Origin: Bolinopsis microptera
Lineage: Eukaryota; Ctenophora; Tentaculata; Lobata; Bolinopsidae
DNA: 64,000 nt
Reading direction: 5' to 3'
Assembly (NCBI RefSeq): GCF_026151205.1
Contig: NC_087082.1
Span: 3,500,001 to 3,564,000, forward strand
Below the pieces are notes generated by a model, which had not been told where the DNA came from, did no database searches, and saw only the letters and a list, made by a program, of their open reading frames with translations. Below are positions 1-64,000 of the stretch, piece after piece. A program made the translations under genes and the position numbers. How positions within the stretch are numbered: the first letter of the stretch is position 1; each line of letters opens with the position of its first letter.

Positions 1-1183
1 AAAGACAGTTTTCAAAATTCATCGCGACTGTCAATACAAGGCTAGCAGAACTTGGCCTCCACATTGATGAGAACATCATAGAAGATAACAATGTTTATGT
101 GGCGTTCTTAGACATAAAATTTTGTTTCGACACCGCAGGTGATCTTCAGACAGACCTCCATGTTAAAGAGACTGATGCTCGCTCTTACCTGTACTTCGGT
201 TCCCACCACCCGAACCATACATTCAGCAGCATAGTCTATAGTGCATGCCTGAGACTCCGGCGAATCATCAATGATAACGACAGACTCCGAAAACAAATTG
301 ATGAATTAAAAACCTTTTTCTTCCAATCCAACTACCCTAAAACTATGGTAGATAACATCAGTGAAAAAGTCAAAGGCTTTGAAAGATGCCTCAAACCACT
401 GGACAACTCAAACAGCAGTGTCCTGGTCCCAAAGTCTCCAGAACCAGCAGTCCGCGTTATTTCAACATTTGGCAGCGATCAAGAGTTAGTGGAATCGGTA
501 AAAAGATTGAAACAGAACTCAGTAGAACCAGGAGCTTCTCAGGATTATCTGGTTCCCATACAAGTGGAAACACCCCAGGCTCCCCAATATCATCTAGAGC
601 CGGTACATCACGCCCTATCTTCAAATTCGTCAGACGTACTGGAACATCATTTAGAAGGAAGTTAGTCAAAGCAAAACAGTTTGCGGATGACTTAACCCAA
701 CCTCACACAAGACCATGTGGGGGCAGACACTGCGGTACCTGTAACATCATATCTCCACATCCATCAATAACAGTCAATGGACAGCGAGCCAAAGCAGTGT
801 CTGGTACATGTGTCAGCTACAATGTTGTATACATCTTCAGTTGCCAACTTTGTAATATGTGCTATGTAGGAAGAACGGTGCAGCCCCTAAGGGCACGAGT
901 AAACGAACATCGCGCCCATTACTACAAACTCATTTCGGACAATACGTTTGTCCCTGAAGAAAACGACGACGGATTCAGCTTGGGTAAACACCTTGTAGAA
1001 GTTCATAACATGAAACAACGTGACAATTTCAACCAGGCTTATAAAGTGTCAATTCTCAGTAATAGTAGCCCAAGAACTCTAGAAGTGGATGAACACCGTT
1101 ATATTCAGAAACTAAGAACTATACGTCCATTGGGGCTCAATGCCGTGGACCCGTTTGGGATTCCATTATTGGATTTATCTTAA
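1..1183 (+). mobile_element. 3' part of a Penelope-like retroelement (RT tail plus GIY-YIG endonuclease), frameshifted
   Basis: Frame 3 is open from the window edge to 665 and encodes the end of a Penelope-type reverse transcriptase: FLDI, a LHVKETDARSYL stretch, a SHHPNHT stretch, then SACLRLRRI. Frame 2 (386-1183) encodes the linker and the GIY-YIG endonuclease. In an intact element the two are one polypeptide, so this copy carries a frameshift, probably between about 480 and 600. The 5' part lies outside the window. No terminal repeat or TSD is visible because only one end is present. Such elements copy themselves by reverse transcription at endonuclease-nicked sites; this copy is probably dead. 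Confidence 0.85.
386..1183 (+). pseudogene. GIY-YIG endonuclease domain of the Penelope-like element
   Basis: The reading frame holds the features of the Penelope endonuclease in order: a Cys-rich CGGRHCGTC linker at about residues 110-118, the GIY-like strand VVYIFSCQLC, the YIG-like CYVG, the catalytic-region Arg in RARVNEHR, a GKHLVEVH block, and a DEHRYIQKLRTIRPLGLN end. The domain nicks target DNA to prime reverse transcription. The frame starts out of register with the reverse transcriptase upstream, so it is scored as part of a broken element. The first in-frame ATG at 386 overlaps the RT frame and is unlikely to be a real start. Confidence 0.8.
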
Positions 1184-2370
1184 AGGTTTTCCATTGCATT
1201 GGGGCACAAAAGTTATGTTTTTAAAAATATTCATAGGTATCGTTTTTAGTTGTGTCATTTCATTTCCAATGTTACACTTTGTAGGAACTGATATTAACCG
1301 AGTTTCTGATTCAGGATGTTACTGAAGATAGTAATGAAAATGTTTTAACACCTCAGTACTGTGTTTTACTACAGCTCAACCTGCTCAGTCTGACTATTTG
1401 GGAATTTAAACTCTTAATAACTAACACATTAGATCGTAGGGAAGGTGTAAGTTTGTTCTGATAAGTAATTAGTGTAATTAGCGTAATTAGTGTAATTAGT
1501 TTGTTTTGATACGTAACTGCAGAGTTCTGAGATTAAAATATCAGGTTGTAACATTTTGCAGTCAAATCCCAAATCTCCTTTATAGCGGAATTTGCATTTT
1601 TAATCATCAATCCTCATACTGTCTCCATGTTATTAAAATAACTTAATAAGTACCCTTCAAATTATTAAGTTGATTGGATGTATGGTTAAGTTTGAAGGAT
1701 CCAAAGCTACACCCAGTACTAGTAGCGAATCATGGTAAAAATCCTACGACATTTTGAGAGTTCAATTTTGTGAGTACCTGTGAGAAAAAGGCCTCAAAAG
1801 TGCTGTGTTTATAATTGAAATGTTCCGCGCATTTAATTGTAAATAAACTCATTATAAGATTAAGTGTGATGTGTAGATAAAACTTTCCTTCATTTTTGCA
1901 TTATTAATATTTCATTTTTATGATTTGCCGCGCAACGTTTAAAAATAAGTTGATATGCCATCCTGATCCATTTTATTTGTTGTGATTAATCGCATTTGAC
2001 TTAATTTTCAGGAGTCATATCACTGGGGTTTTTTATTTAAAATTATGTATATAATTATGTATGTAATAAATCAGTCCATTAGAGGCACTCCCCTAATACA
2101 AGGGGCTGCGCTAGTTATATAGCTTCCCATCAATCTTTACAGAATTCACTTTGTGATACTGATATGGGTTAATTCCTGGGATTCGTCTGAATTAGATTTT
2201 AAAAGTCGTTTTCAAAAATTAAAGTTAATCTTCCTTTGATCCATCTAGGGGTGAATATAATTATAAAGACATAATGTAGAATATTAATTATTAATAATCA
2301 ACTAGGAAATTCATAAAGAATCCATATATAACTATTATATAGGTTACGGATTCAGACGCGAGGGGATAGC
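1184..2370. other. Non-coding AT-rich stretch
   Basis: No convincing coding frame. A short 10-bp tandem repeat (taattagtg type) lies at about 1466-1500. Otherwise I see nothing. Confidence 0.6.
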
Positions 2371-2378
2371 ATGATGTT

Positions 2379-2510
2379 CAGGCTTATCCGCCGTGGCTAA
2401 ACCAGTCGGCCGCGGCGTAGGCCCGAAACCGTCGTCAGTCGTACGCCGGGGATGGTACTGGCGGTGTGCGGCGTGGTCAAATTGACCGACGGCGGCTGTG
2501 GACAAGCCTG
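2379..2510. mobile_element. GC-rich 132-bp hAT-like MITE with 8-bp target-site duplication
   Basis: A GC-rich island in AT-rich DNA. It starts CAGGCTTATCCGCCG and ends with the near-reverse-complement (CGGCGGCTGTGGACAAGCCTG), and is flanked on both sides by ATGATGTT (2371-2378 and 2511-2518). CAG-type ends plus an 8-bp duplication are the hallmark of hAT-superfamily insertions. There is no coding capacity, so it would have been moved by a transposase supplied in trans. Confidence 0.8.
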
Positions 2511-4345
2511 ATGATGTTACAACGATAAAAGTGGGAGTGGCTATGAGATATTACGAGGATTGGGGCTGCCAATGGTGGCTTGATGATGATTTTTAGAAGA
2601 AACTCGAATGAAAAGTAAAACCGAATAAAATTAAAAAGAAGAATACAATTCACTTCCTAACACGATGTTTCGTATTTTGATTCCTAAATTCGCAATTCCT
2701 TGCTTTAATTTCGATGATCACGTACATTTACAAGCGAATATTTCATTCTCACTTCTTTGTCGTATACTCACCCTCTCAACGGTCTCAGATTCAATTAGAA
2801 ATAGGGAAACACCGTATTTTCACTATTTATATAATTTTTAACAGTAATCTGCAATCTGCATGGTACCACAGTTACCCAGAAAAGTGGTAGAGAATAGTAA
2901 TTCTCCCTCTTAAGTCGTAACGACATAAAATGACAAAGGTGACGATTCATTTTGCTGGCTCTATTTCAATTACAGCCGTTAAAACTTGAATATGCTATTC
3001 ATTACAAATTACTCTAGATTTATATTCATATTATGATAATTGATAGCAGACTTGCTTTAAAATTAAATCAGTAACTGAGTGAACCAGACAAAACCCTATA
3101 GCGTTTGCTAAGGAGAACCAGCGGAAGAGGAGGCCAACTTCACACGTCAGCTATTTTATCACAACAATAACAACTACAGCTCAGTTGTACGGAAACTACA
3201 TTTATTAATTCAAATATATCTTATGATAACGATCACAACATTGAAAAAGTACACAGTTAGCTCCCAAAGCTATAAATGGTAAAAACTGAACGAATATAAG
3301 AAACTTTGCTACAAAGCTTTAGCGATTGAAATAGATCAAGAACGATAATTCAGGAACAACAAAAACAATTCAATTTATCAAATTATTAATATGTACACGA
3401 ATTTTTCCGTTCATCCCTAATAAGAAGTGAATCAACATTTTCAATCTTTATGCAATTGTATACTATTACTATCAGTATCATTAGCGTTGTAAAATGAAAT
3501 ATGAACAAAAAATAAATCCTCTTCGTGCATTTTACAGTCAACACTCAACAGTATCCATGTATACTCAAGGGCCCTTCTGCATTCGTCAAACTCAGGGGCC
3601 AATTTCATTTTACAACCCCTGTTGAAGGTTTTTTATTATTACTAATCTGAACTTTTTAGTTCCGTAATTTGATAACCTGGCAAGCTACCACATCTCTACT
3701 ATTTACTTTGGTTATATATTTATAATAATATATTGCTAATCATACGTCATCAGTGAATCAGACATGTAAAGTGTAATGGTACCCAGCCAAAATTCTTATC
3801 ATGAGCTGCAGTAGAGGGAATATTGCACAAACTGTAAGGCCGTAAGGGCTGTTCATAGAAGGGCCAATAGGGTATACTTATAGCGACATCTATCCAGAAA
3901 GACGCAGAAATTTATGAGAAATGAAAGAAATTTGTTGCAGAGCGCTGCGTCACTCAATATAAATATTATGATAATGAACATGAGAGATATTTTTAAATAT
4001 GGGCTGCTTATAGTTATATACCATTACCATCTATATACTTATATATTTGATCAAATTCGGGCAAGGCGCAAACTATACTAGTATCAAGCGTAGTTATAAT
4101 ATTAACAACACAAATAATTATAAAGCAAACGCAGTAACAAATGGTTGCACGTGACGCGGACGGTGAATGTTATAAAAGTTAGGAGGGAATCCGGAATATT
4201 CAATATAGTAGTGATTTTTAAATTCCTTCGTAGCTTTAAGTTCCTTAATAGTTGTAATGTCGGGGAGGAGTGGTCCAGAGACAAACATGCTAATATAATC
4301 ATTGTAACTTTCTCAACAGGATGAAAGAAAATTATGGCATAATAT

Positions 4346-4432
4346 TCAGGCAATACATACTGTATTTAGGCAATACATACTGTATTCAGGCAATAAATAT
4401 TGTATTTGTATTCAGGCAATACATATTGTATT
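4346..4432. repeat. Tandem repeat, about 21-bp unit, four copies
   Basis: The unit caggcaatacatactgtatt recurs four times with small changes and one short insertion. Confidence 0.8.
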
Positions 4433-4791
4433 ATTTTATTCAAATATCAAAATGAATGCCTTGTCCTGGGTTCATGTCTAGACGTGTTCAAGGACAACCC
4501 AAATCGTGAATATATCGCAGTTTCCCGCTTGTTAATTGTTATACTTATGGCTTATTAGATTTAGTGGACTTAGCAGACAACTCGCCGGGACTGCATCTGC
4601 ATCTAGAAAAACATCTTATAATTGTTCAATTTACAAAATAACATACTTCAGATCACTTTAAACCTTACAAAGATTACGCTAAATTTGACTGACTGTTATA
4701 CCAATATAATTCGAACGATGCACAGTACAAACTGCAAACAGGGTACTCAATTTTCAACCGTAATACTGCTGTGGTTCACTGATTCAGACCG

Positions 4792-4882
4792 TTACCTGGG
4801 GACCCCAGGCTGCAATGATCATAAACAATTATACTTATAGAGATTCAGCGGCCGGAATAACAGGCTGAGCGCCGCCCAGTAA
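4792..4882. mobile_element. Family D short element (old copy)
   Basis: Starts ttacctggggaccccaggct and ends ggctgagcgccgcccagtaa. It matches the element at 21527-21606, with a diverged middle. No matching flanking duplication remains, so this copy is older or truncated. Confidence 0.7.
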
Positions 4883-6005
4883 TTCCAAATTCAAACCGTT
4901 AATTTATATTCTGATATCCTTACCAAAAGTGATTTAAAGCGATTCAGTTCGTTTTACTCTCATTGACCACAATTATATTTGCAACGATAGAATTATTTAA
5001 ACCGTTGACCAGTTAATTTTTAAACAGAAAACTCGTCAGGCTTATATGTCTTTCTGTATTAGCAGTTAGCACAGTTATCATCTTATGTATCATCTCATTA
5101 TTTTCATATTCATGCTCCAGGGCCAGCGTTGCTTTCATAATCCGTATTAGATTTTAAAATTTCTCCAGCAGTTTAAAATGCAGTTCATTGCATTATCTTC
5201 TAACACGAAGAGAGTCCAGTCCAGGGGCTTCCGGCTGGGAAAATGCATTCTTTACGATTCGTCTTTCACTTTAAAAATATACTCGAACTCTTATTTGTAA
5301 TCAGTTATGGAACCCTAACAATTAACATGTAGAACTAGAAGGCTTCGAGTTCGTTGGCGGTAGATATAATTTATCACGTACTTATTATGGAACTGGAAGA
5401 GTCAGAACCCTCGAAAACGCATATTTACAATTCAGTATTGGACCATTCTCTATTTCTACGTCAATTTTGATTCAACTTCGAGGAGTGTAACTGTAATGCA
5501 CATAACATATTGTCGTGAGAACTCACTGACCAGATTAATAAGATTAAAAACGAAGAACGTAAATAAAACGTGAATTAAACAAGACCCTTATGATAAGAAT
5601 AGAAGTTATACATATATTTTAACACTGAAATTTAAAAATGCTCCATGGTGTTCGAAAGGCCGCAAATTGATGATTTGGTAGACAATAATACTCAACAAAT
5701 TGTTGATAGAATTTCTCATTTGCAGATCATGGATATTATGGTCAATGGTCATGCTTGAAGGTACTGAAAAAATGCTAAAATGTTGCTCGTTTGTCGTCAG
5801 AAGCATATACATGCAATATATTCATAGACTGCAATTCTAATATGAAATTGATTGTTGACTAATTACCCGCCCAAAATATCGATAATGAGACCAGCCATGA
5901 TCAGATCGTACTACGATCAGTAACGACACAATTCTGATGATACTGCGAGTTTTAACTATACAGTCGGACATTAACTCCTTATAAACTGCGATACATGGCT
6001 CTTTT

Positions 6006-6043
6006 CAACATAGATGACACGTATAATTCATTCATCTATGTTG
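6006..6043. repeat. Perfect 12-bp hairpin
   Basis: caacatagatga at 6006-6017 is the exact reverse complement of 6032-6043, with a 14-base loop. Function unknown. Confidence 0.6.
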
Positions 6044-7502
6044 GACTAACAAAACCTAAAACAAAATGCGAATATAACGGACCTAAATTTAACGGACCCC
6101 TGCATGGACTCCAGGATCTATAATATTCATAAAAATAAAAGAGATTCATGTTTCGTGTATGAGGGGCTATAGCTAAAGAGCCACAGAACTAATTGAATTA
6201 CCGCTAACCGTACCGATAGCTCAAAAGCAGTTATTCAGAATGAAGAATATGATGGCGTGGATAATTATACAGTCTCTTCATTTAATCAGTATAGTTTATA
6301 TTGTCTGGTCACGTCCCGTGTAGCACGTCCAGTCTGAGTCTGTACCGTCCACAAGGATCCCTCGGCATATTTTGCAAACTCAGTTATGTCAAAATTGAAA
6401 TATATTCAATATTCATGCGGATATCCACATACAGCGCGGTGTCTCAAAAGGCCCCCAAGTAACTTTTGTTGATAGCTCGTCTCAAATTTGACTGTACGCT
6501 TGAAACTTCTCGAATCTCGAATGATGTGGTATGATCATGCTCCAGAATATATTTATATCCTGTATATCTTCGTTAGTCTTATATTAATAAGATCAGAGTG
6601 TTGATCGTTCAGTGTTTGGTAACGATTTAAGATTCTACGGATATCATTAGATGAAAATTCATACTTCCCGACATTTTTTATGTGACGGTGATCACGCTGT
6701 GACTATATGAATATCGCCTCATCGCCTAAAACGGAATGTCTGCACTCCTAAAAGTCGTGAGATCTGCTATTATCTTGGTCCTCTCGTTCAATCTTATAAC
6801 ATGGGTTATTGATGTGTATTGTGTCAAAATTAACATGACATTGTTGACATCATGACACTGTATCTAGGCACGAGGCAATTAACGTTTTTGGTATCAATTT
6901 TAAAACGTATCATTTCTGAGCTAGACAAAATGAAAATATGCTTAATCTAATTTAACTATTCCCCTATTTCAACCTGCTGGATGCAGTTTAAATCGGTACC
7001 AATAGCATGAGTTTGACGAGTAAAATGCTAATACCGGGACAAACGGCTGTAAAATCAAATGGACATATAACATTTTGAGAGCAAATTGCCAGTCAAAATT
7101 TGAAAAAAGAGACATTTGTCCCTTCGTTGAATGGTCTTGTGGTTCGGTACTTCCGGTTTTTATTCTCAAAACTGTTATTAATACCGATCTCAATCGTTCA
7201 AAAACTGGATATCCGGCTTCAGTAAGGGAATATGTAGCTAAAATACCCAATTTGGTTGCACATTTTTTTTACCCATTGTACATCATTGCCAAGCTGAGGG
7301 TAATAATTTTTGTTCAACCTGTTTTCAAATTGAATTCCAAGGTCAATACGAACTTATAGAATTAGTTTTAAAGAAAACTTTAAAGAAAACTTAAAGAGTA
7401 CAATTTTTCAATTTTTTGAATAGGCTTATATTAGTGATGAAAATATTCTTATGAAGGTAACAAGATAACGTAATGTCGATTCGTGATTTATTTATTTAGA
7501 AC

Positions 7503-7544
7503 ATTGTCATCACTGACTCTATTCGGAGAAATAGTGATGACAAT
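7503..7544. repeat. Perfect 12-bp hairpin
   Basis: attgtcatcact at 7503-7514 pairs with agtgatgacaat at 7533-7544 around an 18-base loop. It lies about 270 bp downstream of the ammonium transporter stop codon and could mark a 3' end, but this is not shown. Confidence 0.55.
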
Positions 7545-7816
7545 TTCTCAATAAGTCAATAGTACTACACAACTTAGTCAGAATAATATGAAATATATAT
7601 CAAACAATACATAACCTAGCAGTACGGCTACCCATCACGTAAGCATACCTTGTTAACCTATGGTTTACACATGGAATATTGTTCTTAGTTATCACTATCA
7701 TTTAAGATTCCCTCTATGCATGCTGCAACTGTAAAATCAGCCAATCTAAATTGCTAATGTCGTAACTCAAGTTGAAATATTCATTCAGTTACAATTAATT
7801 AGTAAAAATTAATTAA

Positions 7817-10800
7817 TTATACTTTCTTCGATGCGACTGCTTGCATTGGCACAGCCATAGGGTTGGCCCACACGGCCCCGTCATCCTTTGCCTCGACTTT
7901 GCTCCTGTGCAGAATAAATCGTTATAATATGTATAATAATTAGAAAGCAAATTCTAATCATGAGGCATGATACTTGATATTAAAGTTTATAAAGATCTGA
8001 TAATGATTCAATCATTTTTTGCCTGGATTATTACTTCGAATTAACCGAAAGCTTTTAACTAAAATCTGCTGAAATTTAAAATATGATTTGAAACTGAATT
8101 GTTAATGATAAAAAATCACGGATATTAAGTACAAAGAAATAATGAGCTTGTTTCATTTTTACCCTATTTTCAGTAAAATAAGTTACCTTGGATCACTACC
8201 GAGGTCGTGGATATCCCAGAAGTCGTGATCAATAAGCATGTCCTTCTTACCGACAGTTGGACAGCAGGGCTGGTTCATCAGGAAACCTGTTAGATGTTTC
8301 TATCAGACAAAACTTCACAAATCATATTGTTATCCCTGAATTTACCATATATCATTAATTGTGGGGCGGTTTTATGTTGATATGGGTAAAAGTTTGTTTT
8401 TCTAAAGTTTGAATTTTATCTTAGGTTATTGTTGAGGTTAGGATTATGGGTCTCTTTTAGTCTTTCTTAGTCTTTAGAATTAGAAAGTCGTGAAATATAG
8501 AGTTGGGTGGTAAAAATGGGTACACACCCAGCACTAGTTGTTATTGCTTGCACGTATAAGACTGATGGTCCATGGTCACGTGAGTACAACAGGTATGTTT
8601 AATCAGATCACAGATGATATAATGATAATCAGATGTTTACGATATCAACTCCCTAAACTTATCAATGTGCACCTGTAATGAGGCCGGAGCTGATAGAGAT
8701 AGCCAGGGTACAGACGATAGCAAGGAGAATCCACCCAAACTGTTCACCTCGAGAACGGTCAGAGGCCGCTGAAAATATTATTATATCAGCCACAAGGCTC
8801 CTGTAAAAACCAAACTATAACCTGCATGAGTTTGTAAAAGTCTGTTCGACCTAATTCATCACTATAACATTACTCTCGTAATATCTCTTACCACTAGTAG
8901 TCCACGTAGTGTCGTAGGAGTACATGTAGTTGTGGTTATCAGCAAGACACGCGAAAGCAGCGCACACTCCGCCGAGGAGACCAGGAATACCATGTAACAT
9001 CTGAACAGCTGTGGGGATACCAGGTTTAAAGGTTGGTAACAACGTGCTTTTGTACTCGATCATAAGTTACTGTGCAGTTGTATCACCATGCCTAATACAT
9101 GGTTTAAATGTGCAAAATGAACTTATATCATTTTTGAGACGATCACATTAGAGTGTAGTACTAGTCGTATAAAATGGTGTAAGTTGTTAGGTGACTTACA
9201 TTAGAGTGTAGTCATATAAAATGGTGTAAGTTGTTGGTGACTTACCAGCGCTGTCAGTGACTCCTAATTCCTCCAGGAAGTGATGGTACCAAGCGTATCC
9301 TCCAGCACTGACTACACCAGCAAGACCTCCTGAGAGGGCAAGAATGTGTTATCAATATTTCAGTAAACTTTTTCAAGAAAAATTATCTGTGAAATATAAA
9401 TATCACATCACATAAGATTTACCTCCTTTTATTTTCACATCTTCATCACTGAGTCTAATCACTTAATCAGCTACAATGAGAAATTGTTTTGTTAGAATCA
9501 CCAAATGAGACTCAGTGAGACGACTTAATCAGATTAGCAACTTCTTAGTATCGGACATACCTTTGTTTAACACATTTCGGCGCAAACATTTAAGAAAAAT
9601 GATCTACCCCTAAATTCGATTTGGTCTGTGGAGTTGGAGTACCCTGCAATATCTTTTAGCTTGTCTTTATGTGAGTCACAAAATTAAATAACTTAAGCAA
9701 TTTTACACAAATTTCTTACCAATCAGGACAGCGGTCCAAGGCTCAATATCGAAGGGACAGATCATTCCAATCATTACTCCTCCTGCTAAGGTCGCATTCT
9801 GGATCTCAATCTGAGAATTTGGATAGGTGTTTAAGAATTCTGACACTACGAAAATAAAGTAAAGCTTGGGTGATTTCTGAGGTTTTGGGGATATCTATAC
9901 CTGTGGTGATTTAGAAAATCAAATTAAATATCATGGTTGTTAAGGTATAAATCTCAGCCATCAATAAAATATTAATTGCCCTTACCATCTCCATCTTTCC
10001 TCTGTGCCATAAAACAGAAGTGGGGAAGGCAGCGGCACAGCTAGCACAGATAGCAAGGTACGTGTTCATTACAATTCGTCCTTGTAGGGTCACATCGTTG
10101 TAGAAAGTAGCTCCTGATTTGAAGAAACTGGTCAAGATCCCACCGTTCCAGTGTTAATTATTATGTTATAATTATAGTGTTTATGATGAATACTAGTAAT
10201 AAGTAATAAATATCGATGCTAATAACAGGTTGAATCTTTTTCAATGATCAGTCACCTACTCACCGTTAAAGCTAGGCCAGTACATCCAGAGAACCACGGT
10301 TCCTATCATTGCACCCATGTCACTGAAAAATTAGAAATTAGAAATAAATCTTAAAAATTAAAGTGGCTAAGGGGCCATCTACTTAGGACGTCCGGCAAAT
10401 AGGGAGGGGGGATGGTTTTGGAATTTCGGACAAATCCGGACAGGGGGAGGTGGGGTGGTTTCTGAAAATCCGGACGTCCGGAAATTTTGGCAGAATTAAC
10501 GAAAAAGTTTCATTTATTTTAACTTTTTGAATTTTGCTTCAACTCTTTGAATTTTATTAACAATGAATTTGAGTTGGTTTTATTTGTACTCTTAAAAGTA
10601 GCTGGAAATCTGGACGTCCGGGGGAGGGGGTAGGTGGTTTTGAAAATTCGGACACACCCGGACAAGGGGAGGGGGTGGTATGAAAATCTGTGATTTTGGC
10701 GGACGTCCTAAGTAGATGGCCCCTAATGAAAAGGTATGCCGAAGGCAAACATTTGATCTAATCAGCTTGTCCAGTTCCACAGCTAATATACATAGTTTCT

Positions 10801-12133
10801 ATCAATGGGTAATGAAATTTAGCTCTGTAAAGATATCCACCTGAAGTATGTAGTATTCCGGTGCTCAGAAGGTATTTGTTTGGCTTTGACCCCCATACCA
10901 AACGCCACAGCAATTCCAAAGTAGGCTCCGAAAGCGTGGACTACCAAGCTACCTCCAGCATCTTTCACGTGCATATTCTTCAACACTGGAAGTTAAAGTT
11001 TATGTTAGGTTTTACATTCAGCGGTAATCCATTTTTGCCGGTACAATAAATCTATTAGGAAAGCTAAACCTGATTATAGTTATACAGTTACACTCATATT
11101 TAGTCGAGCTATATTTATTTACTAACCGACGTGTTCGTTGATCAACATCATGAAGGGTTCTATGAAACACAACAGGATTATCTGAGCTGGAGAAGTGAAC
11201 CCGTATATTGCACCGAATGAAATAAGGATTGCAGCAGTAATATAACAACCCGTCACCTGACGTTAAGAACATTTTAGGTTTGATTAGAAGTGGATTGAAA
11301 AGGGTTCAATCTCGTTGAAAATAAATGTTAGACAAAAGTTGTGTAATGCACGAACCATTTCTGTGAGGTTGAGTTTGGTTTTGACCCAGTCGCCTGTCCA
11401 AATAGCGTTAACAATGGTCTTGGCCACGTTTACCCAAAGAAAAGAGAAACCACAGATGAAATAGTTGAGGCCAACTCCGCCCCAAACGTAGTATTTACTG
11501 AAATTAAGTTTAATTTTGATGTTCGACTGCTGTTCGAAGCATACAGAGAGCTCAGAAAGCTTTTCTTTGTCAGTAAAATGCATATCACGCTGTACCACAC
11601 TTTTGACAGACTACAACTTCAAACTGAAGGAACTGTCTAAACCAGTCAGTCACATGACATGAGACAGCATACCTGAACGTGTAGAGCATACCGAAACCCA
11701 GAACACACATAGCAGCAGCGTCCATGTACATAGCATAGCCCACATTTCCACTGTCCCATGTATTAGCCACCACAGTTCGTATGTGATTATCTCCCACTTT
11801 TGTCACAGTATCCACTCCTGAGAGTTAATGTTAATAGTTCAAAATCTTCGCCATGGTGACATGATTAGATTAGATCCTCTAAAATGAACATTTAGTTGCA
11901 CTAGCAATAAGCAATAAGCATGTGGACTAAAGAATTACAAACGTGGAAACCATGTTAAACCTACCAAATTCAGGATCCCACTCAGTACAGACTGCAAAGA
12001 GAACCACAACCAGGATGAAGATAGGATAGCACCACAAGGGGAACCCGTATGTTTCCATCATCCCCGCCGTGTTATCCTTGTCGATAGCAGCTACATCGAC
12101 TCCACTACGTCGACCCTTTCCACCCGCCGTCAT
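7817..12133 (-). CDS. Rh-type ammonium transporter, 13 exons, 497 aa, complete
   Basis: Membrane channel of the Amt/Mep/Rh superfamily that conducts NH3/NH4+ as a trimer. Exons (minus strand): 12133-11965, 11817-11673, 11497-11356, 11256-11127, 10985-10841, 10322-10264, 10113-9986, 9810-9720, 9329-9246, 9008-8892, 8768-8673, 8286-8187, 7904-7817. All introns are GT-AG, phases agree throughout, and the frame ends in TAA. Rh-family motifs appear in order: LISFGAIYGFTSPAQ, KDAGGSLVVHAFGAYFG (pore Asp204 and first twin His212), SDMGAMIGTVVLWMYWPSFN, NTYLAI, IQNATLAGGV, and MLHGIPGLLGG (second twin His370). About 11-12 membrane segments are expected, and the length fits the family. The N-terminal 20 residues are basic and polar. 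Intron 5 holds a Harbinger-like MITE. It belongs to the Rh rather than the Amt branch, but the sequence is too divergent to assign a vertebrate paralogue. Confidence 0.95.
10371..10723. mobile_element. Harbinger-like MITE in transporter intron 5
   Basis: A 353-bp element with about 24-bp perfect terminal inverted repeats beginning GGGGCCATCTACTTAGGACG. It is flanked by TAA on each side (10368-10370, 10724-10726). The GGGGCC ends and 3-bp TWA duplication fit PIF/Harbinger. The inside repeats the palindrome-like cggacgtccgg with G-rich stretches and has no credible coding frame. Confidence 0.85.
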
Positions 12134-16260
<4,127 letters not shown>

Positions 16261-16861
16261 CTGAATACTGAATACTGAATACTGAATACTGAATACTGAA
16301 TACTGAATACTGAATACTGAATACTGAATACTGAATACTGAATACTGAATACTGAATACTGAATACTGAATACTGAATACTGAATACTGAATACTGAATA
16401 CTGAATACTAAATACTGAATACTGAATACTAAATACTGAATACTGAATACTGATTACTGAATACTGAGTACTGAATACTGAATACTGAATACTGAATACT
16501 GAATACTGAATACTGAATACTGAATACTGAATACTGAATACTGAATACTGAATACTGAATACTAAATACTGAATACTGAATACTGATTACTGAATACTGA
16601 GTACTGAATACTGAATACTGAATACTGAATACTGAATACTGAATACTGAATACTGAATACTGAATACTGAATACTGAATACTGAATACTGAATACTGAAT
16701 ACTGAATACTGAATACTGAATACTGAATACTGAATACTGAATACTGAATACTGAATACTGAATACTGAATACTGAATACCGAATACTGAATACTGAATAC
16801 CGAATACTGAATACTGAATACTGAATACTGAATACTGAATACTGAATACTGAATACTGAAT
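16261..16861. repeat. Heptamer satellite (CTGAATA)n, about 86 copies
   Basis: A 7-bp unit repeated over 600 bp. Variant units (ctaaata, ctgatta, ctgagta, ccgaata) are spaced so that the same variant series near 16405-16470 recurs near 16561-16605. This shows that longer blocks were later duplicated as a whole. Confidence 0.95.
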
Positions 16862-18607
16862 TCATCAATTATAGTTTACTAAATATCGTGCCCAAAAATT
16901 GAGGCTACAGTAAACAAATATTCGATCTTGCTAGAGTATGTTGAGTAGAAAGAACAGATATCGTGAAGTTGGGTATGGCAAGTCCTTCGCCTCTTAGCGG
17001 GTGTCTTACCAACACTCAACCTGTCGATATAAAAGTCAGTAATGACCTGCTGCTCTTTAATAAAGGTCCTGCGTCGCCTAAACGCCGTACTCAATCGGAG
17101 AGAAGTGTCGGAGAGGGAGAGATAACACATTATTCGTGGGAAGTTTGTGCTTGCAGCACCGCCAGGCAGATGTGAGGGTTGAATCCTTGACCTTCCTCCG
17201 ATCACAGTAGATGTATCCATTAGAGTCAAGTAGATGTTGAGATCCTGTCCGACCAGAGAATTGATTGATTAATTATACCGGCTTTTCTTTTGCCTTCTTT
17301 ATCTTATTACAGGTCGTCGAAATTAACAGAATATTACTTACTACCGCATATCTGTTCATTCGTCAATCGATTTTTCAGACGGACATGTCTCAGTCTGTAC
17401 TAACTTACTAATAACAGCAAATAAATGAGGTTAAACACAAAATTATTCTTTATAACAATAGTGGACTTTGAAATAACATAGAATCAGCAAAAGTTCCCTT
17501 TTTTAAAGATTGAAAACAAAAAAAATATGGATCGTCCTGTTCCAAGATTCGTATCTTTAAAAAATAAAAAGCAATCTTGGTGATCTGCCGATAGTTACAA
17601 AATTATTAACTAATGACGAGCCGATCCAAATTCAAACTCTATACAATTTATTTTGATCAACTCAATTAGATCGCGCAAGATTCACCGAAGCACAAAGCAA
17701 TGATCATGCGATCAATATCATAACCAAGTCGTAAACTTTTAGTAGTAGCACTAATTATAGTGTAACTGTGATCAACCTCGAAATGTATGGAACTTGATTA
17801 GAATGTTTTCATTTCATACCACTTTCATTAGAATTTCATCCCACACTATAGAATTTTCTGACCGCAGCTAGATAAAAATAGAGATAGTATCTAAATTTTG
17901 GATATTATTTGCCAGACGTTACCTGACCAAGGACAAAAGGAAATCGCGGCACGTGTGGAATCGCGATTTTCCCCATTCTCCGCGACAAATCGCGATTTTT
18001 GACGTTTGCTGCGACAAATCACGATTTTCTCAGATCCTCGCGACAAATCGCGATTATTTCAGTTCTTCGCGACAAATTGCGCAATTCCCTTTAAAATTAA
18101 ATCTGAGGACCAAATTAGCGCATTCTCCTTTATATCTGAGGGCTAAACATCACGTTCTTTATAACTATTTACTATAAGTAAATGGAACCAATCACATCCA
18201 CAGCCTTCCGAATGTATGTACGGACTTTAGAAGCTCATAGTCATAATGATCAGGATTGCATGAAACATGAACAAACGTAGTTTTCAGAAAAACTTTGAAA
18301 AAATTTCGACTTAGAAAATGTTCGGTCCGAGTAATTCTCAATACGTACCTCTGATGTCAAAGCTCCCGCAAAGATGAGGAAATAAAATAATGTGTAATGT
18401 GTTACATGTTATGCATAAGGTTGGTTAGGCATAAGGTTAGTTAGGAGTTAATTTGTTAAGTGACATTGAATCATGAGATTTGGAACCATGAGAACATTGG
18501 TCAATTGTTAAGACAATCTTTGCCGACAACAGCTCATGTTCATGAGGGTAAAGGAAATTATATTTCTACGAACATAGTGATAGTGAAAAACTTATAGTTA
18601 TACAAAG
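16862..18607. other. Intergenic region with a degenerate short repeat
   Basis: No gene recognised. An antisense frame at 16879-17229 (116 codons) has no motif I know and may be chance. A repeat block lies at 17931-18085. Confidence 0.45.
17931..18085. repeat. Degenerate tandem repeat around gcgacaaatcgcgatt
   Basis: Four imperfect copies about 32-35 bp apart. The left edge, ggacaaaaggaaatcgcgg, matches the end of the hAT-like MITE at 52306 with two changes, so this is probably a decayed relative. Confidence 0.6.
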
Positions 18608-19057
18608 GATACCACAATGCTGGCAACATGCCTGACGCTACTAATACTATTTGGTTAAATTTGACCCTTGACCAGGTTTACTGCGTGAACCAAGTGGTAA
18701 GATTGCCGGCCGGTCAAACTTGGAACTGCTCTCCGTCGGACTGCCCACCATACAATACAGAGGAACTTGGAAGAAACTGTGATAACTACCATGTTCGAAC
18801 TGACAGTCTACTTCAGTGAGGGAGCAAAGCCAGAACCGCGGTTGACCATTGTTAATGGTCTGGCCCGGCGCGCGCACTTGCCATTTCGAGAAGAAAGCGG
18901 CGCGCGCTACTTCGAAGAAATTTAGACGCGTAACATCCGTCAACAGAACCGGACAATCTAAACTTCCGGACTGTAAATACGGAGGTAAAGTCAAGATACG
19001 GAAAACTAATGGTACACATCTCGGAGGGCTCGAGGTAGTAATAACAAGGCAACAAGG
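18608..19057 (+). pseudogene. Lectin-like (discoidin/fucolectin-type) domain remnant split by a MITE
   Basis: The left part (from about 18608) reads WLNLTLDQVYCVNQVV, then a Trp-Asn-Cys block and paired cysteines. The right part (18944-19057) reads LPDCKYGGKVKIRKTNG and ends at a good donor (GTAAGA). This pattern, a WxLxLxQVYCV strand followed by a CKYGxxVxxxK strand, resembles extracellular F5/8-type lectin domains common in invertebrates. A 102-bp family A element sits between the halves. The frame also breaks before it, since the best continuation (FELTVYFSEG) is one base out of register. It looks like a dead exon; a highly divergent live gene is less likely. Confidence 0.5.
18842..18943 (-). 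mobile_element. Family A MITE, copy 1, inside the lectin-like remnant
   Basis: Inverted orientation, from ttgaccattgttaatggtc to the end catccgtcaa. The right flank CAGAACCGG (18944-18952) matches the left flank CAGAACCGCGG except for two extra bases, so the target duplication is about 9 bp. Confidence 0.8.
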
Positions 19058-19257
19058 TAAGATAATATAAGTATAACATGCATTTCATGACGTATGTGTG
19101 ATGTGAAGTATTACTAATTACCTAGTTTTTGTTCTCCAAGTTTGACACACATAAAAAAAGTGTTTGTAGGGAATCGCACTACTTGCAAAATATTAGTATA
19201 ACCGCACCTATATGTTCATTGTTTCCTTGCAAACGATTGAGTAAGCTGCATTTGTCG
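19058..19257. other. Short unique spacer
   Basis: Nothing recognised. Ends in ATTTGTCG (19250-19257), the left target duplication of the family C copy. Confidence 0.5.
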
Positions 19258-19380
19258 TTGTAGCGCGATGTGTTACTGTGCCGCGCCGCGCACTCAATGA
19301 TGCTTCTCACAGCGACACAGATCGGCGAGATGCGCTACTGTGCCGCGCCGAGCTGAGATGAATTGACATCGTCAATTAAC
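19258..19380 (+). mobile_element. Family C MITE, copy 1
   Basis: Begins TTGTAGCGCGATG, ends TTGACATCGTCAATTAAC, and is flanked by ATTTGTCG at 19250-19257 and 19381-19388. Confidence 0.85.
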
Positions 19381-19403
19381 ATTTGTCGGTACGAAAATGA
19401 TCA

Positions 19404-19426
19404 ACTTCGGTCTTCAAGACCGAAGT
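19404..19426. repeat. 23-bp perfect palindrome
   Basis: acttcggtctt, a single central base, then its exact reverse complement. Isolated, with no visible target duplication. Confidence 0.7.
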
Positions 19427-19506
19427 CTTGTCAGAGTACGACTATGGACAGATGGACTACGTTCTTGCTGGCCTGACACGCAACGTGAAACAATTTCACT
19501 CGTAGT

Positions 19507-19646
19507 TTGACGGATGTTACTCGTCTAAATTTCTTCGAAGTAGCGCGCGCCGCTTTCTTCTCGAAAGTGCTACGAAAGTGCTACGAAAGTGCTATGAAAG
19601 TGCTACGAAGTAGCGCGCGCCGGGCCAGACCATTAACAATGGTCAA
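19507..19646 (+). mobile_element. Family A MITE, copy 2, with internal 11-bp expansion
   Basis: Runs from TTGACGGATG to AATGGTCAA. It is flanked by the 9-bp duplication ACTCGTAGT (19498-19506 and 19647-19655). Inside, gaaagtgctac is repeated about four times, which makes it longer than the other two copies. Confidence 0.88.
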
Positions 19647-19775
19647 ACTCGTAGTTCGTTCACGGGACACTTGCAGTGTATCAAAATTAAAAATATTCAA
19701 GGATAATAAATATCTCTAAAATAATCCTAAAAATTATAAAATATGATTAATAAAATATCCTTAAATTATAAAACT

Positions 19776-19882
19776 TTGTATCACGTGGTGACCCCCACGG
19801 TCGCTTCACTATAGTGTATCGTCTTCGACGATACAGGGGAGCCGCGCACTTCGTGCGCGGCGGGTCATACAACGTATGACAA
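19776..19882 (+). mobile_element. Family B MITE, copy 1
   Basis: Starts TTGTATCACGTGG, ends GTATGACAA, and is flanked by ATAAAACT (19768-19775 and 19883-19890). It is built of hairpins: gtatcgtcttcgacgatac, then ccgcgcacttcgtgcgcgg, then a tcatac/gtatga stem. Confidence 0.88.
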
Positions 19883-19969
19883 ATAAAACTGGCATCACAT
19901 GAATCCTCAATATAACAAAGCAACTATTACTAATGACAAAAGTTCCAAGTTAATGAAGTCATTCCCGAT

Positions 19970-20105
19970 CTCATTTTTAAATCCCGGGATTCGGGAATCC
20001 CGACCGAAATAAATCCCGGGATTCCCGAAAATCGGGAAAAATTTCCCGGATTCCCGAAAATCGGGAATTTCCCGGGACTTCCCGGAAATCGGGATTCTCG
20101 AACAT
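19970..20105. repeat. Degenerate cccgggattcccgaaaatcggg repeat
   Basis: Several overlapping copies of a GGGAATCCCGG-like palindromic unit. Similar sequence recurs inside the 1539-bp units (about 21980-22055) and at 51330-51432. Confidence 0.7.
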
Positions 20106-20560
20106 TAAAAGTTTGTTAAAACAAATGGTACCAATCCTGGAGTTCGACTACGAGTTTAATAAAAGTGTACTTGTAGGGGGTGCACGACGCGATATAAAAA
20201 ATAAACTTGCTCGGATTTTAAAAATTGTTGTACTATTGTTTGTTGTTTTCTAGAGACTGTGAGAATTTTCACAATACCAAATTTGTCATACCTTTTTGGA
20301 AAGATCAGTGAATTTTGCCCATGTGCCATATTTGATGGTGCGCGGCTTTTGGAGCAGAAGTTGCTGTAAAAGTCGCGTAATTTGACCAAATTTGACAAAA
20401 TTCGTTGATTTTTGTCGTATTATTTGGATATATCTTTGATCTTTAGTTCCTTGAATGGGATCATTCTGAAAATTGGCGAAGACCTTTCAATAACAAATAA
20501 GGCTTTCACAACTGTCCGAAAAATTTGGTGGATATCGGATTTGATATAGTAATAAAAATG
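20106..20560. other. AT-rich spacer between MITEs
   Basis: No gene. The part at about 20175-20216 is a diverged inverted copy of 15478-15516. Ends in AATAAAAATG, the left target duplication of the next element. Confidence 0.5.
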
Positions 20561-20684
20561 TTGTAGCGCGATGCACTACTGGGTCGCGCGCGCATCAAAT
20601 AATGCTTCTCGCAACCACCGTATGCAGATCGGCGACCACCGTATGCAGATCGGCGAGATGCGAAGGATTGACATCGTGAATCAA
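20561..20684 (+). mobile_element. Family C MITE, copy 2
   Basis: Begins TTGTAGCGCGATG and ends GACATCGTGAATCA. It is flanked by 8-10 matching bases (taaaaatg at 20553-20560 and 20685-20692). Contains a direct repeat of ccaccgtatgcagatcggcga. Confidence 0.82.
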
Positions 20685-20778
20685 TAAAAATGGGGCAAAA
20701 TACAATGCTTTTAGCTGTAACATAATGTTTGATGGTTGGATATGCTTTAAATTTTTCGGACACTTTCCTTGTAAGTTT

Positions 20779-20987
20779 TTGTATCACGTGGTGACCCCCA
20801 CTGTCGCTTCACTATAGTGGACGATACAGGGGGAGCCGCGCACTTCGTGCGCGGTTGTCATACGTTGTATGACCCGCCGCGCACGAAGTGCGCGGCTCCC
20901 CTTGTAGCGTCGAAGACGCTACAGTGAAGCGACCGTGGGGGTGACCACGTGATACAAGTGCGCGGCGGGTCATACAACGTATGACAA
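20779..20987 (+). mobile_element. Family B MITE, copy 2 (outer), interrupted by another family B copy
   Basis: Begins TTGTATCACGTGG at 20779 and resumes after the insert to end GTATGACAA at 20987. The flanks GTAAGTTT and GTAAGTCT differ by one base. The insert occupies 20855-20957. Confidence 0.88.
20855..20957 (-). mobile_element. Family B MITE nested in reverse orientation inside another family B copy
   Basis: Runs from TTGTCATACG to GTGATACAA. It is flanked on both sides by GTGCGCGG (20847-20854 and 20958-20965), which is sequence of the host element's own hairpin arm. Confidence 0.9.
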
Positions 20988-21100
20988 GTAAGTCTATGAG
21001 TAAGCTTACCAATTTTTGTTGCAATCGGAGGTCGGGAAGGATACTCAATATCTATTTGTTTGAAGAAAATTGTGCTGGCCGAAATTAGCGCTAAAAAACC

Positions 21101-21211
21101 TTGACGGATGTTACTCGTCTAAATTTCTTCGAAGTAGCGCGCGCCGCTTTCTTCTCGACGGCAAGTGCTACGAAGTAGCGCGCGCCGGGCCAGACCATTA
21201 ACAATGGTCAA
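21101..21211 (+). mobile_element. Family A MITE, copy 3
   Basis: Runs from TTGACGGATG to AATGGTCAA, flanked by the 9-bp duplication TAAAAAACC (21092-21100 and 21212-21220). Confidence 0.9.
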
Positions 21212-21233
21212 TAAAAAACCATCCTACAGTCCA

Positions 21234-21327
21234 TTGTATCACGTGGTGACCCCCACGGTCGCTTCACTTCGACGATACAGGGGGAGCCGCGCACTTCGTG
21301 CGCGGCGGGTCATACAATGTATGACAA
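21234..21327 (+). mobile_element. Family B MITE, copy 3
   Basis: Runs from TTGTATCACG to GTATGACAA, flanked by ACAGTCCA (21226-21233 and 21328-21335). Somewhat shorter than copy 1 because the first hairpin is trimmed. Confidence 0.9.
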
Positions 21328-21495
21328 ACAGTCCACAGTCGGCATGCGCGGCTCACTGTCGATGGCGCACTACCTAGTACTTGAAGTAGTATATAGAGTG
21401 TCAATTGCAATTTTGATTAGAATTTTTTGGACTTAATTTCAATGAAGAGGATTTTATCAAAGACGTTAGCTCTGAGCTCGTGAAAAGATAAATCC

Positions 21496-21699
21496 ATTGG
21501 TTGACGATGTCAACCCATCGAGATCGTTACCTGGGGACCCCAGGCTATTATGTTCATTAACCGAATAGAGATTAGGCGGAATGACAGGCTGAGCGCGGCC
21601 CAGTAACGAGATCGTTGCTCTGCTTCGCACAGCAACGATCGACGATGCGAAGCAAGAATGCTAGTTCGCGCGGCGCGTCGAAGCGGCGAAGTCCTCCAA
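21496..21699 (-). mobile_element. Family C-like MITE, interrupted by a family D element
   Basis: Reverse copy of the element at 22365-22486, from attggTTGACGATGTC to GTCCTCCAA. It is flanked by ATAAATCC (21488-21495 and 21700-21707). It contains the stem around gatcgttgctctgc. The insert at 21527-21606 splits it. Confidence 0.85.
21527..21606 (+). mobile_element. Family D element inserted in the family C-like MITE
   Basis: Starts TTACCTGGGG, ends CCCAGTAA, and is flanked by CGAGATCG on both sides (21519-21526, 21607-21614). The uninterrupted C copy at 22365-22486 shows the same site with CGAGATCG once, so the empty site is available for comparison. Confidence 0.88.
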
Positions 21700-22058
21700 A
21701 TAAATCCCAAATCCACTGATATTTCATGATCCACCTCAGGTTGTTCATTGTTCATTGCTCTTTTGTTTTTGATTCTGAGTCATTATCTATATTTTGAATC
21801 TTCATCGTCGAGCAGTCAAAGCAGTTAACTCTGCCGAGTCAGGGTCTTCAGTGGTATTTTATTTGTCTTTGCGATGAGTGTTATATCATGATCATTTATT
21901 ACCCAGCGTGAGCATCGAAGATTCGAGCATTATCAAGCTAATCTAGGCGCTAAAATTATTAAAATTACATTGCCTAAAATTTCCCGAAATTCGGGAAAAT
22001 AAAAAAATTTCCCGGTCGGGAATTTCAGGTCAAAAATGAAAAATGGTCGGGAAATCCC

Positions 22059-22162
22059 TTGTCATACGTTGTATGACCCGCCGCGCACGAAGTGCGCGGC
22101 TCCCCCTGTATCGTCAGGACGAGCCATAGTGAAACGACCGTGGGGGTCGCAACGTGATACAA
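22059..22162 (-). mobile_element. Family B MITE in the tandem unit (also at 23598-23701 and 25137-25240)
   Basis: Runs from TTGTCATACG to GTGATACAA. No target duplication is recognisable, so this is an older insertion than the other family B copies. It was copied with the tandem unit. Confidence 0.8.
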
Positions 22163-22364
22163 TATTTTATCAATTCACCTAACCATGTGCTTTCGCGCCA
22201 CTTCGGGCGCGCTTGTTCATTGTTTCACAAGTCAAGTTTTTACCGCCGTGAGGCGGGCGCGTGCTACTGTAAGCGCAAGGGCTCTGGATAGAGCAATTTT
22301 ATCAATATCATAGACCGAGTATCTGTATAGACCAACTATTCAATATTTCGACGGTACGTATGTG

Positions 22365-22486
22365 TTGGGGGACTTCGCCGCTTCGACGCGCCGCGCGAGC
22401 TAGCATTCTTGCTTCGCATCGAAGCATCGTCGATCGTTGCTCTGCTTCGCAGAGCAACGATCTCGATGGGTTGACATCGTCAAATA
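22365..22486 (+). mobile_element. Family C-like MITE in the tandem unit (also +1539 and +3078)
   Basis: Runs from TTGGGGGACTTCGCC to GGGTTGACATCGTCAAATA, flanked by ACGTATGTG at 22356-22364 and 22487-22495. Contains a 14-bp stem with a TTC loop (gatcgttgctctgc, ttc, gcagagcaacgatc). Confidence 0.85.
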
Positions 22487-22495
22487 ACGTATGTG

Positions 22496-22586
22496 TTGAC
22501 ATACGCTGTAACCCCGGCCCTTTTGAGCGCGCGCGAAGCGCGCGCGGCCGGCCGGCGTGCACGAGAGGTATATACAACGTGTAGCA
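22496..22586 (+). mobile_element. Family E short element sharing a target duplication with its neighbour
   Basis: Starts TTGACATACGCTGTAACC and ends ACAACGTGTAGCA. ACGTATGTG lies on its left (22487-22495, shared with the C-like element) and again on its right (22587-22595). The core is a GC-only hairpin with a GAA loop. Copies lie at +1539 and +3078. Confidence 0.75.
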
Positions 22587-25500
22587 ACGTATGTGATACT
22601 AGTACTACTAGTACTACTGGTATGTGATACGTATGTTAATTATTATACTACTTATACGCATAGTTAATTTACAAATATCATAGGTACACAATAATGACTT
22701 ACTTATGATTAGCACGGAATGCTTTTTATTAATTACTATTAGTAATTAATTACTAAGCTAATTATTCTGAACGTTATTTACCCTTGACATAGAAAGAAAA
22801 CGATCATTTTTATATTTCTTGAATTAAATTGGCAGTTATATCCACAAATAACATTATTACATACAGTTTGAAGGTCCCACCTGAATTTAAACGAATATGA
22901 ATTAGGGATCCCGACGAATAACTCAACTAGTCCTGAAAAGCAGCTGTAACTGATAACTGTTCATATTTTTGGTTCATAATTTATAGAATCATTTGTCTTT
23001 GCTTACGATGGAGTCTGACTCTTTCCTTAAAATGTGTAAAAATACGCTTATCACGAACAATTAAGTCTTCGTGGGACCCCAGGCTATTATGTTCATTAAC
23101 CGAATAGAGATTAGGCGGAATGACAGGCTGAGCGCGGCCCAGTAACGAGATCGTTGCTCTGCTTCGCACAGCAACGATCGACGATGCGAAGCAAGAATGC
23201 TAGTTCGCGCGGCGCGTCGAAGCGGCGAAGTCCTCCAAATAAATCCCAAATCCACTGATATTTCATGATCCACCTCAGGTTGTTCATTGTTCATTGCTCT
23301 TTTGTTTTTGATTCTGAGTCATTATCTATATTTTGAATCTTCATCGTCGAGCAGTCAAAGCAGTTAACTCTGCCGAGTCAGGGTCTTCAGTGGTATTTTA
23401 TTTGTCTTTGCGATGAGTGTTATATCATGATCATTTATTACCCAGCGTGAGCATCGAAGATTCGAGCATTATCAAGCTAATCTAGGCGCTAAAATTATTA
23501 AAATTACATTGCCTAAAATTTCCCGAAATTCGGGAAAATAAAAAAATTTCCCGGTCGGGAATTTCAGGTCAAAAATGAAAAATGGTCGGGAAATCCCTTG
23601 TCATACGTTGTATGACCCGCCGCGCACGAAGTGCGCGGCTCCCCCTGTATCGTCAGGACGAGCCATAGTGAAACGACCGTGGGGGTCGCAACGTGATACA
23701 ATATTTTATCAATTCACCTAACCATGTGCTTTCGCGCCACTTCGGGCGCGCTTGTTCATTGTTTCACAAGTCAAGTTTTTACCGCCGTGAGGCGGGCGCG
23801 TGCTACTGTAAGCGCAAGGGCTCTGGATAGAGCAATTTTATCAATATCATAGACCGAGTATCTGTATAGACCAACTATTCAATATTTCGACGGTACGTAT
23901 GTGTTGGGGGACTTCGCCGCTTCGACGCGCCGCGCGAGCTAGCATTCTTGCTTCGCATCGAAGCATCGTCGATCGTTGCTCTGCTTCGCAGAGCAACGAT
24001 CTCGATGGGTTGACATCGTCAAATAACGTATGTGTTGACATACGCTGTAACCCCGGCCCTTTTGAGCGCGCGCGAAGCGCGCGCGGCCGGCCGGCGTGCA
24101 CGAGAGGTATATACAACGTGTAGCAACGTATGTGATACTAGTACTACTAGTACTACTGGTATGTGATACGTATGTTAATTATTATACTACTTATACGCAT
24201 AGTTAATTTACAAATATCATAGGTACACAATAATGACTTACTTATGATTAGCACGGAATGCTTTTTATTAATTACTATTAGTAATTAATTACTAAGCTAA
24301 TTATTCTGAACGTTATTTACCCTTGACATAGAAAGAAAACGATCATTTTTATATTTCTTGAATTAAATTGGCAGTTATATCCACAAATAACATTATTACA
24401 TACAGTTTGAAGGTCCCACCTGAATTTAAACGAATATGAATTAGGGATCCCGACGAATAACTCAACTAGTCCTGAAAAGCAGCTGTAACTGATAACTGTT
24501 CATATTTTTGGTTCATAATTTATAGAATCATTTGTCTTTGCTTACGATGGAGTCTGACTCTTTCCTTAAAATGTGTAAAAATACGCTTATCACGAACAAT
24601 TAAGTCTTCGTGGGACCCCAGGCTATTATGTTCATTAACCGAATAGAGATTAGGCGGAATGACAGGCTGAGCGCGGCCCAGTAACGAGATCGTTGCTCTG
24701 CTTCGCACAGCAACGATCGACGATGCGAAGCAAGAATGCTAGTTCGCGCGGCGCGTCGAAGCGGCGAAGTCCTCCAAATAAATCCCAAATCCACTGATAT
24801 TTCATGATCCACCTCAGGTTGTTCATTGTTCATTGCTCTTTTGTTTTTGATTCTGAGTCATTATCTATATTTTGAATCTTCATCGTCGAGCAGTCAAAGC
24901 AGTTAACTCTGCCGAGTCAGGGTCTTCAGTGGTATTTTATTTGTCTTTGCGATGAGTGTTATATCATGATCATTTATTACCCAGCGTGAGCATCGAAGAT
25001 TCGAGCATTATCAAGCTAATCTAGGCGCTAAAATTATTAAAATTACATTGCCTAAAATTTCCCGAAATTCGGGAAAATAAAAAAATTTCCCGGTCGGGAA
25101 TTTCAGGTCAAAAATGAAAAATGGTCGGGAAATCCCTTGTCATACGTTGTATGACCCGCCGCGCACGAAGTGCGCGGCTCCCCCTGTATCGTCAGGACGA
25201 GCCATAGTGAAACGACCGTGGGGGTCGCAACGTGATACAATATTTTATCAATTCACCTAACCATGTGCTTTCGCGCCACTTCGGGCGCGCTTGTTCATTG
25301 TTTCACAAGTCAAGTTTTTACCGCCGTGAGGCGGGCGCGTGCTACTGTAAGCGCAAGGGCTCTGGATAGAGCAATTTTATCAATATCATAGACCGAGTAT
25401 CTGTATAGACCAACTATTCAATATTTCGACGGTACGTATGTGTTGGGGGACTTCGCCGCTTCGACGCGCCGCGCGAGCTAGCATTCTTGCTTCGCATCGA

Positions 25501-26149
25501 AGCATCGTCGATCGTTGCTCTGCTTCGCAGAGCAACGATCTCGATGGGTTGACATCGTCAAATAACGTATGTGTTGACATACGCTGTAACCCCGGCCCTT
25601 TTGAGCGCGCGCGAAGCGCGCGCGGCCGGCCGGCGTGCACGAGAGGTATATACAACGTGTAGCAACGTATGTGATACTAGTACTACTAGTACTACTGGTA
25701 TGTGATACGTATGTTAATTATTATACTACTTATACGCATAGTTAATTTACAAATATCATAGGTACACAATAATGACTTACTTATGATTAGCACGGAATGC
25801 TTTTTATTAATTACTATTAGTAATTAATTACTAAGCTAATTATTCTGAACGTTATTTACCCTTGACATAGAAAGAAAACGATCATTTTTATATTTCTTGA
25901 ATTAAATTGGCAGTTATATCCACAAATAACATTATTACATACAGTTTGAAGGTCCCACCTGAATTTAAACGAATATGAATTAGGGATCCCGACGAATAAC
26001 TCAACTAGTCCTGAAAAGCAGCTGTAACTGATAACTGTTCATATTTTTGGTTCATAATTTATAGAATCATTTGTCTTTGCTTACGATGGAGTCTGACTCT
26101 TTCCTTAAAATGTGTAAAAATACGCTTATCACGAACAATTAAGTCTTCG

Positions 26150-26624
26150 CTTAAAGATTATACGACGTCCTTTGACCCTCAATGACAATATGTGCGATTT
26201 TAAGGCCCGAAAGTCGTGATTCGAACTTCGACCGAGTTAGTGATTTACTAAATGATAGATACTACGATAGACTGGTGAATGTAATGAAATTTAAGTTAGA
26301 CGGTATGTTATTTGTATACAAAACTTTATCGACGATATTTAAAAATTTGGGATTTATTTAGCCTATGAACTTATTATAAGGTCTCATTATATATATTTAA
26401 TCAACCAAATACATATTAAGAAGTTAAACCTGAAACAAATACCATGTCCGAAATTGTTAAAAATTTATTCCAGTGATTTTCAGGGTGAAAATTATATATT
26501 CGCAAAATATACAGTTGCAGTTTGTCTGATATCTCAACTAAGTCAACTTTAAAATAAATCTGAGCTGTTTTACTTTTAGAATTTGAATATGTCATTGTCT
26601 CCGTGGTTCACACTCAAACAAAAT
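26150..26624. other. Non-coding stretch downstream of TOPBP1
   Basis: AT-rich 3' flank; the TOPBP1 3' UTR must start here. No clear polyadenylation signal picked out. Confidence 0.5.
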
Positions 26625-29600
26625 TCAAGTTTTTGATCGCTTCGAAGGAGTTCCCGTCAAAGACGTATCGATTGACCTTTTGTTTGAAGTCGTTCCATTC
26701 CAATTCGATGACCTTATGTTTTTAAAGGACTTTTTGGCAGGTTCTATCAGAAAGTTTTCCAACTTTGACTGGTTGTCTCCGTGTATGAGGTATTCAGGAA
26801 TGTACTCCAACTTCAGACAATAAACTCCCGCCTCAATTAACGCTCCCACTGGAATGTCTGCGGAGTGCGGTTATAGTGTGCTGCTTAAGGGAAAATTAAT
26901 CAATTTTAAATCTAATTTCCCAGTGATCTTTGAAATTTTGTCCAAACCGACAAAACAGTGCATGTTACCCTACTCTGGAATTGTAAAACCCTGAAAGACA
27001 GCACATCTAACTAAAATATTCACATACCTGATAATGATTGATTGGACTCGAAGAAAGCGTGTGTAGTCCCGCTTTGTACAGAATACGGAGGTTTATCTTG
27101 AATAACACATCCACCTCCAACTTCTATTATACCTTGACAGAGGGAAATTGTATATAATAGCAGATCTTAGAAAAAATCAGTCGTATATTCTTAACAAATG
27201 TTAACAAGCTGCTAACTGAAGTCTGAACATAAGAAACGAGTCAGCAGACAAACCTTTGAAGCTGCGTATCTTGGAGGAAGAGATGCAGAGAACCACCCTC
27301 CAAGTGCTGAAGGCTTTCTTCTTGATCCATCTACAAGAGGCTTCTCCAAGACTCTTGTTTATACCTGAGCAGGAAACAGCTGAGTATGAAGAAAACTCGC
27401 TTTTCAGAGCACAAAGTAATTACAGGTGGATTTACATACTTAATCGTGAGGTTCCTAATACTACTTAAGTTAAAATATTAATTTAAAAAAAGTAATAATA
27501 ATAAAAGATTTTAAAATATACATATAACCACACGAAGCTTGCTTGTGAAAAGATAAGAATTTGAAGTATGAAGATGGTGTACCCATAAGGTCAGAAGAGA
27601 AGTTGTCCCACGTGTAGCTGGTCTCATCGACCCAGGAACCCTGTTCCTTGGACACTGTAACATAGCTGGGATGCAGTGTCCAGATACCTGAACCCAGACT
27701 TGAGATGAACTTTTCGTTTCTGTTCGGTTTACTTGCCTGAGAGACGGTTATTTAGCTTAATAAATGGTACACTGCTTTTAGACCCGCTGCGCGCTTTTGC
27801 TGTTAATCTCATTAGTATAGAATCAAATTAACATTCAATCTTTTCCACATTTTGACAGTCGTACTCATCAAGTAAAAAAGTTTTAAAACAGCTAGCCGAT
27901 ATTTTTAAACAAAATATTTAAAGTACAACTTACGATTAGATGGGTACATCTAGAATCAAAACCCACAGAATTAATCAGTTCACCACCAAGGTTCTCAATC
28001 ACCCCACCGCACATCTTCTTCTCGGCATCGTTCATCCCTGATATGACCGGGTGAACAATGCAATGGTACAATAAGTGCAAATTAATCAGTACCCAAGCTG
28101 ACTGATTACGCACTTTTCTAAACATTGTTGCTGAATGTTGAATGTTGAAATTAGAAACCGCCGTTATTAGGTTGATACGTTGAGGTTGATATGTTGAGAT
28201 CGCAATATAAATCGTAACGGCATCACATCGTCACGATTAGTTCGAGAGCATACCTTCAGTTGTGTTACCAATTACCATTTTAAATGGAGCTGTTACCTGT
28301 AAGCATGAAGACAAACTGCTTTGGTTTCTCCTCTTCCACCTTTGTCTGCTCCATTGATAAGTCAGAGAAGTCAAAGTCATCCGTTAAATCTTTATCTTTA
28401 CAGAGCTCTTTTGCTGAGCTTAGTTTTTGAACTGTTGGTGTCTGGTCCTAAAATAAGTTCAAGGGTATCGATAAAATAATAGCTTAAATGATAACAGTGA
28501 TTACATCTATGAGTTTATGAATCGCAATATAGCTGCTAAAAATGCAGTCATAAGCTTTTAATTTCCACGCCAAGGTCCCAGATCTTATTACCATTTAATA
28601 ATCACTGATTGTCATAAAACTACAGCATCAATAGCGCAGCTTTTAAACAAAAACTGCAATAATACATAGGTATAATGGTTAATGGTAGGTTCTCACGGAT
28701 GATCTGTTAGGAGTAGAACTAGAAGTAGGAGCCAGAGAAATATTAGGCAGATTAGAGTTGTTGAGAGTATCGTCTGATACCGTAGTACCAGTCACGTGAC
28801 ATGAGATGACACTCCTATCAGGGGAGGGGTTCACAGGAGGAGAGTTGCTAGGTCGGGGGATGAGAGTGTGAGAACCTGCAGCAGGGCGCTTAGCTTCATC
28901 TTCTGTTTTAGCAACCAGTGCTTCTCTCCCGGCCTGACCATCCTCGTATGTTACTGTGAAATAATGGTTATTAGAATGCTCTGAATAGAATTAAGATGAT
29001 AAGATGATACGTTTAGATATTTGTGTCGTGTCATTTACTCGCCTTTCTTTAATTTTGTCAGTATTTATGTTTTTGTTTATGATTGGTGTCCCATTACCCT
29101 TGTGTTTTACAATTTTTGCATAATTTCTACAGTCGTACCTTCTCATGAATTTTTCCTTAAATTTGATGACATTTAAAAGATTTCATATTAATTTTCACGT
29201 AAATTTTGGGCAGAGGCACATATTAGGTGCGATGGGTGGCGGGATCGCACAATTTACCGTTTTCCGCACATTTCCGCATAATTTATTGATTTCCGCACAT
29301 TTTGTAATTTTCTGCATATTTCCGCATAATCTAGCATTTTCCGCGTAATTTCGCATAATTTTGAAGTTTTCGCGTTAAGATTTTCGAGTGTAAAAACCAA
29401 AATATGTTAAAAGTCGGGCCCTTATAATAGGACCGTGACTCAGGCCCTTTCGGGACCCTGACTCAGGCCCTTTCGGGACCCTGACCCAGGCCCTTTCGGG
29501 ACTGTGACCCAGGCCCTTTTGGAACTCATACCTAGGCCACGTGACCCAGTTACCACGTGACCCAGGCCCTTTCGGGACCCTGACCCAGGCCTTTTCGGGA

Positions 29601-32600
29601 CCGTGACCCAGGCCCTTTCGGGACCGTTACCCAGGCCCTTTCGGGACTGTGACCCAGGCCCTTTTGGAACTCATACCTAGGCCACGTGACCCAGTTACCA
29701 CGTGACCCAGGCCCTTTCGGGACCCTGACCCAGGCCCTTTCGCGACCGTGACCCAGGCCCTTTCGGGACCGTTACCCAGGCCCTTTCGGGACCGTGACCC
29801 ATGCCCTTTCGGGACCGTGAACCAGGCCGTTATGGAACCCTCGTCGTTACCGTACTTCGATTATAGTGTATCAGTTATCATTCGTACCTTCACCACATCA
29901 TCTGGTTACTCTATATCACATCACAACGTCATGGACCGTTTCCTAAAGAAACGAACAGCTACAGACAGTGACCCATCATCAAGCTCACCACACAAGAAAC
30001 ATATTTGCGATCACGCATGGGATCTGATCGACTCTATCAAGAGGCGTCTTCAAATAACTGTCTCCTGATCTCTACCAGATCAAGTCACTGTTCTCAGATA
30101 ACTGAATCTCAATATAGGTTCAATCATGGTCTTAGTAAAGAACTACACCCTCAGTAACACAATACACATAAACAGACCTATTTTTGATAAGAGCGGCGGT
30201 TATACGTTTAGAATTTCCAAAGTCTTTGAGAAAATGCAAAAGAAAACCGCACAATTCCCGCACAAATTTCGAAAAAATCGCCGCACATTTGCCGCATAAT
30301 TGGTAAAAATTTACCGCACCTTACCGCACATTTTACCTTTATAGTCGGGTGCGGTACCGCATAATTTCGATTTTTTTACCGCACCTAATATGTGCCTCTG
30401 ATTTTGGGATTCTTGTTTTTAAGGCTGTTTTGTTCCACCTAAGTATGAGTCTAACTTAATACTATTCAGGAGGTTCTCTAAAGATGATATTTTATTCGAA
30501 GAATTCAAGAGCCTAGCTTAACTGTGTATGATTCGCCTCTCCAAACAAATCTACAGGAACCTCTAGTGTTACACTTACCAGAGGGGGGAGCTTGTGACAT
30601 GAGGTCCTCTACAGGAACCTCTAGTGTTACACTAACCAGAGGGGGGAGCTTGTGACACGAGGTCCTCTACAGGAACCTCGAGTGTTACACTTACAAGACG
30701 GGGGAGCTTGTGACATGAGGTCCTCTACAGGAACCTCTAGTGTTACACTTACCAGAGGGGGGAGCTTGTGACACGAGGTCCTCTACAGGAACCTCTAGTG
30801 TTACACTTACCAGAGGGGGGAGCTTGTGACACGAGGTCCTCTACAAGAACCTCTAGTGTTACACTTACCAGAGAAGGAGGTTGTGACACGAGGTCCTCTA
30901 CAAGAACCTCTAGTGTTACACTTACCAGAGAAGGAGGTTGTGACACGAGGTCCTCTACAGGAACCTCTAGTGTTACACTTACCAGAGGGGGGAGCTTGTG
31001 ACACGAGGTCCTCTACAGGAACCTCTAGTGTTACACTTACCAGACGGGGGAGCTTGTGAGACGAGGTCCTCTACAGGAACCTCTAGTGTTACACTTACAA
31101 GACGGGGGAGCTTGTGAGACGAGGTCCTCTACAGGAACCTCTAGTGTTACACTAACCAGAGGGGGGAGCTTGTGACACGAGGTCCTCTACAGGAACCTCG
31201 AGTGTTACACTTACAAGACGGGGGAGCTTGTGACATGAGGTCCTCTACAGGAACCTCTAGTATTACACTTACCAGAGGGGGGAGCTTGTGACACGAGGTC
31301 CTCTACAGGAACCTCTAGTGTTACACTTACCAGAGGGGGGAGCTTGTGACACGAGGTCCTCTACAGGAACCTCTAGTGTTACACTTACCAGAGAAGGAGG
31401 TTGTGACACGAGGTCCTCTACAGGAACCTCTAGTGTTACACTTACCAGAGAAGGAGGTTGTGACATGAGGTCCTCTACAGGAACCTCAAGTGTTACACTT
31501 ACCAGAGGGGGGAGCTTGTGACACGAGGTCCTCTACAAGAACCTCTAGTGTTACACTTACCAGAGGGGGGAGGTTGTGACACGAGGTCCTCTACAGGAAC
31601 CTCTAGTGTTACACTTACCAGAGGGGGGAGCTTGTGACATGAGGTCCTCTACAGGAACCTCTAATGTTACACTTACCAGAGAAGGAGGTTGTGACACGAG
31701 GTCCTCTACAGGAACCTCTAGTGTTACACTTACCAGAGGGGGGAGCTTGTGACACGAGGTCCTCTACAAGAACCTCTAGTGTTACACTTACCAGAGGGGG
31801 GAGCTTGTGACACGAGGTCCTCTACAGGAACCTCTAGTGTTACACTTACCAGAGAAGGAGGTTGTGACACGAGGTCCTCTACAGGAACCTCTAGTGTTAC
31901 ACTTACCAGAGGGGGAGCGTGTGACATGAGGTCCTCTACAGGAACCTCTAGTGTTACACTTACCAGAGAAGGAGGTTGTGACACGAGGTCCTCTACAAGA
32001 ACCTCTAGTGTTACACTTACCAGAGAAGGAGGTTGTGACACGAGGTCCTCTACAGGAACCTCTAGTGTTACACTTACCAGAGGGGGAGCGTGTGACATGA
32101 GGTCCTCTACAGGAACCTCTAGTGTTACACTTACCAGAGAAGGAGGTTGTGACACGAGGTCCTCTACAGGAACCTCTAGTGTTACACTTACCAGAGAAGG
32201 AGGTTGTGACACGAGGTCCTCTACAGGAACCTCTAGTGTTACACTTACCAGAGGGGGGAGCTTGTGACATGAGGTCCTCTACAGGAACTTCTAGTGTTAC
32301 ACTTACCAGAGGGGGAGCTTGTGACATGAGGTCCTCTACAGGAACCTCTAGTGTTAGACTTACCAGTTGTGACACGAGGTCCTCTACAGGAACCTCTAGT
32401 GTTAGACTTACCAGTTGTGACACGAGGTCCTCTACAGGAACCTCTAGTGTTACACTTACAAGACGGGGGAGCTTGTGAAATGAGGTCCTCTACAGGAACC
32501 TCTAGTATTACACTTACCAGAGGGGGGAGCTTGTGACACGAGGTCCTCTACAGGAACCTCTAGTGTTACACTTACCAGAGGGGGGAGCTTGTGACACGAG

Positions 32601-35600
32601 GTCCTCTACAAGAACCTCTAGTGTTACACTTACCAGAGGGGGGAGCTTGTGACACGAGGTCCTCTACAAGAACCTCTAGTGTTACACTTACCAGAGGGGG
32701 GAGGTTGTGACACGAGGTCCTCTACAGGAACCTCTAGTGTTACACTTACCAGAGGGGGGAGCTTGTGACATGAGGTCCTCTACAGGAACCTCTAGTGTTA
32801 CACTTACCAGAGAAGGAGGTTGTGACAAGAGGTCCTCTACAGGAACCTCTAGTGTTACACTTACCAGAGGGGGGAGCTTGTGACACGAGGTCCTCTACAA
32901 GAACCTCTAGTGTTACACTTACCAGAGGGGGGAGGTTGTGACAAGAGGTCCTCTACAGGAACCTCTAGTGTTACACTTACCAGAGGGGGGAGCTTGTGAC
33001 ACGAGGTCCTCTACAAGAACCTCTAGTGTTACACTTACCAGAGAAGGAGGTTGTGACACGAGGTCCTCTACAAGAACCTCTAGTGTTACACTTACCAGAG
33101 GGGGGAGGTTGTGACACGAGGTCCTCTACAGGAACCTCTAGTGTTAGACTTACCAGAGAAGGAGGTTGTGACACGAGGTCCTCTACAGGAACCTCTAGTG
33201 TTACACTTACCAGAGGGGGGAGGTTGTGACACGAGGTCCTCTAAAAGAACCTCTAGTGTTACACTTACCAGAGAAGGAGGTTGTGACACGAGGTCCTCTA
33301 CAGGAACCTCTAGTGTTACACTTACCAGAGGGGGAGCTTGTGACACGAGGTCCTCTACAGGAACCTCTAGTGTTACACTTACCAGAGGGGGGAGCTTGTG
33401 ACACGAGGTCCTCTAAAGGAACCTCTAGTGTTACACTTACCAGAGAAGGAGGTTGTGACACGAGGTCCTCTACAGGAACCTCTAGTGTTACACTTACCAG
33501 AGGGGGAGCTTGTGACATGAGGTCCTCTACAGGAACCTCTAGTGTTACACTTACCAGAGGGGGGAGCTTGTGACACGAGGTCCTCTACAGGAACCTCTAG
33601 TGTTACACTTACCAGAGGGGGAGCTTGTGACATGAGGTCCTCTACAGGAACCTCTAGTGTTACACTTACCAGAGGGGGGAGCTTGTGACATGAGGTCCTC
33701 TACAGGAACCTCTAGTGTTACACTTACCAGAGGGGGGAGCTTGTGACATGAGGTCCTCTACAGGAACCTCTAGTGTTACACTTACCAGAGGGGGGAGCTT
33801 GTGACATGAGGTCCTCTACAGGAACCTCTAGTGTTACACTTACCAGAGGGGGGAGCTTGTGACATGAGGTCCTCTACAGGAACCTCTAGTGTTAGACTTA
33901 CCAGAGGGGGGAGCTTGTGACATGAGGTCCTCTACAGGAACCTCTAGTGTTACACTTACCAGAGGGGGGAGCTTGTGACATGAGGTCCTCTACAGGAACC
34001 TCTAGTGTTACACTTACCAGAGGGGGGAGCTTGTGACATGAGGTCCTCTACAGGAACCTCTAGTGTTAGACTTACCAGAGGGGGGAGCTTGTGACATGAG
34101 GTCCTCTACAGGAACCTCTAGTGTTACACTTACCAGAGGGGGGAGCTTGTGACATGAGGTCCTCTACAGGAACCTCTAGTGTTACACTTACCAGAGGGGG
34201 GAGCTTGTGACATGAGGTCCTCTACAAGAACCTCTAGTGTTACACTTACCAGAGAAGGAGGTTGTGACACGAGGTCCTCTACAGGAACCTCTAGAGTTAC
34301 ACTTACCAGAGGGGGGAGCTTGTGACACGAGGTCCTCTACAGGAACCTCTAGTGTTACACTTACCAGAGGGGGGAGCTTGTGACATGAGGTCCTCTACAG
34401 GAACTTCTAGTGGGGTTATTTTGCGGGTAGTGCTCCTCTTTGGTATTTTGTGCCTTGATCGAGGTGTTCCTGAAAATAGAGCCGCTGAAGAGTACTAATA
34501 CTGGGGTGGCAGTAATAACTTCGAGATTAATTTGGATATCGCGACTAAGAACAGTTTGAGTTTAAGAAGGTTATTCGATGGGACTTTTACACTGTAGAAC
34601 TAACGGTCAAAAAATAAATGTGAAGTACCAGGGGCGACAAAAGCTGTGCTTTTTTCTTCTGATGGGGCGATCTTCGTTAGCATGTCGATTTCTTTCGCTA
34701 GATTCTGCAATGAAAATGGTCACCTAAACTCATTAGATTGTGTCATAACAGGTTATGATGTTCACTGTAATAATTTGAACAAAAATGAACATGTTGTTTA
34801 GATCCCCAGAAGCACAAATTTCAGGTTTACAAATTGATGATATGTAAAACTAAAATATAAAGACTCAATACAATGGCAATAATAATAAAATAACCGGGTC
34901 CAAAGAATGTGAGTCCTCCAGTAAGCTTGTATGTTTGTCAGTGACCGTGTTATCAATATCTACAGCAGACACTTGGACATCCTCAGATACTGAAAGGTAT
35001 TAGGTGTTGTATTGCAAACACATAATTTCAGTCGAACACCCCGTTAAATTACATACTTACCGGTTGTCCGTTGTTTGTAATAACCAGAAATCTATTTAAC
35101 TGATACTGAAAGTTGAGGTGCTAGTATTGCAGCCCACAAAACGTGGAATAGTTGGAAATTTCCGTGAATTCCACAATCCCATGGGAGTCAATAATATTTG
35201 TGTACCCGTATCTTATAGCATTCCTAATTGATCTGAGCGGACTAAAGAGGTGTAGGTGTTAATATACTTAATTCAAAGGACTCTGTAATGTGTATGCTTT
35301 ATAAAAGTGCGTAAAGTACTCAAAATATAGGCAGAGTCTTTTTAAATATCCCCAGTACCCGAATAAATCATGGTTTTGCTAATCGTATGCAGAAATTACG
35401 TTTTTTTTGTAAGTCGGAGGATCCTGCCCAAAGTTTCGATGTATGAATTGTGGTTGACAAAGGATTGGCTAAAAGTTGCTTCAGCAAACACGTTTTACTT
35501 ATCAATAAAAAACATTTCGTAAAGTCTATAAAAAAGTTTTATGAAACCCTGAACCCTCTTTATGACACTAAGCTGTATATTAGCAGATAATTTAAAACTG

Positions 35601-38600
35601 CAATTACACTACAAGGTTATCCGCAAGGTTTCAACATGTTGGCATAACGTTAAGTTTTAAAGTGAACCGTGAGAACGAGAACTGCTACAACTGCAATGTA
35701 GTTGAAGGGTTCAATTTCAGGTAGCAGAACTTTTTGAGAATAGCTTAGGGTTAATTAAATAACTGCTTTATTTTTACATGTTTTGTATTCATTTTCAATT
35801 GGTTTCTGCAAACGTTTCATCTTTTCAGTGCTTTAACAACTTTGAATTTTCGTAGTCAATAGTCATTGTAGCCCGCCTGCCCCTCCCACATTTATAGAAT
35901 GTCCCAGAATGCTGGAGACAACAGCAATGATACTGAATTTAGATATTATTAATTAGTTATGATATATTTATAACTAGAAGTTGTAGCAAGTTCAGTGTTT
36001 AACGCAGGAGCATTCTGTTGTAAGAATAAATTCTCAGCAATCTGGTATGAACGCTATTTACGGACAATTACAGTTGTCAAATCGCTAAACTTTTTTAAAT
36101 GTCTCGTTTCATTACTTCGTACTAACGAATTCCGCAGTTTCTGATGTTCAAGTTTTACGTTTTTACGCGCCCGAATTACCCTTTTAAGATTAGGGGAACT
36201 GATTCAAAATTGGATTCCTTATGGGGACAGATCCATCATGTAATTTTTGGTAGCCAATCCATAATATTACACTTTAAAACTGTCTGCATTCCATTCCATT
36301 CCACATAATCATTAACATCGCACTTTCATAATTCATAATTATTATATGGTTTCATTGGTAATTAATTGTGGTGGTAGATTTTAATTTGTACACTGTACAG
36401 GAGTTGCATCTGCACTCGATATCTGTGTTTTCGTGACCCACAGGTCATTTAATTGCATACATTTTGAGTTTTTCGCATATCAAGCTAGTTCGTAAATTTA
36501 TATTTACTTTCGGGATACATTTAAAAAAATACAGTATATAATATTGTATATATTATACTCCAGCAATTCTTATGGTTCTTAATCTCGACGCTTCAACGAT
36601 TCGACGGAATTTAAAAAATGTACTCAAAAGTGGAGGGCGTTTGACGTTTCTGGATGTTTCCTAGTATTTAACGAGCACCACGCTGCTGGTCCGCTGATTC
36701 CATTTAACGGCGCTTCAAGAGAAATTGTTACCCAGGTATGTGTGGTACATCAGTCCTGTTCGAAGATATTTGCTTTGAAAAGTAATCTGATTAATAATGA
36801 GTGGAAATCGGCAAATTGTCACGAATTTAACCATGAAGTTGAGCATAAGTGAGATTATAATAAGTAAAATTTTATCAATGTTATCTTAGAATCACCATTT
36901 TAGAATTCAATGATAGGATTTAGGCGCCAGGATTTTTGTTGGTTAGATACAATATTAGCATCTTATCGATCATGAAAGCACTTGAATTGATTTTTTATTT
37001 TATTATTCACGAAGAGGGACTGTAAATGGAAGGATTGTAAAATGTGTGACACTAGCACTTTAAAATTTGTTATTATTATCAGCATATCCGTTTTTATTTA
37101 TCCGTTTTTATCTATTTACAGTTTTGAATGTTATATAGTTCCATAATATCATCACACTAGTGTAACCCGGCCTTCGGCCGGGATTTCACTGCCGCAGTTA
37201 AAAAGGGTAAGAATAAATACCCGCTGAGTCAAAACCCGCATTAGGTGACCACATAGTATCTTATTCTTAACCAATAATTTTGTAATCAGTTCTTTCTCGT
37301 GGATAATTAAGTAATAATTAGGCCCCACATTCCATGATCATAAGGTCCGAACACCGACTATTACACCTCATTACTCCCGTCTTGAACCGCTTTCCATTTT
37401 TATTTAAATCGTTTTAGAAATTAACCCTTGTTAACTCCGCACCACACCCACCTATTATATTTGAAAACACGCATAGCATTTTCGTATGAAAGTATGAACT
37501 ATCTCTCTCTGCAGTCCAAACAGACCCCAAAAACTAACAGTGCCCCCTCCCTAATAAGCTTATGGTATAATATTACAGCTAATCCTCCCGAGCTAACTTA
37601 ATTATGCAGCTACATATACAGTAATGGGAAAGAGAGCGAGACCCGTAAATCTTACCATTCTGCTCAAGCCATTTTATGTAACATTTGTGGTACAAAACCA
37701 TCAATTAAACCACTTACCACCTACCGATTAAAAAACCCTTTACCATTTGACTTCCTCATAGTTTTGTCGGCACTATACCGAAAAAACCAGCCCCGTAACT
37801 CTTACCGTTTTCTTGATTAAGCCGCTCGGAAATTACACACGCACACACAGACAGAAAACACACATCTTGAAAATATTATTATAGATTCCATGTAATCCAC
37901 TATACTATAACACTGAAGACCATGGCATTGCACACAGAGATACAGGGTGGCCCAGAGATTGTAGTTCATCACACAAACATACCACTAAAAAGTAATTTGA
38001 TCAACAATGAGTAGAAATGGGCAAATTGTCACGAATATAACCATGAAGTTGAGCATAAGTGAGATAATAATAAGTAATATTTTATTAACTTTATACTGTT
38101 ATATATTCCACTATACTACACTGAAGACCATGGCATTGCACATAGTGATAGTTCATCACACAAACATACCACTGATGGGCTATATATACTAGTTCCCGGC
38201 CCCGTGCACAAGTCCTCTTGTTCATTAAGGGGATCCATTTCTTATATATACCCAAAACAAAAACAAAACAATATATAATAATAGTATCATAGATACTGCA
38301 CGGTGAACCGGCAATAATCCCTTGACTGGTAAAGTAATTACTTGGCTTAATGTAGGTTATCTGGACAATTTCACGCCATTTTGTTTTACCAAATATGGCT
38401 TATAGTTATATATTTAATTAGTACTCCCTTTATTTTTGAGGGGCTCAACAGTCCACTACTTGACTGGTAAAGCAATTACTTGGCTTAATTTAGGTTATCT
38501 GGACAAGTTCACGCCATTTTGTTTTATCAAATATGGCTTATAGTTATATATTTAATTAGTACTCCCTTTATTTTTGAGGGGCTCAACAGTCCACTACTTG

Positions 38601-41600
38601 ACTGGTAAAGCAATTACTTGGCTTAATTTAGGTTATCTGGACAAGTTCACGCCATTTTGTTTTATCAAATATGGCTTATAGTTATATATTTAATTAGTAC
38701 TCCCTTTATTTTTGAGGGGCTCAACAGTCCACTACTTGACTGGTAAAGCAATTACTTGGCTTAATTTAGGTTTAAATCTGGACAAGTTCACGCCATTTTG
38801 TTTTATCAAATATGGCTTATATATTTAATTAGTACTCCCTTTATCTTTGAGGGGCTCCACAGTCCACTACTGTCCTCCGACTAGGGATACTTACTTGTGG
38901 TCCTTTGCACCATGTTACCATGTCGTTTGTTTCATTGTTTTAATCATTAATTATCTATCAGCATCTTTGACTAACAACAAAACAATTTTAGGAATTTCTT
39001 TGCTGAGCAAAAAGACCGGACTCAATTATTCAGCGCCAACAACTATGCAAACAAACAACAAAACACTCTATGGAATCCACAATAACTCTGAGCGGTATTC
39101 CCTGTTGACGTGGACAATAACTGTCCTAATATCATCAGTAATCGGAGACAGCATCATTCTGGTCACCAGCATCAAGTACCACGCAATTAAACTGAAGGAG
39201 GTTATCGTGGTGGTCATACAGCACCTTGCAGTATGTGATTTACTGATAGCTATCTTCATGGTGCTCCCTACAACTATAGCACTGATCGCTGATGATTGGG
39301 CTATGGGTGATATTCTGGGACATGTTGAGGTACATATCCCCAACACATGTTACCCAGCTACCAGACTGCTGACTTGTGCCATGACAATCCTGAAGCTGCT
39401 ACATTTGAAGTATCCCCTCAGAACGACTGGCTGGTCGAGTAGGTTTGGACACAAGATTTGTGGAGTAATGTGGATACTGGTGCTTTGTATCTATGCGCCC
39501 TTTGTGGTGGCCTTTATCTTCTGTTCAAAAGACACCAATACGGTCCAGTTTGATTACGTGTCATACGCGTGCTTCTACAGTTACTTCTCCGCAGACGCCC
39601 CAGAATGGTTGAAATACTACAACTTGATTTACATAAGTCTTGCAATCATAATCCCATGTATAATACTTCTAGTTACATCTGTGCTTATCTTGGTTCTAGC
39701 GAAGATCTCAGCAACCCGTCACGGAGGAACACTAAGATGGGAGGGTGTCATTACAGCACTGCTAACTGTGGGGGTCCTGTTTGTTTCCTTTCTGCCTTAT
39801 TGTGCCACCTTCATGGCATGGAACCTGGGACAGTTCAACACCACAGTCTATCGAGCAACACACTTCCTGAACTTTCTCAATATCATGGCTAACTTCTACG
39901 TGTACTCGCTGACTGTGGGAAGCTTTAGAAGCTTCTTAAAACTGAAAATATCAAAACTTCTCCGCCAAGTTTTACCATCTACAAGTATAACGCCTGCTTG
40001 TAGGTCACAGAATCAGTTTCCTTCGAGTCCAGCAGTTTTGAGGCTGGGGCTACATCCTCCTCTTTCTACAGGAGGAAGACAAGAGCAGCTTTCTGTAAAG
40101 GACTAGGATAATGGGAAAATGCGCACTATTTGTATATCAGCGTAAATATTATGATTCGTTACAAACGAATACTCTTACATTATCTCAACAGGATTACTTG
40201 TTGAAATCAGTGAAATAAATTTGATAGTTTCTTAAAAACAGGATTACTTGTTGAAATCAGTGAAATAAATTTGATAGTTTTTGGTAAAAATTGTCAAAAA
40301 AGTGATTAAGTAATATGTGAACGACCCCTTAACATTCACTTTCAAAAGCTCCCGCTATCCCCAATATTCTACCTGATATATTGAGGGCACGTTTTGGGTC
40401 GAAACCAGGCGGGAACTCAACTTCAGGTAGTCGTCGTTTCTGTTCATCACAGGCCATGATCCAATGATATGACACTGCTTTTACGCCTTGTTTTATCGCT
40501 TGTTCTATGTTGGATTCTTTCATCTCCTTCGTACCTGGGGACAGATACGGGTTACCCACAATAACAACACATTCCATGCATTCCATCGAGAAAAAGATAT
40601 GTCCCGAATGGTGAAAATATGGAAGATTTGGGACACAGGAAAATTGTATCTTTTAATTAGGTGATTGTTGAACAATTCTTAGTTAAACAGATCTCAACTT
40701 TTTTCCACTTTTCGAAGATTGATAAAATAACTATAAAATAGATAAATAAATTAATGAAATAAAATGTCAGTAAGTAAAGCTCATACTGCATATGACGTGA
40801 GTACATGATCTGTCTATGTAAGTTTTGATAACAGCTCCGTTACGTCGAGCTAACGATTTCACTCCGACACTGGAACTTCTACTTGCTTGTTCTGCTTCAC
40901 TACTAGTGTCACCTGAATAGAAATATCATATTTCGGCTTCTTTGACGCCGTTCATCTAAATCACCTCCCTCAGATTAATGCATACTATCAATAAAGGTAG
41001 GTTATTGTTATTTTCGTTCCAAAAACTGAACAAATCATTCAAGAGAGAAGAGACTTTAGCGCACTTTACGGCATTCCTATTTCCTGGCAGTACTTTTTTA
41101 CTAAAATACCTATCACCCCTCACTATTTCTCATGTCACGTTTAAAACATTAGGTATCTAGATAAATTAAGAATATCGTTAGTCCTTACCCCGCCAAGCAC
41201 TTTAGAAGGTGGAGCGGTTCTCTTCATGGCGTTAGCAATGTTCCTCTTATAAACAGTGTTCAGACTACTGATGGTGGTGTCGTGGACGGGAGCTGGTGAT
41301 TCTAACGCTTCCATCGCTGCTTCTACCTAGGTCACGTAGGAGTCACAAACATTAGGTCACGTGGGAGTCACAGACATTAGGTCACGTGGGAGTCACAGAC
41401 TTTAGGTCACGTGGGAGTCACAGACATTAGGTCACGTGGGAGTCACAAACATTAAGTCACGTAGGAGTCACAGACTTTAGGTCACGTGGGAGTCACAAAC
41501 GTTAGGTCACGTGGGGTCACAAACATTAGGTCACGTGGGAGTCACAAACGTTAGGTCACGTGGGGTCACAAACATTAGGTCACGTGGGAGTCACAAACGT

Positions 41601-44600
41601 TAGATCACGTGGGAGTCACAAACGTTGGGTCACGTGGGAGTCACAAACGTTAGGTCACTTGGGGTCACAAACATTAGATCACGTGGGAGTCACAAACATT
41701 AGGTCACGTGGGAGTCACAAACATTAGGTCACGCGGGAGTCACAAACGTTAGGTCACGTGGGAGTCACAAACGTTAGGTCACGTGGGGTCACAAACATTA
41801 GGTCACGTGGGAGTCACAAACATTATGTCACAAAGAGTACAGGGACTGAAATAATCTGAGGTTTAGTTCTTGGCACATTTTTCAGGAGCGCTATTAAAGT
41901 TACGTAGGCAGACAAAGTACCAAGTGACCAAGTAGATCATATCAAATTTGGTAGTTCCCTGCAGACAATGTCACATACCTTGATCAGTTTGTTTAGTTTT
42001 ATCTTCATAGGAGTGACGAATCCTTCCTCGTCGTGTTTCAGAACCCCATTCTTCTTGATAGTGACACCGGAGACTCCTCTTGGCATCTGTAAAACATTAT
42101 GAAATATCAAATGTTTACAAAATACCGGACAAAATTTGATGTTTTCTGGTAATTTAATAAACTTTGAAGACACGCCTAAAAGCTGACATATCCAAATTTA
42201 AAAAAAGGATCTCAAACCTCTTCGGCAATCTTTCGGGCACATTCTTCCAGAACCTCTTCCCTCTTCACCTCATTACTTTTCAACATGTCAGTATCTTCAT
42301 ACAACTTGCTGTCTACTTTGGAGACAGTTTCCAGGCAATTGTAAAGCCAGTCTATCTTGACAGCCGGAATGTTCCATTTCATTGCCGCTTTTATCTTGTT
42401 GCTTGATTCCAGCTCTTTCCGCTGTGAAAGTTAATAATCCCAATAATCAACAATTTAATTGGTATGTGAGAAATAAATAAAATAATAAACTAGTGTTGAG
42501 ATTTACAACCCAGGTAGAAAAGTAAATGACAAAAGAAATATTTTTTGGATTTATATATTATATATAAATTATTTGGATTATAAAAATGGCCTCTAGTAAA
42601 CAAAAAATATTTGCATATTGGTATATAATTCTTATCGCTGCTCGGCACTGACAAACCTTGTATATAATGTGGGTACAGGCGAGACAGTCAGGCATTCTCT
42701 TGTGATTTTTTATGGTTTTTTGTGTGAAAGTACCTTGGCAGACTCCTCCCAGCGCTTCAACCAGTTTCACCAAGTGAGCTAGCTCAAACCCTGAAAACTA
42801 AACATTTCGTTACTTTTATGGTTTATCTTCTGGTGCAGCTTTGTGCTTAGTCAAGATAAGAACTAAACATAGTAAGTATAGAAAGTAAAACTAGAAAGTA
42901 AATCAATAAGATAAAAGTAAACTACACGTTAAACTATCTAATCGTATCACTTATATGTTTTTAACCCAACTCCATTCAGCTACACATTATTATACTGGAT
43001 CACACTATCACATCACCCGACGGCTGACACCCAGGCATTTAAGGTGATGCCCACGTGATGCCCACGTGAATGACATTACATGCCGATACCGTATAATTAA
43101 CTAGTAGAAACTAATATATAACCTGAGTGTAGCAGATAACACATCCCCTCAGCACGTGACACGGGTTGGGCACGTGGCGGGGTGAGAACAGTATACAATC
43201 AGACACTGAGAGTATCACACCTGCTTGGATACACCTGGGGGAATTATCACCTTGGTAACAATCAAATAGGCAAATTAAATCAGGAGATCTTTCTTAGGGT
43301 ATATTGTAGCAATTTAATGAAATTATGGATGTGAAATATAATTATTTCCCTTGATTGCACCTATTCGCGACCATAATTTCATATAAACAGCAGTAAAGTC
43401 CAATAAAAAAGAGCACGTGTGTACCTCTGTAACCACATGTAAGTCACGTGTGTTTTATCAGGACAACAGGGAGGTTGTTCTTGGAAGGGGTCCACCACGC
43501 AGAAATCTATATTATCCTGCCTGCGGGGTTGATATCGTTAAGGTTGGTATCCGCTATGTGGCCTGTTCATAGCCGGTTAATAGCCGGTTAATAGCATGTC
43601 CGTGCTGTACGGTGTACCAGAATCCATTAGACCCTTCCGGCCTATATTTAAATTCTTCCATCGGAATTCGGAAAACAATATGAAAAATATTAACACAATA
43701 TTAACACAATTTTAACACAATATTAACACAATATTGACACAACAACATTGTGCTGATCCGTGTGTTTGTTGATCCACCAATGTATTCTACTCAAATAAGA
43801 ATAACATGAATAAGATTGTGTTATGAGAACCTGCAGCAGCCCCCGTGAGCTATGATCTGTTGTTGTACATTCCTTGCAATCTTGGTCGGCACGTTCGTTG
43901 GGATGTAAAACTTGTAACTTTTGAACAGGTCCGACTTTATTACCATCTGAAGAATTTGGGGGATTTAGCGAGCAGGGATTTAGAGCTATTTCGGGCATTG
44001 CTCGATTTATTAGTACAGTAATTCTTTAGTTCAATAAAATTAGGAAGCGTCTTCGCCTACGCAGAGTAATATAACCTATATTTATTATATTGTAAGAAAA
44101 TAATATCACGTGTTATCACAATGACACACCGATGCGTTTTGAGCTTGAGTCCTATCAACAGCAGCTCCGGTTGTATCGTTAGTAGTGACAGAGGCAGTGA
44201 CGTCACCGGATGTCATGGTGACGTCACGAGACAGAACTGTGACGTCACGAGACAGAACTGTGACGTCAGAGTTTGTGTTGGTGGTGCGGTATTGGTCGAG
44301 TATCGAGTCACTTCCGCTCTGGAATGAACAGATGATGTTAACATTGTTATATAAATCTGATACTTCCGATTAAAAAGCAGCTGAACTCATATTAGCGACA
44401 AGAGAAACGCCATTGTTGGACGTGAGGAGAGTGAGGACTCCTCAAACTGCATGAAATTAATTCCTTCTGTAACGTCCTGAATAAATATAGTTAAGAAAAC
44501 AAAATTTACTAAACATTTTAAAACATTACTGAACACCAACAAATACATAACTTTTCTCGATAAATTGCAAGGATTATAAATTACCGAAGCCATTTTTAGT

Positions 44601-47600
44601 AATTTCCTATTACGTAATTTGGTATAAGCACTTCACAATTAACTTATTCCTGTTCCCTTAAATTCTGTACCTGGTTGGTTGGTCTGACAGGTCTGATGGT
44701 GGGTAGAGGGTTGTCAGGAGTCACGTGATCAGTGGTGGGTACCAGGTCGTACTTGTGTTCCGGCTCCTGAGCTCCCTTCTCCATGGACCTGATCAGCCAG
44801 TCAGGTGACAGAACCGCAGCGTCAGGGTGCAGTGATACCAGGTTCTCTATCTGCAATATTTAGTCACAGCTGGGTTGTAGTTTCAAATCTAACTTAAAAT
44901 ATTCTTTTGGTGATCTTAAAATAATTGCCGGCGATTTTGAGAGCATCTTTGGTCAAGAAAATGGCAGTATTAATTGGCCCTAATTTGTCGTAAAACTAGA
45001 ATTATGATTTCTTAAAATACGAAAAACTGGAAAATCTAACATGACCAGATCTTCTATGAGAAGTGCACCCAGCGGCCTAGCGGGCAGCAGTTTTGAACTT
45101 ATAATTTAGTATTATTGTAATGTGATGTACCTCCTTTAGGATGGTAACTTTAGTAACTATATGAGTGACTCTTGTAGACAGTAAATCCAGTCTCATCCCA
45201 CCGCCGTTGTTCACTATCTTCTTTAAAGTCTCCTGTTCCAGTGCCGAGAAACCAGATAAGAAGATCCTGCAGCCCTCCAGATATCCCTGCATAGTGAAGC
45301 ACAGTAAAAAATACCCTGGGGAATCAGTAAGACCCTCTAGGCCTAACACAGCCATGGGTCCTGAAATCTACAGTTCACTTCCAGGAGCGTGGGAGTTGTT
45401 GGCAAGGTCACGTGTTTCCTTCAACATGGGTCGTGCGAGGTAGGACAATTTTGACACCATACCTTAAGAATTGCAAAATCACAGAAACTATAAAATAAGG
45501 AAGAATCACAGCTACCAAAGAAAACATCAGCTCGTACCTTGTCCTTGTTAACTGTCACGTCGAGGTCGAGGTTATGCAGCTGCCTGAGGATGCCTCCCTC
45601 CCCTCCAGGAGCGTGGGAGTTGTTGGCAAGGTCACGTGTTTCCTCCAACATGGGTCGTGCGAGGTAGGACGCGTCTTGGGTCTGTTCTCCTTGTCGGAGG
45701 AGTGCTGGTACTCCTTTACATCTAAACATACTCCCTGGGTTGTGAGGAGACGTGTACTGTGTAGTGGATATTTTTCGCAAATTATTAAATTATGTTAACA
45801 ACTTTAGTTGACACTTTAGTTAAAAGGGATTCAAAATTGAGAGACATTTTTTGATCTAAAGAAACGATTTCGAATTCCCACCTTTTTAATACTTTCGTAG
45901 AACCAAGCTGATCTGACACAGGGTATTTTCCACTTCATAGCAAACTCGAACTTATTACCAGAATTACAGTCTGCTATAAGGTGAGTACACCTGAGGGAAT
46001 GGTTATTGATGAGATCTAGTTACAAGGTGTAGTGCCTGGTAATGATATGGTAACTAACATTGGACAATAGGCAACAACCATGACACGCAACCTTTTTCAA
46101 AACACAATGCAACAAGAGCCATTAAGTGACCCAAAGGTTTTGTGCGTAAACCGTGCCATAAAGAGACCACCAACCCTTTAGCCTTAACGCAACCTCTTAA
46201 TCTGTCCACCCACCCCAGCCCACATTATCCAGATCTACTCACTTCTCCATGACCAGGTCCCCACTGTAAGTACCACCATGTTTCTTGGCCAGCTGCTCCA
46301 CCTCGGATCTCTGTCCCACGTCCAGCCCAGTAACGCAGATCGTACAGCCCCGAAACGGTAAACATTTGTACTCTTCGATCCAACTCCGGTCATTTTTAAC
46401 AACCTGCAGCAGATGGTGGGATGTTAGTGCGGTAGTGTTAGTGCGGTAAATGTAATGTTAGTGCGGCAAATTATTACGGTCGGAGATACTAATGAAAGGA
46501 TCATAATATTGTTTATCATAATTCGAGTATTAATACGCTAATGCTGGAATTGGAAATCTGTTCAGAGATTAAAATTTAGTAGTATCAATAAGGTTTGTAA
46601 GACCTTGTAGGCCTACCTGCAACTTAGATTTATCCCAAAGAGCAGAGATCCAATCCGGGGTCATTATTGGGATTCCAAGTTTGGCTGCGTACTGGTACTT
46701 CTGGAATAAAATTACTGATTAATAATAGGGGGGGGGGGGGGGGGGGGGGTACTGGTACTTCTGGAATAAAATTAATGATTAATAATTATTATTTTTATTA
46801 ATAATTGATTATTTGTACTTTGTGTTTTTAGATAACAGTATTATACATTTTAATTGCCCAATACCCAAATTAATCAAGGACCGACTGGTACCGCTTGTTT
46901 GGCCGGGACCAAAACCAGGACTGGGATTTAGACTGGGATTTTGAGTTATTAAAATGTAACTAACAATCAAGAACAAAAATAAATAGCGGTATGTGAGGAA
47001 ACGAAATTTTTCACATTTCCCGCAAAAAACGCGGTTTAGTTATCTCAGTTTTTGTGACGATTCGTAAGAATAGTAAAAGTAAATAATATTTAAAACGTAC
47101 CATACTGCCCACTTCGTCCACCACAAGATGAGTTACGTCTGAAGTGAGGGCTGTACTTATATTCCCTCCCATCGCTGCTACCTGGGATCATATGAGTAAT
47201 GTTACCTTGTATTATATAAAGGTCACTGATGTACACTATGTAGCCCCTTTTATTTAACCAATGACTGGTGCAAGAATTGTTACAAATCTTATTGAAACGT
47301 GCTCAAGTTCACAATATCATCAGCTCATGCAAAATATTCCACATAATAATAATATCTAATCATAAAACCAGACACCGAGTAATTCAGAACACGTATGAAA
47401 AAAAAAGAAGAAAAGTTGAGTAACCTGTTTGTAGAGTATGTCACGTGTGTCCTTGTCAATGTTACTGCAGCACACTCTGCTGCCGTGAAGGGAGAGGGAG
47501 AGTATGTGTTGTCCTTTTTTCAATCGCCGAGGTAGCAGGATCTGCCAGCAAGGTATGTTGAGTGGGGCAGGAATAACAGGATTGTGGAAATTATAAGGTA

Positions 47601-48347
47601 TTGGGATTGAAATAATATTATTAATAGTCATAATATTATTATTCAATGCTGTGTGGGTTTGTAGTATCAAATACGTTGCAACCGAATGTAATTATTGCAA
47701 GTTAATTAACAATACTCTTTTAAACTGATAGCTAAAATAGCGAAGAAGTTCATCACATAAATTATCTTTTGATATCTTTCGTGAGTTTCGCCATGAATTG
47801 CAGCAAGCATTTAAAATAATTGTTATTTTGAACAAAACAGTTTTGCAAATAAATCGCAAAATAAAAACATCAAACAACCTCTTGTTTTATAAGGAAGATG
47901 ATAGCTGCCGGACCGATGATAGGAACCCCCTTCTCCTTGACGGTATCAAAAGTCTCACCCTCGAAGAAGGGTACTAAGTACAGCTCTACAGCTGATACTG
48001 TGTTCAGACAAGACACGTGAATTAGAGGACATTCTATCTTGAGGCTCTGAGGAGATAAGTAATTTGTTAGTATGTTCAACTTAAAGTAATTAGATGTAAA
48101 ATATACTACGGTATGTAATATACAATATTTAATTTAACGCCATATTACGTTGAGTGATTTTAAGGAACTATAAATTGGCCTGACAAATAAACCCCAAAAA
48201 GCTACGCGATAACTGATCGATCAACCAATAAATTAAGGGATCATAAATTAATAAATTAAAAACCTGTCTGACAAGAAGAGCAGCCTCCTCTAGGAGAGCA
48301 CTATAGTTTGTAGAATCAGTTACAGCAACTACATTCTTACAGTCCAT
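26625..48347 (-). CDS. TOPBP1: TOPBP1: multi-BRCT DNA replication/checkpoint scaffold, 29 exons, about 1335 aa
   Basis: Nuclear scaffold that binds phosphoproteins through BRCT repeats in replication initiation and ATR activation. Exons: 48347-48264, 48046-47879, 47541-47425, 47181-47101, 46700-46617, 46403-46243, 45990-45882, 45734-45538, 45286-45131, 44850-44671, 44318-44130, 43946-43831, 43520-43425, 43234-43123, 42797-42657, 42421-42218, 42086-41979, 41326-41189, 40912-40787, 40534-40373, 34989-34895, 34704-34629, 28953-28697, 28447-28297, 28037-27934, 27736-27583, 27364-27254, 27132-27028, 26848-26625. The order matches vertebrate TOPBP1: BRCT0-2 (exons 1-7), BRCT3 (9-10), BRCT4-5 (12-16), BRCT6 (18-20), ATR-activating region (21-24), BRCT7-8 (25-29). 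The end is basic (PSKRSK), like the vertebrate nuclear localisation tail. The start ATG has an in-frame TAG four codons upstream. Introns are GT-AG and phases agree, except that exons 8 and 19 are each one base short. An extra exon near 44480 is possible but not needed. Confidence 0.93.
29430..29830. repeat. 23-bp minisatellite inside the hAT element
   Basis: The unit gaccctgacccaggccctttcgg, about 16 copies. A longer block with gaactcatacctaggccacg occurs twice, about 145 bp apart, which shows higher-order duplication. Confidence 0.9.
29931..30068 (+). pseudogene. Possible N-terminal remnant of a BED/hAT transposase
   Basis: The frame begins MDRFLKKRTATDSDPSSSS and has 45 codons. An MDRFxKR start followed by a Ser/Pro and Lys-rich stretch is typical of domesticated and active hAT (ZBED-like) proteins, and it lies inside a hAT element. 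Nothing of the zinc finger or catalytic core follows. The match is short, so this is tentative. Confidence 0.4.
30551..34413. repeat. 58-bp minisatellite, about 66 copies, in TOPBP1 intron 22
   Basis: The unit runs from aggtcctctacaggaacctc through tagtgttacacttaccagag to a variable G-rich part (ggggggagcttgtgacac or aaggaggttgtgacac). A few units are shortened to 57 or 44 bp. The variants are interspersed, so units have been shuffled by unequal exchange. Long frames on both strands across it are repeat artefacts. Confidence 0.97.
34990..38320. other. TOPBP1 intron 20, part 3' of the GPCR repeats (in gene orientation)
   Basis: No gene of its own. Holds a direct repeat of about 100 bp (36780-36883 and 37990-38093), a second duplicated block (37900-37986 against 38108-38173) and a GC hairpin at 37166-37182. 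The stretch 37140-37887, with its GC hairpin and CA-rich end, may be an unrecognised mobile element. Confidence 0.5.
37166..37182. repeat. GC hairpin cccggcc-ttc-ggccggg
   Basis: Perfect 7-bp stem with a TTC centre, isolated in AT-rich intron sequence. Same loop type as the hairpins of MITE families B and C. Confidence 0.7.
38321..38871. repeat. 138-bp tandem repeat, four copies, upstream of the GPCR
   Basis: Units begin at 38321, 38459, 38597 and 38735, each starting cttgactggtaaag and ending at gtccactac. Units 2 and 3 look identical; the last has a small insertion and a deletion. They end about 170 bp before the GPCR start codon, so they occupy its likely promoter or 5' UTR. Confidence 0.95.
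39045..40106 (+). CDS. Class A (rhodopsin-like) G-protein-coupled receptor, intronless, 353 aa, nested in TOPBP1 intron 20
   Basis: Plasma-membrane seven-helix receptor, ligand unknown. The first in-frame ATG is at 39045; the frame is open further upstream but without ATG. The N-terminus has two N-glycosylation sequons (NNKT, NNSE). TM1 is about 21-43. TM2, 54-78, carries the class A LAVCDLL motif. TM3 is about 105-125; the position of the usual DRY motif reads LKL, just before KYPLR. TM5 is about 194-218 with a central Pro. TM6 has FVSFLPY. TM7, about 272-294, has NFxxY in place of NPxxY. The cytoplasmic tail is about 60 residues, with Ser/Thr. Such intronless receptors are often lineage-expanded in cnidarians and placozoans. 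Altered DRY and NPxxY suggest atypical coupling. Confidence 0.88.
   Translation: MQTNNKTLYGIHNNSERYSLLTWTITVLISSVIGDSIILVTSIKYHAIKLKEVIVVVIQHLAVCDLLIAIFMVLPTTIALIADDWAMGDILGHVEVHIPNTCYPATRLLTCAMTILKLLHLKYPLRTTGWSSRFGHKICGVMWILVLCIYAPFVVAFIFCSKDTNTVQFDYVSYACFYSYFSADAPEWLKYYNLIYISLAIIIPCIILLVTSVLILVLAKISATRHGGTLRWEGVITALLTVGVLFVSFLPYCATFMAWNLGQFNTTVYRATHFLNFLNIMANFYVYSLTVGSFRSFLKLKISKLLRQVLPSTSITPACRSQNQFPSSPAVLRLGLHPPLSTGGRQEQLSVKD
41327..41830. repeat. 25-bp minisatellite abutting the 3' splice site of TOPBP1 exon 18
   Basis: About 20 copies of aggtcacgtgggagtcacaa plus acgtt; each carries the palindrome CACGTG (E-box). On the gene strand the last copy ends exactly in the acceptor CTAG of exon 18 (exon starts at 41326). 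Confidence 0.95.
45381..45446. repeat. Intronic copy of part of TOPBP1 exon 8
   Basis: 66 bp differing at one base from 45605-45670, which is inside exon 8. It lies in intron 8, in the same orientation. It has no splice sites of its own that I can see. Confidence 0.92.
46689..46787. repeat. Duplicated exon 5 acceptor of TOPBP1 around a 22-G tract
   Basis: gtactggtacttctggaata and the following 19 bases occur at 46689-46727 and again at 46749-46787, with G x 22 between. Each copy includes the 3' splice site (CCAG on the gene strand) and the first codons of exon 5. Confidence 0.9.
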
Positions 48348-48821
48348 CCAAACTTCTGCCTAGACTCAGATTCACTTCTTCTCCTCCAACGAGCTTACAT
48401 AATTCTTACATGCTTTTGAATAAATGGGGAAGTTTAAGTTTCAAAGATAAGATTTGTTTTAAAGTTACACAGCACTTTATCTGCTCTTTATTTTGGGTCT
48501 TCCGACTTCGAGAAATTTTGTCAACATTGAGACTTTGTAATCTTTATCACAATAAAAAACAACTTTTGTTCGAGAGATAAAATGATAGCCCAGCGCAAAG
48601 TGCTAGCTTAGACAAAATTGCAATTTTGTACTAAAATAAAACATTAAAATGATTTAGATTAAATATTCTGAACCCGTGCACCAAGCTCAACAAGGGGACC
48701 ACAAACAATATATAGGAAACAAGGGTCCTTTCAAAAGAAGCAGTTACCGTGGTATAATTCATCAGGACTAAAAGTTGTAAGGTTTTTGTCATTTGTATGA
48801 TTTCAAGCTGTAAGGCCAGAT
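48348..48821. promoter_or_regulatory. THOC2-TOPBP1 intergenic spacer, 474 bp
   Basis: Must contain the THOC2 3' end and whatever starts TOPBP1 transcription or processing. On the gene strand, TCTAG lies 12 bases before the TOPBP1 ATG and could act as a splice acceptor. I see no clear TATA box. Confidence 0.4.
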
Positions 48822-51800
48822 TTACTTCTTCCTAATTTTTGACCTATTCTCATCAGTTTCAGAGTCTCTTTCCCTCACACCATTAGCCTTTGTCTTGGGT
48901 GAGACGTCCTGCTTTACCTTCTTCTCTGCGCTCTTCCTCTCTCCCTCCTTCTTCAAATCATCATCCCTCCTCCGCTTCTTCTCCGAATCCGTCTCATCCC
49001 TCCGTTTCACACTATCCGCTCGTTTGTCCTTACGCGCGGGTGAACTGTTGCGGGACGCGCTATTTTCTGTGCTCTTCTTTTCCACGTGATGGAATTTCTC
49101 CTCAGCAATGAACGTATTACGACGAGAGTTGAGCTGGGCAGAGTATCCCATAGCAAGCGCATACAGATCTGGTCGCACTGTCTTCTCCTCCTCCTTCACC
49201 TTCAGAATGCGCTTCTCCAGCGCCTGCGCCAGATTGAGCACAACAGGAAACTCCGGGAGGATCTTATTAGGACCGTCAGTCCGTTCCTGATCTGCGAGTA
49301 GTCCTTGGAGTCGAAACAGAACACCATGGCCTTCGTCAGCTTAAAGTGCCACTTGCAACACACATGTCGGAAATTTTCGTAGTCTAGATACTTTTCTATT
49401 TTCTTAGCACCGTCGCTGTTCGGGTCTCCGCGTATGATGTGGACGAAACCGGGGGATTTCCCACATTCCTTCTCGTAAAGAGCCTTGTCTTTGTGCCATC
49501 TTGAGATTCCTTTAAGAGTCTCACAAAGGAACCTTCCGTACCTTGTGATGGAGAAATATCCTCGTAAATTAGCGGGTAGATTGGACACAAATCATTTCAA
49601 CATGTAAAATAACAACTAATTAATTAATTAATAGTCTAAATTTAATAGATATTCAGTAGTAACTAGAGAATGTAATACTTCATATTCTTACCTGCTAGCC
49701 TCATTATCAGTGCAGTTAGTGACAATGTGGGACACATCTGAGAAGATCCTATCAAAGTAGATGAGAGTTGAAAAGTTTGAAGCCTGCATCTTGTGACATA
49801 ACTCTACAAACTTGGCGCAGTATATGGCGTCACTAGCTGTGAACATGGACCGCTGGATTATGCACACTTGCAGAAACTGAAAGAGAGGTTATTATTTAAA
49901 ATACACTTATTATCCACTGTCCTGACCTGCCTCAGATGACAGTGTGACAGAAACTGAGCTATAATGGACCAGTACATGGCAGTATCTCTTAATACTTATA
50001 CAATATACAAGACCCACTAGATCCAATGTGCCAATTAATTTGACCTCTAATCGACCTATCATTATAAACAGTGTCTTTAACTCTAATCTCGAGAACACAA
50101 TATCTAGTACCTGCATAATAGCATCTACTTTGGTAGAATTGGTGCTCGCAAACCAAATATCTTTCTCGGACTCTAACCGGGCCAAGACCAACTTGTGGTT
50201 GACTTCCTGAGACTTGTGCTCTTCTTTTAGCTTGCTTATCAAATCCTTGTGTCGTTCTACCTCCTTATCTTTCCTTCGTTGAGCTAAGTCTTCGTTATCG
50301 TTTACCTAGTAAATTCAACAAATAGGGAAGCTGTTCTTCAAAATGATCGATAAAGAAAAAGTTTTTAAATACATTATTTTCGATTGCTTCGCTGTTTCAG
50401 TGGTAATAATTAGAAATATTATTAATAGCTATTGCAGTTGTGTTGGTAACGGTACTTTTATTTTCACTAAGAATAAGTTGTATAATTGAATTCATATCAC
50501 CTTCGATGTTATTACTTTATTAGTTAACAAATCGCTCTACAAAGTCGTGAAATTATCGTATAAATTGGTTAATGATAGCAGGAGTTTTGTCGGATCGCGA
50601 GATCGTACCTGTTTTATGGCGCCCTCTATCCGTGCAATTTCACCAGTATATCTATTTGAGGGTAAGATGATGTCGGGTGAAGCCAGAGACCAGAATGTGG
50701 CAAATAGTCGGGGTGAAATCTTGTCCCACACTTTAGGAGGATACAACAACTTTACCTGTAATCAATTACATTTAACTAGGAGGATACAACAGCTTTACCG
50801 AGGTATAACATTTTGATAACATATAACTAGGGGAATTCATAATTTCTAGTGGACGATGGAATTAGAATAGTAACAAAGTCACTCCAAAGTATACTCCCAG
50901 CACTAGAATTAATTTCCAATTATTTGACGTAAATTAAAACCCCGAATAGCCGGACCAAAATAAATTAGGCGACAAAGGGGCCCGACAACGCGACATAATG
51001 CAATTAAGGTTATATACGTAGGCCCTCTAAATTATAGAGCCTCACCTGGTCGCTGAGTTGAGATATGACTTTTTCTGAAGCATCAATGTAGGGCTGTGGT
51101 TCATCTGGGGAGCACTTACTTCCACACTCGACCCTTATCTGAGGTTTTATTAGTTTAGTTGAATACTTTCTAAAATGTCTGAGCACGAAAGATGCCGCAA
51201 TATGTATTTTATATATTGACTGCATTATTTCCAATATGAATATGGTTGTTTCCTTTGTATCCCCCCTTTTGTATGTAATTGTGTAAAATTTAATTTAATA
51301 AAATTGATAACGTAGTGACCAGGAGGTGACCGGGATTCCCGGTTCCGGGAATCCCGGTACCGGGATTGGCAATTTTGAGCTATCCCGGTCCCGGTCCCGG
51401 TCCCGGTCAATCACTCAAATTTGCCGGGATTTTGACCGGGATCTTTTACATAATTTCATTCACTGTGATTTTAAGTTTTTCCTTTCATTCATTGTGAATT
51501 TCATCTTTAAACATCCTCTGAGCCAAATACAACAATGTTTAAAATTGCTAAACAAGTTTGAGTAATAAATTATGATCATGAATTAACCAGTAATCGACCG
51601 GAATTCACCCTGATTTTTTTGTGAAACTTGTTTTCGAGATAGCAGTTGACCAACAAACTAGGACCAGTGACCAAACTTTTGAGGGGGTCCCGGACCCCAA
51701 CCGCCAAACGGTGCCCGCGGGGCAGCCACGCCCATATTTGGTCCAAATTAGGCCCAATTTAGCCAAATACCCTGAACATTCCCAAAACCCCAGATTTTAG

Positions 51801-54800
51801 GTGCTCTACTAGTAGCTAGTAGTCCCCTGAACTCGTATATGAATTTTCATCAAGATTGGACAAAAAATGGCTGAGTTATGAGCCAAAAACCATATGCCCA
51901 TATTTGGGCATACGCAGCAATATTGGTCGATTTTGGCCCATAAATTGCATTGGTCAAATATCAATATTTTTGAATAAAACCCCCCCCCCCCCCCCCCCTT
52001 AATGCATTCATTACAAGGGGTGACTTTCATAATTCTAAACCATGATTGACCAGCTGACGACGATTAACACATGTTTATTGAAAGCTTCTACAAGTTAACT
52101 CATCGTATCTCTTATATGTTTCTAACCCAACTCCACTCAGCATGATGACCTCGCAAATGACCTCGGATGTTCGGTCATTATCACGCACCTACACGTGAGA
52201 GCCAAGTGATGATAGCCGAACATTCGAGATCATTTGCGCGGCTGGAGGAGTAATAGGTATGACTTCAACATTACATTATAACTTAATTACCTCGCTCTGT
52301 GGAAACAGGGACAAAAGGATTTCGCGGCGATTTTGGCCAAATTTCGCGATACCGCGAAATTTAACAGGCTATACATTAAACTATACATAAAATTTGTCGC
52401 GGAGAATGGGAAATTTCGCGATTTCGTACATGCCGCGAAATCCTTTTGTCCCTGTGTGGAAAGGTCAGAAAATACAAAAGTTGCTGCTTTTGCATTTTAT
52501 CTTCAAAATGTTGAACGTATTATCTCATTGCAAATGTGTCAGTTAGCAAAGACGGGGGAGGGAGGGAGAATTCAGCGACAAATAAACCTAATATTCGCCA
52601 ATAAGTTATGCCAATTATAAGATAATAGATATAATATAATAGCAAATTTGATGGAAAACCATATTTTAGGATTACCTAAAAGATGATTGATAGTTGTAAT
52701 CAAAATTTCTAGTAAACCCCCGCCCCCCCCCCCCCCCCCCCCCCCTCCTCCCCACTCCAGAAAATGATGACTTAACATGAAATTTTACACCACCGAGTAC
52801 AATTTTATTTCTCAACAGGGTTAGTGTCTCTGCTAGAGCTTTGTAATAATCGTCAGGCGTTCAGATGTTGCAGTAGCTTATATACTTTAGTTTGTTTGCA
52901 CATCTGCATCAGGACCTTGTGGCAACCTGGTTATCACATGATGGTCAGTCGATGCACTCTGTGGAGATACTCCGGTTATTTGCATCATTCAAACCTCATA
53001 ATATGTCTTAGTACTATTGATCAATTTTTAAAGTGAAATTCCAAAAATGCTGATCCAACTAGTTTGTTATTTTGTTAAAACCCTGTTAGGTGAATGTCTT
53101 TTTAAGCTAAGAATAGTTTCAAAAAATGAGGGGGGGGGGGGGGGGGGGGGGCAACCATATTAAAGTATATTAAAATGTAGGGTTTTTTCCAATTTTGACC
53201 CGGGATATACTTTAATATGGTTGCCCCCCCCCCCCCCCCCCCCCCCAATTATATGGAATGTCTTTTTTATGCTAGTTAAAACTCAACCATTCATAAGCAA
53301 TGACCATGGTAAAAAGGGTAAAAACTTTGAAGCCACCCCCTCGAAGTAAAGAAGCATTAGAGAAAGAAAGTTTCGATCGTGGACTGTTGAACCATGCCAA
53401 AGATGTGGACATCCTCGATAAAAGAACCCAACTGTTGCGCAATATATGGAGTAGCTACAAAATGAAAAGAAGCATAGAAAAAGCTTCCATTCTTTTAGTT
53501 GGCAGTTCGGGCGTAGGAAAGTCCAGTACCATCAACCATCTCTTTGGTCTTTCAGAGAAAGAATCCATAAACTTTGCTAAGACCAGCGATTCAAAATCCG
53601 AAACTAGAACAACAACCGAATTCGTGATTGAAGTTGATTCCCCTGAGCGATATGAAACGTCTGGTCTTAGGCTAGGTCTGGTCGATACACCAGGATTTAA
53701 TGATACAGATGGGACAAAACAGGATGCATGCAACTTTTATTCGATAAAAGAGTTTTACAAAAAACACATGAAAGGAAGTATGCCTAACCTTGTTTTAATC
53801 TTGATTCAAGCAACTGACACCAGGATCCAAGGTGAAAACAGTAACCTAGCTAAATCGCTGAGATGCTTAAAGTCTTTGAAGCTTATAGATACTAAGTTTC
53901 CTAATGTGGTCGCTGTATTGACTTGGAGTACTGCACTGGGTGAAAAGAAGACAAAATACACCAAAAATATCTCCAGAAAGAAGGAGATAGTAAAAGATAC
54001 CATCTTCGAATTTCTGAACGTCCAAGTTCCAGTAGTTGCCTTGGAAAATGACTTGGAAGATCTTGATAAAGATGGGGATTTCACAGTTTTGCCAGACGGT
54101 ACAAGGCAAGTTAAGAACTTGTACAAGATTTGTCAAGAGGTCCTGAAAAAAAGTGGTGACTTCTACGGTCATCTTATTTTCAATGAAGCCTTCCAACTTG
54201 GCAAGAAGAACGTCACCGTAGGAAACAAGACAGAAGCTAAGAATGCACAATCCAGCAAATTATCCAAAGACGAAACCGAATTCTTCGAATTCTTCTCACA
54301 CGCTCTCGCTGGGGGTACTCCGGATCCGCTTGTACAGGAAGCTACGAATTTCATCAAAGATGAAAACATAATTGAAAATGAGAATGTTGCTGAGATTCAA
54401 GCTCTTGTAGGGTCTCTGAAAAAGATGGGTGTTCAAGAGTTGAGCGAGTTGAATGTCATTTCAACGAAAGGAATACAGTTAAAGCATCCTGAGGATGTTT
54501 CCTGTACTGGAAAAAAGTTTCTGAAGAACATAGGTGTCAAAGACACCACTTATCATATTGGCCAGGATTCGGCAAGTGTCATTGCCCAGGGATATAATAT
54601 TCTCAACGACACTGTCGTACCTAGCCAGATATTTTCCTACAAAGAAAAGGATACAAAGTATGGCATAGCTATTCCAGGGTTGGCGCAACTGAAGCCGGTC
54701 AATGAAACACAGACATTCATGTTTTCATATGACACCAAGACAAAACTAATTCACGACAGATTGGCTCATCTAAATGTCTCCCTAAACGTGGACGTCAACA

Positions 54801-57800
54801 AATTTGCTTTCTCGGGCAAAGCTGGTTTCAATCTCTCCTCCTCGACTGAAACAGATTCACATTCCCAAGAAATATCCTTTTATATGGAAGAGAGGCTTTT
54901 TGAACTAAGCATGGGCAATTTCAAAGATCCGGGGATAGTTTTGACAAAAGATTTTACTGATGCTGTCAAAGAACTTCCTGGATCTTTTAACGTTGAAGAT
55001 GCCAGTGGTAGATCGAAGTTTCAACGATTCTTTGATCGCTGGGGTCATTTCGTTGTTACCAAAGTAATTGGAGGTGGTGCCGTAGAACTGCGAATTAACA
55101 CTTCCTCATTTGGAAGCCAGTTTCGTGACACCAATGCAATCAAAGGATCCTTGGTTGCATCTTTTAGCACTGGCTTTTTTGACACCGAGGCTTCTGTTGA
55201 AGGCAGTGATGAATCAAGAAAAACATTGAGCGCACGACAAGTTTTTGAATCTACTACCGTGAAATGGAGCGGGGGAGCGAGAGAGTTTCACAAGAAAAGC
55301 ACTGTTGGTGACGAGCATAAAATGGACATATGGAGGAACTCACTCATAACAAGTCCTACAATGTTGACTACCGACATGTACCTTGAGCCTATTTCAACTC
55401 TAATCCAGTTAGCAGATCCAAGTAAATATGATGCTGTTTATGAGAGCCTCAAAGATTTTTTGGGGGGAAATTTTGATGTGGTCGCAAAGAGGCAAAAAGA
55501 CGCTAAGGAAGCTGAAAGGAAGCGCAAAGAGGATGAGGCTGAAGCCGAAAGAAAACGAAAGGAAGATGAGGCTAACACAAGGGCAGAAGCAACTGAAGAA
55601 ACGCCCTCTAACGATGGCGGCTCCTCTTGCATTGCTCCAGATTCAAACGCAGTTGTGATGAGGAACGGGGTAGAAATGACCCTAAAACTTAAGGATCTTG
55701 TTATAGGAGATCTGATTCTTTGCTATGACATTGGAAATAAAATCCCAACTTTTACTAAGCTTATTCTTTCTGTCCACGCCAACTTCCACACACCAACGAA
55801 ATATTTCCATATTAAGCTGGAAGATGGCTCTGGCATTAAACTAACAGGGGAGCATCTGATTCTAGTTGGAGAAGGTCACAAAGCAGTCATGGCAAGAGAT
55901 GTCGAAGTGGGCGACTTGCTTTACAAGAGAACAGCAGGATTTTTGAAGGTTCAGAGAATTACCCAAGTCACAGAAAAGGGCTTGTGCTGCCCAATTACGG
56001 AAGTAGGGAACATCATGGTAGATGGTATTTTAGCAAGCTGCTATGCTAACATATCAGACTTCTGTGTGTTTGGAAGAAGCTTCATCTCTGCACAAACTCT
56101 AGGACGAATCACAATGGCACCCTTTACAGCATACAGAAAGATTTCGAAAGACAAAGGAGGGAAGATTGTTGAATCTGATAAGTTTCACCCATATGTTGGT
56201 TTCCTCTTCAAGGCTTTACGCCCCTTCATAAAGTACTAGTTATGGTTATTGACATTAACAAATGACTGATGACTGTTTATTATTGCAATCATTTGAAAAA
56301 ATAGAAGACAATTATTTTGATTTTGCGGACAATTCTTTTGATTTTTCGGGTGCCATTGTTATTCAATTTTGTTATGAAAGGAATAACAATGCAAACTTAA
56401 CAGAATTTTGTCCTGCCGTTTTAATTTTAGTGAGTAACTTACTCTAATACTCTGGTGATTTTTATTTCTAGAAAAGCTTCTTCGTCTTTTTGTCTATGTA
56501 GTGTGTGCAATGAGCATGCTTTCCAAAATCTTTACTCCAGTATGGCTGTTACATTTATAAATTACAACTATAATCAATAATTTTACTGCATGATTTCCAA
56601 TTCGGTCGTTTTATTTGTGTGAATAACAATAGTTAATAATAATAGAAGTGTGAAATTTTATTTAATCAAAGTTATATCGAAATAACCATGATCCAAACGT
56701 ATTTGAAATTTTGCAATAAGAATTAGTGCAATAAGGAAGGATATTAAGATGAAGTTGAATTTGTTATAATATATGTGTTATAAGATTATTGATTGTCATA
56801 TATATATATATAATGTATATTAGTACAGCTTATGTAAGAAGGTGAAGAAGAAAGAACAGGAGATCCAACGAGAAAGGAACGACAGAAGGTGTGTTGAAGT
56901 AGCAGTGTCTAAACTCTAAGTAGTAGATGTACTAGCCTGTGAAGTGGATAGTTCGGGAATCGGGGAACACCGGTAAGTCCTAGTCTAGCTTTCATCTCTT
57001 ATATAGTTTCATGATAGTTGTAGGTTTATATATTTCTTATGTTACAGATGATGCACATTTATTGTATTACTTATAAATCATATTTCAGGTGTTTTTTAGT
57101 ATTGTAGTGTAAGTGTAAAGGAGAGAAGAAATAGGAACAACTAGTAGGAGTCTAAGCAGTAAGCATCAAGATAATAAAAGAGAGTAACCTAGAAGAACAA
57201 GGAAGTGTATTTTGTAGGGGGTGGTGATCATAATATTTTACCTGAAGTCTCATATGTGCTAGAGAAGACTTTTGAAGCAGTGGATGGAGGACTGTAACTT
57301 TATTGGCGGTTGCTACCATAATTTCGTTATAAAAATCACAATTTGGTTATAGAAATCAGATTTAAGGGTGGACCGTGGTTGTGACTTCTCTTGCCCATGA
57401 ATCAGTGAATCGTAGAGAAGAAAACAATTTATATGTTATAGAAGAAAACGAAAGTAATAATAATATATAATATATATTATAATAATAATATAACTGGTTA
57501 AAATTAATTAAAAAACAAACAAATGATGTCATCCTCTCGTCAACTGAAAAACTGTTGTATATGTACACAATTTAAAAATTATTATTAGCGCTCTATCATA
57601 ATCAGTGCAGGTATAAAACAAATTGCTTGTTAGCAGTTCATGTAATTTAAATTTAAATTTTAAAATCCCTGTAACATCCCTGGGCTTCATAGGTCCTCGA
57701 ACGGATCCTGTTCCGGTAAACATAGTTTTAATTAGTGATATATTTTAGGAAGTAAAGACTTTTAGTTCAGGTATTATTTAGTGATATTCTAGTGTAGTAG

Positions 57801-60800
57801 TTTTAGTTTATTGTGGAAATCGGGTGCAGGGTCTAGGGAGGTTAGTAGAAGAGGTCAGTTGAATGTTTTATATTCTAGTGTTACTTTATTAAAACAAACT
57901 GTTTCAGTTTAATTTATTATAATTCCGTGTTTTGTTAATTTGTATTAACATCCCCTTTATTAGTGTATTCATTTTAAAGGTTATAAATAGGTTGTAACAG
58001 AATTTGTAAGGATCACCTGATCACTGAGCTTGGTTCGGAGAAGGAAGAAAGCGCTGTCTGCTTGGAGATGGTACATGGTCGACAGTTCCTCAAAAGAGGG
58101 TAATGTCTTCAGGCTCTGGTTGTTTGTTGGGTTTGTGGTGAGAAACTGTCCAAGTTGCGTGAATGTGTCTTGGCATTGGTCGTACAGTCGGGCAGTCAGC
58201 TTAATGTGCCGTTCCTCATCTAAAGCAGAATTTCGTTATCAACGGTCTAAAAAAACTCTTTAAAAATGTGCTTTTCCGCGACATCTTAAGTAAATATTCA
58301 TAACTCTCTTGCGACTAAATATCGAAATTGGGAAAGTTTGTGATTGGAACTCACTTCCAAAAACAATGGAATGTCTCTGTTGGCTGGCTAGTACACACAG
58401 CGGTAACCAGATATCGTTCAACCCCAATGATTCTTGTAGTCGCTGATTACTCCGCTCTGCATGCCTATAGTAATGTCTACTGGATGTCATGTCTTTTGTT
58501 AAACAATCAGTTACTAATTTTATAGAAAATTTACCTAATCTTGTGGACGGTAATGAATTTATAAAATGATAATTTACCGGATAGGGGTGAAAAATCCTGC
58601 CTCTGCCAACAACACGGGACCCCCGCAAACTGCTTCTAACTGTGATTCGGTTACCTCTTCTGATATCTCTATACCACTCATTCTCTGAATTACCTTAAAC
58701 GAACCAGTGTTAACTTAATATCCAATGTTCTTATGAAACTAAATTTTAAACAGAATCTACGGCTTCATTCAAGCATCATACTCCAACGGAAAAAAAATCT
58801 AAAATCAGCCAGTCTATTAAAGAACTGTTAAGTAAATTGAGCATAACCTCTTTCAAAATGAGAAGATCGGTGCTTTTATTTGCTTTCAGCTGGTTGACGA
58901 TGTACTGAAGTAATCCAGACAGTTCAATGTTGTACTTTTTGTAGATGTGACCGCAGAATGTCGCCAGTACCTGGAAATGATAGATGGTGGTTGTGAGGCT
59001 GAAATGGATGTTATGGTGATCACAATTCATGCAGGAGTGACGGTTGCCAACTGACGTTAAGCCGCCTTTTAGAGTCAGAGTCTCACATGTGCGCGTCACT
59101 CTATCGCTAGTTTCCGATGACAAATTCGATCGTTAGCACAATGATACAACTTTCGCGCGTGCCCCGAGGTCCTGAAATTTTGCGACCGTACGAAGTGTCC
59201 GAAATTTCCGCTGAAAGCCGCACCTGAAACCACCATGCGATGTTTGTGTCTTCTTCCTTCTGTTTTGCTTTTTCTGGATCCGATAGAGCTTCAATAATAC
59301 AGTAGGATAAGACATCTAAACTGAGCAACCCTAGATACCTGAAGAATACACCTCGTTACGTAATGAAACCTGGTCGGAAAATATTTTTAAAAACCCCAAA
59401 CTTAATCGCAAATAAATGCACGATGATGATAATAAAAAGATAAAGCAAATACGTTTCCGAACGAAAGTCTTACTTGAGAGCATTAACAATAGGTATTATA
59501 AGATTATCGTATCGTTGTATCTGGAAGAGGATCTGGTCGAATATAACAGCTGGATTACAGTGGGCCACCCTCCCTATCTGCCGACCAAACGGCTTTACAT
59601 TTTCTTTAGTAAGTCGCTTAAGGATGTACCTACAAAAATGGGTTAAGTTGGAATAACAGTAAGTCTGATCAATTTAATTCGGCGAGTTGAACATTTTAGG
59701 TCCATGTGAGAACTCATTTCAATGGTAAAATCAGAAGCTGAAATAATTATCTTTCAACTAAGTTAAAAAGATAGCAAACCGCGATGTGTGAATAGTTTCT
59801 GCTTTAGTGACCATTAAAAGGGGATTCTTAGCATAGGACACATTCTTCCACTTGGCGTACAGTCGGTAACGAATGTGATAAGGGAAATGCTGCATGTACT
59901 CCCTGATAAATAATATTATTATTAATTTGTTTAGGTTTTCGTCCACTGATAATTAACTCTGCTAACTGCATGCCTCAATATTCTTAATATGGTAACCAAG
60001 TGCTCACGGTAAATTGATTTTTAAATCAGAAAGAACTCTCAAATCTATTACATTAAAGCAAATTAATTGTACTGAAATTATGCAAACCAGATGAGGGCCG
60101 TGAAGTTATAGTTGAAGTTCATCATAGATAGGGATGGTAGGATGACATCGCTCGTTGTCGTCATTATTTGCCTGAAAAATATTTACTTGCGTGAAGCTAC
60201 AACCAGAAGTATTTATAACATTTCATCGAAATGTTCATCACTGGAATTAACCAGCATGCATAGACAATTAAAATTTCGATTTCAGGCGTTCGTACAGCAG
60301 GGCTAATCTTATAGGACCTGACATGTTGACTATAAGTATTATATATAAAATAGGGCTAATGAACGTAATCTTGACAAGTGAGGATGGTCTTGACCTCGAT
60401 CAGTCGATTATCGTACTACTAGTACATATAATATAATGAGCACTATACAAATACCTGTAGAAAGTTCTAGAATTTCGAGATTACGCTCTAATCATTATAA
60501 TATGCCAATATTTACCCAGCAAGAGTGTGGCTGCAAATATCTGCCTTGTTTTCCTTGATAAACAAGTTGAAAAGTCGGAGGATCTTGGTGAAGAGGACGG
60601 GGGAGTTGGAGAGGTAAGGTCCGAGTCGGAACAGAGGTGTCAGCACCATGTCACTTAAATCCTCCCAGCAACTCACCTGTAGTTCAATGTTCAGTTCTAG
60701 GAAACTTACTAATGATCTTAACGATTGATACTTTGATAGAGGATAATTACTACAGTAGCATACAAAATAAATGTTTTTAAATGGAAAAACCTCTGTAGAT

Positions 60801-61856
60801 CTCGTCAGTAACTATAACTTCAACGGAAAGTAACAAGATTGGTAATTTGCTGGTATGACTTACTTGAGGGTCATTCTCTATCTTCTTCACAGGCCTAACT
60901 GAGATAGCTGCTGACACTTTACTTTTGTAAAACTCGTGTATTCTCCACGATATCAGATCAAAAATAACCTCTCTGCCCTGTAAATTTAGCGGCCAATTAG
61001 TAAATCTATTACTAATATTACTAATTGGTTTACTAGTCTGGTGGATAAATTTCTATTCATCACTACGCATTTTTGTACAAGTACATAGTAAATAGAAATG
61101 GGGACTTGATCATAAACCTCATAGGCTCATAGTACATTGCCAGCAATCTGGACATAATCTGAGAGACCAGCATTCAATGCTTACACTGAACGAAAACATC
61201 AAAATTAAAATATATAAAAAATGTATAGTTTAAATGTATAGTTAATTTAAATGTATAGTTTAAATGTATATAGTTTAATTTATGTATAGTTTAAATAGGA
61301 AATATGTAGTTAACATAACCCTACTTTAGGATTGTGAGGCACGCTATACGGAGGTATGAGTTGTATCAGGTCATCTGCCTCTAGCCAGCATCCTAACTCT
61401 ATCAGTGCTACACACAAGTTCACTTTCTGGTTCTCCGGTAGTGCTACTTCTGCTACACCTGCCTTCTTGCTGCTCGACGATTTGGAGTCACTGTTCTCCT
61501 CTGCGTCGTCTTTGTTCAACGACACTGTCACCAAGGATTTCGCCTAGAAAAGGATGGGAATTAGTTAAATTGTCGATTGTTAGACCACGATATTGACTTC
61601 TGGAAACCGGCTGAAGACCGGGATCCAGTACTGAAGTTGATGAGGGAACTTGAACAATGAAGATTAAACCATTTTAGGTGGAACTATGTTAACTAACCTT
61701 CTCTCTAGCGTCACTAAGCCGCTTGTTGTACTCTGTTTTCATCTGGTCGTAACTCGGTCCCAGGTGGGAGTACAGCACGTGCAGATCAATGATACCGCGC
61801 TTTATGAGCAGCGCGCCCACTTTGAACAGGGACTCTGGTGTGCCGTCCGGCTCGTT
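48822..61856 (-). CDS. THOC2: THOC2: THO/TREX complex subunit 2, last 17 exons (about 1004 aa), 5' end outside the window
   Basis: Scaffold of the nuclear THO complex, which couples transcription to mRNA export. Exons: 61856-61698, 61543-61325, 60977-60864, 60676-60516, 60171-60088, 59902-59780, 59629-59474, 59338-59224, 58970-58848, 58684-58578, 58464-58355, 58219-58017, 51138-51046, 50755-50609, 50305-50111, 49876-49692, 49541-48822. Conserved blocks include [71 protein letters not shown] and [19 protein letters not shown], all as in animal THOC2. The tail is Lys/Arg/Glu-rich and low-complexity, shorter than in vertebrates. Phases agree across all introns, but the last exon is one base short near 49269. 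The first roughly 300 residues are missing and should lie beyond 64000. The 6.9-kb intron 58016-51139 contains the GTPase-MACPF-Hint gene. Confidence 0.93.
51330..51432. repeat. cccggtcccggt-type repeat in a THOC2 intron
   Basis: Short units of tcccgg(t/a) and ccgggatt with both orientations; similar to 19970-20105. Confidence 0.65.
52151..52240. repeat. Imperfect long hairpin, about 34-bp arms
   Basis: Arms around cgcaaatgacctcggatgtt (left) and its near-complement ending gatcatttgcg (right), with a short loop. Could fold as an RNA hairpin or be a small inverted-repeat element. Confidence 0.6.
52306..52454. mobile_element. hAT-like MITE in a THOC2 intron
   Basis: A 149-bp element with about 22-bp inverted ends starting CAGGGACAAAAGGATTTCGC. 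It is flanked by TGTGGAAA on both sides (52298-52305, 52455-52462). Internal repeats of atttcgcg. No coding capacity. Confidence 0.92.
53130..53246. repeat. Inverted repeat with poly-G and poly-C arms upstream of the MACPF gene
   Basis: 22 G followed by caaccatattaaagtatat (53130-53170), a spacer of 34 bases, then the exact reverse complement ending in 23 C (53205-53246). It ends 53 bp before the ATG at 53300. Confidence 0.92.
53300..56239 (+). CDS. GTPase-MACPF-Hint fusion protein, intronless, 979 aa, nested in a THOC2 intron
   Basis: Three recognisable modules. (1) Residues about 60-290: P-loop GTPase of the AIG1/septin-like type, with Walker A GSSGVGKS (68-75), a Thr-rich switch (103-106) and DTPG (129-132). 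(2) About 395-735: MACPF fold with the signature WGHF-x6-GG (581-592); the usual Thr/Ser between G and H is missing. (3) After a charged coiled-coil linker (729-766, with ERKRKEDEA twice), a hedgehog-type Hint domain from Cys777: predicted nucleophile SSC, TGEH (Thr849, His852), and an LASCY block (Cys914) as in hedgehog. A tail of about 57 residues follows. There is no signal peptide, so the product is expected in the cytosol. Hint domains cut before their first Cys, here Ser776/Cys777; in hedgehog a sterol is then attached. Start choice: ATG at 53300, but the Met at 53306 sits in a perfect ACCATGG context. Whether it forms pores is inference. Confidence 0.9.
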   Translation: MTMVKRVKTLKPPPRSKEALEKESFDRGLLNHAKDVDILDKRTQLLRNIWSSYKMKRSIEKASILLVGSSGVGKSSTINHLFGLSEKESINFAKTSDSKSETRTTTEFVIEVDSPERYETSGLRLGLVDTPGFNDTDGTKQDACNFYSIKEFYKKHMKGSMPNLVLILIQATDTRIQGENSNLAKSLRCLKSLKLIDTKFPNVVAVLTWSTALGEKKTKYTKNISRKKEIVKDTIFEFLNVQVPVVALENDLEDLDKDGDFTVLPDGTRQVKNLYKICQEVLKKSGDFYGHLIFNEAFQLGKKNVTVGNKTEAKNAQSSKLSKDETEFFEFFSHALAGGTPDPLVQEATNFIKDENIIENENVAEIQALVGSLKKMGVQELSELNVISTKGIQLKHPEDVSCTGKKFLKNIGVKDTTYHIGQDSASVIAQGYNILNDTVVPSQIFSYKEKDTKYGIAIPGLAQLKPVNETQTFMFSYDTKTKLIHDRLAHLNVSLNVDVNKFAFSGKAGFNLSSSTETDSHSQEISFYMEERLFELSMGNFKDPGIVLTKDFTDAVKELPGSFNVEDASGRSKFQRFFDRWGHFVVTKVIGGGAVELRINTSSFGSQFRDTNAIKGSLVASFSTGFFDTEASVEGSDESRKTLSARQVFESTTVKWSGGAREFHKKSTVGDEHKMDIWRNSLITSPTMLTTDMYLEPISTLIQLADPSKYDAVYESLKDFLGGNFDVVAKRQKDAKEAERKRKEDEAEAERKRKEDEANTRAEATEETPSNDGGSSCIAPDSNAVVMRNGVEMTLKLKDLVIGDLILCYDIGNKIPTFTKLILSVHANFHTPTKYFHIKLEDGSGIKLTGEHLILVGEGHKAVMARDVEVGDLLYKRTAGFLKVQRITQVTEKGLCCPITEVGNIMVDGILASCYANISDFCVFGRSFISAQTLGRITMAPFTAYRKISKDKGGKIVESDKFHPYVGFLFKALRPFIKY
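56240..58016. other. THOC2 intron sequence downstream of the MACPF gene
   Basis: Includes the 3' UTR of the nested gene. No further gene seen. Confidence 0.5.
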
Positions 61857-62122
61857 CTGGAATGTACTGTGTAGTTAATTGTATATAATCTCATCATTTG
61901 TAAGATATCAAATTTAAAATAGATATTCTTTCTTACGAGTTTCGTATAGGTATCCAGTTAGATGGCAAATATCGACAAAAGATCAGGAACCAAAAGCCAC
62001 AGCACTCAGCAGCTTTAGAAAATACTTCTCAAAGAAGCAAAATTTGAAATTATAACTATTGGCAATGAATACTTTCAAGTTCGATGTTCAAAAATAAATA
62101 CTATAACTAACAAAACATAATA

Positions 62123-63404
62123 CGGGTATTTGCCTCACAGAATGGCCAAAAAAAAGGAAGGTCTCTCAAAGTCACAAAACACACTTTATTCCAGTTTTTA
62201 TCTCATAAGAAGCTAAGTTGACACTCATATTTTTCTTCCCGGGGGTTCATTTAATCTCATAACCATTTTTTCTTTGAGAAAAATTGGCCGGAAAATCTTC
62301 CTCCAAAAAAACATGCCTCACAGAATGGCCAAATCTGAATTTCTATAATTTTGTTGATGGAGATACTTTTTAAATTTCTATCACCACACGTTCTTAGAAA
62401 ACCTATTAAGGAATGGGGTAATAACCTAAAACTCACGAAAAAACTGAGCTGTGAAAAATTATTTCACAAAAAAGAAAAAATGCCTGACAAAATGGCAAAA
62501 AAAAAAAGAAAACGAGAAAATTTTATTTTTCTAAAACCTTTGGCTCTTGTTTCAGGCATGCTGCTGGTATTAATATGCCTTGTTAACACCCCCATATAGG
62601 TGAAATTTCTTAGAACTGAATAAAAAGGGCATAATTTCCTACACCAAAAATGGCCATTTTGTGTGGCGTTGTTCATATTCCCTGATTTCATGATTTATAA
62701 CCTTCATTCGGCTGTAAAAACACTCCATCTGGGGTGTTATTGTATAATAAATAGCTTGTGAATACTTTAGACTTATGGTTTCATTGAATAAAAGGAGTTT
62801 TAAATTTTGGCCATTTTGTGAGGCATATTTTGGCCATTTTGTGAGGCGTTTAGCCATTTTAACATTTTGTTTCTTCCTAAATTGAACAATGTTCGTTTTG
62901 TTTGATGAATACTATTCTTTAAACATCTTCTGTCATACTGGTGCCAGAAGTTCTCACCAAAATGCAAACTTAGTTCAAAAATTTGAAAACAAATTTTGTG
63001 AGGCATATTTTGGCCATTTTGTGAGGCGTGTAGCCATTTTAGCATTTTTTTCTTCCTATATTGAACAATGTTCGTTTTTTTTGATGAATACTATTCTTTG
63101 AACATCTTCTGTCATACTGGTGCCAGAAGTTCTCACCAAAATGTAAACTTAGTTCAAAAATTTGAAAACAAATTTTTCAGTGCTCAAAATTTCTACATAA
63201 ACAGTCATATTTATGCCAGAAAATGTGGTCCTAGTTAATGATTTCACCACAGGAAGTGTTGCCAGAAGACTTTTGTTTCATATGGTATCCACAAAACCTA
63301 CCAGTCTTTTATAAAATATTAGTTACAAAAACATTTACAAATTTGGCCATTCTGTGAGGCTAGCCATTCTGTGAGGCATTTACCCTAACCCTAACCCTAA
63401 CCCG
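62123..63404. mobile_element. TA-flanked inverted-repeat element with telomere-like repeats in one end
   Basis: Flanked by TA on both sides, with ends CGGG/CCCG and inner inverted ends tgcctcacagaatggcc. Inside, a 180-bp block is tandemly duplicated (about 62820-63000 and 63000-63180). The right end has three to four CCCTAA units that the left end lacks. The TA duplication fits Tc1/mariner-type MITEs. No transposase frame is seen. Lies upstream of the first THOC2 exon present. Confidence 0.75.
63382..63404. repeat. Interstitial telomere-like repeat (CCCTAA)n
   Basis: taccctaaccctaaccctaa followed by cccg; three to four units forming the right end of the element. Confidence 0.85.
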
Positions 63405-63609
63405 TAATAATAATAAATTGAAATTTAATAACACCGCTTTTAAGATAAATCTTATACTCAGCAGTGTTTGAACTAGTCATCCAAGAAAATATCATGAATA
63501 CTGAGCTAAAAAATAACATATGCTTGAAAATATATCGTCAATACTAAAGCCCGAAAATGGTACTTAAATATATTATGCAAATATCGAATTCCAAATATGA
63601 CCACAATAG

Positions 63610-64000
63610 TTATCGATAAAGTTTTTCAAGTTCATCTGGTGACATTTTGAAAAGGTAAGTTTTTAGAAAAGTTTTAAAACATTCCAGAGATTGAGCAGAG
63701 GTGATGGTAACAGGCAGACGATTGTAGATCTTTGGAGCCACTACAGAGAAGCTACGCTCACCAAACTTTGAATTACAAGAAGGAACAATAAGCTTCAATG
63801 AGTGACCATGATGAGCATACTTGAACATGTCCTGCAGATAAATTGGTGCCAATCCTAACAGTGACTTGTGAGATAGTAATAAGATTTTGAAGACAATCCT
63901 TTTCTTTACATCTAACCAGTGAAGCTTTATCAGGTCATCATCAAGATGGTCATGTTTATATTTACCAGTGACAGCTTTTGCAGCAGCATTCTGAAGTAAC
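63610..64000 (-). mobile_element. 3' end of a non-LTR retrotransposon reverse-transcriptase ORF
   Basis: Minus-strand frame, open from the window edge to a stop near 63610. It contains the usual end of LINE ORF2: LLQNAAAKAVTG, IKLHWLDVKKRIVFKI, GLAPIYLQDM, then FGERSFSVVAPKIYNRLP and a final FKTFLKTYLF. The catalytic core lies outside the window. The family (CR1/L2/Jockey-like) cannot be decided from this part. Confidence 0.88.

Follow-up and report, generated by a model that had tools for sequence, protein, structure and literature searches.

Fusions of an AIG1 GTPase to a C-terminal Hint domain have already been published; they are described in Glomus (GmGIN1; PMC2362128), in Acropora millepora (PMC3723955), in Biomphalaria (PMC7053062) and, as CARD-AIG1-HINT proteins, in lancelets and some fungi (PMC12373286). 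Hedgehog proteins are described as singular in being covalently ligated to cholesterol (excerpt of PMC7242414). According to the corresponding excerpts, the HPR motif is tied to cholesterolysis (PMC7242414, PMC7906309), and the D303H exchange of the catalytic base of Hedgehog retains activity while broadening its sterol tolerance (PMC9163320).

The window that we analysed, a stretch of 64,000 nucleotides from the 264.65 Mb genome of the ctenophore Bolinopsis microptera, contains one intact reading frame (Table 1). It encodes a GTPase of the Toc34/AIG1 type that is followed by a MACPF domain, by a linker of helical structure and by a Hint domain of the Hedgehog type, the latter with a diverged tail that resembles the sterol-recognition region (SRR). 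An earlier note on this DNA had read these modules into a single uninterrupted frame, and both the Pfam matches obtained for all three domains (AIG1, MACPF, Hint) and the folds that were modelled for them confirm this observation. The start region of the frame is shared with relatives. Elsewhere in the window, Pfam provided no match for the 419-aa ORF at 38847-40103 or for the ORFs at 48822-49238 and 58260-58625, and a search of the window against Rfam returned 0 matches. As to other genes of this genome, one iGluR ligand-binding domain is 72-75% identical to the ML032222a iGluR of Mnemiopsis in the PDB, the best of 51 matches; of four iGluR ORFs compared with the PDB, one has ML032222a as its top match and three have mammalian kainate receptors. 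The earlier note had also stated that no family with this order of domains was described. This claim does not stand for the combination of AIG1 and Hint, which is in print; it does stand, among the publications listed as matches, for the MACPF domain positioned between them, for which none was found.

Table 1. Features of the GTPase-MACPF-Hint gene (positions refer to the window, residues to its predicted protein)
Feature	Position	Strand	Remarks
Single-exon ORF: GTPase, linker, MACPF, helix, Hint, SRR-like tail	53300..56239	+	979 aa, intact
GTPase domain, Toc34/AIG1/septin type	53462..54199	+	about residues 55-300
G1/Walker A GSSGVGKS, residues 68-75	53501..53524	+	K74 in 24/24 rows with a letter
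G3 DTPG, residues 129-132	53684..53695	+	G132 in 24/24 rows with a letter, D129 in 24/25
MACPF domain	54551..55474	+	about residues 418-725
MACPF signature-like WGHF-x6-GG, residues 581-592	55040..55075	+	G582, H583, F584, G591, G592 nearly invariant, 43 rows
Long charged helix with repeats, residues 726-756	55475..55567	+	DSSP on model
Conserved NTR motif (759-761), from which the distance to the C-terminal anchor is counted	55574..55582	+	T 44/51, R 47/51 aligned rows, gaps scored as misses
Predicted self-cleavage junction Ser776 / Cys777	55625..55630	+	Cys1 in 38/38 Hint-bearing rows
Hint domain, residues 777-916	55628..56047	+	PF01079 match
His826 at the Hedgehog general-base site (D303/D46)	55775..55777	+	alignment to 6tyy/1at0
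TxxH block, residues 849-852	55844..55855	+	H852 in 38/38; position 849 T 14, S 24
SCY block, residues 913-915	56036..56044	+	S 38, C 37, Y 37 among 38
SRR/ARR-like tail, residues 917-979: helix, loop, helix	56048..56236	+	Hog-only model

GTPase-MACPF-Hint proteins constitute a real gene family. Among 42 relatives in the database, 18 hold all three domains in a single ORF, and an intact paralog of 1060 aa is present in the same genome. A further 18 of these relatives, 538-614 aa in length, are listed with MACPF and Hint and without the GTPase, as would be expected if each module belonged to an mRNA of its own or if the frame in the window were an assembly artefact. We regard this explanation as scarcely credible, given the paralog and the single-ORF relatives just mentioned and the fact that 12 of the 18 short proteins are listed on a contig of the same size as one that holds a GTPase ORF, an arrangement consistent with two exons that an intron separates. 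A third protein search, conducted mostly with Hint-less relatives as queries, yielded 23 matches, all of which had been recovered before, and thus no new member. Searches of viral contigs with two short peptide patterns (50 matches) and of prokaryotic genome contigs with one such pattern (114 matches) recovered no relative; both are weak negatives with respect to an origin from these sources.

The GTPase part possesses the G1 and G3 motifs, and its AIG1 profile score of 31.7 bits exceeds the cut-off of 27, with MMR_HSR1 and RsgA_GTPase scoring higher and Septin close. The G4 specificity motif of AIG1/GIMAP GTPases is TKxD or TRxD. It is absent here: the window protein reads LTWST, and an Asp occupies the corresponding place in one of 24 rows only, the one that reads TRAD. 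Profile and fold both assign the following domain to the MACPF class, whose canonical signature is Y/W-G-T/S-H-F/Y-x6-GG; in the RWGHF-x6-GG of the window protein the H, the F and the GG match this pattern, while a G takes the T/S position. Ctenophores and cnidarians employ secreted armaments, and together with the MACPF fold this would suit a secreted pore-former whose Hint tail serves its maturation during export. We consider such a function highly unlikely: the GTPase sits at the front of the protein, relatives carry CaaX boxes, a device used by cytosolic enzymes, and no signal peptide is visible (best 12-residue hydropathy 0.32 within the first 45 residues). Because of the latter, the window protein is probably cytosolic, as had been proposed before.

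The Hint domain scores 85.4 bits against PF01079 (Hedgehog-type Hint/Hog; curated cut-off 29.7) over residues 777-941 and, in line with the earlier reading, carries the catalytic residues Cys777 and His852. For the AIG1-Hint proteins of corals, an excerpt of the original report takes the Hint domain to imply protein splicing (PMC3723955). An intein-like reaction of this kind is hardly to be expected of the window protein, which reaches 19.1 bits against the Intein profile (cut-off 35.8) and in which the SCY block is followed by an SRR-type tail and no C-terminal splice junction. At the general-base site, the 38 aligned Hint rows have His in 33 cases, Asp in four and Leu in one (P0003); P0012, whose ORF stops inside the Hint domain and which was left out of this alignment, has a Cys1 and a base-site His as well. 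The solved fold nearest to the Hint model is that of the Hedgehog D46H mutant. His in place of Asp at this site represents a natural form of the exchange that was engineered in Hedgehog. One might argue that the Hint domain is inactive, or serves as a structural module, and never cleaves, since a third Hint-like ORF in the genome has lost both Cys1 and TxxH, which indicates that inactive versions occur, and since P0003 has a Leu at the base site. The invariance of Cys1 and of the TxxH His in all 38 Hint rows makes this quite improbable.

Behind the Hint domain, the Hog-only model predicts helices at residues 931-950 and 964-972, the loop between them having a pLDDT below 50 and the second helix being of low confidence (50-60). 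P941 and the H-x-Y motif, which reads HWY in Hedgehog and HPY (963-965) here, are present in the window protein, and the H and the R of the HPR motif are changed. All three HPR residues are retained in 24 of the 38 Hint rows; in the clade that unites the window protein with P0015 (12 rows), only the P is left, with the H replaced by R, K, W or N and the R changed in 12/12. For this reason, the adduct of the window protein may be a compound other than cholesterol. Loss of the two sterol-linked residues, and the presence of Gly at position -1 in only 9 of 38 Hint rows, would also suit a Hint domain that cleaves by hydrolysis or thiolysis and transfers no lipid, so that the GTPase-MACPF part is freed or an inhibitory tail is stripped; sterol-independent thiolysis and spontaneous hydrolysis are reported for Hedgehog domains (excerpt of PMC13060885). 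We judge this a minority possibility. A pure protease would need neither the tail, which has been kept (H and Y of H-x-Y in 35/38 rows; dN 0.37, well below a dS of 3.4 that is near saturation), nor the CaaX boxes found at the same place in relatives. The protein as such is under purifying selection.

The C-terminal tails are swapped among the relatives. Following the TR motif, three proteins end in a CaaX box instead of a Hint domain (P0048, CLIL; P0050, CSIL; P0056, CILL), a strict form of which is expected by chance at 9.4e-5, and three others (P0024, P0044, P0046) end in a membrane helix, with best 19-residue hydropathies of 2.48-2.68; among the 24 proteins checked, the remaining 21 reach no more than 1.97. 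The distance from TR to Cys amounts to 12-17 residues in 34 Hint rows, the other 4 of 38 having no TR in range, and to 12, 14 and 16 residues in the three CaaX rows; the membrane helices begin 19-26 residues past TR and not at the place of the Cys. On the MACPF tree (51 rows, excluding P0020, P0043, P0047, P0053 and every shorter protein), the three types of tail require 3 changes. The CaaX box occurs on two of its branches, one being the very long P0056, and the tree program flagged the meeting of long branches. Neither CaaX nor membrane helix is found in 7 of the 13 Hint-less rows on the tree; several of these resemble cut-off ORFs, which P0052 (a Xenia model) does not. CaaX-like ends were also noted in P0014, P0016, P0021 and P0022, where the C at -4 lies behind the Hint tail, on the part that is predicted to be cut off; these are unconvincing and were not counted.

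The exchange of the Hint domain for CaaX boxes and membrane helices, and the matching TR-to-Cys spacing, lead us to favour, with modest confidence, a reading in which a cytosolic GTPase-MACPF protein acquires a lipid anchor when its Hint domain cleaves itself off at Ser776/Cys777; we infer the cleavage, the lipid transfer and the control by GTP. Release and lipidation had both been envisaged in the earlier note, and the tails of the relatives favour lipidation. In this scheme, the Hint domain would convert the Ser776-Cys777 peptide bond into a thioester, and His826 would then activate a lipid alcohol to attack this thioester, whereupon the Hint part would depart. The alcohol is most probably a sterol, or resembles one, and would be held by the C-terminal tail. 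The GTPase-MACPF part would thus carry an ester on the C-terminus created by the cleavage, which lies 15 residues past the TR motif behind the MACPF helix; this ester would take the place that is occupied in some relatives by a prenyl group or a tail helix. Through GTP-dependent pairing, the Toc34/AIG1-type GTPase might then govern how the MACPF part assembles on internal membranes, for which cell-autonomous defence is a plausible role. We infer both the chemical identity of the lipid and the role in defence. Hedgehog processing takes place in the secretory pathway, so that a cytosolic version of the reaction is unproven.

In its widest form, which we put forward tentatively and would rate slightly below an even chance, this proposal defines a self-sterylating cytosolic class of proteins. 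In these, the Hedgehog module would act as an enzyme-free intracellular lipid anchor, evolutionarily interchangeable with CaaX boxes and tail-anchor helices, by which a perforin-like effector under GTP control is fastened to internal membranes; the animals concerned may lack a Hedgehog ligand. Pfam detects no Hedge domain (PF01085) in the window protein, whose N-terminal part is the GTPase-MACPF region; across the whole genome there were 0 matches for Hedge, with a control likewise unmatched, so that its genome-wide absence is unproven. If true, the Hedgehog module would be a general self-acting membrane anchor that is swapped with CaaX boxes and membrane helices, and this could help to explain the Hint domains on AIG1-type GTPases of fungi, corals, molluscs and lancelets. 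The family also offers natural variants with His for Asp as the catalytic base, on which the chemistry of Hint domains can readily be tested, and it would unite control by a GTPase with a MACPF fold in a single intracellular protein.

Compared with known systems, the window protein resembles the AIG1/GIMAP-Hint proteins in combining an AIG1-type GTPase with a Hint domain of the Hedgehog type at the C-terminus; a signal peptide is likewise missing from GmGIN1 (PMC2362128) and is not encoded by any AIG gene of Biomphalaria (PMC7053062), as stated in the excerpts of these reports. It differs from the proteins described there by the MACPF domain and helix between GTPase and Hint, and the same excerpts name splicing, proteolysis or no role at all for the Hint domain and propose no lipid anchor akin to a CaaX box or tail helix. 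Toc34/Toc33 and GIMAP GTPases have TKxD as their G4 motif, whereas the window protein has LTWST. From the MACPF/perforin family (perforin, Mp2Ba1, TgPLP1) it is set apart by the lack of a visible signal peptide, the GTPase in front and a degenerate signature. The Hog part of Hedgehog (Hint plus SRR), finally, uses an Asp as its base where the window protein has a His and an eroded HPR motif, and its cargo is the Hedge ligand, whereas that of the window protein is a GTPase-MACPF module.

The union of a GTPase, a MACPF and a Hint domain in one protein, as the earlier note had read it, is real and conserved: our database search found the three domains together in 18 of 42 relatives (23-94% identity; listed Pfam domains). 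Eighteen relatives (P0025-P0042, 538-614 aa) carry MACPF-Hint only. Since 12 of these reside on contigs equal in listed size to a contig with a GTPase ORF, we read the MACPF-Hint ORF and the GTPase ORF on such equal-sized contigs as two exons of one gene. The Convolutriloba macropyga protein P0015 is also MACPF-Hint, and its listed sequence begins within the GTPase region. The named relatives include P0024 from Dendronephthya gigantea and P0037 from Paramuricea clavata, the latter bearing the name 'sonic hedgehog, partial'. Among the 120 listed of 134 matches of a profile search were further members: Xenia P0044, P0047 and P0052, a second Dendronephthya protein (P0046), and P0056, a GTPase-MACPF protein of the copepod Tigriopus californicus. 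Four proteins, probably from octocorals (P0014, P0016, P0021 and P0023), have an additional N-terminal domain that we take to resemble TRADD-N; Pfam gave no match for it when searched in P0014. The GTPase is present in two copies in P0014 and P0016.

Common to the family is a TR motif that closes the MACPF helix (T in 44 and R in 47 of 51 aligned rows). It is followed by a Hint tail in 38 tree rows, by a CaaX tail in P0048 (CLIL), P0050 (CSIL) and P0056 (CILL), and by a C-terminal hydrophobic helix in P0024, P0044 and P0046 (best 19-residue hydropathy 2.48-2.68); seven rows have other or cut-off ends. The reactive Cys is separated from TR by 12-17 residues in 34 of the 38 Hint rows (13 in 17 of these), the remaining four having no TR in range. 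The corresponding spacing is 14, 16 and 12 in the three CaaX rows, and the hydrophobic helices begin 19-26 residues past TR. Composition predicts a strict CaaX (C-[ILVS]-[ILV]-L) by chance in 9.4e-5 of proteins, and a lenient version in 8.5e-4. Mapped onto a maximum-likelihood tree built from the MACPF region of 51 rows (28 of its 48 inner branches starred), the three kinds of tail require three changes when the seven other-ended rows are set aside; the branch to P0056 is very long, and the tree program gave a warning about long branches meeting. Cytosolic proteins can be held at membranes by CaaX boxes and tail helices, and the Hedgehog module attaches a sterol to the residue directly preceding Cys1. 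Because the Hint replaces a CaaX box or tail helix at matching spacing, and by analogy with Hedgehog sterol transfer, the module is best read as a putative self-made lipid anchor.

Judged by its sequence, the Hint module looks active. Cys1 (Cys777 in the window protein), the TxxH His and the SCY Ser are present in all 38 Hint-bearing rows, and the SCY Cys and Tyr in 37 each. The general-base site, aligned with Hedgehog D303/D46, is His in 33 rows, Asp in four (P0008, P0009, P0010 and P0015) and Leu in P0003. According to the accessible text of PMC9163320, D303H in Hedgehog preserves structure and activity and widens sterol tolerance; the best structural match, 6tyy, is this very mutant. Residue -1 is Gly in nine rows, Ser in eight and another residue in 21, in contrast to the Gly of Hedgehog. 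A Hog-only model (mean pLDDT 85.5) places helix, loop and helix behind the Hint, the second helix scoring only 50-60; this matches the helix-loop-helix shape given for the Hedgehog sterol recognition region in the accessible text of PMC7242414 and PMC7906309. All three residues of H..P.R stand in 24 of 38 rows, with only the P retained in the window clade and P0015 (12 rows), and H and Y of H-x-Y are present in 35. On the conservation of these motifs and catalytic residues, the family appears capable of using a sterol-like alcohol, yet the adduct in the window's own clade may not be cholesterol.

The window covers C11:3500001-3564000 of a 264.65 Mb genome in 232 contigs. Searched exon by exon, this genome holds three places matching the Hint profile, with 104 bits at the paralog on C1, 89 bits at the window gene and 31.5 bits at an ORF on C13, which has an insert of about 130 residues and is, from its sequence, apparently an inactive Hint. 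The C1 tandem pair has a dN/dS of 0.30 over 326 shared codons. Comparison of the window gene with the paralog gives a dN of 0.16 for the GTPase, 0.32 for the MACPF, 0.30 for the Hint and 0.37 for the tail, against a dS of at least 1.95 or saturated; constraint therefore acts on all modules. The Hedge profile (PF01085) had 0 genome matches, with control genomes equally silent, so that absence is not proven; this genome may thus have kept Hint while lacking a Hedgehog ligand.

Family copies in the genome and features around the window gene (L002 and L009, stretches taken from contigs C1 and C13)
Feature	Location	Strand	Remarks
Intact 1060-aa paralog	L002 1492-4674 (C1)		second of tandem pair
Partial copy, 327 aa, GTPase only	L002 162-1145 (C1)		just upstream of the 1060-aa paralog
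Degenerate Hint-like ORF	C13:6310417-6311370 (L009 4346-5443)	-	without Cys1, without TxxH
Cluster of stop-ridden GTPase-MACPF(-Hint) gene copies	C13:14694608-14706224		apparently decayed
ORF	window 386-1183	+	weak GIY-YIG match, below cut-off; probably end of Penelope-like retroelement
CT/GA microsatellite	window 14759-15307		long
Minisatellite	window 31730-32423		coding-like, open on both strands
Single-exon ORF, 419 aa	window 38847-40106	+	seven-helix receptor-like by eye; no Pfam family at E 0.01
THOC2/Tho2 exon	window 49202-49588	-	upstream of window gene; Pfam 5.7e-27
C tract	window 52717-52757		
MITE-like inverted repeat	window 53117-53258		54-nt arms, 91% complementary; 34-nt spacer; poly-G/poly-C tracts

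The MITE-like repeat ends about 40 bases 5' of the window gene's start codon. Exons of iGluR genes are numerous in the genome (32 profile matches; 51 matches to one ligand-binding domain), with genes on C3, C6, C8, C12 and other contigs, several with long single-exon frames. The closest matches share 72-75% identity with PDB 'ML032222a iGluR', presumably from Mnemiopsis leidyi; for four other receptor ORFs, the first PDB match was ML032222a in one and mammalian kainate receptors in three. On this evidence the host is probably a ctenophore.

The domains, the conserved catalytic residues, the selection and the tail swap that we observed lead us to infer each step of the following order. The protein would be made in the cytosol, and its Hint and tail would fold against a membrane. 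A thioester would form at Ser776-Cys777; His826 would act as the base for its attack by a lipid alcohol, whereupon residues 777-979 would leave and GTPase-MACPF would stay at the membrane through its C-terminus. The Toc34/AIG1-type domain would then drive GTP-dependent pairing, and MACPF units would assemble. Nucleotide specificity is in question because the G4 motif is altered (LTWST in the window protein; one row of 24 has Asp there). A defence role is plausible by analogy, from knowledge of the GIMAP and MACPF families.

The earlier note had known of no described family with this order of domains. This does not hold for GTPase-Hint, an architecture already in print: in their accessible text, the sources describe GmGIN1 as an AIG1-like GTPase with Hog and without signal peptide (PMC2362128), four Acropora sequences with AIG1 and C-terminal Hint, taken to imply splicing (PMC3723955), a Biomphalaria AIG with Hint (PMC7053062) and a lancelet CARD-AIG1-HINT (PMC12373286). 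Within the searchable literature it holds for GTPase-MACPF-Hint, which, like the tail swap, is absent there, supplements and a cnidarian GIMAP survey aside; related architectures could be described in that survey (PMC8857920). MACPF is absent from the searched text of PMC8195603, PMC7159879 and PMC3482391; in the literature searched, it does not co-occur with 'Hint domain' and hedgehog, and it co-occurs with AIG1 only in the accessible text of PMC12373286, as separate enriched domains. The family carries a general, testable idea: the Hint as a possible interchangeable anchor.
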